A stretch of 60,056 nt of DNA. Source: Singulisphaera sp. GP187. Its GTDB lineage: Bacteria; Planctomycetota; Phycisphaerae; Phycisphaerales; SM1A02. The notes beneath the pieces were generated by a model. The model did not search any database, had not been told where the DNA came from, and saw nothing but the letters and a program-made list of their open reading frames with translations. The stretch lies in assembly GCA_945868805.1 (NCBI GenBank), contig CAMBMO010000014.1:1-60056 (forward strand), written 5' to 3'. This document shows positions 1 to 60,056 of this stretch, piece by piece; within the stretch, counting starts at the first letter, position 1, and every line of letters begins with the position of its first letter. Made by a program: the position numbers and the translations under genes.

Positions 1-92
1 CATCGGCGATCGCCTTTTGAATGCGGATTCCTCGCGAAGCGTCGGTCAGCGAGTGCGATGGCTTTCGAGCGCGACGTGGCATCTTCGCAAGG

Positions 93-98
93 TAGCGT
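93..98 (+). promoter_or_regulatory. -10 hexamer TAGCGT, leaderless-type
   Basis: TANNNT hexamer 7 nt before the ATG at 106. It supports that start over the ATG at 58, which lacks both a Shine-Dalgarno sequence and a hexamer. Confidence 0.45.
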
Positions 99-105
99 TT
101 TCTGG

Positions 106-2172
106 ATGAACTATGCTCGATACGTGTCGGATTCTTTGCGATTCTCGAAGTCGTGGGACTACCCAAGTTTGGTAGGAATCGCTTGCTCTTGTGCAGTTTT
201 GTGCGCAACTGGTCATTCCCAATCACTGCCCCTTCCGCGCGTCGAGCGCTTGTTATCGCATGAATGCGCGATTGCGAGCGCGCTTCTCGATCCCGGCCCC
301 AACGCGACGACATTGGGACCACTGATTGATCTCCATCATCTGCGCGGACCAACCGATCTCGTACTCGAGGCGATGACTCGGTACTGCGCCCTCTCTCCCG
401 GCGGGCAAATCGTTGCTCCCATGCGACGTGCGATCGACCACCCATTCGCACTCGCCGACCATGTCGCGCATGCGACCAAACCGTTCACGAAATTCGGGAC
501 CTCGCTGCAGTTTGGAGAACGACGTTCCCCATCCCGGGCGGCCGCGGAATTCGTCTGCACGAGTTTCGGGGCGGGCACCGAAGACCTTGCGAAGTTTCAA
601 GGGCGGCTACCCATTACGAATGCGCAAGGAGCAATCTTTGCAATGGATTTTCTTCTGAACGAACCGAGGTTGAAATTTGCAGGATCGATTGCGGATCGAC
701 CCTCATCAGACGAGTGCTTCGACTTCCTCGCGATGCTCATCACCCATGTCAGTCCAGACGCTCAGATCGCGGAAAACTTCTCGGGATTCGCGACTCGGGC
801 GCGCCGTTCAATGGACATGAGCGACTCGGGGATGATGCGGGCCATTGCGATGTCACTCGCACATATCGACGCTGATTTCGGCATCACCGCGGATTGGAAG
901 TCGGCTCCGCCAGAACCACCCCCCACAGAAATCGCAGACGCGGTGAACGGTCCGACACTCGCCGCCGAGAATGTGACTGGAGTGGGATGGGTCGTCGTCG
1001 GTTCGCTCGGGGCAAATTCGTACGACATGCGACGAATTGCCGCCGTTTTCGATCCTGGTGGCGACGATTCGTATACATGGTCCGGAGTCCGCACCGGGAA
1101 CCAAGCAATCGTCGACCTTGCAGGAAACGATCAATACATCGGTGGCGAGCTTCAGGGTCCTGCGGCGGCACTCTTTGGAATCTGCTTGATCGACGATGCT
1201 GCAGGAGACGATGACTACTCAGGCAAGAGTTTCTCGTGCGGTGCAGGGATGTTCGGCGTCGGAATCCTCATCGACAGAGCCGGCAACGACCGCTATCGGA
1301 CGGGGACGTGGAGCTTGGGTGCTGGAATCCTCGGCGCCGGATTCGTTTTTGATGAATCGGGAAGTGATGAATACCAGAGCGCTGCATACTCACAGGGCAT
1401 CGGTGGCCCACTCGGTATCGGAGCGATCATCGACACGAAAGGAAACGATCTCTACCGATCCGACGGCGCGCTGCCGGGCGTCGACGGTGTTCCCGCAGTC
1501 GCCTTCGCGATGAGTCAAGGAATCGGATTCGGCGCACGTCGACTCATCGCGGGAGGAGTCGGATTGTTGGCGGATTTTTCAGGCGACGACCGATACGAAT
1601 GTGGCGAGTTTGGCCAAGGGGGTGGCTACTATTTTGGCTTCGGGATGCTGGTCGATACATCTGGCAATGATCTCTTTCGAGGAAGCCACTATGCACAAGG
1701 ATTTACGGCTCACCAAGCTGCGGGAGCCCTCATAGACCTCGACGGGAACGACACCTACTGGTCGCTGATCAGTGCAGGGCAAGGCGCCGCGTGGGACACT
1801 TCGGTCTCGCTCCTCCTCGACGCACACGGCAACGACACCTACCGTGGAGGTGCGCTTTCGCAGGGATCGGCTGCAGAACAATCGCTCGCGATGCTCTGCG
1901 ACCTCGACGGTTCGGATCACTACCTCGGACTTGGTCCGTTTGTGCAGGGCGAGTCGGGTGACAATGCATATCACTTCGCCGACACGAAAGCCCGCTCCTT
2001 CAGCGTGCTGATCGACGATGGGATTGGTGAGGACTTTTTTTCCTCGATGCGCACGATTGGCGGAGTGACCGTGACAGGACCAGCCGAGACGACGGGTGCG
2101 CCAGCTTCGGCGCCGCTCTTTGGCTTGATGATCGACTTACGATCGAGACAGTCACTCTTCCCAGTTCGATAG
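106..2172 (+). CDS. Secreted Asp/Gly repeat protein, unknown function
   Basis: A 688-residue protein I do not recognise as a named family. The N-terminus has a hydrophobic segment at about residues 21-36 ending in an Ala/Ser-rich stretch, which fits a signal peptide, so it is probably exported. The first 300 residues show no motif I can name. From about residue 315 to 630 there are roughly ten imperfect repeats of about 30 residues built around G-N-D-x-Y or G-D-D-x-Y, with a following Q-G or G-A-G turn and a Leu/Ile-Asp before each motif. The regular Asp/Asn/Gly turns suggest a beta-solenoid that may bind calcium; this is inference. The start at 106 is preferred over 58 because of the TAGCGT hexamer and the signal peptide. 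Its stop codon TAG overlaps the putative -10 of the next gene. Confidence 0.75.
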   Translation: MNYARYVSDSLRFSKSWDYPSLVGIACSCAVLCATGHSQSLPLPRVERLLSHECAIASALLDPGPNATTLGPLIDLHHLRGPTDLVLEAMTRYCALSPGGQIVAPMRRAIDHPFALADHVAHATKPFTKFGTSLQFGERRSPSRAAAEFVCTSFGAGTEDLAKFQGRLPITNAQGAIFAMDFLLNEPRLKFAGSIADRPSSDECFDFLAMLITHVSPDAQIAENFSGFATRARRSMDMSDSGMMRAIAMSLAHIDADFGITADWKSAPPEPPPTEIADAVNGPTLAAENVTGVGWVVVGSLGANSYDMRRIAAVFDPGGDDSYTWSGVRTGNQAIVDLAGNDQYIGGELQGPAAALFGICLIDDAAGDDDYSGKSFSCGAGMFGVGILIDRAGNDRYRTGTWSLGAGILGAGFVFDESGSDEYQSAAYSQGIGGPLGIGAIIDTKGNDLYRSDGALPGVDGVPAVAFAMSQGIGFGARRLIAGGVGLLADFSGDDRYECGEFGQGGGYYFGFGMLVDTSGNDLFRGSHYAQGFTAHQAAGALIDLDGNDTYWSLISAGQGAAWDTSVSLLLDAHGNDTYRGGALSQGSAAEQSLAMLCDLDGSDHYLGLGPFVQGESGDNAYHFADTKARSFSVLIDDGIGEDFFSSMRTIGGVTVTGPAETTGAPASAPLFGLMIDLRSRQSLFPVR

Positions 2173-2175
2173 ACT
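2170..2175 (+). promoter_or_regulatory. -10 hexamer TAGACT overlapping a stop codon
   Basis: Hexamer 6 nt before the GTG at 2182. Its first three bases are the TAG stop codon of the preceding gene. Confidence 0.55.
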
Positions 2176-2181
2176 GCGAGA

Positions 2182-3498
2182 GTGGATGTCCTGAAAAGAT
2201 CCAGTCGGGGTCTCGCGATCGCTCGGTATTGTCTCTCGCACCTCGCGGAGGTCCGAGCACCTGACATGGCGGCGGCGCTCTCGTTCCGAACACTCTTCGG
2301 GCTGGTTCCGGTGCTCTTTGTCGCGACGCTCATCACCCGTTCGATCGCAGGCGAAAAATTCCCAAAATATGTTGAGTCGATCGCTGGAATGGCTGGGCTC
2401 AACGAGATTGGAGTCGACGTCATCTCTCGAGGGAGCGATGCAACAGAACGACAAGCACTGAGCGGTTGGGTCGAAGAACTTGTCCGATTCTCGGGCACAA
2501 TCAACTTGTCGACGTTGGGCATGATCGGCGTGGCAGTCGTGATCTTCTCGGCGATCTGGCTCATCGTCTCGATTGAGAACACATTCAATCTCGTCTGCCG
2601 TGCACCGAATGCACGCCCTTGGCACAGGCGGATCCTCGTCTACTGGTCGACATTGACACTTGGGCCACTGCTCTTGGCAACCCTCCCGTTGCTCGACAAC
2701 AAGTTGCGCGGAATATTCGATGGGGACACCGCCCTGCCGACTTCGTACCTCTATGTACGACCTGCACTGGGTTTTTGCTTGCTCTTCGCATTGCTGTACT
2801 TCATCTACGCGGTCATTCCGACCGTACGGATGAGGTGGAAGACACTCGTCGTGGGAGCGCTCGTCGGCGCGATCGGTCTCGAAATCGGACGACGATTCCT
2901 CGGGATCTATCTCGACATGGCATTTTCGGTCAATCGCCTTTACGGCTCGCTTGGGCTCGTGCCCGTGTTCATGTTCTGGGTCTATGCGATGTGGTTGATC
3001 GTTCTCTTCGGGCTCCAGGTCAGTTCGCTCCTTCACGCACTGATGAGCCACGGAAGGATTCGGTGCCTCCTGAGTCATCCGTCGAGCACATTCGAACCTG
3101 CGATCGCGGTCGCAGCAATGGACTGGATCTGCGATCACTATGTCCAAGGCACTCCGGCAGAAGTCCCCGCGCTCAGCGACGAACTGAAAATCGATCTCTC
3201 GACAGCAACCAGACTCACCGACCTGTTCGCCGAGTCGGGAATCGTCATCCGTATCCACGAGACCGGAAGGATCATCCCCGCTCGCCCCGTCGATTCGATT
3301 TCAGTTGCAGAAGTTCTGAAAATCGGCTTTCGGGTCTCTTCAATCGACCGAGGGATCGAGCGTGGGGTCGGAACGGGCGATTCCATCAAAGCACTGAGAG
3401 AGACCCAGTTGAATTCGGTTGGAAACCGGACATTTCAGGGGAGAGGTACTTGCACGAAGGACGATTTCAAAGCAGAATTGAATGGAACCCGATCATGA
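2182..3498 (+). CDS. YihY/BrkB-family inner membrane protein
   Basis: A 438-residue integral membrane protein of the YihY/UPF0761 family (once called RNase BN; the nuclease role was withdrawn for the family). The family's early MAAALSFRT block is at about residues 30-40, several membrane segments follow, and the late signature GSLGLVPVFMFWVY is near residues 254-268, running into another membrane helix. After the membrane domain there are about 150 soluble residues with a short winged-helix-like stretch (around 310-390), as in the longer family members. It starts with GTG, six bases after a TAGACT hexamer. Its stop overlaps the next gene in ATGA, so this gene, the STAS gene and a small lipoprotein gene are probably co-translated. 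The transported substrate, if any, is unknown. Confidence 0.88.
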   Translation: MDVLKRSSRGLAIARYCLSHLAEVRAPDMAAALSFRTLFGLVPVLFVATLITRSIAGEKFPKYVESIAGMAGLNEIGVDVISRGSDATERQALSGWVEELVRFSGTINLSTLGMIGVAVVIFSAIWLIVSIENTFNLVCRAPNARPWHRRILVYWSTLTLGPLLLATLPLLDNKLRGIFDGDTALPTSYLYVRPALGFCLLFALLYFIYAVIPTVRMRWKTLVVGALVGAIGLEIGRRFLGIYLDMAFSVNRLYGSLGLVPVFMFWVYAMWLIVLFGLQVSSLLHALMSHGRIRCLLSHPSSTFEPAIAVAAMDWICDHYVQGTPAEVPALSDELKIDLSTATRLTDLFAESGIVIRIHETGRIIPARPVDSISVAEVLKIGFRVSSIDRGIERGVGTGDSIKALRETQLNSVGNRTFQGRGTCTKDDFKAELNGTRS

Positions 3499-3872
3499 AC
3501 CCTGGCACCTCTGGATCCTCGGCACCGACATTGCTCTCTGTGAGCACGAAGAATCATCACATGATCATTCGGCTCGACGCGGTCGCGATCGGTCCACGAG
3601 AGGCGACGATCATGGCGACCGAAGTGACCCGCGCGCTCGAACATGCCGTCAAGGGAAAGTCCTTGGTCATCGACTTGTCGAGAACGGTTTCGCTTTCGAG
3701 CATGGGATTGGGTCTTTGCGTGGACATTCGAAATCGGGCTGTCGATTCGGGGATGAGACCAATCCTGACTGGGATGAATGTGCAACTTGCCGATCTCTTT
3801 GGCATGATGAGAGTCGATCGGCTTTTCACGATCGCATCATCAGCTGCCGAACTTGAGCGGTACCTGTTATGA
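3495..3872 (+). CDS. STAS-domain protein (anti-sigma-factor antagonist-like)
   Basis: A 125-residue single-domain STAS protein of the SpoIIAA/RsbV type. The alternating strand-helix pattern, the VIDLSR strand and the following SSMGLG helix cap are visible. In SpoIIAA the equivalent segment is D-S-S-G-L-G and the serine just before the Gly is phosphorylated; here that position is Met (S-S-M-G-L-G). If aligned correctly, switching by phosphorylation at that site would be lost, leaving only the neighbouring serines. Translation is coupled to the YihY gene through an ATGA overlap, and to the next lipoprotein gene through another ATGA. That suggests an envelope-linked role instead of a classic partner-switching cluster, because no anti-sigma kinase gene is adjacent. 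Confidence 0.82.
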   Translation: MNPGTSGSSAPTLLSVSTKNHHMIIRLDAVAIGPREATIMATEVTRALEHAVKGKSLVIDLSRTVSLSSMGLGLCVDIRNRAVDSGMRPILTGMNVQLADLFGMMRVDRLFTIASSAAELERYLL

Positions 3873-4114
3873 GTGCGCATCGCCATCGCTCTCGATGGCT
3901 GAAGGCACTCGCCGTGAGTTGTTGTGTCACTGTCCTCACCGGCTGTTACGAGAAGGTCGTACGTGTCAAATCGGGTAGCCAGACAAGAGAGGTTTCCAAA
4001 CAGGATTTCGACGAACAACCCAGCCCACTCGACGAGTTGATGTGGGGACCGGTCCCAAAGGGTCAGGACCCCGCGACTTACTATCGCAAGAAGAAGCAGT
4101 TTCTCGCGCAGTAG
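3869..4114 (+). CDS. Small lipoprotein, unknown function
   Basis: An 81-residue protein with a positively charged N-terminus, a hydrophobic segment and the lipobox L-T-G-C at about residues 22-25, so the mature protein would be about 57 residues anchored by Cys25. The mature part is polar and ends in a Lys-rich stretch (YYRKKKQ). I recognise no family. The start overlaps the STAS gene stop (ATGA), making it the last gene of a three-gene unit. A weak hairpin followed by six T residues at 4154-4159 may end the transcript. Confidence 0.7.
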   Translation: MSAHRHRSRWLKALAVSCCVTVLTGCYEKVVRVKSGSQTREVSKQDFDEQPSPLDELMWGPVPKGQDPATYYRKKKQFLAQ

Positions 4115-4193
4115 AGATTTCGTGACGAGGACGCGCGCGCCACCGTGCTCGGGTTTTTTGAATGATTGAATTCCGCCATTCGTCCGCCCGTTG

Positions 4194-4199
4194 TAGACT
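4194..4199 (+). promoter_or_regulatory. -10 hexamer TAGACT for nuoB
   Basis: Hexamer 9 nt before the nuoB ATG; no Shine-Dalgarno sequence lies between them. Confidence 0.5.
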
Positions 4200-4208
4200 C
4201 GTTGAACC

Positions 4209-4778
4209 ATGGGTCTTGAGTCTGCATTACCGACCGACAGCGTTTTGACCACGAACCTCAATCGAGTCATCAATTGGGCTCGACGGTCAAGCGTTTGGCC
4301 CATGCCATTTGCAACCGCGTGCTGTGGTATCGAGTTAATGGCGACTGCGTGCTCGCGATTCGACCTCGCGCGTTTCGGTGCCGAGGTCATGCGCTTCTCA
4401 CCAAGACAATCCGACCTGCTCATCGTCGCAGGTCGCGTGAGCGTCAAGACTCTCCCCGTGCTTCAACGAATTTATGCTCAGATGGCTGAGCCAAAGTGGG
4501 TCATCTCAATGGGGGCGTGTGCGTCAACTGGTGGCGTTTTCGACACCTACGCAGTCGTACAAGGCGTCGATCAGTTCATTCCGGTTGATGTCTATGTCCC
4601 GGGTTGCCCTCCCCGACCAGAGATGCTGATCGAGGGGATCATGGCGATTCAGCGAATGATCGATCAAGAAAACATTCCGAGAGATCCGTCGGGTCAACGA
4701 CGTGCGCTCAACATTGCTCTCAACCCCAACTACGAGCCGAGGCACCAGCCACGTCCAGTCACAATCGGCGCGACGTAA
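4209..4778 (+). CDS. nuoB: NADH-quinone oxidoreductase subunit B
   Basis: The 189-residue NuoB/PSST subunit of respiratory complex I, which carries the terminal [4Fe-4S] cluster N2 that passes electrons to quinone at the membrane interface. Ligand motifs are intact: tandem cysteines C38-C39 in ACCGIE, the cysteine of SMGACAST, and the cysteine of the PGCPPRPE loop. Length and the N-terminal W-P-M-P-F block match the family. It stands alone: the neighbours are a lipoprotein and an aminotransferase, not nuoA or nuoC, and nuoC lies about 46 kb downstream in this window. It begins behind its own TAGACT hexamer, which implies independent transcription. Confidence 0.95.
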
Positions 4779-4818
4779 GCGCTGAAACCAAGCGCTGGAA
4801 CTCTTGATCGGGGTGGGG

Positions 4819-6078
4819 TTATGAGGCCTGACACGATGCTGCGACTGGATTGAGTGATCGCACGAACGCGTCGACCCGAGCAATCCCCTTCTCGATCTGC
4901 GCTTCGGAACAGGCAAACGAGAATCGCACATGATTGCGCGCACACTCTCCAAAGTCTTCGCCGGGAACGACAGCCACATGAGCTTCTGAAAGCAACGCTT
5001 CGGAAAACGCCTGCGCCGAATCGAGGATTCGCCCAGCCGGCGACGTACGCCCGATCAAATCGCCGATGTTTGGAAAAGAGTAAAACGCTCCTGTGGATTG
5101 AACATCGCGAAATCCAGGAATCGCGCAGAGCAAACGGTGAGTGAGTTTCGCTCGCGTTGCGAACGCGAGGCGCATTCGTTCGACTTCAGGGTTGGTCGCG
5201 GGAGAAAGCGCCTCAATGATCGCAGGCAGAAAGAAGCTCGCGATCGAATTGGTCATCTGTCCCTGCAACTTGACGATCTCGCGCATGAAATGTCCATTCG
5301 CGCTCGGACAGCACATGTACCCAATCCTCCATCCCGTCATGGCAAATGCCTTGCTCATCCCGTTGATCGTCACTGTGCGATCTGCAACACGCGCGTCGCT
5401 CCCGGGCGACCAGTGGGCAAGGCCCGGAGCGATCTCTGGATAGATCAACTTCTCGTAAATTTCGTCCGAGATGATCGCGATCTTTGGGCGTGGCGCGATC
5501 ACGTCGACGATCGCACGAAGTTCGGTCGGCGGGTAAACAATGCCGCAAGGATTGCTTGGTGAATTCAAGAGAATTGCAATTGTTTTTGGCGTGATGGCGT
5601 GTGCCACTTGATCGGGCGTCGCCCGAAATCCGTTCGCGATGGATCCCGGGACTTCAACGCACACTCCTCCGGCGAGTTCGATCAACGGACGATAGCTCAC
5701 CCACGCCGGAGTCGGCAGAATGACCTCGTCGCCGCGCCCCGGTTCGATCATCGCCTGGAGTGCCATATACACCGAATGCTTTGCGCCAACGGTGATCGTC
5801 ACATCTTCGAATCGGCACTGGATGCCGTTCTCATCGCGCAATTTCTTGGCGATCGCCTCGCGCGTTGGCTTGTCCCCTGCGGTTGGTGCGTACCTGGTCA
5901 TTCCAGATTCGAGCGCCTTGATCGCGGCACGCTTAATGTTTTCAGGCGTATCGAAATCGGGTTCTCCCATCGCGAATCCAACCACATCGACCCCCTGCGC
6001 TTTCAATGCGGCGACTCGCGCACCGACAGCGAGCGTGGCGGATTCTTTCATTTCGGCGATCCGACTGTAAATGTGCAT
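4819..6078 (-). CDS. Pyridoxal-phosphate aspartate/aromatic aminotransferase (class I)
   Basis: A 419-residue fold-type I aminotransferase most like the aspartate/prephenate aminotransferases of the AspC/AAT-Ib type. Visible landmarks are the substrate-side GEPDFDTPE motif near the N-terminus, the NSPSNPCG loop, SDEIYEKLIY (PLP-binding Asp and Tyr), the Schiff-base lysine in INGMSKAFAMTGWRIGY, and the C-terminal Arg in HVRFSFACS that binds the alpha-carboxylate. It should convert aspartate, and perhaps aromatic or other amino acids, with 2-oxoglutarate. The exact substrate cannot be told from sequence. The start at 6078 is chosen because TATTCT lies 6 nt upstream; an in-frame ATG at 6102 would add eight residues. 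It is divergent from the phosphofructokinase gene. Confidence 0.9.
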   Translation of the reverse strand: MHIYSRIAEMKESATLAVGARVAALKAQGVDVVGFAMGEPDFDTPENIKRAAIKALESGMTRYAPTAGDKPTREAIAKKLRDENGIQCRFEDVTITVGAKHSVYMALQAMIEPGRGDEVILPTPAWVSYRPLIELAGGVCVEVPGSIANGFRATPDQVAHAITPKTIAILLNSPSNPCGIVYPPTELRAIVDVIAPRPKIAIISDEIYEKLIYPEIAPGLAHWSPGSDARVADRTVTINGMSKAFAMTGWRIGYMCCPSANGHFMREIVKLQGQMTNSIASFFLPAIIEALSPATNPEVERMRLAFATRAKLTHRLLCAIPGFRDVQSTGAFYSFPNIGDLIGRTSPAGRILDSAQAFSEALLSEAHVAVVPGEDFGECARNHVRFSFACSEAQIEKGIARVDAFVRSLNPVAASCQAS

Positions 6079-6084
6079 CGCTGC

Positions 6085-6090
6085 AGAATA
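6085..6090 (-). promoter_or_regulatory. -10 hexamer TATTCT for the aminotransferase gene
   Basis: Reads TATTCT on the minus strand, 6 nt before the ATG at 6078. Confidence 0.55.
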
Positions 6091-6119
6091 GCGAAAGAGC
6101 ATGGCATTCTGGGATGGGC

Positions 6120-6125
6120 TACAGT
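6120..6125 (+). promoter_or_regulatory. -10 hexamer TACAGT for pfkA
   Basis: Hexamer 11 nt before the ATG at 6137; transcription would start a few bases before the start codon. Confidence 0.35.
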
Positions 6126-6136
6126 CACGCACTTCC

Positions 6137-7285
6137 ATGAGTCCAGATTCCATTCGTCGCATCGGCATTCTCACTGGTGGTGGCGACTGTCCAGGGTTGA
6201 ACGCAGTCATTCGAGCAGTCGCCAAAACAGCGATGTTGCAATTCGGCATCGAAGTCTTGGGAATTGAAGATGGCTTCCAGGGGTTGATTGAGAATCGAGT
6301 TCGGTCGCTCTCATTCCGCGATGTTTCGGGGATTCTGACACGTGGAGGAACGATTCTCGGAAGCAACAATCGATGCAATCCGCGACGGTATTGCACTTCG
6401 ATGGCGGCGGATGGAAGTCCGATCTTTTCCGATGTCACCTCGACTTGCCTTGAGACGATTCGGAGCAACAGATTGGATGCTGTCATCGTGATCGGAGGCG
6501 ACGGGACGATGCTTTGCGCAGCCCCACTCATCGAAGCTGGCATCAATGTCATTGGCATTCCCAAGACAATTGACAACGACTTGTTCGGGACGGAGATCAC
6601 TTTCGGATTCTTGACAGCAGTCGCGACGGCAACTGAAGCGTTGGATCGACTCCATTCGACCGCGGATAGTCATCACCGTGTCATGGTGTGCGAAGTCATG
6701 GGACGAAACGCTGGGTGGATTGCGTTGACATCAGGCGTCGCGAGTGGGTCCGACATGATCCTGATCCCCGAGATTCCGTACAAGGAAGATGCGATTGCGC
6801 AGTACATCACTCAGAGGATGAACAGCGGACCTGGTTTCGCAATCGTGGTCGTGGCGGAGGGCGCGAAGGCGGTCGGTGGGAATCCGAGCGTCGCTCGAAT
6901 CGACCCGACGAGTCCCGATCCGATTCGCCTCGGTGGGATCGGGCAGCGCGTTGCGGACGTGATCGCCGCTCGGACAAATGCGGAGGTGCGCACCACCTCG
7001 CTCGGCCACATCTTGCGCGGAGGAATGCCGATTGCGGCGGACAGAATCCTCGCGACGAACTTCGGATATCACGCGATTTCGATCTTGATGGAGGGCGCAT
7101 CGGGCCGACTTGTCGTTCGCGAAAACAACGTCTTCAGCGATGTCGACCTCCTCATCTCTGCCGGACGGCAGCGACTTGTTCCGACAAACCATGCCCTGAT
7201 CACCGCGGCTCGTGCGCTTGGGACGTCATTCGGCGACGGCGTCGGACACACGCACGGCTGTGTGGGATCTTCGACGATCGATTGA
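6137..7285 (+). CDS. pfkA: 6-phosphofructokinase, phosphoryl donor uncertain
   Basis: A 382-residue phosphofructokinase of the PfkA superfamily, acting in glycolysis on fructose 6-phosphate. The nucleotide-binding GGGDCPGLNAVIR is at residues 14-26, GGDGTM follows around 115-120, and the catalytic block is PKTIDND. In ATP enzymes the two diagnostic positions are usually Gly/Gly (GGDG and PGTIDND); in pyrophosphate enzymes they are Asp/Lys. This protein has Gly at the first and Lys at the second, a combination known from the mixed group that includes ATP-dependent trypanosomal enzymes. ATP is therefore more likely than pyrophosphate but not certain. The conserved substrate-binding MGRNAGWIAL is present. 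The ATG at 6137 fits the family N-terminus; the in-frame ATG at 6101 would add twelve unconserved residues. Confidence 0.92.
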   Translation: MSPDSIRRIGILTGGGDCPGLNAVIRAVAKTAMLQFGIEVLGIEDGFQGLIENRVRSLSFRDVSGILTRGGTILGSNNRCNPRRYCTSMAADGSPIFSDVTSTCLETIRSNRLDAVIVIGGDGTMLCAAPLIEAGINVIGIPKTIDNDLFGTEITFGFLTAVATATEALDRLHSTADSHHRVMVCEVMGRNAGWIALTSGVASGSDMILIPEIPYKEDAIAQYITQRMNSGPGFAIVVVAEGAKAVGGNPSVARIDPTSPDPIRLGGIGQRVADVIAARTNAEVRTTSLGHILRGGMPIAADRILATNFGYHAISILMEGASGRLVVRENNVFSDVDLLISAGRQRLVPTNHALITAARALGTSFGDGVGHTHGCVGSSTID

Positions 7286-7307
7286 GGACATGCGGTCCAT
7301 CCTGCGC

Positions 7308-7313
7308 TAGCCT
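7308..7313 (+). promoter_or_regulatory. -10 hexamer TAGCCT for gmhB
   Basis: cgcTAGCCT lies 6 nt before the GTG at 7320 and heads the gmhB-waaF-plsY-purB run. Confidence 0.55.
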
Positions 7314-7319
7314 TCGGCT

Positions 7320-8189
7320 GTGAAGCGTGGCGTTTTTCTCGATCGAGACAACACGATTTTGGCGAATGACGGTGACTTGGGCGACCCCAATCTCGTCCGA
7401 CTCCTTCCCGGCGCATCTTGGGGAATCCGCGCACTGCGCGAGTCTGGATACACAATCGTCGTCGTGACAAATCAAGGTGGAGTTGCGCGAGGTCGATACG
7501 GCGTGCGTGATGTCGACGCCGTTCACGCTCGAACCGCTGAATTGCTCGAGCGCGAATCGGAATGGACTTCGCGCGAACCACTCGTCACAAAGTGGATCTT
7601 CTGTCCGTTTCACCCAGACGGCACCGTCGCCGAATTTCGAATCGAGCACCCCTGGCGCAAGCCCGCTCCAGGAATGTTGATCGACGCCGCGAGTGAATTC
7701 GAAATCGAACTCAAGAATAGCTGGATGATCGGGGATCAGGAACGCGACATTGAAGCGGGACGAGCAGCGGGATGCAGGACGATTCGAATTCAAGCAGATC
7801 CTTCCGGAAGTCCAGGAGATGGTTTGGTGCGTGCTGAGAGCGGTGCCGACTTCATCGAGACCGATTTGCTCCATGCGAGTCACCGAATCTTGCGAATCGA
7901 TGGGCTCGATGGAGCGCCAGTTTGGACATCCACGAGTGCCGCACGGATTGTCGCAGCGCCGGGGCAACTCGCGGATGAGCAAACCAGAGAGACAATCGCA
8001 ACCGTGGCTCACGCGCTCGCGGAACGCGAAGGGGTCCGCGTCGCGCGGATCGCCGTCGATGCCACCGGGATCGAACTCGAAGTCGTTGGATGCGAGATCG
8101 TCGCGGTTGGGTTCGCGGCGGAGTTGCGCAGAACCACGAACGACTGGGCTCGTTCGCGAGGCATAGGGCCACTTTGGATGAACGGATGA
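7320..8189 (+). CDS. gmhB: HAD phosphatase, GmhB/histidinol-phosphatase type, with C-terminal extension
   Basis: A 289-residue HAD-superfamily phosphatase. The nucleophile motif is FLDRDNTI (Asp8 and Asp10), the second motif is VVTNQGG, and the late acidic motif is MIGDQERDIEAG. The family normally holds a zinc in Cys-x-His plus Cys-x-Cys before R-K-P. Here the first pair is present (CPFHP), but the second is replaced by EHPWRKP, so zinc binding may be altered. GmhB removes the 7-phosphate from heptose 1,7-bisphosphate, and the overlapping downstream heptosyltransferase gene supports that role over histidine synthesis. About 90 C-terminal residues beyond the usual 190 form an extra domain I do not recognise. 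It starts with GTG behind TAGCCT. Confidence 0.8.
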   Translation: MKRGVFLDRDNTILANDGDLGDPNLVRLLPGASWGIRALRESGYTIVVVTNQGGVARGRYGVRDVDAVHARTAELLERESEWTSREPLVTKWIFCPFHPDGTVAEFRIEHPWRKPAPGMLIDAASEFEIELKNSWMIGDQERDIEAGRAAGCRTIRIQADPSGSPGDGLVRAESGADFIETDLLHASHRILRIDGLDGAPVWTSTSAARIVAAPGQLADEQTRETIATVAHALAEREGVRVARIAVDATGIELEVVGCEIVAVGFAAELRRTTNDWARSRGIGPLWMNG

Positions 8190-9328
8190 CAAGCGTGCGA
8201 CCGAGCGACGCGCCTCCGCTTCCCGACGCAGCTCCGCTTCCGCTGGACGCACAACGCATCCTGATCGTCCTTCCGTCATGGGTCGGCGATGTGTGCATGG
8301 CAACACCGCTCCTGCGCCACATCGCGACTTGTCGCCCCAATTGTCGCATCGTCGCATTCGGAAGACCCAGCCTCGCTCCCCTCATGGATGGACTCCCGTG
8401 GATCGAGTCGTTCGAAGGCGGGGCGATGCGGGGCATCACTGCGATGAGCGAAATCGCTCGCATGCGCAAGAGAAGATTCGACGCGGTACTCCTGCTGCCG
8501 AATTCCTTTCGAAGCGCGCTCTTCGCACGATGGTCTGGTATCCGTCACCGTGGTGGCGTCGCCCGAGATGGGCGCAGTTGGATGCTGACGCACCCTTTCA
8601 TGTGCGACCGACCCTCTCGTGCGATCGACTGCGTCAAGTCCATTCAAAGCGCGACAACGAGTTACGCGGCACTGGCCCAATGGTGGACGGGCGAACCCCT
8701 CGCAAACCACCGCGTCGAACTTCGTGTCACCGATGCAGAACGCGCGCTTGCGCAAGCACTCCTTCGTGACTCGCCGAGACCTGGTGGCGTCGATCGTCGC
8801 GATCTGGTTCTTCTCAATCCGGGTGCCAATAGAGAGGACAAACGGTGGTCTGCTGCGCACTTTTCTCACGCCGCGCGTCTCCTCTCGAATGCGCGCCCGC
8901 GAAACGAACCTCCGCGACCCATCGCCATCACTGGCGGACCGTCAGAGCGTGAATTGTGCGCAGAAATCGCGAAAAACTGCGATGCGATCGATCTCTGTGG
9001 CCGCGGTGTGACTCTTGGATCTCTGAAGGGGGTGATGGAGCGGACGGCACTGCTCGTCACCAATGACACGGGGCCGCGACACATCGCTGCGGCACTCGAG
9101 ACACCGACAATCGCCCTCTTTGGACCGACCGATTGTCGATGGACACCGCTCAATTATCCACGCGAGCGAAGAGTCGTCGCCGAACCGTTTCTGACTGAAG
9201 ATCGAATCGCCGACGATCACGCGAGAGTCTGCGCGATCGATCGCATTTGCGTCGGCGATGTTGTGCACGCCGCGCGCTCCATCGACCCATCATTTATCGA
9301 GTTTGATGGAACTAGGATCTCCCCGTGA
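8186..9328 (+). CDS. waaF: ADP-heptose:LPS heptosyltransferase (GT9 family)
   Basis: A 380-residue glycosyltransferase of family 9, the heptosyltransferases that add L-glycero-D-manno-heptose to the lipopolysaccharide core on the inner face of the cytoplasmic membrane. The N-terminal LIVLPSWVGDVCMATPLLR block carries the acceptor-side aspartate. The C-terminal half has the ADP-heptose site, ending in VTNDTGPRHIAAAL and IALFGPTD. The spacing is closest to heptosyltransferase II (WaaF); specificity beyond the family is inference. The ATG overlaps the gmhB stop as ATGA, and the end overlaps plsY as GTGA. This is strong evidence for co-translation and for an outer membrane with heptose-containing LPS. 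Confidence 0.87.
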   Translation: MTSVRPSDAPPLPDAAPLPLDAQRILIVLPSWVGDVCMATPLLRHIATCRPNCRIVAFGRPSLAPLMDGLPWIESFEGGAMRGITAMSEIARMRKRRFDAVLLLPNSFRSALFARWSGIRHRGGVARDGRSWMLTHPFMCDRPSRAIDCVKSIQSATTSYAALAQWWTGEPLANHRVELRVTDAERALAQALLRDSPRPGGVDRRDLVLLNPGANREDKRWSAAHFSHAARLLSNARPRNEPPRPIAITGGPSERELCAEIAKNCDAIDLCGRGVTLGSLKGVMERTALLVTNDTGPRHIAAALETPTIALFGPTDCRWTPLNYPRERRVVAEPFLTEDRIADDHARVCAIDRICVGDVVHAARSIDPSFIEFDGTRISP

Positions 9329-10023
9329 GCGCCCCACTTTGGATCGTCATGATGGCGATGGGATTCGTTGCAGGGAGTATCCCCTTCGGACTCATCCTCG
9401 CCCGAACCAAGGGAATCGATATTCGCGAACATGGATCGAAGAACATCGGCGCGACGAATGTCGGCCGAGTACTCGGGCGGCGATACGGGGCACTCTGTTT
9501 CGTTCTCGACGCGCTCAAGGGAGGCCTGCCAGTCTTGGGGGTCTGGATTTTTCTCGTCGGAGAACACCCGAATGAGATCGAGTTCGTGTCAATCCTGATG
9601 CCACTCGTTGGGGTTTGCGCGATTCTCGGGCATGTGTATTCACCCTGGGTCGGATTTCGAGGTGGCAAAGGAGTCGCGACAAGTTTCGGCGCGCTTGTGG
9701 CGATGTGGCCATTGATGACGTATCCGGCGCTCGGTGCGCTCGTGGTTTGGATCATCGTTCTCAAGGCGAGCAGATTCGTCTCACTCGCATCGATCTGCGC
9801 CGCACTCTCGTTGCCAGTACTCCTTGTGGCGCGCGTGACGCTTCCCTGGGGGCAACCAGAGTTTCGCGCGCAGGCATACCTGCCATTACTCATCTGTGTC
9901 ACCGCGTTGGCGATCCTTGTGGTCTGGAAGCACCGAGCGAACATATCCCGAATTCGGGCGGGAAATGAACCACGTGTTGGCGGTTCGAAACCGTCGGGAG
10001 CATCCTCCGCTACTCTGCGATGA
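9325..10023 (+). CDS. plsY: Acyl-phosphate:glycerol-3-phosphate acyltransferase
   Basis: A 232-residue multi-pass membrane enzyme that transfers an acyl chain from acyl-phosphate to glycerol 3-phosphate, the first step of phospholipid synthesis. The three PlsY loops are present in order: GSIPFG near residue 14, GSKNIGATNVGRVLG near residue 38, and GFRGGKGVATSFG near residue 110, separated by hydrophobic helices. It is slightly longer than the usual 200-residue enzyme because of a short polar tail. GTG start overlapping the waaF stop; the end overlaps purB through ATGA. It belongs to an envelope-building cluster. Confidence 0.93.
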   Translation: MSAPLWIVMMAMGFVAGSIPFGLILARTKGIDIREHGSKNIGATNVGRVLGRRYGALCFVLDALKGGLPVLGVWIFLVGEHPNEIEFVSILMPLVGVCAILGHVYSPWVGFRGGKGVATSFGALVAMWPLMTYPALGALVVWIIVLKASRFVSLASICAALSLPVLLVARVTLPWGQPEFRAQAYLPLLICVTALAILVVWKHRANISRIRAGNEPRVGGSKPSGASSATLR

Positions 10024-11480
10024 TGAGCTCCGACGCAGCGACTCACGGCTACCGATCACCGCTCGAAACTCGAAATGCATCGAAGGCGATGCGATTTATC
10101 TGGAGCGAACATCATCGCTTTTCGACATGGCGACGGGTCTGGCTTGCTCTGGCTCAGGCACAGATGGAGTTTTCACTCGGCCCAACCGCCGAGCAAGTCG
10201 AGGCAATTCGGCGTGTCCTCGACTCGGTCGATCTCGACGCAGCCGCCAAGCACGAAAGTCGACTTCGCCACGATGTCATGGCACATGTCCACGCGCTCGG
10301 AGACCAAGCGGTCGCGGCGCGCGCGATTCTCCACCTCGGTGCAACGAGTCAGGATGTGGTCTGCAACGCCGACGCGATCCTGCACAGAGAGGCGCTCTCG
10401 CTGATCGCCACTCGCCTCGCCCGACTGATCGACCGGCTCGGCACATTCGCGCACAAGTGGCGTGACCTTCCTGTTGTCGGATTTACCCATTACCAGCCTG
10501 CCCAACCCCTGACAATGGGTCGGCGCGCGGCGCTGTGGGCGCAAGAATTCGCCATCGCACTTGCGGAGGTCGAAATGCGACTTGGCGCGCTTCGCCTACG
10601 GGGACTGCGCGGTGCCACTGGAACGCAGGCGTCTTTCCTGAGCCTGTGCGGAGGAGACCCAGAGCGCGTCGACAAACTCGAACGCCGATTTGCAGAGTTG
10701 TTTTGGGGCGATTCCAAGTCGCTTTGGTCACTCACGAGCCAGACCTATCCCCGACTGTGGGATGCCCAGATGCTCTCATCTCTTGCAGTCAGCGCGTGTG
10801 CGATCCACAAGTTCGCAAATGACATCCGCCTTCTATGCAATTTGCGCGAACTCGATGAGCCATTCGAGAGCGAGCAGATCGGATCGAGTGCGATGCCCTA
10901 CAAGCGCAATCCGATGCGTTGCGAGCGAGCGACTGGGCTTGCTCGCTTCGTCATTTCGCTCACTCAGAACGCCTACGACACTGCGAGCACGCAATGGCTT
11001 GAGCGAACGCTGGATGATTCTTCGAATCGACGACTTTCGATTCCAGAGTCCTTCCTCGCTCTCGATGGATCGATCGAAGTCATGACCAATGTTGCTGGAG
11101 GGCTTGTCGTCTATCCAGGACAGTGCGCCGCACGACTCGATGCAGAAATGCCCTTCATGGCGACCGAAGAGATCCTCCTCGCTGTCGTGGCGGGCGGAAC
11201 GGATCGCCAAGTTGCCCATGAATCTCTCCGCAAGCACTCGCAAGCAGCCGCACAGCGCATCAAGACCGGCGCAGCGACCGATGGACCACCCAACGACCTG
11301 ATCGAGAGGCTCAAGGGTGACCCATTCTTCAAGAACGTCAGTTTCGCGGAGCTGATGAACCCGTCGCGATTTGTCGGTCGTTCGATCGATCAGACAGATC
11401 GATACTTAAAGGAATCGATCGAACCGATTCGCGCCCGATATGCAAGTTCGTTGCACGAAGAGCCAGAACTTCGGGTTTGA
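10020..11480 (+). CDS. purB: Adenylosuccinate lyase
   Basis: A 486-residue fumarase/aspartase-superfamily lyase for two steps of purine synthesis: SAICAR to AICAR and adenylosuccinate to AMP. The substrate-binding GATSQD block, the FTHYQPAQP histidine region and the signature SSAMPYKRNPMRCERA are intact. The wording of the signature and the length resemble the longer animal-type enzyme more than the 430-residue Bacillus type. It overlaps plsY by ATGA, so the last member of the envelope cluster is a purine gene. purH, which uses AICAR, lies 37 kb away. Confidence 0.94.
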   Translation: MMSSDAATHGYRSPLETRNASKAMRFIWSEHHRFSTWRRVWLALAQAQMEFSLGPTAEQVEAIRRVLDSVDLDAAAKHESRLRHDVMAHVHALGDQAVAARAILHLGATSQDVVCNADAILHREALSLIATRLARLIDRLGTFAHKWRDLPVVGFTHYQPAQPLTMGRRAALWAQEFAIALAEVEMRLGALRLRGLRGATGTQASFLSLCGGDPERVDKLERRFAELFWGDSKSLWSLTSQTYPRLWDAQMLSSLAVSACAIHKFANDIRLLCNLRELDEPFESEQIGSSAMPYKRNPMRCERATGLARFVISLTQNAYDTASTQWLERTLDDSSNRRLSIPESFLALDGSIEVMTNVAGGLVVYPGQCAARLDAEMPFMATEEILLAVVAGGTDRQVAHESLRKHSQAAAQRIKTGAATDGPPNDLIERLKGDPFFKNVSFAELMNPSRFVGRSIDQTDRYLKESIEPIRARYASSLHEEPELRV

Positions 11481-11494
11481 ATAGGGAGATAGTC

Positions 11495-12064
11495 ATGGCA
11501 ATTCCTCGCCTCCAGCTCGACACCACCGCTCTCCTCGTCATCGATGTTCAAGAACGGCTCATCCATACGATCCACCAGCATGAACTGTTGGTCGCACGGT
11601 GCAAGGCGCTTGTCGGTGCCGCAACAATTCTGAAGATGCCGATCATCGTGACCGAGCAGTATGTCAAAGGACTCGGGCGAACAGTTCCGCAAATCGCAGA
11701 AACATTTCCACCAAATACTCCAGTCTTCGAAAAACAGTCGTTTTCGGCACTGACACCGAATGTGCTAGATCTACTGCGGTCCCTCGGACGCCCTCACTTG
11801 TTGATCTGCGGAATTGAAGCCCATGTCTGCGTCCTGCAGACCGTCTTGGATGGTTGCGCGCAAGGAATTCAGACATTTCACCTGACAGATGCGATTTCTT
11901 CTGGTCAGCCCGATCAGATCGATCCAGCCTTTCGGCGAATGGAACGAGCGGGAAGTGTCCCGTCTGGAGTTCTCTCTGCGCTCTACGAGTTGATGGGGTC
12001 CTGCGACCATCCTGGATTTCGCGAGGTACTGCCGTTCGCAAAAATCGCGCTCCAAGCGCGGTAG
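11495..12064 (+). CDS. Isochorismatase-family cysteine hydrolase
   Basis: A 189-residue alpha/beta hydrolase of the isochorismatase/nicotinamidase-like family. The N-terminal catalytic Asp sits in LLVIDVQE and the nucleophilic Cys in GIEAHVCVLQT; the cis-peptide region before it is also conserved. Members such as YcaC are common and their substrates are mostly unknown, so none is assigned. The ATG at 11495 has a good Shine-Dalgarno sequence (AGGGAG, six bases upstream), unlike many neighbours, and begins 14 nt after purB, so it is probably the last gene of that operon. Confidence 0.88.
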   Translation: MAIPRLQLDTTALLVIDVQERLIHTIHQHELLVARCKALVGAATILKMPIIVTEQYVKGLGRTVPQIAETFPPNTPVFEKQSFSALTPNVLDLLRSLGRPHLLICGIEAHVCVLQTVLDGCAQGIQTFHLTDAISSGQPDQIDPAFRRMERAGSVPSGVLSALYELMGSCDHPGFREVLPFAKIALQAR

Positions 12065-12184
12065 CGATAGTTCTGGTGCACTGGCATAAAGGCACAAGAA
12101 TGCGATGCAGTCATCAGCATCCCACGAAAACTCGCAGAACGAGAACTCAATCCAATTGGCGAAGCGCTCCCGAAAACCGCTAAA

Positions 12185-12373
12185 TCAAGCCTTCGGCGGT
12201 TCAGTCCGAGCAGTAAGGATCGAGTTTCGAACCTCTTGCGCTGCTGAACGAACCTCCTGCATCTGCTTACGAGCTCGGGTTCCCGCTGCGCGATTGCCCC
12301 CAGCCGCCTTTTCCACATCCTCACGAGCACTATTAATGACCGCGAGAAGCTTCTCATAACTTTGCATGATCAT
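12185..12373 (-). CDS. Hc1-family histone H1-like protein
   Basis: A 62-residue basic, Ala-rich helical protein. The core (residues 4-52) matches the small Hc1/histone H1-like family: YEKLLAVIN, then an acidic helix with DVEKAA, then the conserved G-N-R-A-A-G-T-R-A-R-K turn and the MQEVRSAAQEVR helix. Chlamydial HctA, which condenses the chromosome, shares this fold with a longer Lys/Arg tail that is absent here. A nucleoid role is therefore plausible but inferred. The start at 12373 is set by a near-perfect Shine-Dalgarno sequence (AGGAGG, seven bases upstream), which suggests high expression. Monocistronic and divergent from fabZ. A SET-domain protein elsewhere in this window is a possible partner. 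Confidence 0.78.
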   Translation of the reverse strand: MIMQSYEKLLAVINSAREDVEKAAGGNRAAGTRARKQMQEVRSAAQEVRNSILTARTEPPKA

Positions 12374-12449
12374 GGGTGAGTCCTCCTATTAGCCCGAAAG
12401 TGTACCGAATTGCTATCTTCGTGCCACTCCTGCTCAGAAAACGACACCT

Positions 12450-12923
12450 ATGGCTGCCTCCCTACTTTTTCCAATCGACCAAATCGACCGATCCCAAACG
12501 ATTCTTGGCAAGGAGGAGATTGATCGTTTTCTCCCCCAAAGTGGCCATATGAGAATGGTGGATCGGGTCTTGTGGATTTCCGAATCGGGAACTTCCATCT
12601 TTGGAGTTCGCCAGATTCGCCACGATGAATTCTGGGTCGATGGCCACATTCCAGGGCGTCCGATCTTCCCGGGAGTCTTGATGATCGAGGCAGGTGCACA
12701 ACTCTGCAGTATCGCACATACCCGCCTCGGTCGAACGACTGGATTTACGGGATTCACCCGATGTGATGACGTCGCCTTCCGAGGACAGGTCGTGCCGGGA
12801 GATCAGTTTTTCATTCTGGCGAGCGAGATCGAGTTCAACCGGCGCAGATTCATCTGCCGATCGCAAGGACTCGTCAACGACAAGCTCGTCTTTGAGGCGA
12901 CGATCACCGGAATGTCGATTTAG
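12450..12923 (+). CDS. fabZ: FabZ/FabA-like (3R)-hydroxyacyl-ACP dehydratase
   Basis: A 157-residue hot-dog-fold protein. The catalytic histidine lies in VDGHIPGRPIFPGVLMIE, close to the family HFPGRP motif but with Ile for Phe, and the glutamate/glutamine helix follows as EAGAQL. It should dehydrate 3-hydroxyacyl-ACP in fatty-acid synthesis; a role with another acyl carrier is possible because FabZ-like paralogues are common in planctomycetes. A TATCTT hexamer at 12413-12418 lies 31 nt before the ATG, so this gene probably has a short leader. manA follows after 12 nt. Confidence 0.85.
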   Translation: MAASLLFPIDQIDRSQTILGKEEIDRFLPQSGHMRMVDRVLWISESGTSIFGVRQIRHDEFWVDGHIPGRPIFPGVLMIEAGAQLCSIAHTRLGRTTGFTGFTRCDDVAFRGQVVPGDQFFILASEIEFNRRRFICRSQGLVNDKLVFEATITGMSI

Positions 12924-12935
12924 CGAGTTTCGAGC

Positions 12936-15535
<2,600 letters not shown>

Positions 15536-15619
15536 CTCGATTGGGCCGCAGCGAAACACAAGTTTCTACAACTTTTCAACGTCCCACACCGTCAGCGTGC
15601 GAAGATCTTCGGAGTCTGC

Positions 15620-15979
15620 CTACTCATCCCACGCCGGCTTCTGCCAACTCGTTGTCCGTCCGTCTGCATCGAAAAATACAACCCAAACCCGATCCGATGG
15701 CGGTTGATCTTTGAACATCGCGCCGGTCGCAAATGTGGAGAGGTTGTCTCCGTACTGCCAGAACGCTGGGACATCAACCTGACCGTTCTTGTTCATCTGC
15801 GGGGGAGTTTTCGACGATGGTTGCCCGAGCAATGCGACGACCTCGCTCTCGCTCATCCCCTTTCGCAATTGTTCAAACTTTCCAGCAGCGGGAATCTGAC
15901 AGCCGAGCCCAAGAAACATGGCACTGCCGATGATTGCTGTCAAGCAACGTCGGATGAAGCGACTGCACGGAGGTGTCAT
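15620..15979 (-). CDS. SmpA/BamE-like lipoprotein
   Basis: A 119-residue lipoprotein with the lipobox L-G-L-G-C at about residues 23-27. The mature part opens with the family motif F-x-x-L-R-K-G-M-S-E-S-E-V-V-A-L-L-G-Q-P, typical of SmpA/OmlA (BamE) domains that join the outer-membrane protein assembly machine or act as general periplasmic binding modules. The rest (WQYGD, WVVFFDADGR) fits the small two-layer fold. The ATG at 15979 is chosen because TATTCT lies exactly 6 nt upstream; the in-frame ATG at 16027 lacks this. Role in BAM is inferred. Confidence 0.8.
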   Translation of the reverse strand: MTPPCSRFIRRCLTAIIGSAMFLGLGCQIPAAGKFEQLRKGMSESEVVALLGQPSSKTPPQMNKNGQVDVPAFWQYGDNLSTFATGAMFKDQPPSDRVWVVFFDADGRTTSWQKPAWDE

Positions 15980-15985
15980 CTCTGG

Positions 15986-15991
15986 AGAATA
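15986..15991 (-). promoter_or_regulatory. -10 hexamer TATTCT for the BamE-like gene
   Basis: Minus-strand TATTCT, 6 nt before the ATG at 15979. Confidence 0.55.
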
Positions 15992-16044
15992 GTCCGCGAT
16001 GATCGTTTGCCGAGTCGTGGCATTCACGCCACAATGCCCCTCCC

Positions 16045-17997
16045 ATGGTGACCCACTCCACTTCCGCAGTCACGACTTTGTTTGAAAAGTTTGGTCCCGG
16101 CGAACGCACTCGCATCGAGCGTGGCGTCGCCCAAGTTGCGGCGCGTTGGAAATTAGTTGATGGGACGCACGAGGAGTTCGAGAAGTTCTGCCAAGAGCGC
16201 TTTGTCGCGACTGGTCCAGATCTCGTTCGACTCCTCGCACGCATCGAAGGAGCCCTCGAGCAGATCAATGGGCACTTGTATGAAATGCACCGGACACTGC
16301 GCAGACATAGTGATCTAGCGGGTGACGATTTCCCGGGTATAGATGACATGCTGGCGACATTTGATCCCGCACCTGACTTGTCGGAGCAGTTCTACCGACA
16401 GAAGTTGGCATTCGTCGCGCTCCTCAACTTCGAGAGAGCCACACTCGACTCGATGCTGAAGGAAGGCGCCGGATGGGATGTCGACCGATGGGCAGAGGTC
16501 CGGGTGGCGCAAGCGTTTGGCGCACGCATTCCGAAAGAGCTTGCCGAGAAGGCTCGCAAGGTCGGACACGAGTGCCAACAGTGGGTCTCGCATTTTCATA
16601 TTCCCGTTGGAACTCTCGTCGATTCGACTGGGAAACGATGGTTCTCCACCGATCGCGCCCTGCTGACGCATTGGCTGGTGCGGGAAGAAATCAAGGCGCA
16701 ATACAACGATCCTGCGGGACTCCCGCGGCAACGAGCGCTGGCGTCCGTCATGGCACGAGCGATCGATGGCGGTGTGCCGAATGCAATCATGAATCGATCG
16801 GCGAGTGAAAACTGGGATCCCCAGCACAACACCATCGGCGGGATCGCGATCCAACCCGACGAGACAATGGGGTTGGCGCGTTACGAGCGGTGGATAGAGC
16901 AATTCAATCTTGCACGTGAATTCGATGCACACTACCCCGAGCATCCAACAGCCATCGCGCGCAAATTCGAACTCGCCCGTGAGATGTCCGAGCGGGATGT
17001 CGAGCGACTGCTGACCGACTTGCTCGATCATCCGATGCGCAAGGACCTCGCGGTGTACTTGCGCAAGCGTCTCGGTCGCGATCTTGAGCCCTTCGACATC
17101 TACTTCGACGATATTGCAGAAGCGCGACCGGCGAGCGAACTTGATACGGCGGTTGCGACGAAATTCCCAGACGAGAAAGCATTTCAAGCGGCACTCCCGC
17201 AGGTCCTCCGTGGACTTGGGTATTCGGCGGAAGATTCGGATTTCCTTGGATCGCGCATCAAGGTGGAGATCGCCCGAGGGTCCGGTCACGCGATGCGACC
17301 GCTCCTTACGGAGTACGGCGCATGGCTACGAACGAGTCGGCTGAAAGATCAACTCGGCTGGGATGGGTTTGATACCGCGATGCACGAACTCGGTCACAAT
17401 CTCGAACAACTCTGCTCGACTTATTTCGCGCCACGACCTGCACTGCGCAACGTTCCCAACACCGCCTGCACCGAAGCATTCGCCTTCCTGTACCAGTCGC
17501 TCGGCAAGCGCGTGCTTGGAATCGAAGCGACGGACGGCGCGGAGCGAGCCTTTGCCATTGATAGTGTTCAGACGATGCTTGCGGCGTGCCAGATCGCGGG
17601 CCCAAGCCTCCTCGAACTGCACGTTTGGCGCTGGCTCTATGCGAATCCAACCGCGACTGCGGTGGCGCTACGCACAGAAGTTCTTGCCATCGCAGATCGG
17701 CTCTGGAAGCGCTTCTATCAGCGAGATTTCGGGGCAGATTCGTATCGATTGCTCGCGGCGTATCAGCACATGATCGGGCATCCGCTCTACCTCGCGGATT
17801 ACACGCTCGGGCATGTGATGAGCCATCAGATTCGTTCATTCATGCGCACGAAGGACATCGCGACAGAAACCCGCCGCATCACATCGATCGGTCGCTTGAC
17901 GCCGGAGTTATGGATGAAACGCGCGGTTGGCGAAGGCATCTCTGTCGCACCGCTTGCAACCGAAAGCGCGCGGGCGCTCGAGGTGCTTACGCGCTGA
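16045..17997 (+). CDS. M3-like zinc oligopeptidase (gluzincin)
   Basis: A 650-residue soluble metallopeptidase. The zinc motif HELGH is at about residues 449-453, and a glutamate in N-T-A-C-T-E-A-F about 25 residues later would be the third ligand, as in the M3/oligoendopeptidase F clan. The helical N-terminal half and the late GHPLYLADYTLGHV block also fit. Overall similarity to characterised oligoendopeptidase F seems low, so the substrate range is unknown. No signal peptide. It starts 65 nt from the divergent BamE-like gene behind a weaker CACAAT hexamer. Its last 11 bases overlap the 3' end of iscA on the other strand. Confidence 0.82.
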   Translation: MVTHSTSAVTTLFEKFGPGERTRIERGVAQVAARWKLVDGTHEEFEKFCQERFVATGPDLVRLLARIEGALEQINGHLYEMHRTLRRHSDLAGDDFPGIDDMLATFDPAPDLSEQFYRQKLAFVALLNFERATLDSMLKEGAGWDVDRWAEVRVAQAFGARIPKELAEKARKVGHECQQWVSHFHIPVGTLVDSTGKRWFSTDRALLTHWLVREEIKAQYNDPAGLPRQRALASVMARAIDGGVPNAIMNRSASENWDPQHNTIGGIAIQPDETMGLARYERWIEQFNLAREFDAHYPEHPTAIARKFELAREMSERDVERLLTDLLDHPMRKDLAVYLRKRLGRDLEPFDIYFDDIAEARPASELDTAVATKFPDEKAFQAALPQVLRGLGYSAEDSDFLGSRIKVEIARGSGHAMRPLLTEYGAWLRTSRLKDQLGWDGFDTAMHELGHNLEQLCSTYFAPRPALRNVPNTACTEAFAFLYQSLGKRVLGIEATDGAERAFAIDSVQTMLAACQIAGPSLLELHVWRWLYANPTATAVALRTEVLAIADRLWKRFYQRDFGADSYRLLAAYQHMIGHPLYLADYTLGHVMSHQIRSFMRTKDIATETRRITSIGRLTPELWMKRAVGEGISVAPLATESARALEVLTR

Positions 17998-18400
17998 AGC
18001 TACTACCGCAACCGCACGAGGTCGTGGCGTTGGGGTTGTTGAAGACAAATCCGCGTCCCATGATCTCGTCCTTGAAGTCGATGGTCGTGCCATTGAGGTA
18101 GAGATACGACTTCGGATCGCAGACCACACGCACTGTGAATGGTTCGCCCACGGCTTCCGCGGTTGCCACCGCCATACCACCCCCACTCTCCGCAACTTTG
18201 GCCGTCCGGCGACCAAATGAGTACGACCAACACTCATCCGTCTCTTTTTGAACTTCTGTCAGATCGAGGATGTAGGAAAAGCCAGAGCATCCCCCACCCT
18301 TCACGCCGACGCGTAGACAGATCTTGGCTGCATCGAGCCCCTGCTGTTGAATAATTGTGTCGATCTCACGGGCGGCTGATTCTGTCACGTTCAAAGGCAT
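17987..18400 (-). CDS. iscA: A-type Fe-S carrier (IscA/HesB family) with an insertion
   Basis: A 137-residue A-type iron-sulfur carrier. The three conserved cysteines are present: one in GGGCSGFSY and two in the C-terminal CGCG. The family is normally about 107-120 residues; here about 25 extra residues (about 60-85, rich in Gly, Ala and Glu) interrupt the loop before VVCDPKSYLYLNG. It is the third gene of an iscS-iscU-iscA unit but is separated from iscU by an unusual 18-bp repeat array. The ATG at 18400 has an AGGAG Shine-Dalgarno sequence immediately after the last repeat unit. Its 3' end overlaps the peptidase gene by 11 nt. Confidence 0.92.
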   Translation of the reverse strand: MPLNVTESAAREIDTIIQQQGLDAAKICLRVGVKGGGCSGFSYILDLTEVQKETDECWSYSFGRRTAKVAESGGGMAVATAEAVGEPFTVRVVCDPKSYLYLNGTTIDFKDEIMGRGFVFNNPNATTSCGCGSSFSA

Positions 18401-18410
18401 CAAAGACTCC

Positions 18411-18590
18411 TGGCTGATATTTAATAAGTGGCTGATATTTAATAAGTGGCTGATTTTTAATAAGTGGCTGATATTTAATAAGTGGCTGATTTTTAATAAG
18501 TGGCTGATTTTTAAAATAAGTGGCTGATATTTAAAATAAGTGGCTGATTTTTAATAAGTGGCTGATTTTTAATAAGTGGCTGATTTTTAA
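18411..18590 (-). repeat. 18-bp tandem repeat array between iscU and iscA
   Basis: Ten units in direct tandem, plus-strand consensus TGGCTGATTTTTAATAAG. Eight are 18 bp; units at 18501 and 18521 are 20 bp (AA inserted). The tenth, at 18577, is partial and contains the iscU stop codon. The base after TGGCTGAT alternates between A and T among copies (A at 18411, 18429, 18465, 18521). The array is AT-rich, fills the whole iscU-iscA gap and ends at the iscA Shine-Dalgarno sequence, so it lies inside the presumed operon mRNA. There are no spacers, so it is a minisatellite and not a CRISPR. Confidence 0.95.
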
Positions 18591-19015
18591 GAACTGGTTG
18601 GGACTGCAGCGGTGGCTATCGCAGATGATTTCTTTTTCCAATCTTCGATCGCACTTCGGATCGAATCTTCTGCAAGCACACTGCAGTGGATCTTGACTGG
18701 TGGAAGACTCAACTCTTCGACGATCTGCGTGTTACGAATCGTGAGCGCCTCATCGACGGTCTTTCCCTTGATCCACTCTGTCGCGAGGGACGAACTGGCG
18801 ATCGCGGATCCGCAACCAAAGCACTTGAACTTCGCGTCCTCAATGACGCCCTGCTCGGAGACTTTGATCTGAAGTTGCATGACATCGCCACACTCGGGTG
18901 CTCCGACAATGCCGATGCCAATGTCGCGCCGTACTGCAACTTCCTTGGACGTGCCAAATGCGCCAACATTGCGCGGGTTTTCATAATGATCGATGACTTT
19001 AGTGCTGTATGCCAT
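18587..19015 (-). CDS. iscU: Fe-S cluster scaffold protein IscU
   Basis: A 142-residue scaffold on which the cysteine desulfurase builds [2Fe-2S] clusters. The conserved cysteines are all present: APECGD, the KCFGCGSAIASSS block and KIHCSVLAED; the partner aspartate is in the first motif. About 14 extra C-terminal residues (Ala/Thr/Ser-rich) extend it beyond the usual 128. The ATG at 19015 has a GAGGAG Shine-Dalgarno sequence eight bases upstream and starts 20 nt after iscS, so the two are one operon. The stop codon TAA lies in the first copy of the 18-bp repeat array. Confidence 0.94.
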   Translation of the reverse strand: MAYSTKVIDHYENPRNVGAFGTSKEVAVRRDIGIGIVGAPECGDVMQLQIKVSEQGVIEDAKFKCFGCGSAIASSSLATEWIKGKTVDEALTIRNTQIVEELSLPPVKIHCSVLAEDSIRSAIEDWKKKSSAIATAAVPTSS

Positions 19016-19035
19016 AGTGTGTGCTCCTCGTATCC

Positions 19036-20277
19036 CTAATGACTTTGCCAGACGATTTTCGACAGATCGATTCCCTCTTTGTGAAGGTCGTAAAGCGGAC
19101 TCAGGCGCCTTAAGTGATTCACGGCGGTCTCGATCATCTCGATCGCCGCGTCGACTTCGGCATCGGTCGTCCACCGCCCCAGAGACAACCGGAGCGACGA
19201 GTGCGCGAGATCGTCACCGACCCCGAGGCTCTTCAACACATACGAAGGTTCGAGACTCGCGCTCGTACACGCCGATCCGGAAGAACAGGCAATCTCGCGA
19301 ACGCCCATCATGAGACTCTCACCTTCCACAAATCCGAAAGAGATATTCGTGATGTTCGGAACGCGCTTCGTGGCGTGCCCGTTGACGACGGTCACTTCGA
19401 TCCGCTTCACCAATTCGGACTCCAGTCGAGATCGCATCGCAAGAAGTCGAACCCCCTCGGCTTCCATGTCGTTGCGACAGAGCTCGCACGCCTTGCCGAA
19501 TCCGACGATTCCGCTGACATTCTGTGTTCCCGAGCGCATCCCGCGCTCCTGCCCTCCACCATCTTGCAGCGCCTCAAGCCGTACTCGTGGCTTGCGACGG
19601 CGAACATAGAGCGCACCAACCCCCTTCGGACCATAGATCTTGTGCCCACTCCATGAGAGCAAGTCAATGTTGTCCGTTTCGACATTCGTCGGCATCTTGC
19701 CGACCCACTGGGTTGCATCTGTGTGAAAGATGATTTCCTTCTCGTGGCAGAGTTTGCCAATCGCAGGCACCTCGTTAATCGTCCCAAGTTCATTATTGAC
19801 CCACATGATCGAGACCAAGATTGTGTCGGGTCGAAGTGCAGCCTTCACCATCTCTGCCGTGATCACGCCATCCATCGGTGGCTGAATGAATGTCGCGTCA
19901 AATCCCTCGCGCATCAATCGACGAACTGGATCGAGTACTGCCTTGTGTTCATGCGCTGCGGTCACGATGTGACCGCGACCAGACTGCCCGGAGGCGGCGC
20001 GGGCATAGATCTCTGCGGCTCCCTTGATCGCGAGGTTGTTGGACTCTGTCGATCCAGAAGTGAAAATGACTTCCTTGGACTGAGCGCCGATCAACTTGGC
20101 GGCTTGCTCGCGAGCGATCTCGATGCCATCTTCGGCTTCCCACCCAAACTGGTGATTGCGCGACCCTGCATTTCCGAATCTTTCGCTGAAATAGGGAAGC
20201 ATCGCTTCCACGACCTTGGGATCGCACCGAGTGGTCGCGGCGTGATCGAGGTAGATTGGGTTCTTGGATGAAATCAA
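19036..20277 (-). CDS. iscS: Cysteine desulfurase
   Basis: A 413-residue PLP enzyme that takes sulfur from cysteine for Fe-S clusters and thiolated molecules. The N-terminal IYLDHAATT, the PLP lysine in WSGHKIYGPKGVGALY, and the active cysteine in SSGSACTSASLEPS (the mobile loop of group I, IscS/NifS type) are present. No ATG fits the conserved N-terminus. A TTG at 20277, with GAAGGAA just upstream, gives MISSKNPIYLDH and is preferred. It heads iscS-iscU-iscA and is divergent from panC across 79 nt that hold a Fur-like palindrome. Confidence 0.93.
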   Translation of the reverse strand: MISSKNPIYLDHAATTRCDPKVVEAMLPYFSERFGNAGSRNHQFGWEAEDGIEIAREQAAKLIGAQSKEVIFTSGSTESNNLAIKGAAEIYARAASGQSGRGHIVTAAHEHKAVLDPVRRLMREGFDATFIQPPMDGVITAEMVKAALRPDTILVSIMWVNNELGTINEVPAIGKLCHEKEIIFHTDATQWVGKMPTNVETDNIDLLSWSGHKIYGPKGVGALYVRRRKPRVRLEALQDGGGQERGMRSGTQNVSGIVGFGKACELCRNDMEAEGVRLLAMRSRLESELVKRIEVTVVNGHATKRVPNITNISFGFVEGESLMMGVREIACSSGSACTSASLEPSYVLKSLGVGDDLAHSSLRLSLGRWTTDAEVDAAIEMIETAVNHLRRLSPLYDLHKEGIDLSKIVWQSH

Positions 20278-20295
20278 GGATTTCCTTCGGGTAAG

Positions 20296-20312
20296 TTGAG
20301 ACTGGTTCTCAA
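20296..20312. promoter_or_regulatory. Fur-like palindrome upstream of the isc operon
   Basis: TTGAGACTGGTTCTCAA is a perfect 6-bp inverted repeat (TTGAGA/TCTCAA) with a 5-bp spacer, 19-35 nt before the iscS start. The arms resemble Fur-type boxes of the TGAGAA-n-TTCTCA kind. Iron control of Fe-S assembly would make sense, but no regulator is in the window, and panC on the other side could also be affected. Confidence 0.45.
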
Positions 20313-20356
20313 TTACGCATTGTAGTAGGTCCACCAAACTCATCAAGCCAAGAGAC

Positions 20357-21193
20357 ATGAAAATAATCGAATCATCACGCGAACTCGCCCCATTTCAAGG
20401 AGGTTCCCTGGTCGCGACTATGGGAGCTCTGCATGAAGGGCACGCATCGCTTATCCGGACCGCGAAACTGGCCAAGCATCCCGTGTTGGTGACGATTTTT
20501 GTCAATCCAACCCAATTCGGACCCTCGGAGGACTTCTCACGGTACCCGCGCACGCTTGAGGTGGATCTTGGACTGGCAGAAACGGCTGGTGCCGATGCGG
20601 TCTTCGTGCCTTCGATAGGCGACATCTATCCGGACGGGATCGAGATTGCGAAGCGACAGGCGACTGAACTCGCGCTCCCGCCCACCGCGAATCAACCCAA
20701 ACTCGAAGATGCGGGCCGACCGACCCATTTCGGCGGAGTCTGCCAAGTTGTAGCGAGGCTCTTCGATCTATGCCGTCCATCGCTCGCGCACTTCGGCGAG
20801 AAGGACTTCCAGCAACTCCGAGTCATCACGCAACTGGTCGAACTGAATTCGGATCGATGGCAAGCGCTCAAGATCGTTCCTTGTAAGACGGTGCGGGAAC
20901 CCGATGGACTCGCAATGAGCAGTCGCAACCGCTACCTCAACGTGACTCAAAGACAAGATGCGCTCGGCCTCTGGCGTGCCTTGCAAGTCGCGAGAGAATG
21001 CGAAAACCTATCGAACGCGGAGGTGATGATGCGCGCCACGCTCGAACAACACGGGCTGGACCCCGAGTACGCAGTTGTTCGCAGTTCAAAGACACTTTGC
21101 GCCATCGACGCAACGACGAACTCTGCTCGCATACTCGTCGCTGCAAAGCTCGGCGAGATTCGGTTGATCGACAACGCTCCCTTTGGGAATTGA
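20357..21193 (+). CDS. panC: Pantothenate synthetase
   Basis: The 278-residue enzyme joining pantoate and beta-alanine with ATP, the last step to vitamin B5. The nucleotidyltransferase HIGH-type motif MGALHEGH is at residues 22-29, FVNPTQFGPSEDFSRYPR follows near 50, and the LAHFGEKDFQQL and LAMSSRNRYL (KMSKS-equivalent) blocks are intact. The start is in a weak context (AAGAGAC upstream, no good hexamer at short distance). It is divergent from iscS and 24 nt upstream of the thioredoxin-like gene, which has its own hexamer. Confidence 0.95.
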   Translation: MKIIESSRELAPFQGGSLVATMGALHEGHASLIRTAKLAKHPVLVTIFVNPTQFGPSEDFSRYPRTLEVDLGLAETAGADAVFVPSIGDIYPDGIEIAKRQATELALPPTANQPKLEDAGRPTHFGGVCQVVARLFDLCRPSLAHFGEKDFQQLRVITQLVELNSDRWQALKIVPCKTVREPDGLAMSSRNRYLNVTQRQDALGLWRALQVARECENLSNAEVMMRATLEQHGLDPEYAVVRSSKTLCAIDATTNSARILVAAKLGEIRLIDNAPFGN

Positions 21194-21205
21194 TCTTTCC
21201 TTCGC

Positions 21206-21211
21206 TAGAAT
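21206..21211 (+). promoter_or_regulatory. -10 hexamer TAGAAT
   Basis: cgcTAGAAT lies 6 nt before the ATG at 21218, with no Shine-Dalgarno sequence between. Confidence 0.6.
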
Positions 21212-21217
21212 GCCAAG

Positions 21218-22579
21218 ATGCGAATCCTTCCCACGTTGGTTTTCCTGCTTGCGTTGGGATCTACTTGGTCGATCGCGGACGCGCAATTTGGTGGCGGTTT
21301 CTCGCCACGAAAGCCGGCGCCCGCGAGTCCACCCGAGACACCTCCGACCGCGCCGACGCAAGCTAAGCCAGCAGCTAAGCCAGCAGCTGAGCCAGCAGCT
21401 GAGCCAGAAGGCAACCCACCAACCCTTCCAGAGAACGCCCCTCAGTTTGACGAACCAACGTCAGCCAAACCTAGTTCGCCACCCGATTCTGGTGCCACGG
21501 TCAAAGTCGCGAAACCTGTCAAGTGCGACGCTCCACAGAAGGCGTGGATCGCGCGCCTCGATCCCGAGGACCGAGAAGCCATTGACGCCGGACTTGGATA
21601 CGCCCTGGCGGAATTGAGCCCAACACTGAAATGGGTCGGATCCACTTCGACTCAGGGAGCGCCCGACTTCAAAGGCAAAGTTGTCGTGATCCAGAGCATT
21701 GATGCTGGTTCGTCGACCCCAGCGATTCTCGATCGAATCGTCACGGGGCTCGGATCGGCGCACTCGGATGGCGATGTGGTCGTCATCGGCGTGCAGATTC
21801 CAAGCAAGCTGGATCTCGCGACCAAACGACTGGAAAAGACTTCAACCAAGGCGATAATTTGTATCGACACGGATGGCAAGTGGTGTGATGCCCTCGGCAT
21901 CTACAAGAAGCCCGTCAACCTGATCGTCGACCGGAATGGGGCAATTCGATTCGCTGGATTGACGGAGAAAGGGTCGGCCGCAGCGGCAAAGTCGCTCGTT
22001 GCAGAGCCGAAAGCTGAGATTCGCGTCGCTGCTCGCCCGGAGTCTGTGGCGAGCGCATCGGCACCCACCGTCAGCTTTCCGACCTTCACCGAACCCCTAA
22101 GTGGTTGCAAAGATTTCCGTGGGCGAATGAGCCCAGAGCTGATGGTCGATCAGTGGATCACGGTCACTCCCAACACCAAAGGGAAGGTCATCATCGTCGA
22201 CTTTTTCTTCACTGGTTGCGCCCCGTGCAGAGCGGCCATCCCTCACACGAATGAACTCGTAAAGGTGTACGGCGATTCGGTCGCCGTTGTCGGCGTCTCT
22301 TTCGAGAGTAAGTCGACATTCGACTCAGGCATGAAGAAACACAAGCTCAAGACGAGCGACTTTCACTACCCGCTCGGACTCGATACGACTCGGCGCACGA
22401 TCGGGGCGTTCGGCGTCGAGAGCTATCCGTCGATCGCGATTCTCTCGGCGGACGGAATCGTCCGCTGGCAGGGACACCCAAGCAACCTCAATCGAGCAGT
22501 ACTCGATCCAATTGTCGCAGCGAATGGGGCACTCGCGAAGAGCGCCGAGCAGTCGAAGAGTCGTAGCTGGGCGAAGTGA
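21218..22579 (+). CDS. Secreted TlpA-like protein with two thioredoxin-like domains
   Basis: A 453-residue exported protein. The signal peptide (residues 1-22, ending ADA) is followed by a Pro/Ala/Glu-rich linker containing a 12-bp DNA repeat. A first thioredoxin-like domain (about 105-260) lacks a CxxC, so it is probably not redox-active. A second (about 300-440) has the active motif FTGCAPC followed by RAAIPHTNEL, the SFESK strand and the cis-proline loop ESYPSIAI. The second domain should reduce or oxidise thiols in the periplasm, as TlpA/ResA proteins do in cytochrome c maturation or resistance roles. The partner is unknown. Two fused domains with one inactive are unusual but occur in planctomycetes. 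Confidence 0.85.
   Translation: MRILPTLVFLLALGSTWSIADAQFGGGFSPRKPAPASPPETPPTAPTQAKPAAKPAAEPAAEPEGNPPTLPENAPQFDEPTSAKPSSPPDSGATVKVAKPVKCDAPQKAWIARLDPEDREAIDAGLGYALAELSPTLKWVGSTSTQGAPDFKGKVVVIQSIDAGSSTPAILDRIVTGLGSAHSDGDVVVIGVQIPSKLDLATKRLEKTSTKAIICIDTDGKWCDALGIYKKPVNLIVDRNGAIRFAGLTEKGSAAAAKSLVAEPKAEIRVAARPESVASASAPTVSFPTFTEPLSGCKDFRGRMSPELMVDQWITVTPNTKGKVIIVDFFFTGCAPCRAAIPHTNELVKVYGDSVAVVGVSFESKSTFDSGMKKHKLKTSDFHYPLGLDTTRRTIGAFGVESYPSIAILSADGIVRWQGHPSNLNRAVLDPIVAANGALAKSAEQSKSRSWAK
21361..21408 (+). repeat. 12-bp tandem repeat in the linker of the TlpA-like gene
   Basis: Four near-identical units of the form agct(a/g)agccagc, encoding AKPA-AKPA-AEPA-AEPE. Copy number changes would lengthen the linker by four residues per unit without a frameshift. 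Confidence 0.9.
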
Positions 22580-22595
22580 GGTTCTCTCTGACTTC

Positions 22596-23588
22596 TCAAT
22601 ATTCGCGCTCAATAGTCGCATCCGCGATCGCGCGAAGCAGTTGCCGTGCGGGGCACTCCGCGAGGATCTCCAGCTGATCCTTCGCCCTTTCGACCAATGC
22701 TTCGGCCGTCTCCCTTGCTGCGACGAGCGACTCGGTCGATTCAACCAACCGAAGGACCTCCGCGACATCGCATCGTTCGACTGCTCGAATGGTCTGATCC
22801 CGAGAATCTGCGGAGCATCGAGAGAAATGCGTCACCAGTGGCAGCGTGAACTTCCCCTTTTGCAAATCGATCCCAAGCGTCTTTCCGACGACAGTTTCGT
22901 CACCCACCAGATCGAGTACGTCGTCCTGGATTTGAAACGCCATACCAAGTTCCTCCCCGTAGATTCGGAGCGCCTTGCACGCAATGGGATCCGCCCCAGC
23001 CAGCCTTGCTGCAAGTCCGCAACAGGCCCCGGCGAGAACTCCAGTCTTGCGACGGATGATGTCGAAGTAGGTTTCTGAATCGAGGTTGAAATCACCGCGA
23101 TGGGACAATTGAAGGATTTCTCCGCTACAAAGTTGCGACGTCATCGCTCCCAACTCGGTGTTGAGCCACGGCTCGCCGACCGTTGAACAAAGGCGGAACG
23201 AGCTCGAGATGAGAAAGTCGCCAAGCATGACGGCTGTTTCGTTTCCGCGAAGACTGTTCACTGTCGCTCCCCCGCGCCTCATGCTGGCCTCATCAAGGAC
23301 ATCGTCGTGGACCAATGTCGCCATGTGGATCATCTCCACGACCGCACCGAGAGTGTTGAGACTTTCGTCGATGACACGACTCGGTGGCGCCCCTGTTCGA
23401 ACCGCGAATCCGGACGCGATCACCAGTGTTGGTCGGAGCATCTTGCCGCGATACTTCTCGACATGTCGTGCGAGCAGATTGACCGAAGAAAGATCGCTGA
23501 CAAGCTCGCGTTCGAAACAAGCGGCGACCGCTTCAAGTCGACCTGCGAGTTCGGGCAAGAGGTGATCGGTCTCTGGAAATAGACTCAT
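22596..23588 (-). CDS. Trans-polyprenyl diphosphate synthase
   Basis: A 330-residue trans-isoprenyl diphosphate synthase that condenses isopentenyl diphosphate onto an allylic primer. The first aspartate-rich motif is in LVHDDVLDEASMRRG (residues about 83-97), the second in MAFQIQDDVLDLVGD, with GKTLGIDLQKGKFTLP after it. KYRGKMLRPTL is the isopentenyl diphosphate-binding block. The residues before the first DDxxD (I-H-M-A-T-L-V) lack large aromatic side chains, so a long product such as a quinone side chain is more likely than farnesyl diphosphate; this is inference. The start at 23588 is supported by TACTAT nine bases upstream. Confidence 0.92.
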   Translation of the reverse strand: MSLFPETDHLLPELAGRLEAVAACFERELVSDLSSVNLLARHVEKYRGKMLRPTLVIASGFAVRTGAPPSRVIDESLNTLGAVVEMIHMATLVHDDVLDEASMRRGGATVNSLRGNETAVMLGDFLISSSFRLCSTVGEPWLNTELGAMTSQLCSGEILQLSHRGDFNLDSETYFDIIRRKTGVLAGACCGLAARLAGADPIACKALRIYGEELGMAFQIQDDVLDLVGDETVVGKTLGIDLQKGKFTLPLVTHFSRCSADSRDQTIRAVERCDVAEVLRLVESTESLVAARETAEALVERAKDQLEILAECPARQLLRAIADATIEREY

Positions 23589-23597
23589 CGGATTCCA

Positions 23598-23603
23598 ATA
23601 GTA
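23598..23603 (-). promoter_or_regulatory. -10 hexamer TACTAT
   Basis: Minus-strand hexamer, 9 nt before the ATG at 23588. Confidence 0.4.
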
Positions 23604-23649
23604 GGGTGAGGCACAGTCCAAAAACTGAGTCGACCATCCCCGAATTCGC

Positions 23650-24516
23650 TCATCGCTGCGCCGCGATGTAGACGATCCATCCTTCGCACGCTTCACCTGC
23701 ACGCGACGGCTTGAAAATGCTGTTTCCTTCGCCACTCTTGTGATCGGTTCCTTCCCAGTAGACGATCGGATTGCGAAAACCAGCCTCAACAAGCACTTCC
23801 TTTATCTCAGGAAGCGTCCAGAGTCGCCATTCATACGTGAACGCTCGTCGCATTTCGCTCCCGTCCGGGAAGCGAAAGTGAATGTGGTTCACGACTTCAT
23901 GGGTGATCGGATTGACCTTCGCCTGATCCCAAACATAGGTGAATCCATCGAGGGATCGCTCTTCCTCGCCGACGGACCAGGACCCGGATCCTCCGTACGC
24001 GTCGACGAAGATCATCCCCCCAGCCTTCACATGGGTGGCAGCATTGCTGAAATACTCCCGCAATTTTTCCCGAGAATGGAAAATGAAATAGCTGAAGTTG
24101 AGCGCGACGAGAACATCAACACCGCTCGTTCGCACACAATTGACGTCGCCCTTCTTTAGCTCGATCCGATCGCGCTGATTCTCTGAGAGTGACGCAATTC
24201 GTTCCCGGCCTCGCCTGAGAACTTTCGGGTCGAGATCGACTCCGATCGCGGTGTTCGTCGGACGCCACTGCACCCAATCTCGAGCGAGAAGTCCTGTTCC
24301 GCAAAAGTCTTCCCGGAGCGACGTCGGGAGTCGGTTTCGTAGCTTTCGGAAGACACGGTCGATCATTGCGCAGTCGGAATCCGTGCCCTGAACGGCGAGC
24401 TCGTAGAGTTCGTGCCGATCCGAGTTCTTGGCACTTCTCCACGCCGGTTTTCGTGGACTTCGAGTTGATTGCTTCGCCATATGCTTCGCCATATGCTTCG
24501 CCATATGCTTCGCCAT
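23650..24516 (-). CDS. Class I SAM-dependent methyltransferase with repeated N-terminus
   Basis: A 288-residue methyltransferase of the Rossmann type. LREDFCGTGLLARDWV is the SAM motif I equivalent, AIGVDLDP the acidic motif II, and LVALNFSYFIFHSREKL lies near the catalytic face, as in methyltransferases often annotated as Methyltransf_25. The N-terminus is four tandem MAKH/MAKQ units made by a 12-bp repeat, so there are four in-frame ATGs (24516, 24504, 24492, 24480). I chose the first because TAGACT lies 11 nt upstream. The hexamer's TAG is the stop of the DUF1573 lipoprotein gene. The substrate is unknown. It is close to S-adenosylhomocysteinase, which would recycle its by-product. Confidence 0.82.
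   Translation of the reverse strand: MAKHMAKHMAKHMAKQSTRSPRKPAWRSAKNSDRHELYELAVQGTDSDCAMIDRVFRKLRNRLPTSLREDFCGTGLLARDWVQWRPTNTAIGVDLDPKVLRRGRERIASLSENQRDRIELKKGDVNCVRTSGVDVLVALNFSYFIFHSREKLREYFSNAATHVKAGGMIFVDAYGGSGSWSVGEEERSLDGFTYVWDQAKVNPITHEVVNHIHFRFPDGSEMRRAFTYEWRLWTLPEIKEVLVEAGFRNPIVYWEGTDHKSGEGNSIFKPSRAGEACEGWIVYIAAQR
24469..24516 (-). repeat. 12-bp tandem repeat with four equivalent start codons
   Basis: Minus-strand ATGGCGAAGCAT repeated four times (the last unit ends in AA in place of AT). Each unit contains an in-frame ATG. Confidence 0.9.
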
Positions 24517-24527
24517 AGTGGGGGCGA

Positions 24528-24533
24528 AGTCTA
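24528..24533 (-). promoter_or_regulatory. -10 hexamer TAGACT overlapping a stop codon
   Basis: Minus-strand TAGACT, 11 nt before the ATG at 24516. The TAG is also the stop of the gene upstream. Confidence 0.4.
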
Positions 24534-25280
24534 GTGGGTCACGGCTCGCGCAGGTGGCGTATTGCGCAACCAAATGAACAGTTCCGAGCAATCCGGCTTG
24601 TCCGTCCCGATGCGCAACAAGAGCGTTGACCACGCTCCCGCTTGGTCGAATGCGAATTCGGGAAGCGGCGATTCTGCGATCGCGAGCGCATCGACCTTTG
24701 CCCAATCGATCGAGAGGGAGTGGTCCGTTGCTCTCTCGTCAGATCGCTTCGCCACGACGGGCGGATAAGAGTGCGTGATCGCGAATGGCACATCGTCCGA
24801 GGACTCCACCTGAAAGGACCCGTCTGGATTGACTTCACGCGAGATCCCGCTTGGAGTCGATCGGACAGAGGATCGCACCTCGTATCGAACCTGCAGGCGC
24901 CCAAGTGGTCGAGAATTCTCATCGATGAAACGGATGAACTGCTGTTTTCTTCCCTGCCCCCACAACTCAAGTCGCACTTTCACCGTGACCTCTCCGCCGG
25001 GGGGTAATTCCAAATTCGGCTGAAGATCTGGAATCGTGCAACCGCAAGTTGCGACAAATCCACGAATCCGAACCGGAGTCGCCAAGGGGTTGCGAATGAC
25101 GACCTTAATCGGAGGGAGCAGCTCGCACTGAGAGACCGCACCGCAATCGACTTGATCCGGAGTGATCGTGATCGATGAGGACTCTGTCAGCGGGTCAACC
25201 GCGACGACTTCCACCTCGGGCGTGGTCGAGCACGCACTCACCAGGCAGAACACGACGATGCAAAGGCATGCCACTCTCAT
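24531..25280 (-). CDS. DUF1573-type lipoprotein
   Basis: A 249-residue lipoprotein with the lipobox L-V-S-A-C at about residues 13-17. The mature part contains a DUF1573-like immunoglobulin-fold domain: DCGAVSQCE, then VVIRNPLATPVRI, then the C-G-C-T-I-P motif, and LELPPGGEVTVKVRL. The family is widespread in planctomycetes and Bacteroidota and lacks a known reaction. The last 100 residues are less conserved. The start at 25280 is preferred to a TTG at 25307 because TAGGCT lies 7 nt upstream. It sits between sahH and the methyltransferase on the same strand. Confidence 0.8.
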   Translation of the reverse strand: MRVACLCIVVFCLVSACSTTPEVEVVAVDPLTESSSITITPDQVDCGAVSQCELLPPIKVVIRNPLATPVRIRGFVATCGCTIPDLQPNLELPPGGEVTVKVRLELWGQGRKQQFIRFIDENSRPLGRLQVRYEVRSSVRSTPSGISREVNPDGSFQVESSDDVPFAITHSYPPVVAKRSDERATDHSLSIDWAKVDALAIAESPLPEFAFDQAGAWSTLLLRIGTDKPDCSELFIWLRNTPPARAVTH

Positions 25281-25287
25281 CAGCGCA

Positions 25288-25293
25288 AGCCTA
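25288..25293 (-). promoter_or_regulatory. -10 hexamer TAGGCT
   Basis: Minus-strand hexamer, 7 nt before the ATG at 25280. Confidence 0.5.
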
Positions 25294-25322
25294 CGAGAAA
25301 GGAGCAAAATTATGCAACAAAT

Positions 25323-26837
25323 TCAGTATCGATAGAGCGCAGGCTTGTACGGACCGTCAACGGGAATTCCGAGGTATTCGGACTGCTTTGCGGTGAGTTT
25401 GCTCAACTTCGCACCCAATTTTCCCAGATGAAGTCTCGCGACCTTTTCGTCGAGCGACTTCGCAAGCGTGTAGACCTTTTTCTCATAGTTCGCTGCGTTG
25501 CCATGAAGTTCGATCTGCGCGATGACCTGGTTCGTGAAACTGGCGCTCATGACGAACGACGGATGACCCGTTGCGCAACCGAGGTTGAGCAATCGCCCCT
25601 CGGCGAGCACGATGATCGAATGCCCATCCGCAAAGACCCATTCGTCGACCTGTGGCTTCACATTGACGCGGGTGACACCCTTGAGAGCGGTCAATCCAGC
25701 GATATCAATCTCGTTATCGAAGTGGCCGATGTTGCCGACGATCGCCTTGTCCTTCATTTGGGTCATGAGATCCGCGGTGATCACATTGCAATTGCCAGTC
25801 GCAGTCACGAACAGGTCAGCTGAGGCAATGACGTCCTCGATCGTCACGACTTCGTACCCCTCCATGCATGCCTGGAGCGCACAGATCGGATCGATCTCGG
25901 TGATCTTGACGCGGCATCCTTGACCGCGAAGGCTGCTCGCGCAACCCTTACCGACATCGCCGAATCCAAGAACGACAGCGACCTTGCCCGCGAGCATCAC
26001 ATCCGTTGCACGCATGATTCCATCGACGCATGAGTGGCGACACCCATAGAGGTTGTCGAACTTGCTCTTTGTCACCGAATCGTTGACATTGATCGCGGGG
26101 AAGAGCAATTGTCCGCATTCTTGCATCTGAAAGAGACGATGGACTCCGGTGGTGGTCTCTTCGCTAACTCCACGGATGCTCGGCGCGATGCGACCAAAGA
26201 GGCCAGCATTCGTCGTCGAGAGATCCTGAATCAACCGCAAGACAACCTGGAATTCCTCGCTCTCGGCAGTGGCAGGGTCGGGAACTTTGCCCGCGCGCTC
26301 AAACTCGAGCCCCTTGTGAATGAGCATCGTGAGATCTCCACCGTCATCGAGAATAAGCGTTGGCCCCTTCCCGTTCGGCCAATTCATCGCTTGGTAGGTG
26401 CACCACCAGTACTCCGGAAGCGTTTCGCCCTTCCACGCGAACACGGGAATGCCAGCTGGCTTTTCAATCGTTCCCTTCGGACCGATTGCAACGGCGGCGG
26501 CGGCGTGATCTTGCGTCGAGAAAATATTGCAGGAAGCCCATCGAACTTCTGCACCGAGATCCACAAGTGTCTCGATGAGCACTGCAGTTTGAATGGTCAT
26601 GTGGAGCGAACCAGATATCCGCGCTCCCTTGAGCGGGCTCTTGCCCGCGTACTCCATGCGAAGTGCCATGAGTCCGGGCATCTCAATCTCGGCGAGTTCT
26701 ATCTCCTTGCGTCCAAAGCGAACCGTGTTCGCTGATAGGTCAAAAACCTGAAATGAAGGGCTCGCAGAGAGTGCCAATGAGGTGGTCATGAAGTTCTGGC
26801 TCTTCGCTGCGACGGGTGCGGTTGCTGTAGTGGTCAC
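25323..26837 (-). CDS. ahcY: S-adenosylhomocysteinase
   Basis: A 504-residue NAD-dependent enzyme that splits S-adenosylhomocysteine into homocysteine and adenosine, relieving product inhibition of methyltransferases. [46 protein letters not shown], the [11 protein letters not shown]-binding loop and the C-terminal KPALYRY are all intact. The GTG at 26837 has an AAAGGA Shine-Dalgarno sequence nine bases upstream and adds 16 residues; the ATG at 26789, without one, would give 488 residues and already covers the conserved N-terminus. An ArsR-methyltransferase fusion of the SahR type is encoded 2.5 kb away, and a palindrome lies upstream, so regulation by S-adenosylhomocysteine is plausible. Confidence 0.96.
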
Positions 26838-26881
26838 GGTCAATTTTCCTTTGGTTGCGGGAATTCGGCGAAACATCCGTC

Positions 26882-26891
26882 TATCCGGATA
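26882..26891. promoter_or_regulatory. Palindrome upstream of ahcY
   Basis: TATCCGGATA is a perfect 10-bp palindrome in the 170-nt divergent region between ahcY and the cysteine-repeat protein gene. ATCCG also occurs 8 nt to its left as a direct repeat. It is a candidate operator for the ArsR-methyltransferase fusion; this is inference only. Confidence 0.3.
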
Positions 26892-27007
26892 TATGTATAG
26901 TAGCCAACAATCGGCTGACCGCATACCCCCAATTCGGAGACTCCAACGAGTCGCTCGCCTTGTTGAGATATTCTCTTCGCTTCGAACCAACCCAAAGGAA
27001 ACTCCCC

Positions 27008-27730
27008 ATGAAATCATCCACAACATCTTCGCGTTTGATCCTCGCCTCGCTCGCAACACTCGCCATCGGAACCGGCGCCGCGATGGGCTTTGCCCGCGTT
27101 GAGTCCGCCGCGAAGGGATCCCCCTACCCGCTCGCCACTTGCCCCGTGTCCGGCAAGCCACTGACCAAGGATGCGGCGGTCCTCGTAATGGAGGACCCGG
27201 CCAACCCGCTCAACAACGGTCGCGAGATCCGATTCTGTTGTCCAAATTGCATCGATCCATTTAAGGCAGATCCTTCGAAGTTCCTCCCCGCAATCGATGC
27301 GGCCATCATCGCGCAGCAGAAGGCTCGATATCCACTGACACACTGCGTCGTCATGACCGAGGATGAACTCCCTGCGGCGGGGCAGCCCGACGCGGACAAG
27401 GTCAAGGAAGTCGTCGTACTCAACGACATGGTCCGACTCTGCTGCCCAGGTTGCATGAAGAAGCTCAGGGCAAATCCTGAGAAGTATCTCGCCGATATCG
27501 ATGCGGCGGTCATTGCGACCCAGAAGAAAACTTACGTGCTGGTGACATGCCCAATTTCCGGCGAGGCACTCCCCGAGGAACCGGCTGACATCGTCATCGG
27601 CGAACGACTCGTCAGACTGTGCTGCAATGGATGCGCAAGCAAGGCTCGTAAGGACCCCGTCGCGATGTTTGCCAAACTGGATGCCGCAACGGCGACGAAG
27701 CCAGCGGCTGCGCCGACGCAAACAAAGTGA
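27008..27730 (+). CDS. Secreted protein with three YHS-like cysteine repeats
   Basis: A 240-residue exported protein: signal peptide at about residues 1-29, then three repeats of about 65 residues. Repeats 1 and 3 begin T-C-P-[VI]-S-G, and repeat 2 has H-C-V-V-M-T in that place. Each continues to an [RF]-[FL]-C-C-x-x-C motif and then K-x-[DN]-P. The spacing resembles the YHS/TRASH-like metal-binding domains, which hold a divalent metal through paired cysteines; binding here is inference. A good Shine-Dalgarno sequence (AAAGGA, eight bases upstream) fixes the ATG at 27008. Its stop overlaps the amidase GTG (GTGA), so the two are co-translated. Confidence 0.78.
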
Positions 27731-29400
27731 TCAAGGCGCGGAACTGCGCATTGATAGGAGAGAAGCCGAGGATTCGCGGAGTGGGTCGTTCTCCAATCTT
27801 CCTGCTCGCTTTTTCGCTGTTCTGCGGATGTCATCCTCAGTCGCAGATTCCTTCGAGCATCACTACCTTTGATCTCGACGAGGCCACTGTCGCAGACTTG
27901 CAACTCCGGATGGCGTCCGGCAAGGAGACGGCACGCACATTGACCGAAAAATATCTCGCACGTATCGAAGCGATTGACCGAGGCGGCCCGACCTTACGGA
28001 GTGTGATCGAACTAAATCCCGATGCGCTTTCCATCGCAGATGCACTCGACGACGAGCGCAAAGGTCGCGAGCCGCGTGGCCCACTCCATGGAATTCCCGT
28101 GCTCATCAAAGGAAACATCGCGACGGCCGATCGGATGTCGACCACTGCTGGATCGCTGGCACTCGAAGGATCCATTGCTCCTCATGACGCCTTCATTGTG
28201 AAACAGTTGCGGATGGCAGGTGCCGTGATCATCGGCAAGACCAATCTGAGCGAGTGGGCGAACATTCGCTCGGCACACTCGTCGAGTGGTTGGAGCGCGA
28301 TCGGTGGTCAGACGAAGAATCCATATGCACTGGATCGCAACCCGTCGGGATCGAGTTCGGGATCTGGATCTGCGATTTCTGCAAACCTCGCTGCGGTCGC
28401 CGTTGGAACTGAGACCGATGGATCGATTGTTTCACCTGCGAACAACAATGGATTGGTTGGAATAAAGCCAACGCTTGGCATGGTCAGTCGCACTGGAATC
28501 ATTCCAATTGCGCATAGCCAAGACACTGCTGGGCCGATGGCACGAACCGTCACCGATGCGGCAATTCTGTTGAGTGTGCTCGCTGGTACCGACGTGTCGG
28601 ACCCGATCACTGCGAGCGCGACTTCGATGGGTCAGCACGACTACACAGCCTCGCTCGATCGGGATGGTCTGCGTGGCGCGCGCATCGGCGTCGTGCGAGA
28701 GAGGTTTATGGGATACAGCGCAGAGGTTGATCGCGTGATGGAAGCGGCGATTGCAGACCTAAAGAGACTCGGCGCAGTGATCGTTGATCCTGCGAACATT
28801 CCAACGCTTGGTCAGTTTGATGAGAGCGAGATGACGGTCCTGCTGTACGAGCTGAAGAGTGATCTGCCGAAGTACTTCGCGTGGCTCGGACCGAAGTCGC
28901 CCATGCATTCACTTGCAGATGTGATCGCGTTCAACAAGCGACATGCCGCACGCGAGATGCCGTTTTTCGGACAGGATCTTTTCGAGATGTCGCAAGCGAA
29001 GGGTCCTCTGACGGATCAAACCTATCTCGACGCGCTTGCGTTGAATCGACGCCTTGCAGGCCCCGAAGGAATCGACGCTGTCATGGATCAGTATCAACTC
29101 GATGCACTCGTAGCACCAACGAGTTGCGAAGCGTGGTTGACCGACCATGCCAATGGTGACAACTGGACCGACTGCGGGAGTAGTTCGTCACCAGCAGCTG
29201 TTGCGGGGTATCCCCATATCACCGTGCCCGCTGGACAAGTGAACGGATTGCCAGTGGGTATCTCGTTCTTTGGAGGTGCGTGGAGCGAACCACTCCTCAT
29301 CAAGTATGCATTTGCGTACGAGCAAGGAACGATGCACCGGACAGTCCCGATGTTTTTGGACACCGCTACGCCTTCTCGCGACGAGTCAAAAGCGCGCTAA
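27727..29400 (+). CDS. Amidase-signature hydrolase, probable lipoprotein
   Basis: A 557-residue amidase-signature enzyme. The catalytic lysine is in VLIKGNIAT, the first serine in the Gly/Ser-rich GSSSGSGSA motif and the nucleophilic serine in ETDGSIVSPA, so the Ser-cisSer-Lys triad is complete. The N-terminus has a hydrophobic stretch ending LFSLFCGC-like with a candidate lipobox, so it is probably exported and anchored. It is most like the amidases next to gatA and fungal-type enzymes; the substrate is unknown. The GTG start overlaps the previous stop; a second GTG at 27781 would give a shorter signal peptide. Its 3' end overlaps the ArsR-fusion gene by 35 nt. Confidence 0.88.
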   Translation: MIKARNCALIGEKPRIRGVGRSPIFLLAFSLFCGCHPQSQIPSSITTFDLDEATVADLQLRMASGKETARTLTEKYLARIEAIDRGGPTLRSVIELNPDALSIADALDDERKGREPRGPLHGIPVLIKGNIATADRMSTTAGSLALEGSIAPHDAFIVKQLRMAGAVIIGKTNLSEWANIRSAHSSSGWSAIGGQTKNPYALDRNPSGSSSGSGSAISANLAAVAVGTETDGSIVSPANNNGLVGIKPTLGMVSRTGIIPIAHSQDTAGPMARTVTDAAILLSVLAGTDVSDPITASATSMGQHDYTASLDRDGLRGARIGVVRERFMGYSAEVDRVMEAAIADLKRLGAVIVDPANIPTLGQFDESEMTVLLYELKSDLPKYFAWLGPKSPMHSLADVIAFNKRHAAREMPFFGQDLFEMSQAKGPLTDQTYLDALALNRRLAGPEGIDAVMDQYQLDALVAPTSCEAWLTDHANGDNWTDCGSSSSPAAVAGYPHITVPAGQVNGLPVGISFFGGAWSEPLLIKYAFAYEQGTMHRTVPMFLDTATPSRDESKAR

Positions 29401-30388
29401 AGAGACCGGGTCCACGCACATCGACTTGTGGAGTGATTCGCCTCCAGCGGTCGAGAGTCATTCCACTCGCACGCGCCCATGCGCGCGCGTCTCGCTGCGA
29501 AAATCCCAAGTGCAAGTGACTCATCGTCGTTCGATATTCGCTTCGATCATGCTCAACCATGTCGATGACCAACAGTCTGCCGCCGACCTTCAGTACTCGA
29601 GCGATTTCGGTCGTCGCTGCAGAGGGATCAGCCAGATGATGGAATAAGAGCATCGCCACCGCGGCATCAAACTCGCCGCGCTTTGCGGGCAGTTTCGAAA
29701 CATCGCCTCGTCGAAATTCGACATTCTGAACGCCGGCAAGTCTGCGCTTGGCTGCGTCCACCATGGCAACCTCCCGGTCGATCGCGACGACCCGCCCTAC
29801 ATATGGCGCGATCCGCTCGGAGACTTCACCAGTTCCCGATCCAATGTCGGCGATGATCCACTTGGGGTTCAGCAGTCCAAGCATTCCCTCGGCACCCGCC
29901 GCATCTCCGAAGAGCGAGCGACGGATCGAATCCCAATCGCCTCCGACACGACCAAAGAATCCCCTGCTTCCCAATCGACGTGCCGCGATGATCGCCCCCA
30001 AGCGGGCGTCGTCATCTTTGGACTGCGGAGTTCCTTCGAGACGAGTTCGAGTCAAGCCCCACAACGCGCCGATTTCTGCAGGCATGTCTGATGCATCAAC
30101 TCGATACAAGCTCGTCGTGCCCTCCATGCGCCTCGTCACGATCTTCGCCTCGAAGAGCGGTTTGATATGCCGACTCGCGGTCGACTGTGGCATTTGGAGC
30201 GCTTTCGCGATCTCTCCCACCGCGAGCTCGTGTGCATCAAGTGCGCGAAGAACGCGCAGACGAGCAGGGTCACTCAACACGGAGAGGAGCGCCGACCATT
30301 CCTTTGCATCGAGAGTCGACCCACTTGAAGAGCCGTTCGGTCGAGAGACGCTCGAAACTGTCCCCCGTGATCGCCCGTTTCGTGCCAC
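29366..30388 (-). CDS. ArsR-type regulator fused to a SAM methyltransferase domain (SahR-like)
   Basis: A 340-residue fusion. Residues about 25-105 form an ArsR/SmtB winged helix (SVLSDPARLRVLRALD, then the recognition helix MPQSTASRHIKPL). No metal-binding cysteine pair of the ArsR kind is seen. Residues about 155-320 are a class I methyltransferase domain: IADIGSGTGEVS (motif I), VVAIDRE (motif II) and VAMLLFHHLADP. Fusions of this shape include SahR, which in proteobacteria senses S-adenosylhomocysteine through the methyltransferase domain and controls the methionine cycle. The nearby ahcY supports this role; enzyme activity is not excluded. The GTG start lies 4 nt after the TPR lipoprotein gene. 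Confidence 0.85.
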   Translation of the reverse strand: MARNGRSRGTVSSVSRPNGSSSGSTLDAKEWSALLSVLSDPARLRVLRALDAHELAVGEIAKALQMPQSTASRHIKPLFEAKIVTRRMEGTTSLYRVDASDMPAEIGALWGLTRTRLEGTPQSKDDDARLGAIIAARRLGSRGFFGRVGGDWDSIRRSLFGDAAGAEGMLGLLNPKWIIADIGSGTGEVSERIAPYVGRVVAIDREVAMVDAAKRRLAGVQNVEFRRGDVSKLPAKRGEFDAAVAMLLFHHLADPSAATTEIARVLKVGGRLLVIDMVEHDRSEYRTTMSHLHLGFSQRDARAWARASGMTLDRWRRITPQVDVRGPGLFSALLTRREKA

Positions 30389-30392
30389 CTCG

Positions 30393-31088
30393 TCAGACCC
30401 CAGGTGGTAGCGCGCTCGCTGGTTCGAGCGCGATCCCCTGTCGCTGAAGCGCTTCGTTCACACGCGGATCATTGGCGGAAACTCCGTACGCCTGTCGCAG
30501 ACGGCGCTTTGCTTCGCCTGTGTTGCCAAGGGTCAGTTGAAGCACGGCGATCTGATAGTAGGGTTCCGCTGTCCGTGGGCGAACAGCTCCGCTATCGACC
30601 TCAATCGCAGATTGCAGCGCGAGCAACGCGCTGTCGTTGTCATTCAACTTGATCGCATAGGAACCGAGCACGAGATAGGGTTCCTTGCGACCGAGCAATG
30701 CGCCTGCGCCACGAAGCAACTGAAAGAGCTGGCCCGAATCGCCTTGGCGATACATGACATCCGCGAGCGCCTCGATCACTTTCATATTGCCAGGCGAATG
30801 ATCGTTCGCGGTTTCGAGGGATCGTCGTGCGGTGACGAGGTCGCCAAGATTCGCCATCGCGACGCCGTATCCATACTCACCTCGCCAGAGTCCAGGCGAA
30901 TTGTTCACAACAGGCTGAAATGCATCCGCAGCTTTCTGCCATTCACCGAACTCCAAGTAATGATCGCCGAGATCAATCGACTGCTCGGTCGAGGGCGGAC
31001 CCTTGCAACCCGACTGAGTCGTGAGGAGCAAGGCGAGCGAGCAAAAAACTGTATGGGCAATCCTTCGCGATTTGTTTGTGCAGTCCAT
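30393..31088 (-). CDS. TPR-repeat lipoprotein
   Basis: A 231-residue lipoprotein with the lipobox T-Q-S-G-C at about residues 24-28, followed by tandem TPR-like helices: the recurrent W/L-x-x-G/A-Y-x-x-x-x-x-x-G-x-x-x-x-A pattern is seen in GEWQKAADAFQP, YGYGVAMANLGDL and IAVLQLTLGNTGEAKRRL. It probably scaffolds periplasmic or outer-membrane partners; none can be named. The start at 31088 is chosen for TACAAT eight bases upstream. It is followed after 4 nt by the ArsR fusion gene, suggesting one transcript. Confidence 0.8.
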   Translation of the reverse strand: MDCTNKSRRIAHTVFCSLALLLTTQSGCKGPPSTEQSIDLGDHYLEFGEWQKAADAFQPVVNNSPGLWRGEYGYGVAMANLGDLVTARRSLETANDHSPGNMKVIEALADVMYRQGDSGQLFQLLRGAGALLGRKEPYLVLGSYAIKLNDNDSALLALQSAIEVDSGAVRPRTAEPYYQIAVLQLTLGNTGEAKRRLRQAYGVSANDPRVNEALQRQGIALEPASALPPGV

Positions 31089-31096
31089 TGAGATTG

Positions 31097-31102
31097 ATTG
31101 TA
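31097..31102 (-). promoter_or_regulatory. -10 hexamer TACAAT
   Basis: Minus-strand TACAAT (5 of 6 matches to the sigma-70 consensus), 8 nt before the ATG at 31088. Confidence 0.55.
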
Positions 31103-31146
31103 CGGTCATCCTCGTGGAACGACGAGCCGTCAGCGATTGGCGCCCC

Positions 31147-31518
31147 ATGGCACTCTTGCAACATCATGACGATTCAGGCACTTTCCACTTCGACTGGCTC
31201 TTGGCTCAGCAACAGGATTGCGAAGACATCGACGCGCGTGTCGTTCGCACCTATCGGTGTGGGCTACGAGTCGATCAAGCGATTCCAGCTGGTGGAATTG
31301 ATCTCGAACAGATTTCAGATCATCGGTGGTTCTATCTCGGGCTCAAGAAACCGCACACACTCTCGCGAGGGAGAGGGATCGTGACTCCGCTCGCCAACGG
31401 ATGGTGGCGTGGCGGTGAGGTCGTCGAACTTCGGTGGGATCACGACGATGTCGTTCGGCGATACCAGATCACCGATTTACCAGTCTCGCGCCTCGTTGCG
31501 GTCGATCCAGTGCGCTAG
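31147..31518 (+). CDS. Conserved-looking small cytoplasmic protein, unknown
   Basis: A 123-residue soluble protein, no signal or membrane segment. It has a His/Asp-rich start (LLQHHDDSGTFHFDWLLAQ) and many Trp/Arg positions in the second half. I do not recognise a family. Coding is supported by GC-rich third positions in this frame and by its tight fit before the DUF456 gene. Its stop codon TAG overlaps the putative -10 of that gene. The promoter is not obvious. Confidence 0.6.
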   Translation: MALLQHHDDSGTFHFDWLLAQQQDCEDIDARVVRTYRCGLRVDQAIPAGGIDLEQISDHRWFYLGLKKPHTLSRGRGIVTPLANGWWRGGEVVELRWDHDDVVRRYQITDLPVSRLVAVDPVR

Positions 31519-31521
31519 CCT
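31516..31521 (+). promoter_or_regulatory. -10 hexamer TAGCCT overlapping a stop codon
   Basis: Hexamer 9 nt before the GTG at 31531. The TAG is also the stop of the preceding gene. Confidence 0.5.
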
Positions 31522-31530
31522 TCTCCCACC

Positions 31531-32070
31531 GTGTGGATGCTGTACTCAACTGCCTCTGTGTTCGCCCTGCTCGCCGGGGTCTGTGGATGTGCGATCGTTT
31601 TCGGATTGCCGGGCATCTGGTTCATGATCGTCCTGGCGGTCGCGCACGAATTGTTCGCGGGATGGTGGCTGGGAATTCCAGGAGATTGGTTTTCATGGAC
31701 CGCCATCGGAATCGCGGTCGTCATCGCGCTCGGCGCCGAAGCCGTTGAGTTTCTCGCTGGTGCCGCAGGTGCGAAGGCGGGCGGTGCATCAACGTGGGGA
31801 ATGATTGGAGCGCTCATAGGCGGAATCGCCGGCGCGATCGGTGGAACAGTTTTTATCCCGATCCCCATCATCGGAACTCTCGCCGGCGCGATGCTCGGTG
31901 CGGCCCTCGGCGCAATCTGCGGCGAACTTGTCGGCGGCGGACGATCGCTCAAAGACTCGCTCGCGCCGGCGGCGGGCGCAGCGGGCGGACGATTGATCGG
32001 CACGCTTGCCAAACTTCCGTTCGCTGTCGCTGCGTGGCTCGTGCTGGTCGTTGGTGCGTTTTGGCGCTAG
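31531..32070 (+). CDS. DUF456-family membrane protein
   Basis: A 179-residue protein made of membrane helices and a long Gly/Ala-rich stretch (residues about 70-160) with the family pattern A-E-F-L-A-G-A-A-G-A-K, then I-G-G-x-x-G and G-x-x-x-G-A helix packing motifs. DUF456 proteins have no established function. GTG at 31531 (an ATG two codons on is the alternative) behind TAGCCT. The stop overlaps the hisS stop in the bases ctag. Confidence 0.82.
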   Translation: MWMLYSTASVFALLAGVCGCAIVFGLPGIWFMIVLAVAHELFAGWWLGIPGDWFSWTAIGIAVVIALGAEAVEFLAGAAGAKAGGASTWGMIGALIGGIAGAIGGTVFIPIPIIGTLAGAMLGAALGAICGELVGGGRSLKDSLAPAAGAAGGRLIGTLAKLPFAVAAWLVLVVGAFWR

Positions 32071-33404
32071 ATCGCCGAAGCGCTCGCGACCTTCGACACG
32101 ATCTCCGCCACTGGCACAAGCGTCTGCACATTCGCGTCGAGATCTTTCAGCGCGACCATCCCCTGCTCGAGTTCCGCACCGAGGATGACCGCGAATCGTG
32201 CGCGACACTTCCCCGCCTCGCTGAGCAGTTTTCCGACATTGCGGGTCGACTTGTATGTGTGCCGAACATGCAACCCCGCGCGGCGCATCTGCGCTGCGAG
32301 CTGCGCGAGCAATTGATCTGCGAACTCGGCACCAGCCGAGATCAAGAAAACATCGGTTCGCGGCAACAGCGACTCGCCGTCGTCAGCGGGAAGCTTGCCT
32401 CTGTCCTTCAACACAAGTCCGAGCACGACGTCTCCCATTCCAAATCCAACTGCTGGCATCGGCGGTGCACCAAACATCTCGATGAGTTTGTCGTAACGGC
32501 CGCCACCTGCGATCGCGCGCTCCGCTCCGCTCGCCTCGTGAATCTCGAAGACCGATCCCGTGTAATAGGCAAGTCCACGCACGATTCCAAAATCGATGTC
32601 GCACCAAGCCCCAAGACCTGCGTCGCGCAGCCGTCGTACGAGTTCTGCAAGTGGATTCGCCTCTTCCGATCCACACCCGAGCGCCTGGGCGATCTTGTCG
32701 GCATCGCTGTCGATGGGCAACTTCGTCTTGGCAAGATCTCCAAGGCGCTCAAGCGCCATCGCTGAAAGCCCGATCGCGAGCGCTCGTGCCTCGAACTCTT
32801 TGGGTTCAAGTCGGTCTCGTCGATCAAGCAGCGTGAAGGCGTCCGCGAGACGAGTCGCATCCACCCCGAGAGCTCGCAATCCAGCGGCGACCACCCCTCG
32901 GTGACTCAATTTCACGCGCACATCGCTCGGGGCGAGCCCAAGTCGTTCAAGCGCAACAATCGCCGTCGAAAGCACATCGACTTCGGCTTGCGGACCCTCG
33001 ACCCCGACCATGTCGACATTCCACTGGATGAATTCACGAAGTCGTCCACGCTGCGGTCTCTCTGCGCGAAAGTGAGTTGGAATCGCGAACCACTTGATCG
33101 GTTGTGGCAAACCACCTGCGCGTGCAGCGACCATCCGAGCCAATGTCGGAGTGAACTCTGGACGCAGCGCATAGTCGTCCTCGCCCCCCGCTCTGCGAAA
33201 GCTGAAAAGTTCGTTCACGATCCCCTCGCCACTCTTCACTGTGTACAGCGACAAGTGTTCAAAGGTGGGTCCGTCGATCTCTTCGAATCCGTGGATGATC
33301 GACGCATGGCGCCACGCCCCTTCGATGTGACGGCGAATCGCCATGTCGCGCGGATAAAAATCACGCGTTCCCTTCGGAGCTTGGTGACTCGTGGCGGATG
33401 CCAT
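32067..33404 (-). CDS. hisS: Histidyl-tRNA synthetase
   Basis: The 445-residue class II synthetase that charges tRNA-His. Motif 1 begins after KGTRDFYP (residues 11-18), the ALRPEFTPTLAR block is motif 2 region, and the histidine-specific motif IVRGLAYYTGSVFEI and the AGGGRYD signature of motif 3 are intact. The C-terminal anticodon-binding domain (about 350-445) contains GKLLSEAGKCRARFAVILG. The ATG at 33404 is selected by TACACT exactly 6 nt upstream. Tail-to-tail with the DUF456 gene (4-bp overlap) and head-to-head with the MFS gene over 51 nt. Confidence 0.95.
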   Translation of the reverse strand: MASATSHQAPKGTRDFYPRDMAIRRHIEGAWRHASIIHGFEEIDGPTFEHLSLYTVKSGEGIVNELFSFRRAGGEDDYALRPEFTPTLARMVAARAGGLPQPIKWFAIPTHFRAERPQRGRLREFIQWNVDMVGVEGPQAEVDVLSTAIVALERLGLAPSDVRVKLSHRGVVAAGLRALGVDATRLADAFTLLDRRDRLEPKEFEARALAIGLSAMALERLGDLAKTKLPIDSDADKIAQALGCGSEEANPLAELVRRLRDAGLGAWCDIDFGIVRGLAYYTGSVFEIHEASGAERAIAGGGRYDKLIEMFGAPPMPAVGFGMGDVVLGLVLKDRGKLPADDGESLLPRTDVFLISAGAEFADQLLAQLAAQMRRAGLHVRHTYKSTRNVGKLLSEAGKCRARFAVILGAELEQGMVALKDLDANVQTLVPVAEIVSKVASASAI

Positions 33405-33410
33405 GGCACG

Positions 33411-33416
33411 AGTGTA
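33411..33416 (-). promoter_or_regulatory. -10 hexamer TACACT for hisS
   Basis: Minus-strand hexamer, 6 nt before the hisS ATG. Confidence 0.55.
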
Positions 33417-33443
33417 GAGACCCATTCCGGTTGTGTGCGCCGA

Positions 33444-33449
33444 TAGACT
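33444..33449 (+). promoter_or_regulatory. -10 hexamer TAGACT for the MFS gene
   Basis: Hexamer 6 nt before the ATG at 33456; only 27 bp separate it from the divergent hisS hexamer. Confidence 0.6.
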
Positions 33450-33455
33450 CGATCG

Positions 33456-34775
33456 ATGCTTACGAAGCGACAAAAGTTGATCCGTGTCATCTTGAGTGGT
33501 GGCATCGGCAGCATGCTCGAGTGGTTCGACTTTGCGGTCTATGGCTATCTCGCGTCGGTGATGGCACGTGTCTTCTTCCCATCTGAAGATCCAGTCGCAG
33601 GACTCTTGAGCACCTTCGCAGTCTTTACTGTCGGATACTTGATGCGCCCCGTCGGCGCAGTCCTGCTGGGCAATATCGGAGACCGAAAGGGTCGCCGAGC
33701 GATGTTGCTCTGGTCCATCATGCTCATGGGAGCGGCGAGCACGCTGATCGGACTCTTGCCATCTCACGCTCAAGTCGGCAACCTTGCTCCGCTGGGTCTC
33801 GTTCTCCTGCGCATGATTCAGGGGATTTCCGTGGGTGGCGAATACACCGGAGCGATGACCTATACCGCGGAAAGTTCGCCGCCTGAGCACCGAGGATTCT
33901 TCAGCAGTTTGGCTTCAGTCGGAGCGCTCATGGGACTCCTTCTGGGGTCCGCAGTCTCGTGGCTACTGCAATCTCAACTTTCAGACGCCGACCTCATTTC
34001 GTGGGGATGGCGGCTTCCGTTTCTCGCTGGGTTCTTCATCGCAGTCGCTGGAGTTCTCATTCGAGAGCATCTGCCAGAGACAGAATCGTTCGAAGAGAAC
34101 GCAATCAAGTCGCAACCCACACCAGCACTCGTCGCGTTCACTCTGCACTGGCGCACACTTGTCCAGTGTGGAATCATTGTGGCAGGAGCCAACATCGTTT
34201 TCTACACCGCGTTTGTCTACTTTCCCGAGTATGCGGCGACACTCCCTGGTGTGCAGGCTGGACTCTCGGAGGGGTTCAATGCGCTCGTCCTCTTGCTCCA
34301 AATTCTGATCATCCCAATCGGCGGATGGCTTTCGGATCGATTTGGTCGGCGGCGAATCAGTCTGTTGTTTACGTGGATCTTGCTGTGTGCGATCTATCCG
34401 ACATTCCAACTCGGCACTTCGGGAAGACTCGACGACCTCATCATCGCGCAAGTCATTCTTTGCTTTCCGATCGGAATCCTCTTTGGAATTCAAGGAGCGA
34501 TGCTGGTGGAAATCACACCTGCCATCCCGAGGTGCAGTATTTTCTCTATCTCATATGGATTGACGATGGCGATCTTCGCCGGGACTGCGCCACTCTTGGC
34601 GACGTGGATGATTCAGAAACAGGATTGGCGACACGGACCATCCATCTATGCGGCGATCTTTACGGTCGCATCGCTGGTGGCGCTCTATCGACTCGGCGAA
34701 ACCAATACGCCGACTTCAATCATTACCACTCAGGACCACCCTTGTATCGACCAAAGACATCCGCCATTGCGTTGA
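33456..34775 (+). CDS. MFS transporter, metabolite:H+ symporter (MHS) type
   Basis: A 439-residue permease with about 12 membrane segments. The family signatures are clear: [20 protein letters not shown] at the first helix, [13 protein letters not shown] in the 2-3 loop, [15 protein letters not shown], and a second-half [14 protein letters not shown] carriers such as ProP, ShiA and KgtP move organic solutes with protons. The substrate cannot be set. Charged residues Glu in LEWFDF and the 2-3 loop Asp/Arg are kept. The ATG sits 6 nt from TAGACT. The last 53 bases overlap the mutase gene on the other strand. Confidence 0.9.
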
Positions 34776-36396
34776 CCATCTCGCCAAGCGTGCAGCGACC
34801 ATGTGCAGCCGCGACCAATGCTGGCATCGTGTTCTCATCTGATCGAGCCACACGGCGGATTTCATCAAGACACCGACGCGCGACATCGGGGTCTCGCTTC
34901 TTGCGAAATGTGGCAAGCCGATCGCACTGCACGCTCTCGACGGTGTGCGGAATCTGCAGAATCTCCATTGTCCGTTCCTCGTTGCCTTCGGGATACGCGT
35001 TGACTCCGACGATGATCCGATCGCCCGCTTCCATTTCTTGCCCAACTCGATAGCTCGCTTCAGCGATGCACCGACGGAAATATCCATTGTGGATACCGGC
35101 GACCACGCCACCCATGTCGTCGATCTCCCGAATCATTCCGTCTGCATCCGCCTGCATTTGATCGGTGAGTGCCTCGACATACCACGATCCACCGAGCGGA
35201 TCGACCGTTCGGTGTACGCCGGTTTCATGCGCGAGAATCTGCTGGGTCCGGAGCGCAACGCGCACCGCAGTTTCGGTCGGCAACCCGAGCGTCTCGTCCA
35301 TGCTGTCCGTGTGGAGGCTTTGGCATCCGCCAAGCACGCCCGCCATCGCCTGATACGCGACACGGACAATATTGTTGAGCGGTTGCTGTTCGGTCAAGGA
35401 GCAACCAGCAGTCTGCACATGCGTTCGCATGAGCCACGACCGCTCGTGCTTCGCACCGAATCGCTCGCGCATCGCGTGTGCCCAGATGCGCCGGGCCGCT
35501 CGCAATTTGCAGATCTCTTCGAAGAACTCGTTGTGACTATTGAAGAAGAACGACAGTCGTGGCGCGAATGCGTCGACTGGCATTCCACGCTTCAGTCCCC
35601 ATTCGACATATTCCATTCCATCACGGAGCGTGAACGCGAGCTCTTGCGTCGCGGTCGAGCCAGCCTCGCGAATGTGGTAGCCACTGATCGAGACTGAATT
35701 CCAGCGCGGCGTGTGAAGCCCCGCAAACTCCATCGTGTCCACCACCAGCTTGACGCTTGCCTCGGGTGGATAAATGAATTCGTTCTGTGCGTGAAACTCC
35801 TTCAGGATGTCATTTTGAAGCGTCCCTCCGAGTCGGTCCCACGAAATCCCCCGCTCCTGCGCCATGGCGAGGTACATCGCCCAAATCACCGCCGCAGGCC
35901 CATTGATCGTCTGGCTGACAGTCACCTCGCCAATGGGGATGTCGGCATAGAGGCGAGCCATATCGTCGATCGTCGAGATTGCGACTCCGCAACGCCCAAC
36001 TTCGCCCACGGAAAGTGCGTCATCCGAATCGCGACCCATCAACGTCGGCAAATCGAATGCCGTCGAGAGTCCCGTGTTCGCCTTGGTTCCCTTGGCGTTT
36101 TCCAAGAGGTACTTGAAGCGTGCGTTCGTGTCTTCGGCACTCCCGAAGCCCGCGAACTGACGCATCGTCCACAGTCGACCTCGGTACATGGTCTTATGAA
36201 TGCCTCGCGTGTATGGAAACACCCCAGCTTCGCCGATGCGTTCGGCGGGACGCTGCGAATTCTGAGCGTCCCCAGTCGCAACACTTTCGGGACCGTACGA
36301 CGCATCGACTTGATACCCAGAGAGCGTGACGGATTCGGGATCGACGGATGTGGGTTTGGCGGTCGTCGCCGGCGCTTTCGGTGGAACCGTGCTCAT
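34723..36396 (-). CDS. Methylmalonyl-CoA mutase-family large subunit (catalytic domain only)
   Basis: A 557-residue acyl-CoA mutase TIM barrel. [44 protein letters not shown], the [14 protein letters not shown] substrate block and the [21 protein letters not shown] region match mutases acting on methylmalonyl-CoA. It ends before the B12-binding domain, so a separate small subunit must supply cobalamin. Residues that distinguish methylmalonyl-CoA from isobutyryl-CoA or other acyl substrates were not resolved here. TACGAT lies 8 nt before the ATG at 36396. The first 40 residues are Pro/Thr-rich and probably disordered. Confidence 0.9.
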
Positions 36397-36404
36397 GGCA
36401 CAGC

Positions 36405-36410
36405 ATCGTA
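36405..36410 (-). promoter_or_regulatory. -10 hexamer TACGAT
   Basis: Minus-strand hexamer, 8 nt before the mutase ATG. Confidence 0.5.
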
Positions 36411-36450
36411 GCGTCGAGCGACTGCTTGTTCGCATGAACTGCATGATCGT

Positions 36451-36456
36451 TAGCAT
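36451..36456 (+). promoter_or_regulatory. -10 hexamer TAGCAT
   Basis: Hexamer 8 nt before the GTG at 36465. Confidence 0.5.
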
Positions 36457-36464
36457 CGCACGGC

Positions 36465-37580
36465 GTGACAGCCAGCGTTTCAATCATCGTTCCGACCTAC
36501 CGAGAAGCACTGAATATTCCCGAACTTGTTCGGCGAATCAGCGAGGCGATGACCCCAACCGGCCACAAGTTCGATCTGTGGTTAATGGACGACCCATCCG
36601 GAGATGGCATCGAACGCGTCGTGAAAGAACTGCGACTGCCATGGGTCAATCTCGTGACGCGCACTCCGCCCCGCGGTCTTGGATACGCAGTACTTGAGGG
36701 ACTTCGCAGCGCACCAGGAGACATCTTGGTCGTCATGGACGCGGATCTCTCGCATCCACCCGAACGAATTCCCGCACTCGTCGATGCTGCCCTGCAACCA
36801 GAGAATCACCTCGTAATCGGATCGCGCTATGTGAGTGGCGCGACAATCGACGGTGGCTGGTCATTGCTGAGGCACATGAATAGTCGTGGAGCGACATGGA
36901 TGGCTCGGCTCTTCACTTGGGTCAATGATCCAATGAGCGGATTTCTTGCGATGCGACGCGACATACTTTCTCGTGCGGTGGGCGAACTCGATCCTGTCGG
37001 TTACAAAATTGGTCTCGAACTGATCGTGAAGTGTCGCTGTGGCAAAGTGGCGGAAGTCCCGATCCACTTCAGCGACCGTGCGCTCGGCAAGAGCAAGATG
37101 GGTCTTCGCGAGCAATTGCAGTACATCGTGCATGTTCGAAGATTGGCACGGTGGAAGTACGGGGAACTCGCCCGCTTCGGCGAGTTCGGGATCGTCGGCG
37201 CAAGCGGATTGGTCGTCAACCTTGCCACGCTGACACTTGTGAATGACGCGATGCTGCGCATGGGATTCACGGCGCAGAGCGCGCGGTTGAACACGGCGGT
37301 CACGATCGCAGTGTTCGTGTCCATGTCCACTAACTTTTTGCTCAATCGAATGCTGACCTTCGGCGACAAGGCTCGTGGTCATCTCGGTCGCAAATACTTG
37401 ACATTCGTCGGAGTCTGTCTGGTGGGTGGAGTTGTGAACTGGTGGGCGACCACTCGCCTCGCACTCCGGTGGCACGAGATCACGCTGGGTCTTCAAGCTG
37501 CGGCGGTGTGCGGAGTTTTCGCTGGAATGCTTTTCAATTACATTGGATCGCGGATCTTCGTCTTCCGGACAATCCGATAA
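36465..37580 (+). CDS. GT2 polyprenol-phosphate glycosyltransferase fused to GtrA membrane domain
   Basis: A 371-residue two-domain protein. The N-terminal GT2 domain has [17 protein letters not shown] (residues 5-21), the DADLSHPPE metal-binding motif near 91 and the GSRYVSGA and [13 protein letters not shown] blocks typical of dolichol/polyprenol-phosphate mannose synthases. The C-terminal part (about 235-370) is a four-helix GtrA-type membrane domain ([28 protein letters not shown]). Such proteins make polyprenol-phosphate-sugar and help it across the membrane for glycosylation. GTG start behind TAGCAT. Confidence 0.9.
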
Positions 37581-37771
37581 ATCAGTCGAAGCGCACCCGG
37601 TGGCGCGGGTTTACCCGTCCCCTTCAACGTTCTGGATGGATGTAGCGGTCGAGTCGACGGATCGAGTCACAATGCCAACGCCACTGGCGACACACGCAAA
37701 GCGTGTTGGCCGTCGAAAAGCCTCCCGCCCGAGTGACCCAATTCGAGCCGATTTCACCGATGTTCGTCGCG

Positions 37772-38641
37772 TCACGCTTTCGCGGGGTAATCGAAGACTC
37801 CGCATCCCGACTTGTCGCCGAGTCGACCTGCTGTCATCAGCTGCCTCAACTTCGGACAGGGGAAGAACTTCGCATCGCCGAGTTCGCGGTAGAGCACCAT
37901 CATGATGTCATGACAAACATCAAGTCCAATGAAGTCCGCGAGCCGTAGCGGCCCCATCGGAAAGTTGCATCCAAGCATCATGATCTGATCGATGTCCTCT
38001 GGTCTGGCCACCCCCTCCATCCAAGCGAAGAACGCCTCATTGATGAGAGGCATAAGCACGCGATTCGAAACAAATCCAGCGCGGTCGTTTGCGGGTACGG
38101 GGGTCTTTCCCATTGCACGCGCAAGGTCAAGCGAGCGTGCAACGGTCTCGTCGCTCGTGGCGAGTCCACGAATGACCTCGACCAACTTCATCACCGGGAC
38201 TGGATTGAAGAAGTGCATGCCGATCACATGCGTCGCACGCGATCCAGTCACAGTCGCAATGTCAGTAATCGAGATGGAACTTGTATTGGTCGCAAGAATC
38301 GTCTCGGCGTCAAATGTCTCAACAAACGACTTGAAGAGCTTCTTCTTCACTTCCGGATTTTCGCTCGCGGCCTCCACCACGCAGTCCGCATCACGCGCGC
38401 TCGAAAAATCGGTGCTGTAAACGATGCGAGCGGCGACGGACTTCGCATCGTCGGCTGAAATCTTCTGCTTCTCGACGAGACGGCCGAGTTGCTTGGTGTG
38501 ATAGCCCCGAGCCTTTTCCAACTGAGATTGCGCAAGATCGACTTGAACGGCGTGAATTCCCGACTGCGCCGCAGTCAGAGCGATGCCCGACCCCATCGTT
38601 CCCGCACCAACTACCACGATTTTCTTCACTGATTTTTCCAT
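37772..38641 (-). CDS. 3-hydroxybutyryl-CoA dehydrogenase
   Basis: A 289-residue NAD(P)-dependent 3-hydroxyacyl-CoA dehydrogenase. The Rossmann GAGTMGSGIA is at residues 12-21, the catalytic histidine-glutamate pair is represented by IGMHFFNPVPVMKLVEV, and ANDRAGFVSNRVLMPLINEA begins the dimerisation domain. It would oxidise (S)-3-hydroxybutyryl-CoA to acetoacetyl-CoA, or the reverse, in fatty-acid or storage-polymer metabolism. It follows nadC by 22 nt on the same strand, so it is probably co-transcribed although unrelated in pathway. Confidence 0.92.
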   Translation of the reverse strand: MEKSVKKIVVVGAGTMGSGIALTAAQSGIHAVQVDLAQSQLEKARGYHTKQLGRLVEKQKISADDAKSVAARIVYSTDFSSARDADCVVEAASENPEVKKKLFKSFVETFDAETILATNTSSISITDIATVTGSRATHVIGMHFFNPVPVMKLVEVIRGLATSDETVARSLDLARAMGKTPVPANDRAGFVSNRVLMPLINEAFFAWMEGVARPEDIDQIMMLGCNFPMGPLRLADFIGLDVCHDIMMVLYRELGDAKFFPCPKLRQLMTAGRLGDKSGCGVFDYPAKA

Positions 38642-38663
38642 TGGAGTGCCATAGTAATCACGA

Positions 38664-39584
38664 TCAGCCCGCATTGATGTCGAGCGCAACATCTGCCCAT
38701 CTTGCGCTGTGGGTCAATGCGCCCACAGAAATTCGATCGACACCCGTGCGAGCGATCGCGGAGATCGAGTCGAGATTGACACCACCCGACGCCTCGATCT
38801 GCAGAGTCGGGCGCGATCGATCGCGTCGCGCGACAGCAGTGACGAGAGCGTCGTTCGAAAAATTGTCCAGAAGCGCAATGTCAATGATCCCGACCGGGAG
38901 CGCGAGGAGCGCGTCGAATTGTTGGAGCGTGTCCGCCTCCGCGCAGACGAACGACAACGGAGTCCCAAGCAATCGCAGTTTCTCGACTGCGGTTTGGATG
39001 CGCTGGGTGTACTCATCGACGGCAAGTCCAGCAATGTGATTGTCTTTCACAAGGAGAGCATCTCCGAGCCCCCATCGATGTGAGTGCCCTCCCCCGCAGC
39101 GAACCGCGTACTTTTGCAACCAGCGCAGTCCTGGAACAGTCTTTCGCGTATCACAGACGACCGCCTTCGTCCCCACGACCGCAGCGACATACTCTGCCGT
39201 CAGCGTCGCAGTCCCCATCGCGATCCCGAGCAGATTCAACAACGACCGTTCAATGGGCAAGATGCTCGTCAGAGGTCCTTCCAGTTCGACTAGGTTCGTC
39301 CCGGTCGCGACCATCGAGCCATCGACGACTCTCTTCACTCGCGTCGCGCTCAGCCTCTGATCCCGTGCCACGAATTCATCAACAATTCCCAACCCGGCGC
39401 AGACTGCAGGGGCACGTGTTACAACCCTCGCCCGGCCTACCTCGCTCGGGGCGCAGAGCGACCTGGTCGTGACATCATCAGCTGCGCCATCTTCATCGAG
39501 CGCCAAATCAACCGTAGCGGCAAGGTGGTCCCGAGATAATTCTCGCCACAGCAATGGAAGTTCGCAGTCGTTGAAATGAAACAC
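38664..39584 (-). CDS. nadC: Nicotinate-nucleotide pyrophosphorylase (carboxylating)
   Basis: A 306-residue quinolinate phosphoribosyltransferase, converting quinolinate and PRPP to nicotinate mononucleotide for NAD. VCDTRKTVPGLRWLQKYAVRCGGGHSHR is the core substrate site, LVKDNHI follows, and IEASGGVNLDSI and ISVGALTHSA close the barrel. The only fitting start is GTG at 39584, six bases from TACACT; both sit inside a terminator-like hairpin of the upstream gene, so the promoter call is less certain here. Confidence 0.93.
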   Translation of the reverse strand: MFHFNDCELPLLWRELSRDHLAATVDLALDEDGAADDVTTRSLCAPSEVGRARVVTRAPAVCAGLGIVDEFVARDQRLSATRVKRVVDGSMVATGTNLVELEGPLTSILPIERSLLNLLGIAMGTATLTAEYVAAVVGTKAVVCDTRKTVPGLRWLQKYAVRCGGGHSHRWGLGDALLVKDNHIAGLAVDEYTQRIQTAVEKLRLLGTPLSFVCAEADTLQQFDALLALPVGIIDIALLDNFSNDALVTAVARRDRSRPTLQIEASGGVNLDSISAIARTGVDRISVGALTHSARWADVALDINAG

Positions 39585-39609
39585 CCCCGCAGTGTAATGC
39601 GAGGGTGTT
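39580..39609 (-). terminator. Hairpin after the secreted sorting-tail gene, overlapping the nadC start
   Basis: AACACCC/GGGTGTT (7 bp) extended inward by CGC/GCG with one mismatch. On the minus strand it is followed by TTTCATTT, about 30 nt after the stop at 39639. It would be a weak intrinsic terminator that also contains the nadC -10 hexamer and GTG. Confidence 0.4.
39591..39596 (-). promoter_or_regulatory. -10 hexamer TACACT for nadC
   Basis: Minus-strand hexamer, 6 nt before the GTG at 39584, in the loop of the hairpin above. Confidence 0.4.
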
Positions 39610-39638
39610 ATTGAACGAAAGTTTGAAAAGACAAGGAC

Positions 39639-40250
39639 TCAGTTGCGGCGACGGCGACCGAATGCGCCAGCGAGCGCGCCAAGCGCAAGAACTGCGGGTG
39701 ACGGCACGACACCAACCACGACACTTGAGGCTGTTGCATATACCTGCACGCCAAGATCGAACGGTTGAAATGAAATCGAGTTTATTGCCCCGCTCGTGCT
39801 GATGAACCCAGCGAAAGCTGAGGATCCACCATTCGACTCGTAAAAATAAGAAACCGTACCAACTGTAACAACGACATGTCCTGGGACCGTGTTAAAGGCA
39901 GCGTCTGTGTTGTAGAAATTCCCACCGACTGCAAATACATTTGGACTCGAGAAGGTCATCGTCAAGGCGACTACCGCGTTGTTGGTCGACATAGAACTCG
40001 TACCTGCATCTGCGTAGAGCCCGCCAAGCGCAGTCGCGGTCCAAGCGAGGTCGCCAGATCCACCAGTCAGACCAGAGGAGTAAAAGCCGTTGTATCCGTC
40101 GAATGATTCAGTCAAAACAGATCCGCCCTGAAGCGCAACAGCTGTAGCAAAAGTTGAACTGCTAGAAGTGACAATAAGGGCTGAGCTTGCAATTGATGAA
40201 ACAAGCAAGGTGGAAAGAACGAATGTGACTTTGACGGTTGTTGTGGACAT
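39639..40250 (-). CDS. Secreted protein with C-terminal PEP-CTERM-like sorting tail
   Basis: A 203-residue exported protein: signal peptide (about 1-24), a Gly/Ser/Thr-rich beta-type body and a C-terminal tail of Pro-Ser-Pro, a hydrophobic helix (AVLALGALAGAF) and Arg cluster (GRRRRN). Tails of this shape in Phycisphaerae resemble PEP-CTERM signals that direct proteins to the cell surface or matrix. The body shares a clear pattern with the gene at 40827 (GGNFYNTD against GGNFFLTD, and GFIST-x-GAI-x-SIS in both), so the two are paralogues. A strong AGGAG Shine-Dalgarno sequence fixes the start. Confidence 0.8.
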   Translation of the reverse strand: MSTTTVKVTFVLSTLLVSSIASSALIVTSSSSTFATAVALQGGSVLTESFDGYNGFYSSGLTGGSGDLAWTATALGGLYADAGTSSMSTNNAVVALTMTFSSPNVFAVGGNFYNTDAAFNTVPGHVVVTVGTVSYFYESNGGSSAFAGFISTSGAINSISFQPFDLGVQVYATASSVVVGVVPSPAVLALGALAGAFGRRRRN

Positions 40251-40826
40251 AAAGACTCCTAAAGTTTTCCTTTTGTCCCGACCTCTGAGAACACTTTAAT
40301 ATGACCCCAAATATGGCCTTGTCAAATTTTTAAGAGGCAAAATATTGATAGGACTTGGTCTGGTGCACGATTTATTGACACACCGAGTTGGGAGATTTGA
40401 AGACAATGTCCGACATGAAGAGCCTCGTTTTTCGTCAAAAAACGCACCCGTCGCTACGGTCGAGGGCTGTCCGTCTCGCCAGCGAAGCTCGCGCAATCTG
40501 AAAATCAAGTCGCGAGACGATTTTCTTGCTGGCGGACAGTGTGGAATCCAAGTGCGCGTTGATGAGGTCAGTCCGCAATGATGCCGCGACAGAAGACGCT
40601 CGCGTTGCACGGTGCCACGCCGAAGAAGAAGGGCGGCCCCAAGACATGCATTTGGATCCTCGGGCGTCTTAGATGCAAAACGCCCGCACAACACCGACGC
40701 AGTTTCCTCGTGGAGGTCGCGTGATTTACACACAAACTTGTGTCAACAATGGGATCCTGTACATAGAGAGCCACGCCACCACTCCCCAGAACTCGCCAAA
40801 ACAGGTCTTATAACCCCGACGGCTCG
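40251..40826. other. Gene-poor gap with a decayed element
   Basis: A 576-bp gap. An imperfect 8-bp inverted repeat, TTGACACA at 40375-40382 and TGTGTCAA at 40739-40746, brackets most of it. Inside is a short transposase-like fragment, listed separately. No intact gene is credible on either strand; a 145-codon minus-strand frame has no start context. Confidence 0.5.
40406..40672 (+). pseudogene. Decayed IS3-type OrfA transposase fragment (tentative)
   Basis: From the ATG at 40406 the frame reads a 31-residue start ending LRSRAVRLASEARA and then stops at 40499-40501. A +1 shift continues as QSENQVARRFSCWRTVW, then a further shift gives EDARVARCHAEEEG before a TAG at 40670. Together these resemble the F-R-x-x-A-V-R-L-x-x-E, then x-x-x-Q-V-A-R-x-x-x-x-x-x-x-T-L-x-x-W helix-turn-helix, then a coiled segment of IS3/IS911 OrfA proteins. 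At least two frameshifts and no OrfB are present, so it would be dead. The similarity is short and may be chance. Confidence 0.3.
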
Positions 40827-41474
40827 TTATCTATGACGGCGTCGTAGCAAACCCGCCATCGCTACAGCTGCGAGGACCGCGGGCGCAGGCACGAAGCCAA
40901 TCCGGAGGGAACTGCTCGTTGCGCATGCCCCAGAGGTCAGCGGCCGAATCGAGATTGATTGGATTGCGCCGTCCGTGCTAATGAAGCCAAGAAACGAGGT
41001 ATCCGATCCATCGGTGACATAGGAATAAACGACATTGTCGGCGATGATTTCGATCACTCCACTTATCACACTTTGGTTCGTATCGGTGAGAAAGAAATTT
41101 CCTCCGACGGCGAAGACTCCAGGATCCGAGAATGCAAATGTCAACGCACCTTCCACCGTCGCGGTAGAAATCCCCGCACTGCCTGCGAACAGCCCGCCTG
41201 GAGCAGACGCGATCCATTCACCTGCGCCAGAGCCGCCCACCAATGCTGATGCGTAATGGCCTGAGTACCCCGAAAAATCCTCGACTTCCATCGATCCGCC
41301 TTGAAAGACAACCCACGAGGTGAAAATCCCGCAATTGTCGACGGTAACAAGTCCTGCATTCGCTACAGAAACAGCCATCGACCCGGCAATGACAGCCGTG
41401 AGAACCGCGGGATTGAATAACTGTTTTTTCTGGAACAAGGGCCTACTCCAACCAAACAACTCAATTGGCCTCAC
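40827..41474 (-). CDS. Secreted sorting-tail protein, paralogue of the 39639 gene
   Basis: A 215-residue protein: N-terminal signal peptide ending around VSVANA, a beta-rich body (FQGGSMEVEDFSGYSGHYAS, then FAVGGNFFLTD, then GFISTDGAIQSISIRP), and a C-terminal tail VPAPAVLAAVAMAGLLRRRHR. The tail and body match the neighbouring gene at 39639, so the pair arose by duplication. The start is uncertain: GTG at 41474 or TTG at 41438, the second with GGAG at a suitable distance and a more usual signal-peptide length. Confidence 0.75.
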   Translation of the reverse strand: MRPIELFGWSRPLFQKKQLFNPAVLTAVIAGSMAVSVANAGLVTVDNCGIFTSWVVFQGGSMEVEDFSGYSGHYASALVGGSGAGEWIASAPGGLFAGSAGISTATVEGALTFAFSDPGVFAVGGNFFLTDTNQSVISGVIEIIADNVVYSYVTDGSDTSFLGFISTDGAIQSISIRPLTSGACATSSSLRIGFVPAPAVLAAVAMAGLLRRRHR

Positions 41475-41575
41475 TCCACCTATCGATTTCTACACCAATT
41501 CTGCCGAATTGCAAACATGGGAGTCAATTTTTTTACTTTTGACCCGCGGGATCCGGTCCCGAGCCATCGCCCCTG

Positions 41576-42751
41576 TCACCAGCATTGAATCGCCGGCCCC
41601 GAATAGCTGGCCAAAGGCCTAATAATGCGATTGTTTTGATGCTGTTCCATAATGTGCGCGCACCAACCAGTGATTCTTGATGCAACAAATATTGGCGTGT
41701 ATTGGGGAACCGGGATTCCCATGATGAAATAGGTCATTCCGCATGGGAAATCGACATTCGGATGGATCGCCTTGTCACGAAGCATGATCGCCTGAACTTC
41801 GTCGCCGATGTCAAACCACTTCTGCGCGCTTGGGCCTAGGTTCTTCGCCAACTTGAGCCCCCACGATCGCAGAATCGGGGCGCGATGATCGCCGTTCTTG
41901 TAGACACGGTGACCGAAACCCATCAACTTGCGCTTTTCGGCGAATGCACGCTTCATCCACGCTTGCACGTTCATCGCGCCTCCAGCGCAATCGCGATCGA
42001 TGTCCTTGAGCATCTCCATCGCCATCTCGTTCGCACCTCCGTGCAGTGACCCTTTCAGTGCGCCTATGGCGCCACAAACTGCACTGTGCATATCTGCCTC
42101 AGTGCTCGCGATCACTCGCGCAGAGAAGGTGCTCGCATTGAAATCGTGTTCTGCATAGAGGACAAGACTGACATCCATGATCCGGGCCGCGATTTCGTTT
42201 GGGCGCTTTCCCGTGATGCACCACAAAAGGTTGGCCGCATGATCAAGCGAGGGGTCCGGAGCGACGGGATCCTTCCCCTCAAGTGCGTGCTGACAGACAC
42301 CGATCACGGTCGGAATCTGCGCAAGCAATCGTTTCGACTTCCGAAGTTCTGCATCGGGCGCGAGGCCTTCGCACTCTGGATCGAGATGCGAAAGTAACGA
42401 AACACCTGTCCGAAGGATGCTCATCGGATGAGCATGCGGACTCTCTTTGCAAATGCGGATCACCGCATCCCGAACGCTCGTTGGAATTGCGCGTAGCTGT
42501 GATTGTTCGCGTTTGAAATCATCCAGTTCTTGCGCAGTCGGTTTGTGGCCGACCAAGAGCAGAAACGCGACTGCGTCAAACGTCGCATGCTCTGCGAGGT
42601 CGGCAATCTCGAAGCCCCGGTAAATCAATTGGGTCTGATTCACCTCGCAAATCGCAGTTTCTCCAATCGTCTGACCGGCCAACCCACGCGTATCTTGGAC
42701 CTTGGCTCCTTGCGCATTTGCCGAACCCGGATTGGGTGCCGTCGTGTTCAT
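41576..42751 (-). CDS. Citrate synthase / 2-methylcitrate synthase
   Basis: A 391-residue citrate synthase-fold enzyme. The first catalytic histidine is in GSLHGGANE, the second in LMGFGHRVYKNGDHR, and the aspartate in NVDFPCGMTYFIMGIP. The short length and the opening GLAGQTIGETAICEV resemble the PrpC/2-methylcitrate synthase branch as well as short citrate synthases, so it may use acetyl-CoA, propionyl-CoA or both. A PrpB-like lyase gene lies 1.8 kb away, which makes a methylcitrate role plausible. The start at 42751 is 10 nt from TAGTAT. Confidence 0.9.
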   Translation of the reverse strand: MNTTAPNPGSANAQGAKVQDTRGLAGQTIGETAICEVNQTQLIYRGFEIADLAEHATFDAVAFLLLVGHKPTAQELDDFKREQSQLRAIPTSVRDAVIRICKESPHAHPMSILRTGVSLLSHLDPECEGLAPDAELRKSKRLLAQIPTVIGVCQHALEGKDPVAPDPSLDHAANLLWCITGKRPNEIAARIMDVSLVLYAEHDFNASTFSARVIASTEADMHSAVCGAIGALKGSLHGGANEMAMEMLKDIDRDCAGGAMNVQAWMKRAFAEKRKLMGFGHRVYKNGDHRAPILRSWGLKLAKNLGPSAQKWFDIGDEVQAIMLRDKAIHPNVDFPCGMTYFIMGIPVPQYTPIFVASRITGWCAHIMEQHQNNRIIRPLASYSGPAIQCW

Positions 42752-42761
42752 TGGGAGAGTG

Positions 42762-42767
42762 ATACTA
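42762..42767 (-). promoter_or_regulatory. -10 hexamer TAGTAT
   Basis: Minus-strand hexamer preceded by cgc, 10 nt before the ATG at 42751. Confidence 0.45.
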
Positions 42768-42800
42768 GCGCACTCGACCAGTTGCGATCACAATGCGCGG

Positions 42801-43472
42801 ATGATCAAGACTGCGCACTGTATCCGACAGATTTGCCTCACGTCCGTCGCCCTCCTTCTTTCGCAAGGCTGCGGTACCGAGACATCCGCGAAGATCGATC
42901 CCGCGCTCCCGTCGATGAATAGTCGGGAAGTCGGCACGGCGATGGCTGGGAATTACTCAAATGAGACGCAGGCGAAATCCGATGGGAAATTCGAATCGAT
43001 CGTCTTGCACATTCGACCGATCTGGGTTGATCGACTCGACGGGCTTTGGTTGTATGTCGAGCAGTCCTTGGCCACGACCCCAGACAAACCATATCGGCAG
43101 CGCGTCTATCAAATCGTCGACGGGAACGATGCCGATTCGGTCGAGAACAGAATCTACGAGATACCGGGAGATCCCAGTCAGTACGCCGGCGCGTGGAAGA
43201 AGGACAAGCCACTCAATTCGCTGACAGCCGAACTGCTCTTGCCACGTGCGGGGTGCAACTTGACGCTCCGCCGCAATGCATCCGATGCGTGGATCGGATC
43301 GACCGAGCCCAATCAGTGCGCCGCGAGTAGCGACGGATCGTCATACTCGATGAGTTCTGTCACACTGACTCAGCAGGAGATCCAGTCGTGGGATCGCAGT
43401 TACGACTCCAAAGGGACTCAAGTGACCGGATCGACATCGGGACCATACGTTTTTGTCAAGACTTCCCGCTAA
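42801..43472 (+). CDS. CpcT/CpeT-family lipoprotein
   Basis: A 223-residue lipoprotein (lipobox L-S-Q-G-C at about residues 20-24) with the CpcT/CpeT fold: MAGNYSNETQAKSDGKF, then HIRPIW, then DGLWLYVEQSLATTPDKPYRQRVYQI, and late QEIQSWDRSYDSKGTQV. In cyanobacteria CpcT attaches bilins to phycobiliproteins, but this organism has no sign of such proteins and many family members in other bacteria bind unknown ligands. A chromophore role is therefore not claimed. The ATG at 42801 follows the near-hexamer CACAAT by 6 nt. It is divergent from the citrate synthase gene. Confidence 0.85.
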   Translation: MIKTAHCIRQICLTSVALLLSQGCGTETSAKIDPALPSMNSREVGTAMAGNYSNETQAKSDGKFESIVLHIRPIWVDRLDGLWLYVEQSLATTPDKPYRQRVYQIVDGNDADSVENRIYEIPGDPSQYAGAWKKDKPLNSLTAELLLPRAGCNLTLRRNASDAWIGSTEPNQCAASSDGSSYSMSSVTLTQQEIQSWDRSYDSKGTQVTGSTSGPYVFVKTSR

Positions 43473-43495
43473 ATCTTGCTGTCGGGAGAGAAAGT

Positions 43496-44524
43496 TCAAC
43501 TCGTCCGCTTCAAGAGCGTGACACGTCCGATTGGAACCCACTCTGCGACCAAGATGTCGCCATTCGCAAGAAAAATCGCATCGTGCGGGTGGACGAATTT
43601 CCCGGGGATGAACTTGTCCCGCGGGGCACCGCGTAGCGACGATGGGTTGCCATCGCCGAGCGACACGACCGGCTTGTATTTCTCGTCGTAAATCGTGACG
43701 ACACTTTCGAGGTCTGGCACGAGCATCAGTCCATCCCGGAACTTCATATCGCAAGGCATGCGAACTCCATCGGTATGGAACGCAACATGCTTCCCGTCAA
43801 GATCAAGCACTTGAATCCGACGATTCCCACGATCGGCGACCACAAGCGTCGGAGTTCCGCTCCGAGAGTCGATCCACATTCCATGCGGACACGAGGTTTC
43901 GCCAGCACCGCTCCCCGGACGAGAGATGATTTTCTTCCAGGCACCATCACTCCCGAAGAGATGAATGAATGATCGACCGTAGCCATCTCCAACAAAGAGA
44001 TCTCCGTCCGGCGAAAAGGCGACATTCGTTGGGCACCATGCCTCGGGCTTTTCGTAGACACCGCTCTCCATCGGACAGGTCGCAGTCCAGAGCACTTTGC
44101 CATCGAGGTCTGTCTTTTCGACACACCGCCTTCCCGTGTCACAGTGGTAGAGGAATTCCTTTCCGTTCTCCTCGCGAAGGTCGAGTCCGTGCGCACCTCC
44201 GGCGAACTGGCTTCCCCATGAATTGAGGAACCCCCCCTTCGCGTCGAAAACACAAACGCCTGCGATGGTCGTGCTACCCGCGCCGACGGTGTGCGCGACA
44301 TAAATCCGCCCCGTCTTGTCTTGCGTCAATCCATGCGTGTCGCCAAAGTTGATTCCGGATGGAGGTTTGATCCAGTCATTGATGCATTCAAATCGATTCG
44401 ACCCGCTCCCGCACAGAATCGGTTGCGCCACCGAATCCTGGCTCCACGCGCGCGACACGATCGCAGGAAACATTCCGACCGTGGCGGAGACGCGCAAGAA
44501 CGATCTTCGATCAATGTTCATCAT
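43496..44524 (-). CDS. Tat-exported NHL-repeat beta-propeller protein
   Basis: A 342-residue protein with a twin-arginine signal (D-R-R-S-F-L-R-V, residues 5-12) and a six-bladed propeller built of NHL-type repeats, such as GDTHGLTQDKTGRIYVA, WCPTNVAFSPDGDLFVGDG, and SCPHGMWID ending PTLVVADRGNRRIQVLDLDG. Such proteins in planctomycetes bind or hydrolyse sugars or lactones, or act as scaffolds; no function is set. Cysteines are unusually frequent. It starts 30 nt after the lyase gene on the same strand. Confidence 0.83.
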   Translation of the reverse strand: MMNIDRRSFLRVSATVGMFPAIVSRAWSQDSVAQPILCGSGSNRFECINDWIKPPSGINFGDTHGLTQDKTGRIYVAHTVGAGSTTIAGVCVFDAKGGFLNSWGSQFAGGAHGLDLREENGKEFLYHCDTGRRCVEKTDLDGKVLWTATCPMESGVYEKPEAWCPTNVAFSPDGDLFVGDGYGRSFIHLFGSDGAWKKIISRPGSGAGETSCPHGMWIDSRSGTPTLVVADRGNRRIQVLDLDGKHVAFHTDGVRMPCDMKFRDGLMLVPDLESVVTIYDEKYKPVVSLGDGNPSSLRGAPRDKFIPGKFVHPHDAIFLANGDILVAEWVPIGRVTLLKRTS

Positions 44525-44554
44525 GTGAGGGTATCTCTACACGCTGGCAGATTG

Positions 44555-45433
44555 TCACGATCCGTTCGGAAAATTCCACTGGGCATCGGGCGAATATCGC
44601 AAGAGCGAATAGAGATCCTGCCGAGTCTGCATACGGGGAAGCATCGCCTCGAACGAACCGTGCGCTTTCAAGTGGGAGAGACCGTCTTCGACCGCCGCCA
44701 TTGCCATGCGCATTGTGGAGAGCGGGTAGAGGACGATCGAGTAGCCGAGCGCGGAGAATTCCGATGCCGTGATGTGCAGGGTCTTGCCAAACTCGGTCAT
44801 ATTGGCGAGCGATGGACCGGGCGACCCGTCTGCAAACGCCCGAAACTCCGCCGTGTCCGCAAGCCCTTCTGGGAAGATGACATCTGCGCCCGCTTCTCGA
44901 TAAAGGTTCGCTCGGTGGATCGCGCGGTCGAGGCCTTCAACTGCCTTCGCGTCGGTCCTGGCGATAATGACGAAGTCGCGCGACAAGCGAGCACCCGCCA
45001 TCGCCGAAACCTTGTCCGCCATCGCCTGTGCCGAAACCACTTCTTTGCCATCGAGATGACCGCAGCGCTTCGGAAAGACCTGATCTTCGACATGCAATGC
45101 GGCCGCTCCTGCACGTTCGTATTCGACAACAGTTCGAGTTGCGCATTCGACTTCTCCGAATCCAGTGTCCGCGTCGGCGATCACTGGCAGTCCGCTCGCA
45201 TCCGCGACTTCTCGAATCGTGCGCGTCATCTCCGTCAATGTGATCAGACCGATATCGGGATAGCCCGACGAGTTGGCGGTCGCCGCTCCAGATACATAGC
45301 AGGCTGAAAAACCGGCACGAGCGACCGCGCGCCCAACGAGCGCATTGAATGCTCCTGGAACGACAACGATTCCCTGCCTCATGGACGCGCGCAGTCGCGC
45401 ACCTGGATGATTCGGTGTGTGTTGATCGCTCAT
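44555..45433 (-). CDS. prpB: Methylisocitrate lyase-like enzyme (PrpB / isocitrate lyase superfamily)
   Basis: A 292-residue PEP-mutase/isocitrate lyase-superfamily enzyme. VVPGAFNALVGRAVARAGF and ADADTGFGE form the Mg2+ site, the active-site loop reads FPKRCGHLDGK (K-R-C-G-H as in PrpB) and IIARTDAKAVEGLDRAI follows. PrpB splits 2-methylisocitrate to succinate and pyruvate in the methylcitrate cycle of propionate breakdown. The neighbouring citrate/methylcitrate synthase supports this. The ATG at 45433 is set by TAGAGT seven bases upstream. Confidence 0.9.
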   Translation of the reverse strand: MSDQHTPNHPGARLRASMRQGIVVVPGAFNALVGRAVARAGFSACYVSGAATANSSGYPDIGLITLTEMTRTIREVADASGLPVIADADTGFGEVECATRTVVEYERAGAAALHVEDQVFPKRCGHLDGKEVVSAQAMADKVSAMAGARLSRDFVIIARTDAKAVEGLDRAIHRANLYREAGADVIFPEGLADTAEFRAFADGSPGPSLANMTEFGKTLHITASEFSALGYSIVLYPLSTMRMAMAAVEDGLSHLKAHGSFEAMLPRMQTRQDLYSLLRYSPDAQWNFPNGS

Positions 45434-45440
45434 GGTGGGC

Positions 45441-45446
45441 ACTCTA
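45441..45446 (-). promoter_or_regulatory. -10 hexamer TAGAGT for prpB
   Basis: Minus-strand hexamer, 7 nt before the ATG at 45433. Confidence 0.45.
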
Positions 45447-45449
45447 GTT

Positions 45450-46778
45450 TCATCGCTCGATCTCCCATACCCACAGGGCTTCGGGTTCGGGACGAGTCTT
45501 GACCCAAGTCAACTTGACCCGATCGACGGGGCAGTCCACTGTGACGATCGAAGCAGGTCGATCCGGCAGTTCCTTTGGAGGCGCTTCGAACTCGAAGCGA
45601 CAAGACTTACTTCTTTTCGGGGGATTCTTCGTCGCCTGCTCGTATGGATCGATGGGAGTGAACACACTCGAGTTTGTGGAATCGACCTTGGAGAATCCTG
45701 GCCCCCACGCAATCGGCGAGGCAAACTTTCGGTCCTGCAGGGCAACGACGAGCGCCTCGAAGTCCGCGGGTCGACCGCCCTGCCCATCGAGCATGCGCAT
45801 TCCTTCGCCGAAGTACGCGAGTCGCTCTCGCAGTGTTTCGACCGAACTCGACTTCTCGCTCTTGGCAAATGACCGCCACTGCTTGTCGAACGCCTCCCAC
45901 CCACGATCGTCCCGCAATCCATAGACAGCCGAAAACGCCTCGAAGCTCTGGGTTCCTTCAGCGACCTGACGGAGAAAATTCTGAAAGTAACCCATGGCGG
46001 TCGAACCACTCGACCGGGTGAGAAAACGCACAACCGACGCCGCCTGCTCGCGTAATGCACCACTTGAATCTTTGGCAATCGCATCGTTCCACTCCTGCGT
46101 TGTCATCGACATGAGCTCGAACATCGAAAGCGCCGTCGCACTCGCGACAGACTTGCGGACGACTGCAGCACCGGCTTCCCCGATTCCACCGCCAGTGCCG
46201 TTCGCGTCGAGGCGAGCCAAATAGTCCAAGACTCCAGCGTGAAGTACTGGAGCGAGATCCGCGCCGCATGAGAGTCGGAGGTACTCGCCACCAACCGCAG
46301 CCGAAAGTCCGCGCGCGGCGACGGGCCTCGGCGTGTCTTCTGCACAGACCGCGATCCCTTGGCCGAGAGGAGAGAAGAAGGCAAATGCGCCACTCGGCGC
46401 ATCGACGGCGAACTGCGAGCGCATGGTCTCGGCGAGATCCTCGTGGGTCGAAAAGAACAACGCTTGCTGGAGTCCGCGACTGCGCGGACGCAACTTTCCG
46501 AGCCCATCGTCAATCGAAAGCCAGAGTCGGTCAATTCCTTCGGCGGTCGTCCGTGTCACTAAAGGAGGAAGGTCGCTGCGAACTCTATGAGTTTCTGCCT
46601 GAGTAATGCGCTTCGCACTGCGATCCCACCAGCTTGATCGAGCAACCTGCTGAGACTCGGATGTGATCGAAAGCCACGACGAATCAAAGTGTCCCGCAAC
46701 TTCCGATACATCCCAAAGAACGACGAGGAGTAGTAACCCACTCGAAAGCTTGAGATTATTGCCGTAATTATTGGACAT
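45450..46778 (-). CDS. Membrane-anchored protein, possibly a degenerate gluzincin
   Basis: A 442-residue protein with an N-terminal hydrophobic anchor (LSSGLLLLVVLWDVSEVAG). The middle, with A-V-G-G-E-Y-L-R-L-S-C-G-A then a helix ending AGVLDYLARL, and the C-terminal Y-G-L-R-D-D-R-G-W-E-A-F-D-K-Q-W-R-S-F, resemble the frame of DUF1570/peptidase-MA proteins. The HExxH zinc motif expected there is missing, so it would be inactive if related. This is inference from weak similarity. It is followed 16 nt later by the prpB gene. The start has no clear Shine-Dalgarno sequence or hexamer. Confidence 0.55.
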   Translation of the reverse strand: MSNNYGNNLKLSSGLLLLVVLWDVSEVAGHFDSSWLSITSESQQVARSSWWDRSAKRITQAETHRVRSDLPPLVTRTTAEGIDRLWLSIDDGLGKLRPRSRGLQQALFFSTHEDLAETMRSQFAVDAPSGAFAFFSPLGQGIAVCAEDTPRPVAARGLSAAVGGEYLRLSCGADLAPVLHAGVLDYLARLDANGTGGGIGEAGAAVVRKSVASATALSMFELMSMTTQEWNDAIAKDSSGALREQAASVVRFLTRSSGSTAMGYFQNFLRQVAEGTQSFEAFSAVYGLRDDRGWEAFDKQWRSFAKSEKSSSVETLRERLAYFGEGMRMLDGQGGRPADFEALVVALQDRKFASPIAWGPGFSKVDSTNSSVFTPIDPYEQATKNPPKRSKSCRFEFEAPPKELPDRPASIVTVDCPVDRVKLTWVKTRPEPEALWVWEIER

Positions 46779-47263
46779 CCACCGCTCGAGTCAGATCCAA
46801 TGCAGAGTTTCGGAAGATTTATCTCAAAAAACTAGAGATGGGCGCATCAATTTTGTCAGGAGTAACGGATACTACGTGTGTCAGGATCGGAGTAGGGACC
46901 TTTCTTGACAGTTTGATGCGTGTCGGGATGGTGATGGGAGTTCGCAGTAATTAAAAGGGACAGCGAACAAACGGAACCGGAAAGTTTGCGATTGAGGGAA
47001 AAGGTTGGTTTGAGGGAAAAGGAAACTTCCTCTCGGAAGTGTTTTCAAGGGATTTGATTGAGAACTGTCCGCACACGCAGGTAGGGATATGAAAAGGGAG
47101 ACCGGCCGCGACTCTGAAAAGGGCGCGGCCGAGTCTATTTTTGGACTCACTCATTCGCCAGCACCGAGACAAAAACCGTGCCTTCGTCCATCGCGCGGTT
47201 GACAGAGTCCGAGATCGATCTTCCAAGCGCCCGATCCGAGAGTCGTATACTCCGAATTCCCAA
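46779..47263 (+). ncRNA. 485-bp intergenic region with a candidate structured RNA
   Basis: No gene fits. On the plus strand several hairpins follow each other: GTTCGC/GCGAAC (46940-46968), ACTTCC/GGAAGT (47025-47040), GGCCGCG/CGCGGCC (47104-47130) and GAGTC/GACTC (47131-47148) with TATTTTT at 47136-47142. A 13-mer TTGAGGGAAAAGG occurs twice with an 18-nt period (46992 and 47010). GAGTC at 47131 can pair either upstream (GACTC, 47110) or downstream (47144). TTGACA at 46905 is a possible -35, but no good -10 follows. It could be an independent RNA or a leader of the downstream propeller gene. I match it to no known RNA class. Confidence 0.3.
47246..47251 (+). promoter_or_regulatory. -10 hexamer TATACT
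   Basis: Hexamer (5 of 6 matches to the sigma-70 consensus) 12 nt before the ATG at 47264. Confidence 0.45.
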
Positions 47264-48640
47264 ATGCGCACCTTTACCCCCCCGTCGTCGCGCCACCTCA
47301 TCTGCCTGTTCGTCGCTGGATCACTGACGATCGGAATCGGCGCAACGCCCGAGTCTTTTGGATTTGATGCATCAGGTGCTGCGCCCGACCGACACTCTCA
47401 ACCATCACCACCACCCACGGACGATCAACTCGAAGAGATGTTTATCGCCGGACCATCGGCGCTCGCATCTTTGGGATTGAAGACGATTTGGCAAGCGAAT
47501 GTCGCAATTCCCGAACGAACCACTGCGATTGCTCTTTTTGCAACCGATGGCGACAGTGTGTTTGTAATGGATAGTGGCTTTCACTTCTCAAGAGTCTTGA
47601 CACGAGATGGCACGACACTCTGGACGACCGCATTGGGACGATCGACAGATCGATGCATTGGGGTCAACCGCGTGAGATACGAACTCGACTTGCGAGTCGA
47701 GCAGCCCAAAGGGGAAGATCAACTCGTGTCGGAGCATCGATTCGTGAGGGAGTTGCTCGACGAAGTGCTCGTCCTCACCGATACAAAAATCATCGGAGTC
47801 GACGTCGCAACCGGAACCATCGCTCATGGACACACGGTCCGCCGAGTGCCGAGAACATCGGGTGTGACATTGGGGAAGCACCTCATCTTTGGAGCAAAGG
47901 GTGGGCAGGTCGTCTGGCACCAGTTTCCCCTCGGCTTCTTCTCGTTCGCGGGTGAGTTGGGAGGGACGATTGACCAATCGCCGATCCTCGTCGCGACCGA
48001 GCCCATGACCATCGTGGCGGCGAGTAGCAACGGAACTGTGGCATGTCTGCGCGCTGGAACATCACGCCAGGTCTGGCGCACCCAGCTCGGCGGTGGGATC
48101 GACCACCGGATCGCGGTCGGAGCGGACGGGATCTACGTGGCCTGCCAAGATCATTCGATCACCGCGCTCGAACTGACGACGGGAAATCTTCGGTGGCGCC
48201 ACATGACCAACAAGCCACTCGTGAGTGATGTTTTCTGCGACGGGAGTTCCGTCTATTTGCAGGTATCGGGTGATGGACTCGTATCGCTCGTTGCAAACCC
48301 AAAGGCTGACGGATCTGGTTTCGCCCGCGATGGAGTCGTAAGGTGGAAGTGCGCGACAGCGTCCGGCAACCCCATTTGCCGGGTTGGCTCGCGAATTCTG
48401 CTTTGGGACTCGCCCGCAAAGACTTTGACCGCAGTCGAATCGACCAACGGTGTGGTCGTTGCGAAAGTCGCGATGCCCGAAGTTGCCCAGATGGTCATCA
48501 CAGGCACGGTGGATCCAGAGGTGTACTTCATTCGTGCCGATGGCGCACTTCAACGATGCGCGTCAACGACACCAGCGGTGACGAGCGCCAACGCATCCAC
48601 GCAAGCTGATTCTCGATCGGCCGATTCCAACCAACCATGA
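47264..48640 (+). CDS. Secreted PQQ-like beta-propeller protein
   Basis: A 458-residue exported protein: signal peptide at about 1-25, then a propeller of PQQ-enzyme-type blades, seen in GTTLWTTALGRS, VDVATGTIAHGH, RQVWRTQLGGGIDHRIAVGADGIYVACQDHSITALELTTGNLRWRHM (quoted in part) and SRILLWDSPAKTLTAVE. The blades carry the W-x-x-x-x-G-x-x pattern but no dehydrogenase active-site residues, so a scaffold role like BamB or a sensor is more likely. An in-frame start further upstream would lose the signal peptide. Its stop overlaps purH by ATGA. Confidence 0.8.
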   Translation: MRTFTPPSSRHLICLFVAGSLTIGIGATPESFGFDASGAAPDRHSQPSPPPTDDQLEEMFIAGPSALASLGLKTIWQANVAIPERTTAIALFATDGDSVFVMDSGFHFSRVLTRDGTTLWTTALGRSTDRCIGVNRVRYELDLRVEQPKGEDQLVSEHRFVRELLDEVLVLTDTKIIGVDVATGTIAHGHTVRRVPRTSGVTLGKHLIFGAKGGQVVWHQFPLGFFSFAGELGGTIDQSPILVATEPMTIVAASSNGTVACLRAGTSRQVWRTQLGGGIDHRIAVGADGIYVACQDHSITALELTTGNLRWRHMTNKPLVSDVFCDGSSVYLQVSGDGLVSLVANPKADGSGFARDGVVRWKCATASGNPICRVGSRILLWDSPAKTLTAVESTNGVVVAKVAMPEVAQMVITGTVDPEVYFIRADGALQRCASTTPAVTSANASTQADSRSADSNQP

Positions 48641-50232
48641 GCGAACTCGTACCGGTTCGGCGCGCGCTGCTCTCCGTCAGCGACAAACGCGATCTCGTTG
48701 CGTTTGCGCGCGCACTCGTCGAACACGGAATCGAGATCGTCTCGACCGGCGGGACCGCGACCGCATTAGCGGCACATGGAATTCCGGTCGTTCCGATCGA
48801 GAAACTGACGGGATTCCCGGAGATGATGGATGGGCGCCTCAAGACACTTCACCCGAGAGTGCATGGGGGGTTGCTCGGGCGTCGAGATTCCGCCAGCCAT
48901 CTCGCGTCGATGGCTGAGCATGGAATCCAACCGATCGACTTGGTTTGCGTCAATCTCTATCCATTCGAGTCGACGATTCGGCGCGATGGCGTCACGGAAG
49001 AAATGGCTATTGAGAATATCGACATCGGCGGTCCGAGCATGATTCGGTCTGCCGCGAAGAACTTTTCGCACGTCTGCGTTGTCACAAGTCCTGATCAATA
49101 CGACCGCGTTTGCGCCGATCTGCATAATCATCAGGGATCGACGACTGGCACGCTCCGGCGCGAACTCGCTGCGGCCGCCTTCGCACGCACCGCTGGATAT
49201 GACAGCGCCATTAGCGCGTGGTTCGACTCTGCGAGCGATGGTGACTTTCCGAATGTGCTGACCGTAAACCTCGTCAAGTCCGCGGAGTTGCGCTACGGCG
49301 AGAATCCGCACCAGCGCGCAGCCGCATACATCCAACCTGGGTCGCGCGATTCCGCCGTTGTCGGCAGCGAATTGCTCCACGGCAAGCCACTCTCATACAA
49401 CAACCTCTTGGACGCGAGCGCCGCACTGGAGATCGCCCAAGATCTGACAGACCTCGATGGAGATCAGTTTTCCTGCGCAATCGTCAAACACACAAATCCG
49501 TGTGGCGCCGCGATTGCCAAAAGTGCAACTGAGGCATTTCGAAACGCATATGGAGGCGATCCAACCGCGGCCTACGGAAGCATCGTCGCTTTCAACGGAA
49601 GGGTTGATGCCGGGACTGCGCAGTTGATGGTCGAGGGCGATCGTTTCCTCGAAGTGGTTATCGCGGAGCAGTTTGATGAGGAGGCGTTCGCGGCGCTTTC
49701 TCAGCGATGGAAAAATGTCCGTTTGCTCGCGCTGGGTTCGATTCGGCATCGAGTCGATCGACCAATCGCGCTCCGCTCGATTCCAGGTGGGATGCTCGCC
49801 CAGCAACGCGACACCTTGCCGATCCGCTTTGATTCCTTCTCGCATATCGCTGGACCAGTGCCAACCCCGGCGATCTTGGCAGACGCCGCATTCGCGTTCA
49901 CGATCGCCAAGCACCTCAAGTCAAATGCCGTTTGCATCGCGAGCCACCAGATGCTGTGGGGCGCGGGGGCGGGGCAGATGGACCGTGTCGCCAGTTGCGC
50001 CATTGCTATCGAAAAAGCGAAGTCGCGACTCTCGTCTGCGAGTGGCACAATTCCCGTCGCGGGAAGCGATGCGTTTTTCCCTTTCTCGGATGGACCTGAA
50101 CTGCTTATTCAAGCGGGCGTCAGGTGCATTGTTCATCCCGGCGGATCCAAGCGCGACGACGACACCACTGCATTGTGCGCCAAGCACGGCGTCACCTGCT
50201 TGCTGACTGGTTCGAGGCACTTCCGTCACTAG
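48637..50232 (+). CDS. purH: Bifunctional AICAR formyltransferase / IMP cyclohydrolase
   Basis: The 531-residue enzyme for the last two steps of IMP synthesis. The N-terminal MGS-like cyclohydrolase domain (about 1-200) has RALLSVSDKRDLVAFAR, STGGTATAL, MDGRLKTLHPRVHGGLL and CVNLYPFEST. The C-terminal transformylase domain has ELRYGENPHQ, the K-H-T-N-P-C-G-A-A-I active-site block, and the late GSDAFFPFSDG. Its ATG overlaps the propeller gene stop. It uses AICAR made by PurB, encoded 37 kb away. Confidence 0.96.
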   Translation: MSELVPVRRALLSVSDKRDLVAFARALVEHGIEIVSTGGTATALAAHGIPVVPIEKLTGFPEMMDGRLKTLHPRVHGGLLGRRDSASHLASMAEHGIQPIDLVCVNLYPFESTIRRDGVTEEMAIENIDIGGPSMIRSAAKNFSHVCVVTSPDQYDRVCADLHNHQGSTTGTLRRELAAAAFARTAGYDSAISAWFDSASDGDFPNVLTVNLVKSAELRYGENPHQRAAAYIQPGSRDSAVVGSELLHGKPLSYNNLLDASAALEIAQDLTDLDGDQFSCAIVKHTNPCGAAIAKSATEAFRNAYGGDPTAAYGSIVAFNGRVDAGTAQLMVEGDRFLEVVIAEQFDEEAFAALSQRWKNVRLLALGSIRHRVDRPIALRSIPGGMLAQQRDTLPIRFDSFSHIAGPVPTPAILADAAFAFTIAKHLKSNAVCIASHQMLWGAGAGQMDRVASCAIAIEKAKSRLSSASGTIPVAGSDAFFPFSDGPELLIQAGVRCIVHPGGSKRDDDTTALCAKHGVTCLLTGSRHFRH

Positions 50233-50300
50233 TTCAGCCCGAGTTCCACGGGCACGAGCACCAGCACCGATGGATCCGGGTGGATCGTGTGGGATCTCGC

Positions 50301-50306
50301 TAGGAT
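50301..50306 (+). promoter_or_regulatory. -10 hexamer TAGGAT for nuoC
   Basis: cgcTAGGAT lies 6 nt before the nuoC ATG at 50313. Confidence 0.6.
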
Positions 50307-50312
50307 AAAGCC

Positions 50313-50864
50313 ATGACAGTCGCAGGAATCGAACACCCCTCGCTCTCGGCGATCAAGCGTGCTTTCCCGGGCATCCGGATGCAAGCCACGCAGTTTCGTG
50401 GCCAAACGACTCTTGTCGTTCCACCGTCGAAGTGTCATGAGATTCTCCGCTTTCTTCGTGATGACCCTGAGTGTGACTACAACATGCTCTTCGACCTCGG
50501 CGGAATCGACTATTTGGGATACCCATCCCCACAGGCGGGGCGATTCGCAGTGGTGTATCACCTGTTGAGCTATCGATTTAATCTTCGCCTGCGGGTCAAG
50601 GTGTATCTGGATCCCTCAATCGATACCGCGGGAATTGAAGAAGACCCAGCGCTCTACCTTGACTCGGTGACGGGTCTCTGGCCCGCCGCTGAGTGGGCGG
50701 AACGGGAAGTCTTTGACATGTTCGGGATCCGATTTCGTGGCCACCCCGACTTGCGACGAATCCTGATGTGGAAGGATTATCCAGCGCATCCGCTCCGCAA
50801 GGATTACCCGCTTCGGGGGCACGGCGAGCGAGAGCACTACCAGCAACTGACGCAAGCAAAGTAA
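50313..50864 (+). CDS. nuoC: NADH-quinone oxidoreductase subunit C
   Basis: A 183-residue NuoC (30-kDa) subunit of complex I, part of the peripheral arm near the quinone site. The signature AEREVFDMFGIRFRGHPDLRRILM is complete (quoted in part as EREVFDMFGIRF and GHPDLRRILM), and the LRKDYPLRGHGE tail follows. It is not fused to NuoD. Like nuoB it is isolated: purH is upstream and an intrinsic terminator is 7 nt downstream, so it is monocistronic. TAGGAT at 6 nt predicts a leaderless mRNA. Confidence 0.95.
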   Translation: MTVAGIEHPSLSAIKRAFPGIRMQATQFRGQTTLVVPPSKCHEILRFLRDDPECDYNMLFDLGGIDYLGYPSPQAGRFAVVYHLLSYRFNLRLRVKVYLDPSIDTAGIEEDPALYLDSVTGLWPAAEWAEREVFDMFGIRFRGHPDLRRILMWKDYPAHPLRKDYPLRGHGEREHYQQLTQAK

Positions 50865-50871
50865 TGTTTTT

Positions 50872-50891
50872 CCGCAAAATATTGCGGTTTT
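50872..50891 (+). terminator. Intrinsic terminator after nuoC
   Basis: CCGCAA-aata-TTGCGG stem followed by TTTT, starting 7 nt after the nuoC stop. Confidence 0.75.
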
Positions 50892-50970
50892 GTTCAGTTA
50901 TTGTTCACCTGCCACAACCGCGAAAGTGGCGGATTCCGCGACAAATTCCACGAATAATTGACCGCAAAAT

Positions 50971-50998
50971 TTGACCGCAGGTAGATTCGTGACATACT
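50971..50998 (+). promoter_or_regulatory. Sigma-70-like promoter for the sorting-tail gene
   Basis: TTGACC (50971-50976) and CATACT (50993-50998) with a 16-nt spacer. TTGACCGCA also occurs 13 nt earlier, at 50958, as a direct repeat. The predicted leader is about 150 nt and contains the palindrome TAGATCATCTA (51067-51077). Upstream, GCCAC/GTGGC forms a small hairpin at about 50912-50933. Confidence 0.5.
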
Positions 50999-51158
50999 CA
51001 AACTGTCATCGGTTCCGTTGCAATGTGTAGCGGGTTAACCTGATGTGTATGGGAGTCTCGAAAAGGTAGATCATCTAACTTTTTGGGCTTTGAAAAGGTG
51101 TTGGTGGATCCTTTCGCGGATTCCATACAACTGATGTAATTAGGGAGATAAGAAAAAA

Positions 51159-51863
51159 ATGAAATCATTTGCACTACTGGGAGCCGTCGCGCTCATCACT
51201 TCATCCGCAAGCGCAACCTTTACAGGCTGGTCAGTTGTTGCATCCGTCTCGGGTGGCCGAGACGTCTATAAGGTTTACGCAAACTTCAACAACTCGACTG
51301 ACATTGTGCTCAATGTGTTCGACTTCGGAAAGGCTGATGCGACCCCAGAAGGCAATCAAATTGCTGCTGGACGCATCGGCGCAATGGAGGCCGTCCACAA
51401 TGACTATATGGTTGGCGATGTCGATCTCGATGGCGACGGCGTCATCGATATCTACAACAACCCAGGTACTTTCGAAGGCGGAACAGGCATCTTCACTTCG
51501 ACGATGGCTGCTTCCGACTCGTATGTCACGATGCAAGGCATCTTGGGTGCATGGGGAACGGCTCTCGATCCGTCCTTCCAGAATCCACCATTCGGCACCG
51601 ACCTCGCCACCACGGCGGGTTGGTACGACTCGACGCCAGGAACCGTGAATTCGGTTGGCGCGACCCAAAAGGTAATGTTGCTCCAAATCGCACGTGTCGC
51701 TGGAAACCTGTCCGCATTCACCGCGAACATGACGATGGGATACAAGGCTGTTGGAACGACGACTCCGCTCTTCGGATTCGGAAGTTTCACCATCCCAGTC
51801 CCAGCCCCAGGTGCGCTCGCGCTCCTCGGACTCGCAGCAGCATTCGGTCGTCGTCGACGCTGA
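51159..51863 (+). CDS. Secreted protein with C-terminal PEP-CTERM-like sorting tail
   Basis: A 234-residue exported protein: signal peptide (1-20, ending SASA), a beta-type body with a calcium-loop-like GDVDLDGDGVIDIYN at about residues 87-101, and a C-terminal tail PVPAPGALALLGLAAAFG plus RRRR. It is not a paralogue of the 39639/40827 pair beyond the tail. The AGGGAG Shine-Dalgarno sequence, a long leader with its own promoter and a strong terminator suggest a highly expressed, separately controlled gene, for example a surface or matrix protein. Confidence 0.85.
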   Translation: MKSFALLGAVALITSSASATFTGWSVVASVSGGRDVYKVYANFNNSTDIVLNVFDFGKADATPEGNQIAAGRIGAMEAVHNDYMVGDVDLDGDGVIDIYNNPGTFEGGTGIFTSTMAASDSYVTMQGILGAWGTALDPSFQNPPFGTDLATTAGWYDSTPGTVNSVGATQKVMLLQIARVAGNLSAFTANMTMGYKAVGTTTPLFGFGSFTIPVPAPGALALLGLAAAFGRRRR

Positions 51864-51906
51864 ATTGCGAATCGCAGAAACGTCAAGAGCATTCTTGACT
51901 GAACCC

Positions 51907-51952
51907 GGTCGCCGTCCTTGGTCTCCCCGAGGACGGCGACCTTTTCGTTTTT
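51907..51952 (+). terminator. Strong intrinsic terminator
   Basis: An 11-bp perfect stem GGTCGCCGTCC / GGACGGCGACC (51907-51917 and 51931-51941), followed by TTTTCGTTTTTT. Confidence 0.9.
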
Positions 51953-52456
51953 TGATTGACCCTTACCGGTGATCGAGTTTCCTCGCGGCAATTTCTCGTC
52001 ACGGCATTGACTCGGGAGACGCAATTTTTACACGCGCGACCAAAGACTGACGGACGCATCATGGTTTGGCACCATCGCCGGGCACGCAGATCGGGCCAAC
52101 GACTGCGGGGTCGAGTGATGCAGATTGTGCGCTCCGAGCGCGATGTCGTTGCTGGCGTTCGCCGGTATTGCGTGTCGCAGACGCGAAATGCCTCGTCGAA
52201 GTTTGTGCGAGGAATTGTCGAAAAATCAAGCAGATTAATTGAACCACGCTCGATCTGAAGTACTTTCAATGCGTCTCAGTTGGAGTGAGGCAATTGGAGT
52301 GGAAGAGTCGAAAAGGGACTCTTATAAAGGGATTCGTTGAAAAATCAGTTGCGCTAAGACGGTCGCACGGTTGTGTTCGTGATCGTCTGCGCGCCAGGTC
52401 GACATGGCACGATGGATCGTCGATACTGGGTTCGAATTTCCTTCCCATCCATCCCG
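51953..52456 (+). other. Intergenic region ending at a second terminator; possible RNA
   Basis: About 500 bp with no credible protein gene. It has a 7-bp hairpin AAGAGTC/GACTCTT at 52303-52323, and the 8-mer ttggagtg occurs twice (52280 and 52294). A T-loop-like GGGTTCGAAT at 52428-52437 lacks the rest of a tRNA. It ends at a plus-strand terminator that no annotated gene explains, so a small transcript here is possible. Confidence 0.3.
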
Positions 52457-52490
52457 CGACAACCCCCCTTCATCGGGGGGTTGTCGTTTT
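52457..52490 (+). terminator. Orphan intrinsic terminator
   Basis: A 12-bp perfect stem CGACAACCCCCC / GGGGGGTTGTCG with a 6-nt loop, followed by TTTTTGG. It reads on the plus strand, but the flanking genes are the terminated gene at 51159 and a minus-strand gene, so its transcript is unknown. Confidence 0.8.
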
Positions 52491-52532
52491 TGGAGGTCGC
52501 ACGGAATGTCTTCCTACGCCCCGACGGAGTCT

Positions 52533-53111
52533 CTACTTCTTGTCCTCAGCTTCCGCATCCGCCATGCTCTTGTAGCGCAGGTATTGCAGACCGACGGAGG
52601 CTCCGGCCATCATCCCCTTCTGTCCGGTGACGTAGACCGCGACACCGTTGCTGTACGCGGCGACTGCAGACGTCCCTGCCACTCCACCGACCGCCGTGCC
52701 GCCTGCACTTCCAGCGAGCACATTCGCCTTGAATTCGTCAAATCTCTGCTTCGTTTGAAAGACGATCAACAATTGCAGTCCCTGACCGCCAAGTTGCAGC
52801 CCAACACTTGGATTGGTGACCGCAGCCCAACCCTCCTGCGTTCCATCTGGCGAAAAGACCGCACCTCGCCCGAACTGTCCACCGCCAAAGATGATTCCCC
52901 ATTGACCGACTCCCGGAAAGACCGCATATCCAGCACTTTCCTTCAACTGCGCCGAGAGCGCGGGCAGTTCGCGTTCGAAGAGTGCGCGACTTTCGAGCGC
53001 CTCGCTCTTGAACGCCTGACGATCCGCGGCGCTCGGCGCAGTGCTACACGCTGTGAGTACTGAGAATGCTGCGAGAGAAACAGTCAACACGATTGAGCCT
53101 GGAATTTTCAT
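52533..53111 (-). CDS. SYLF-domain lipoprotein (YSC84-like)
   Basis: A 192-residue lipoprotein: lipobox L-T-A-C at about residues 19-22, then a SYLF/DUF500 domain. AGYAVFPGVGQWGIIFGGGQFGRGAVF, GLQLGGQGLQLLIVFQT and the late GVAVYVTGQKGMMAGASVGLQ are typical. Eukaryotic members bind phosphoinositides; bacterial ones are common lipoproteins without a proven role. TAGCAT lies 6 nt before the ATG. Confidence 0.9.
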   Translation of the reverse strand: MKIPGSIVLTVSLAAFSVLTACSTAPSAADRQAFKSEALESRALFERELPALSAQLKESAGYAVFPGVGQWGIIFGGGQFGRGAVFSPDGTQEGWAAVTNPSVGLQLGGQGLQLLIVFQTKQRFDEFKANVLAGSAGGTAVGGVAGTSAVAAYSNGVAVYVTGQKGMMAGASVGLQYLRYKSMADAEAEDKK

Positions 53112-53117
53112 CCCAAA

Positions 53118-53123
53118 ATGCTA
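53118..53123 (-). promoter_or_regulatory. -10 hexamer TAGCAT
   Basis: Minus-strand hexamer, 6 nt before the ATG at 53111. Confidence 0.55.
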
Positions 53124-53133
53124 CCTCAGTCGG

Positions 53134-54669
53134 TCACGCCTGTCCGACTTGCTCCGTCAACCACGCAGGCACAGCAGCAATGTTCATTCGCTCTTGTTGC
53201 TGGGTGTCGCGATGGCGAATCGTGACCATCTGCGCAGTGAGCGTGTCGGAGTCGATCGTGATACAGAATGGCGTTCCAGCTTCGTCCATGCGGGCGTAGC
53301 GCTTTCCGATCGTTTGCTTTGGGTCGTATTCGCAGTTGTGACGCTTGCGAAGTTCCTTGTAAAGTTTTTCGGCGATTTCGGGAAGGCCGTCCTTGTTGAC
53401 GAGCGGGAAGATTCCCGCCTTGACCGGAGCCATCCGGGGATGGAACTTCATGTACACGCCACTCGGTCGGGTCTCGTCCTTGGTGTACGCCTCGCAGAGC
53501 AATGCGAGCGTGCCGCGATCGGCACCCGCCGAGGGTTCGATGACATGCGGAAAGTAGCGCTCGTTCTTCTCGGCGTCGAAGTACTTCATCTTGTCGTTGC
53601 GGCCCGAGTGCTTGGCATGCTGAGTGAGGTCATAGTCGCTTCGATGCGCGACTCCTTCGAGTTCGCCGAATCCAGGCGCTGAAAACGGAAATCGATATTC
53701 AATATCGCTTGTGCCCGCCCCAGTCTTTGCATAGTGCGCAAGTTCATCGCGATCATGTTCGCGCAACTGGAGGTTCGCGCCGGCGAGTCCGATCGACTGC
53801 CACCATGCGAACCGCTGATCGCGCCACCACGCGTACCACTCGTTGGCTTGGGAGGGATGGATGAAGAACTCGATTTCCATCTGCTCGAATTCGCGACTCC
53901 GAAAGGTGAAATTGCGAGGGGTGACCTCGTTGCGAAAGGCCTTGCCGATCTGCGCGATTCCAAAGGGAATTCGTACGCGCGTGCTGTTCACCACATTTTC
54001 GAAATTCGCAAAGATGCCCTGCGCAGTTTCCGGTCGCAGGTACGCGATGTTCGACGGATCCTCGACTGCGCCGACATTCGTCTTGAACATGAGATTGAAC
54101 TGGCGCGGTTCTGTGAGCGTTCCAACTTCCTTCGCATCTGGACCGATGCAGCGCGCGCGATCTTCGGCAGTCAACTGCGTGAATGGCCGAAGAATATGAC
54201 GCGCTGGATCGAGCACATCGCACTTCTCGTATTTCAGAAGTGTCTTGATGGCTTTGTCGCGTTGATCCGTGTCATTTTCGATGAAGGCGTACAAGCGTGC
54301 ACTTGCATCCGCAGCGCCCAGAACAGTCAGATGATCGGCGCGATACCGAGCCTTGCTCTCCCGGCAATCAACCATCGGGTCGTTGAATCCACCGACATGG
54401 CCCGACGCCTCCCAGACCTTGGGATTCATGATGATCGTGCAATCAACACCGACGACATTGACGGACTCGCCATTGGGTCCACTGTTGTCTCCGCGCACGA
54501 CATCGTGCCACCAGGCATCCTTGAGATTTCGCTTCAGCTCGGTGCCGAGCGGACCGTAATCCCAGAAGCCGTTGATGCCGCCATAAATTTCGGAGCTTTG
54601 AAAGATGAATCCGCGACGACGGCAGAGGGCGACGATTTCATCCATCGATTTGGTCGTTGCTTCGGACAT
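53134..54669 (-). CDS. glyS: Glycyl-tRNA synthetase, single-chain (alpha2) type
   Basis: A 511-residue class II synthetase of the archaeal/eukaryotic-like single-chain kind, not the two-subunit GlyQ-GlyS. RRGFIFQSSEIYGGINGFWDYGP opens the catalytic domain (quoted in part as GFIFQSSEIYGG). LRPETAQGIFANF and GIAQIGKAFRNE form motif 2, FRSREFEQMEIEFF follows, VIEPSAGADRGTLALL is motif 3, and the C-terminal anticodon domain begins at APVKAGIFPLV. The ATG at 54669 has TACACT nine bases upstream. Confidence 0.95.
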   Translation of the reverse strand: MSEATTKSMDEIVALCRRRGFIFQSSEIYGGINGFWDYGPLGTELKRNLKDAWWHDVVRGDNSGPNGESVNVVGVDCTIIMNPKVWEASGHVGGFNDPMVDCRESKARYRADHLTVLGAADASARLYAFIENDTDQRDKAIKTLLKYEKCDVLDPARHILRPFTQLTAEDRARCIGPDAKEVGTLTEPRQFNLMFKTNVGAVEDPSNIAYLRPETAQGIFANFENVVNSTRVRIPFGIAQIGKAFRNEVTPRNFTFRSREFEQMEIEFFIHPSQANEWYAWWRDQRFAWWQSIGLAGANLQLREHDRDELAHYAKTGAGTSDIEYRFPFSAPGFGELEGVAHRSDYDLTQHAKHSGRNDKMKYFDAEKNERYFPHVIEPSAGADRGTLALLCEAYTKDETRPSGVYMKFHPRMAPVKAGIFPLVNKDGLPEIAEKLYKELRKRHNCEYDPKQTIGKRYARMDEAGTPFCITIDSDTLTAQMVTIRHRDTQQQERMNIAAVPAWLTEQVGQA

Positions 54670-54678
54670 AGGGGACGA

Positions 54679-54684
54679 AGTGTA
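54679..54684 (-). promoter_or_regulatory. -10 hexamer TACACT for glyS
   Basis: Minus-strand hexamer, 9 nt before the ATG at 54669. Confidence 0.45.
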
Positions 54685-54695
54685 GGGAGATTCTC

Positions 54696-55310
54696 TCAAT
54701 GTTTGCGGGCGAGGCGCGCGATCGCTCGGTAGCGCGGGCATTCGACGAGGTGGTCGTTAACCATACCGACCGCCTGCATAAATGCGTAACAGATGGTCGG
54801 TCCGCAAAAGCCGAATCCAGCCTCCCGAAGTGTTCGTGACATCGATTCGCTCTGCGCGGTCGATGGAGGAATCTTCGAATCCGAACGAAACTCGTTCTTG
54901 ACCGTGCGATGGTCGACGCACTGCCAGAGGAGATCTCGGAAGGCGCCTTTGCCTCCTGCATCCATCACTTCCATCCAGGCGCGTGCATTCTGAATCGCGC
55001 CATTGATCTTGGCGCGGCTTCGGATGATCGATTCGTCTTTCAAGAGTCGCGCCATATCGCGCTCGCCGAACTTCGCAACCTTGGCGGGATCGAATTTGCG
55101 AAACGCATGTTGAAAAGCTGGACGCTTTCGAAGCACGGTGATCCACGAGAGCCCCGCCTGAAATCCATCGAGCACGAGTTTTTCATAGAGGGCGCGGTCG
55201 TCAGTCACGGGAACTCCCCACTCTGTGTCGTGATAAGCAACATAGAGCGGATCGGTGCCACACCATGGACAGCGCACCGATGCTTTCGGAGTGGTGAGTC
55301 GCTTCGCCAT
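54696..55310 (-). CDS. tag: DNA-3-methyladenine glycosylase I
   Basis: A 204-residue helix-hairpin-helix glycosylase that removes 3-methyladenine from DNA. RCPWCGTDPLYVAYHDTEWGVP at residues 13-34 contains the first zinc ligands (Cys14 and His28), ICYAFMQAVGMVNDHLVECPRY supplies the second pair, and ITVLRKRPAFQHAF and FDPAKVAKFGE match E. coli Tag. The in-frame ATG at 55310 follows the near-hexamer GAGAAT by 6 nt. It ends 26 nt before glyS on the same strand. Confidence 0.94.
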   Translation of the reverse strand: MAKRLTTPKASVRCPWCGTDPLYVAYHDTEWGVPVTDDRALYEKLVLDGFQAGLSWITVLRKRPAFQHAFRKFDPAKVAKFGERDMARLLKDESIIRSRAKINGAIQNARAWMEVMDAGGKGAFRDLLWQCVDHRTVKNEFRSDSKIPPSTAQSESMSRTLREAGFGFCGPTICYAFMQAVGMVNDHLVECPRYRAIARLARKH

Positions 55311-55386
55311 GAGAGGATTCTCGCAGGATTTCGATCGATGAGAGCTTTCGTGGGATACATTGAAATGGAGTCGTCCCACACAATCT

Positions 55387-57783
55387 ATGCTTGGATTCTC
55401 GATCATCCTCATTTCGGCGCTCTGCGCGAGCGACTCATCGACCAGGGCTATCGACTTCAATCGTGATGTGCGACCGATTCTGACAAGCAATTGCCTTCGT
55501 TGCCACGGTGGCGTGCGCGAGTTGGGCGGAGTGAATCTTGGAGACCGCGAGCGCGCGCTCTCGCCATCGAAAAATGGGAATCGACCGATCGTTCCAGGTA
55601 GCGCATCCTCGAGCGAGGTGATCCGGCGCATCATGCATACCGGCGACGATCGGATGCCACCGACTGGCGAGGCATTGACGGCGACGCAGATAGAGACACT
55701 GCGAAGTTGGATTGACCAGGGCGCGAAACACGATCCGTTTTGGTCGCTCGTCGCACCGCGTAGTGAGAGTGCACCGACCGTTTCTCACGGCGACTGGCCG
55801 AGATCGCCGCTCGATCGATTCACGCTCGCGCGGATGGAAGCAGCCGGAATCCTTCCAGCACAAGAAGCGGCGAAGGTCTCGCTCTTGCGACGAGTGTCGC
55901 TCGATCTCATCGGATTGCCGCCATCGCCCAAAGTGGTCGAAACATTCCTCGCAGACGATCGTCCCGACGCATACGAGCGCATCGTCGATGGATTGCTTCA
56001 CAGCGAACATTTCGGCGAAAGATGGGCGCGCGTCTGGCTGGACTTGGCGCGGTACGCGGATACGCAGGGATACGAGAAGGACCAACGGCGATCGATCTGG
56101 CTCTGGCGCGATTGGTTGATCTCGGCATTGCAAGACGACATGCCGTACGACGAGTTCGTGACGCGCATGATCGCTGGCGACTTGCTGCCCAATGCGAATG
56201 AAGAGGATCAAATCGCGACTGCGTTTCACCGCAATACGCTGACGAATGCTGAAGGCGGGACCGATGACGAGGAATTCCGACTCGCGGCGGTCATCGATCG
56301 AGTCTCGGTGACATGGCAGGCGTTTATGGGAACAACATTTCAGTGCGCCCAGTGTCATTCACATCCTTACGATTCATTTGCGCACCGCGAGTACTACGAG
56401 TTTCTTGCGTTTTTCAATCAGTCTGAGGACTCTGATCAGAACGATGAACGACCGACCATCATGGTTCGTCCGCCGCACTGGCGCACACGTGCCCTCGATG
56501 CTGTGACGGCGATGAAGCGCAGTTCGATCGATGATGGTGCGTTCGCAACTTGGATTGAGCGTGTCACCGCCGACGAGGCATCTGCCGAAGTCCCAGAACA
56601 TTTGCGCACGATTCTCTTGAAACCCGTGGATCAACGCGATGGATCTGAGCATGCGCTCCTCGTGCTGGCTTCGAAGAGAAGCGATCCAGTGATCGCGTCC
56701 GAACTTGCATCGCTCGCCCCTGCATCCGTACCAGTGATGCGCGAGTTGCGTGCTCAAGCGCGGCGAGAGACGCGAGTTCTCGACCGCGGGAGCTTGAAGT
56801 CGCCACTCGAAGTAGTCGAACCACGCACCCCCCGTGCGATGCATTCGTGGCCTGATGGCGCACCGAGGGATCGGCTCGGGCTCGCGCAGTGGATGACCCG
56901 TCGTGAAAATCCGCTCTTTGCGCGGGTCGCAGTCAATCGACTTTGGGAGACGCTCTTTGGGCGGGGCATCGTTGAGACCTGCGAAGATTTCGGATCACAG
57001 GGATCCGCGCCAACGGATCACGCATTGCTCGATCATCTCGCTGTGCGACTGCCCGAGGTCGGATGGTCGACGAAACGAATGCTGCGCGAGATCGTGCTCT
57101 CGGCGACATATCGACAGTCAGTCGTCGCGTCACCCGAGACACTCCGAGTCGATCCCGAGAATCGCCTTTGGTCTCGATCGCCGAGATATCGGCTCGAAGC
57201 GGAAGTGGTACGGGATTCGGTACTCGCCGTGTCGGAATTGCTCAGCCCGCGCAGATTTGGGCCGAGCGTGATGCCGCGTCAGCCCGACGGCATCTGGCAG
57301 GTGGTCTATAGCGGCGACGAGTGGACGACGAGCGCCGGTGACGATGCGTACCGCCGTAGCATTTACACATTTTGGAGACGATCGAGCCCCTACCCAGCGA
57401 TGATTGCGTTCGACGCACCGAGTCGAGAAGTGTGCTCGGTTCGGAGGATTCGGACCAATACACCGATCGCAGCGCTCGCCTCGATGAACGATCCGGTCTG
57501 GATCGAAGCCGCGCGGTCGATGGCGAAGCGGGCGATGGCGTCAAGCGAAAGTGAAACCATGATCGCGACGCGCCTGCTGCAGCGGGCGCTCGCACGCGAT
57601 CCTGAACGACGCGAAGTAGAACGGTTGCTCGCGCTTCACACAGCGGAACTCGCTCGCTTCGCGCAAGATCCCACCGCTGCCGTAGCAATCACCGGCGATC
57701 CAGCGGGCAATGCGGATTGGGCTGCGTGGACGACGGTGGCGAGCGCCATCTTGAACTTGGATGAATTCCTCACTCGTGGATGA
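55387..57783 (+). CDS. Planctomycete cytochrome c / DUF1549 / DUF1553 protein
   Basis: A 798-residue exported protein. After a signal peptide (about 1-21) comes a cytochrome c-like domain with the heme motif CLRCH at about residues 36-40, then DUF1549 (about 130-350, with ERWARVWLDLARYADTQGY and CAQCHSHPYD) and DUF1553 (about 490-780, with RVAVNRLWETLFGRGIVETCEDFGSQG). This arrangement, followed by a DUF1501 gene, is a repeated planctomycete module, thought to act in the periplasm; the reaction is not known. A TTG at 55360 would add nine residues; the ATG at 55387 gives a normal signal peptide. Confidence 0.9.
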   Translation: MLGFSIILISALCASDSSTRAIDFNRDVRPILTSNCLRCHGGVRELGGVNLGDRERALSPSKNGNRPIVPGSASSSEVIRRIMHTGDDRMPPTGEALTATQIETLRSWIDQGAKHDPFWSLVAPRSESAPTVSHGDWPRSPLDRFTLARMEAAGILPAQEAAKVSLLRRVSLDLIGLPPSPKVVETFLADDRPDAYERIVDGLLHSEHFGERWARVWLDLARYADTQGYEKDQRRSIWLWRDWLISALQDDMPYDEFVTRMIAGDLLPNANEEDQIATAFHRNTLTNAEGGTDDEEFRLAAVIDRVSVTWQAFMGTTFQCAQCHSHPYDSFAHREYYEFLAFFNQSEDSDQNDERPTIMVRPPHWRTRALDAVTAMKRSSIDDGAFATWIERVTADEASAEVPEHLRTILLKPVDQRDGSEHALLVLASKRSDPVIASELASLAPASVPVMRELRAQARRETRVLDRGSLKSPLEVVEPRTPRAMHSWPDGAPRDRLGLAQWMTRRENPLFARVAVNRLWETLFGRGIVETCEDFGSQGSAPTDHALLDHLAVRLPEVGWSTKRMLREIVLSATYRQSVVASPETLRVDPENRLWSRSPRYRLEAEVVRDSVLAVSELLSPRRFGPSVMPRQPDGIWQVVYSGDEWTTSAGDDAYRRSIYTFWRRSSPYPAMIAFDAPSREVCSVRRIRTNTPIAALASMNDPVWIEAARSMAKRAMASSESETMIATRLLQRALARDPERREVERLLALHTAELARFAQDPTAAVAITGDPAGNADWAAWTTVASAILNLDEFLTRG

Positions 57784-57792
57784 CTGAAAGCC

Positions 57793-59268
57793 ATGGACCA
57801 CAGGAAACTCGCTGAAATCCAATCGCTCACTCGACGATCGTTTCTTGGATCGGTCGGTCGCGGAGTTGGTGTCGGGCTCGGTTCGATCGCGCTCGCATCG
57901 ATGACCAACTGCGAGTCGCACGTCGAAAGCGAAGCGCCACTGGTCGATCCACTCGCACCAAAGCCGACGCACTTCCCAGCGCGCGCGAAAGCGGTGATCT
58001 CTATTCATCTCGCGGGGGCACCGAGCCAGCACGAGCTGTGGGAAAATAAGCCGGCACTTACGAGATACAACGGACTTCCCTGTCCCGACGAGTACCTCAA
58101 GGGCGAACAATTCGCGTTCATCAAGGGGCATCCGACACTCTTGGGGTGTCAGTACCCATTCGCCAAGTATGGGCAGTCGGGGATCGAGATGACGCCACTC
58201 ATCCCACACCTGGCGACCGTCGCAGACGAGCTCTGCCTCATGCGCGCGGTCAAGACCGATCAATTCAATCATGCGCCAGCTCAATTGATGCTGTGGACGG
58301 GTGAAGCGCGATTCGGACGTCCGTCGATGGGATCGTGGTTGCTCTATGGGCTCGGGAGTGAAGCGCGCGACCTGCCCGGATTCGTCACGCTTGTCAGTGG
58401 AGACAAGACACCCGATGCGGGCAAGTCCGTTTGGGGAAGTGGATTTCTGCCGACGGTCTTCCAAGGTGTGCAGTGCCGGTCGGCCGGTGAACCGGTGCTC
58501 TTCGCGCACGACCCCGCTGGAATCGACCGCGCTGGGAGGCGCAACATTCTCGATGCGATCAACGACTTGAATCGAATCGAAGCGGAGCGCACGAAAGATG
58601 CGGAGACACGAACGCGCATCGCACAATACGAACTCGCATTCCGAATGCAAATGTCCGTCCCCGAGGCAATGGGGATCGCGAGTGAACCACCCGAGACACT
58701 TGCGATGTATGGCGCGACACCGGGACGCGGTTCCTTCGCGAACAATTGCTTGCTCGCTCGGCGACTCGTCGAACGAGGGGTGCGATTCGTGCAATTATTC
58801 GACTGGGGATGGGACGGTCACGGCACTGGCGCAAGCGACGATCTGATCACGCAGCTTCCGAAGAAGTGTGACGAAATGGATCGACCGGTCGCCGCGCTGA
58901 TCACCGACCTGAAGCGACGTGGATTGCTTGACGAGACACTCGTCGTCTGGGGAGGCGAATTCGGACGAACTCCCGTTGCGGAGTTCCGCGATGGGAAGAA
59001 GGACTTCTTGGGTCGAGATCATCATCCGCACGCATTCACGATGTTTATGGCGGGTGGTGGTTGCAAGCGTGGTTTCACATACGGCGAAACGGATGAGTTG
59101 GGGTATTTTGGAACGAAGGATGTCCTTCCGGTCCAGGACCTGCAGGCGACAATCTTGGCACTGCTTGGAATGGACCACGAGCGACTCACTTTCGCTCATG
59201 CCGGACTCGACCAACGGCTCACGGGCGTGACGAAACCCGTTCGCGTGCACCGCGAGTTGATTGCTTAG
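57793..59268 (+). CDS. Tat-exported DUF1501 protein (sulfatase/phosphatase-like fold)
   Basis: A 491-residue protein with a twin-arginine signal (L-T-R-R-S-F-L-G, about residues 12-19) and a DUF1501 alkaline-phosphatase-superfamily domain: HLAGAPSQHELWENKP, then TDQFNHAPAQLMLWTG, then DWGWDGHG and the metal-site blocks VVWGGEFGRTPVAEF and GRDHHPHAFTMFMAGG. It starts 9 nt after the DUF1549/1553 gene; the two are normally encoded together. The substrate is unknown. The last 50 bases overlap the SET gene on the other strand. Confidence 0.92.
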   Translation: MDHRKLAEIQSLTRRSFLGSVGRGVGVGLGSIALASMTNCESHVESEAPLVDPLAPKPTHFPARAKAVISIHLAGAPSQHELWENKPALTRYNGLPCPDEYLKGEQFAFIKGHPTLLGCQYPFAKYGQSGIEMTPLIPHLATVADELCLMRAVKTDQFNHAPAQLMLWTGEARFGRPSMGSWLLYGLGSEARDLPGFVTLVSGDKTPDAGKSVWGSGFLPTVFQGVQCRSAGEPVLFAHDPAGIDRAGRRNILDAINDLNRIEAERTKDAETRTRIAQYELAFRMQMSVPEAMGIASEPPETLAMYGATPGRGSFANNCLLARRLVERGVRFVQLFDWGWDGHGTGASDDLITQLPKKCDEMDRPVAALITDLKRRGLLDETLVVWGGEFGRTPVAEFRDGKKDFLGRDHHPHAFTMFMAGGGCKRGFTYGETDELGYFGTKDVLPVQDLQATILALLGMDHERLTFAHAGLDQRLTGVTKPVRVHRELIA

Positions 59269-59788
59269 ACCCTGCGACCGAGCCAGCGCGTGATCGATTT
59301 GTTTGAAGGATGTAAGAAGGGATCGCGCCGGTTGCCAAATAGTGCCTGCGCACGGCGGACGGAAGCCTGTCGAATCGCTCGACGACTCCCCTGCAGTTCG
59401 CCTCTCCGCAGTTGCATTCCATTCGCCAGATGTCGTCGGATCCAAGCAGCGTTGAGTAGTCATGAACGACTTCCTCGTTCGCCACAATCGTCCGACGCGC
59501 GCGCAAGAACAACTGCTCTCTTGATTTTGAGATCCAGGCATTTGGATTGCACGAATGATTGGCGAATGCGCCCAGTTCGTTCTGCGGATTGAGGTAGCGA
59601 TCGTCGCAAAATCGAAAGCAATTGGCGGCGGCATCCGGATTGGACGACCAGAGATTCCACACCTGGTCGCTTGTCAGGATCGATCCTGTGATTTCGGTCA
59701 CAACCTCGCCGGCGACGAAGGGTTTGAGCGCGACGATGCCACGACCATTGCGAACAATCTGAATGTCGAGGAATCGACTGTGGAGCAT
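59219..59788 (-). CDS. SET-domain protein (lysine methyltransferase-like)
   Basis: A 189-residue SET-domain protein. GRGIVALKPFVAGEVV is the SET-N start, NPQNELGAFANHSCNPNAWI contains the N-H-S-C-N-P-N cofactor/knot motif, EEVVHDYST supplies the catalytic-region tyrosine, and the ending ECNCGEANCRG is a post-SET zinc cluster (three cysteines). All landmarks of active lysine methyltransferases are present. Chlamydial SET protein NUE methylates the Hc1-type histone, so the Hc1-like protein in this window is an attractive substrate; this is inference. The C-terminal 45 residues are Ser/Arg-rich and may be disordered. No Shine-Dalgarno sequence or clear hexamer. Confidence 0.88.
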   Translation of the reverse strand: MLHSRFLDIQIVRNGRGIVALKPFVAGEVVTEITGSILTSDQVWNLWSSNPDAAANCFRFCDDRYLNPQNELGAFANHSCNPNAWISKSREQLFLRARRTIVANEEVVHDYSTLLGSDDIWRMECNCGEANCRGVVERFDRLPSAVRRHYLATGAIPSYILQTNRSRAGSVAGSKQSTRGARERVSSRP

Positions 59789-59891
59789 GGGATTAAGAAG
59801 AACGATATCAGTCGAGTCGGAGGTGACGACGAAGTGAGTGCGAGCGGCACTGAGGCGTGAATTTGTCTGGCACGGTGTCGACGATCCGTGA

Positions 59892-59897
59892 TAGATT
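59892..59897 (+). promoter_or_regulatory. -10 hexamer TAGATT for tRNA-Val
   Basis: Hexamer 10 nt before the 5' end of the tRNA; the same TANNNT form as the protein genes. Confidence 0.5.
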
Positions 59898-59907
59898 CTC
59901 TCTTGTC

Positions 59908-59981
59908 GGGCGATTAGCTCAGTTGGCTAGAGCACACGCATCACACGCGTGGGGTCGCTGGTTCGAATCCAGTATCGCCCA
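59908..59981 (+). tRNA. tRNA-Val(CAC)
   Basis: A complete cloverleaf. The acceptor stem GGGCGAT (59908-59914) pairs with ATCGCCC (59974-59980), the discriminator is A59981, the D stem is GCTC/GAGC, and the anticodon stem CACGC/GCGTG has loop ATCACAC, giving anticodon CAC (59942-59944). The variable loop is GGGTC, and the T arm is GCTGG-TTCGAAT-CCAGT. CCA is not encoded. Six T residues follow at 59982-59987 and could end transcription. Confidence 0.97.
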
Positions 59982-59987
59982 TTTTTT

Positions 59988-60056
59988 ATCTGTAGGGAAA
60001 CACGGGGCGGCGCAAACTCTCGCACATGCCCCACCGAAAGGTCGTAAGGCGCGATG
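59988..60056. other. End of window, nothing recognised
   Basis: The last 69 bases after the tRNA hold no gene start or structure that I can support. Confidence 0.5.

Follow-up and report, generated by a model that had tools for sequence, protein, structure and literature searches.

An 18-bp tandem array fills the gap between iscU and an A-type iron–sulfur carrier gene in a planctomycete genome

In Singulisphaera sp. GP187, the gap between iscU and the gene of an A-type iron–sulfur (Fe-S) carrier is filled by ten tandem copies of an AT-rich unit. We consider it likely that this array is a recent and nearly neutral minisatellite, expanded by slippage in a genome that holds many unrelated small arrays. 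Its certain effect is to place 186 nt of A/U-rich, weakly structured and start-less RNA between two genes that are separated by only 9 to 86 nt in congeners. The window is the whole stretch of 60,056 nt that was analyzed (contig CAMBMO010000014.1, positions 1 to 60,056), and the features under study are listed in Table 1.

Table 1. Features of the iscU–carrier region, with coordinates in the window.
Feature	Position	Strand	Remarks
iscS-type cysteine desulfurase	19036..20358	−	NF010611; upstream of iscU
iscU, 142 aa	18587..19015	−	TIGR01999, 200.5 against a cut-off of 192.4
AGTTCT, final two iscU codons	18590..18595	−	identical to the unit's ACTTAT at 4/6 positions
Tandem array, 10 copies of TAAA(A/T)ATCAGCCACTTAT	18411..18590	−	Tandem Repeats Finder; copies proper 18589–18412
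AGGAGTCTTTG, Shine-Dalgarno-like AGGAG and spacer	18401..18411	−	abuts the last array copy
A-type Fe-S carrier (IscA/ErpA/SufA family), 137 aa	17987..18400	−	TIGR00049; downstream of the array

Anatomy of the array

On the mRNA strand, seven copies measure 18 nt, two measure 20 nt (copies 3 and 4) and the tenth is cut to 12 nt, in agreement with the unit of 18 (or 20) bp given in the initial annotation; the spacings from copy to copy are 18, 18, 20, 20, 18, 18, 18, 18 and 18. Tandem Repeats Finder (TRF) described the array with a period of 18, 9.8 copies, 92% matches and a score of 296, and a 94-bp reading of it scored 312. Being arranged head to tail, with a unit in the range of about 10–100 bp and a score well above chance, it belongs to the bacterial minisatellites or tandem repeat loci. 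The TAA that opens copy 1 (18589–18587) is the stop codon of iscU, and copy 10 ends at TAAATATCAGCC, directly followed by AGGAGTCTTTG and the ATG of the carrier gene. The description of ten AT-rich copies that occupy exactly the space between the iscU stop and the next ribosome-binding site was thereby confirmed.

From the start of the iscU TAA to the start of the carrier ATG, 189 nt were counted, which keeps both genes in the same frame and leaves the gap of 186 nt. In the iscU frame, three in-frame TAA codons (copies 1–3) follow each other before the 20-nt copies shift the register. ATG, GTG and TTG are absent from the array in all three mRNA-strand frames, and the first of them is a TTG adjoining the carrier ATG. 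Sequence differences among the copies are restricted to one A/T site and one TT insertion, the latter common to two neighboring copies. Along the array the A/T site reads A A A T A A T A T T, and not in the regular alternation that had been noted before. Since the copies differ at these two features only, their sequences indicate an array that is young or homogenized. The final two codons of iscU may perhaps preserve a remnant of the copy that seeded it.

Flanking genes

The carrier gene had been named iscA. Its product reached 105.2 bits with the A-type carrier model TIGR00049 (cut-off 58.8), which supports the family, but it stayed below the equivalog cut-offs for IscA (81.1/150.6), SufA (82.2/136.2) and ErpA (99.6/117), and the more specific name did not hold. 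Several models of approximately 105–110 positions matched the protein in two stretches, and for this reason the 137-aa carrier may hold an insertion. The cysteine desulfurase passed NF010611 (589.4 against a cut-off of 548) and missed the IscS model TIGR02006 (573.7 against 643.2); its start is uncertain, at 20358 or, according to a separate gene caller, at 20277.

An open reading frame of 650 aa on the plus strand (16045–17997) converges on the carrier gene with an 11-bp overlap at the carrier 3′ end, and searches of Pfam and NCBIfam at E 0.001 matched nothing in it. It contains HELGHN, which we take to resemble a zinc-peptidase motif. Two further short arrays were noted: a 12-bp unit in 3.9 copies (21361–21407) within an AhpC/TSA-family coding sequence, where it encodes an A/P/K/E-rich stretch, and a 12-bp unit repeated perfectly four times (24470–24517), which falls in a minus-strand open stretch of 362 codons.

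Occurrence in the genome and its relatives

When the own genome was searched with the unit at up to three mismatches, ten matches were obtained, and all ten lie inside the array. This single location sets it apart from interspersed units of the MIRU type, which occupy many genome sites. A 27-nt pattern, one and a half times the length of the unit, was found in none of the 18 other congeners, again at up to three mismatches, and a DNA search with the entire array matched its own genome and none of the 180 other family genomes. An exact 35-nt pattern gave no match in a collection of 84,980 species, from which the own genome may have been left out. Identical arrays scattered over unrelated sites with no link to iscA, which the initial annotation had named as a refuting finding, were thus encountered neither in the own genome nor in the 18 congeners and 180 family genomes. 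The own genome nevertheless has many arrays of this kind that are unrelated to it.

IscU was matched in 45 of 61 genomes, and the best 30 of those loci were compared. Among the congeners, 15 of 18 gave a locus (G004, G010 and G017 had no IscU match and were not counted). The comparison across related genomes that had been recommended showed that the order of iscU followed by the carrier gene is kept in 15/15 loci, and the array is absent from all of them, with no tandem repeat at a TRF score of at least 40 and gaps of 9–86 nt (median 11). In five of the 15 (L003–L006 and L009), AGGAG immediately follows the stop codon of iscU, as TAA-aggagtttgaa-ATG, an arrangement that, by its sequence, resembles the present layout minus the array.

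The 14 further loci of the family and order ranged from a 20-nt overlap to a gap of 167 nt. In a set of 75 named loci the gaps spanned 1 to 1183 nt, and since seven of these 75 reach at least 186 nt, a long iscU–carrier gap as such is not unusual. This set is what remains of the best 80 among at least 589 relatives after removal of four loci with no A-type hit in the stretch (L063, L065, L069 and L127) and one with the A-type hit on the other strand (L070); within those 80, the closest named relatives are metagenome assemblies of planctomycetes, several of them labeled Phycisphaerales. Gap starts were estimated by alignment and are overlong where the N-terminus remained unaligned, as in several order-level and distant loci. 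Weak tandem repeats of other units (TRF scores of 41–56) were present in six of the 104 comparison gaps (L021, L050, L054, L058, L104 and L117), which are partly non-independent, as L054 equals L021 and L051 equals L008 in gap sequence.

Tandem arrays across the genome and genus

The own genome is rich in arrays of this type. A sample of 460 kb contained 54 tandem arrays at a score of at least 50, compared with three after one dinucleotide shuffle, in which the best array scored 64. About 21–22 of the 54 are mostly intergenic, against about 8 predicted from the share of bases (7.9–8.1), and a fresh 400 kb of the own genome yielded 32 arrays, eight of them intergenic against 3.8 predicted. In congener stretches, the counts were 7 in 66 kb (G008), 19 in 100 kb (G005), 3 in 99 kb (G014) and 6 in 100 kb (G011). 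As the density varies from 3 to 19 per 100 kb across these stretches, array richness is not a genus-wide trait.

By TRF score, the iscU array ranks second in 860 kb of the own genome, and with a GC of 0.29 it is the lowest among the arrays listed in the first own-genome sample; both its rank and its composition could mean more than chance. The top score in the 860 kb belongs to a 22-bp unit in 8.5 copies on contig 7 (L135:229-414), which begins 6 bp past a truncated, low-scoring gene call at the contig end. Among congeners, a perfect 18-bp array of a different unit (5.6 copies) was seen near a contig end of G008 (L151:19-119), and the largest array seen is a 126-bp unit in 11.9 copies in G005 (L158:3724-5217; TRF score 2177).

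Arrays that copy a stop codon occur at unrelated genes as well. In G005, a 23-bp unit in 6.7 copies repeats the TAG stop of the preceding gene (L202:19129-19281), and a 21-bp unit in three copies repeats the TGA stop of the upstream gene (L201:19422-19483). Within the genus, nothing closer to the iscU array than these two was seen. Overall, arrays cover 5 of 617 called stops in the own genome, 10 of 321 in G005, 0 of 62 in G014 and 1 of 79 in G011; G008 was left out of the stop and start counts, as gene calling yielded one gene in its 66 kb. Called starts are covered in 7 of 630 cases in the own genome, and three arrays cover a stop and a start together (L145, L155 and L199). In the fresh data, arrays lie on 1/273 stops and 4/274 starts in the own genome (400 kb), and on 5/248 stops and 1/248 starts in G005 (320 kb).

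Under a random placement model, which ignores the arrays' avoidance of coding sequence and relies on unreliable gene-caller starts, the pooled own-genome data gave 5 stops against 3.0 expected (19% of 300 placements reach 5) and 7 starts against 3.1 (4% of placements). The same model gave 10 stops against 3.0 expected for pooled G005 (0/300 placements) and 2 starts against 3.0 (84% of placements). The first samples had suggested stop-codon seeding as a general rule, but the fresh own-genome data speak against it and the fresh G005 data for it, and it is not claimed here. For the own genome, the stop position is not a general bias, since arrays lie on starts as often as on stops, with four starts to one stop in the fresh sample.

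RNA structure, regulatory signals and alternative explanations

An unlikely alternative to a nearly neutral minisatellite is that ribosomal protein S1 lands on the A/U-rich, unstructured array, or that an RNase cleaves it at a series of sites, by which translation or mRNA decay of the carrier would be uncoupled from iscU, with the copy number serving as a dial. Binding of S1 to A/T-rich regions upstream of the Shine-Dalgarno sequence is cited in the relevant part of PMC4679880, and the GC content of the array is 0.28 compared with 0.58 in the own-genome sample. The structure prediction proposed for the minus-strand transcript revealed little structure: with its flanks, this RNA was predicted to fold less stably than every one of 200 shuffles (z +3.39), while the plus strand reached a z of 0.15. 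For the rnc-fpg1 repeats of Mycobacterium tuberculosis, longer arrays are described in the cited portion of PMC2734929 as accompanied by higher fpg1 mRNA levels, with a modest effect.

However, the contrast shrinks without the flanks, where the native 180 nt folded at −3.2 and 200 full shuffles at −7.6 (sd 2.8), and the 0.0 kcal/mol predicted for ten ideal copies was likewise found for 30% of 300 ten-copy arrays of shuffled units. Lack of structure is therefore strong against plain shuffles with flanks and weak against shuffled-unit tandem arrays, and it was not retained as a signal. The predicted unpaired probability of the Shine-Dalgarno sequence was 0.40–0.41 at 2 to 10 copies and 0.53 at one copy, and that of the start codon was 0.10–0.20 at every copy number. 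For the 14 nt before the Shine-Dalgarno sequence, the predicted access was 0.65 with one copy and 0.85 with two, falling to 0.43–0.49 at more. According to these models, going from 2 to 10 copies makes almost no difference to how accessible the ribosome site is, and the array is found in 0/15 congener loci.

The initial annotation had suggested that the array could tune iscA relative to iscU. What stands of this is that arrays of this kind vary in copy number elsewhere and that the position could in principle alter downstream expression, but no sign of function was detected, as judged from the congener loci and their short gaps, the mRNA-strand promoter scan, Rfam, the weak structure and the flat predicted access. 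Rfam gave no match in the array, and only a tRNA reached the gathering score in the window; with no Rfam family and less structure than its shuffles, the array does not belong to the structured regulatory RNAs or riboswitches. We regard it as improbable that slippage, by altering the unstructured A/U-rich spacer, heritably and reversibly sets the amount of carrier per IscU, and the reading of the array as a regulatory device is unsupported.

There is little chance that the array is an assembly artefact, either in its presence or in its copy number. The genome is a draft of 47 contigs, probably a metagenome assembly, and an array of 178 nt can exceed one short read. However, no exact repeat inside it is longer than 53 nt, which puts it within reach of an assembly that uses longer words; individual copies can be told apart by the A/T and TT variants; and it is embedded in a 60-kb contig with the iscU–carrier order of all 15 congener loci.

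It is very improbable that a regulator binds the array repeatedly, as initially proposed, or that the carrier gene has an internal promoter there, for although near-identical sites follow each other every 18–20 bp and MIRUs between senX3 and regX3 are reported in the cited part of PMC4213456 to drive regX3 by themselves, a sigma-70 type scan detected no promoter-like site on the mRNA strand within the array (its sole site is on the other strand, and the whole region has 3 compared with 1.6 in shuffles), and the unit occurs at no other genome place, unlike a regulator's site set.

Proposed origin

We propose that approximately 18 bp, taking in the last part of iscU with its TAA stop and a short spacer, were duplicated in tandem in this lineage, and that slippage during replication, or unequal exchange, would then have expanded the duplicate to ten copies. 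Later duplications may have spread the A/T and TT variants. With a TAA in every copy and neither ATG, GTG nor TTG anywhere in the array, added copies do not alter IscU or create a usual start codon, so that selection would let the array stand. Since the gap length varies within the genus, the array is probably tolerated; its near-neutrality is argued from the absence of signs of function. Judging by the length of the gap, any hand-over of ribosomes from iscU to the carrier gene has probably been lost, with the carrier keeping an AGGAG of its own.

Comparison with known systems

Tandem repeats between co-directional genes or over an upstream stop are already in print for other bacteria, so that the general layout has precedents. 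For Fe-S operons in particular, of which the initial annotation knew none with this layout, a limited literature search, judged by titles and abstract beginnings, gave no published case.

VNTR3239 (ETR-F) between rnc and fpg1 of M. tuberculosis is, like the iscU array, a tandem array between co-directional genes, and the parts of PMC2734929 cited here link longer arrays to more fpg1 mRNA. In the available part of its table, the array is confined to the tuberculosis complex among mycobacteria, with gaps of 279–358 bp compared with 6–54 bp in other mycobacteria. Unlike the iscU array, it combines 37-, 26- and 18-bp units in complex order and begins 40 bp past the stop; strain variation and the mRNA link were measured there, while the iscU array is known from one genome of its species (PMC2734929, in part). 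The MIRU of senX3-regX3 likewise has tandem units between two same-strand genes, but these measure 77 and 53 bp in the cited part of PMC4213456 instead of 18 nt, and MIRUs are reported at 41 genome places in that of PMC2734929, compared with the one site of the iscU unit.

In another work, TAACTGA repeats were described in Beggiatoaceae, which are stop-bearing and precede the next gene, as in the iscU array; in 13 cases the stop of the upstream gene is overlapped by repeats, from one partial unit up to two complete ones (PMC4679880, sections cited). In contrast to the 18 nt, the one site and the retained AGGAG of the iscU array, the same sections report a 7-nt unit, 169 sets per genome and frequent lack of a Shine-Dalgarno sequence, and an 18-nt unit TAAA(A/T)ATCAGCCACTTAT is not a heptamer of the TAACTGA type. 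The tandem repeats of Borgs are, in the portion of PMC9879509 considered, A-rich, recent and of independent origins, and may begin in the end of an open reading frame. They are near-perfect and pervasive in archaeal extrachromosomal elements, whereas the iscU array has imperfect copies and lies in a bacterial genome (PMC9879509, same portion). For the planctomycete Rhodopirellula baltica, 29 satellites (4.06 per Mb) are given in the cited part of a survey that used a different program and definition (PMC6749651).

The iscU array is a clean example of minisatellite growth between Fe-S assembly genes without obvious harm. It would matter more if its copy number were variable in nature and shifted the ratio of the two Fe-S assembly proteins. 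Planctomycete genomes with many young tandem arrays could be of use in strain typing and in the study of how such arrays begin.
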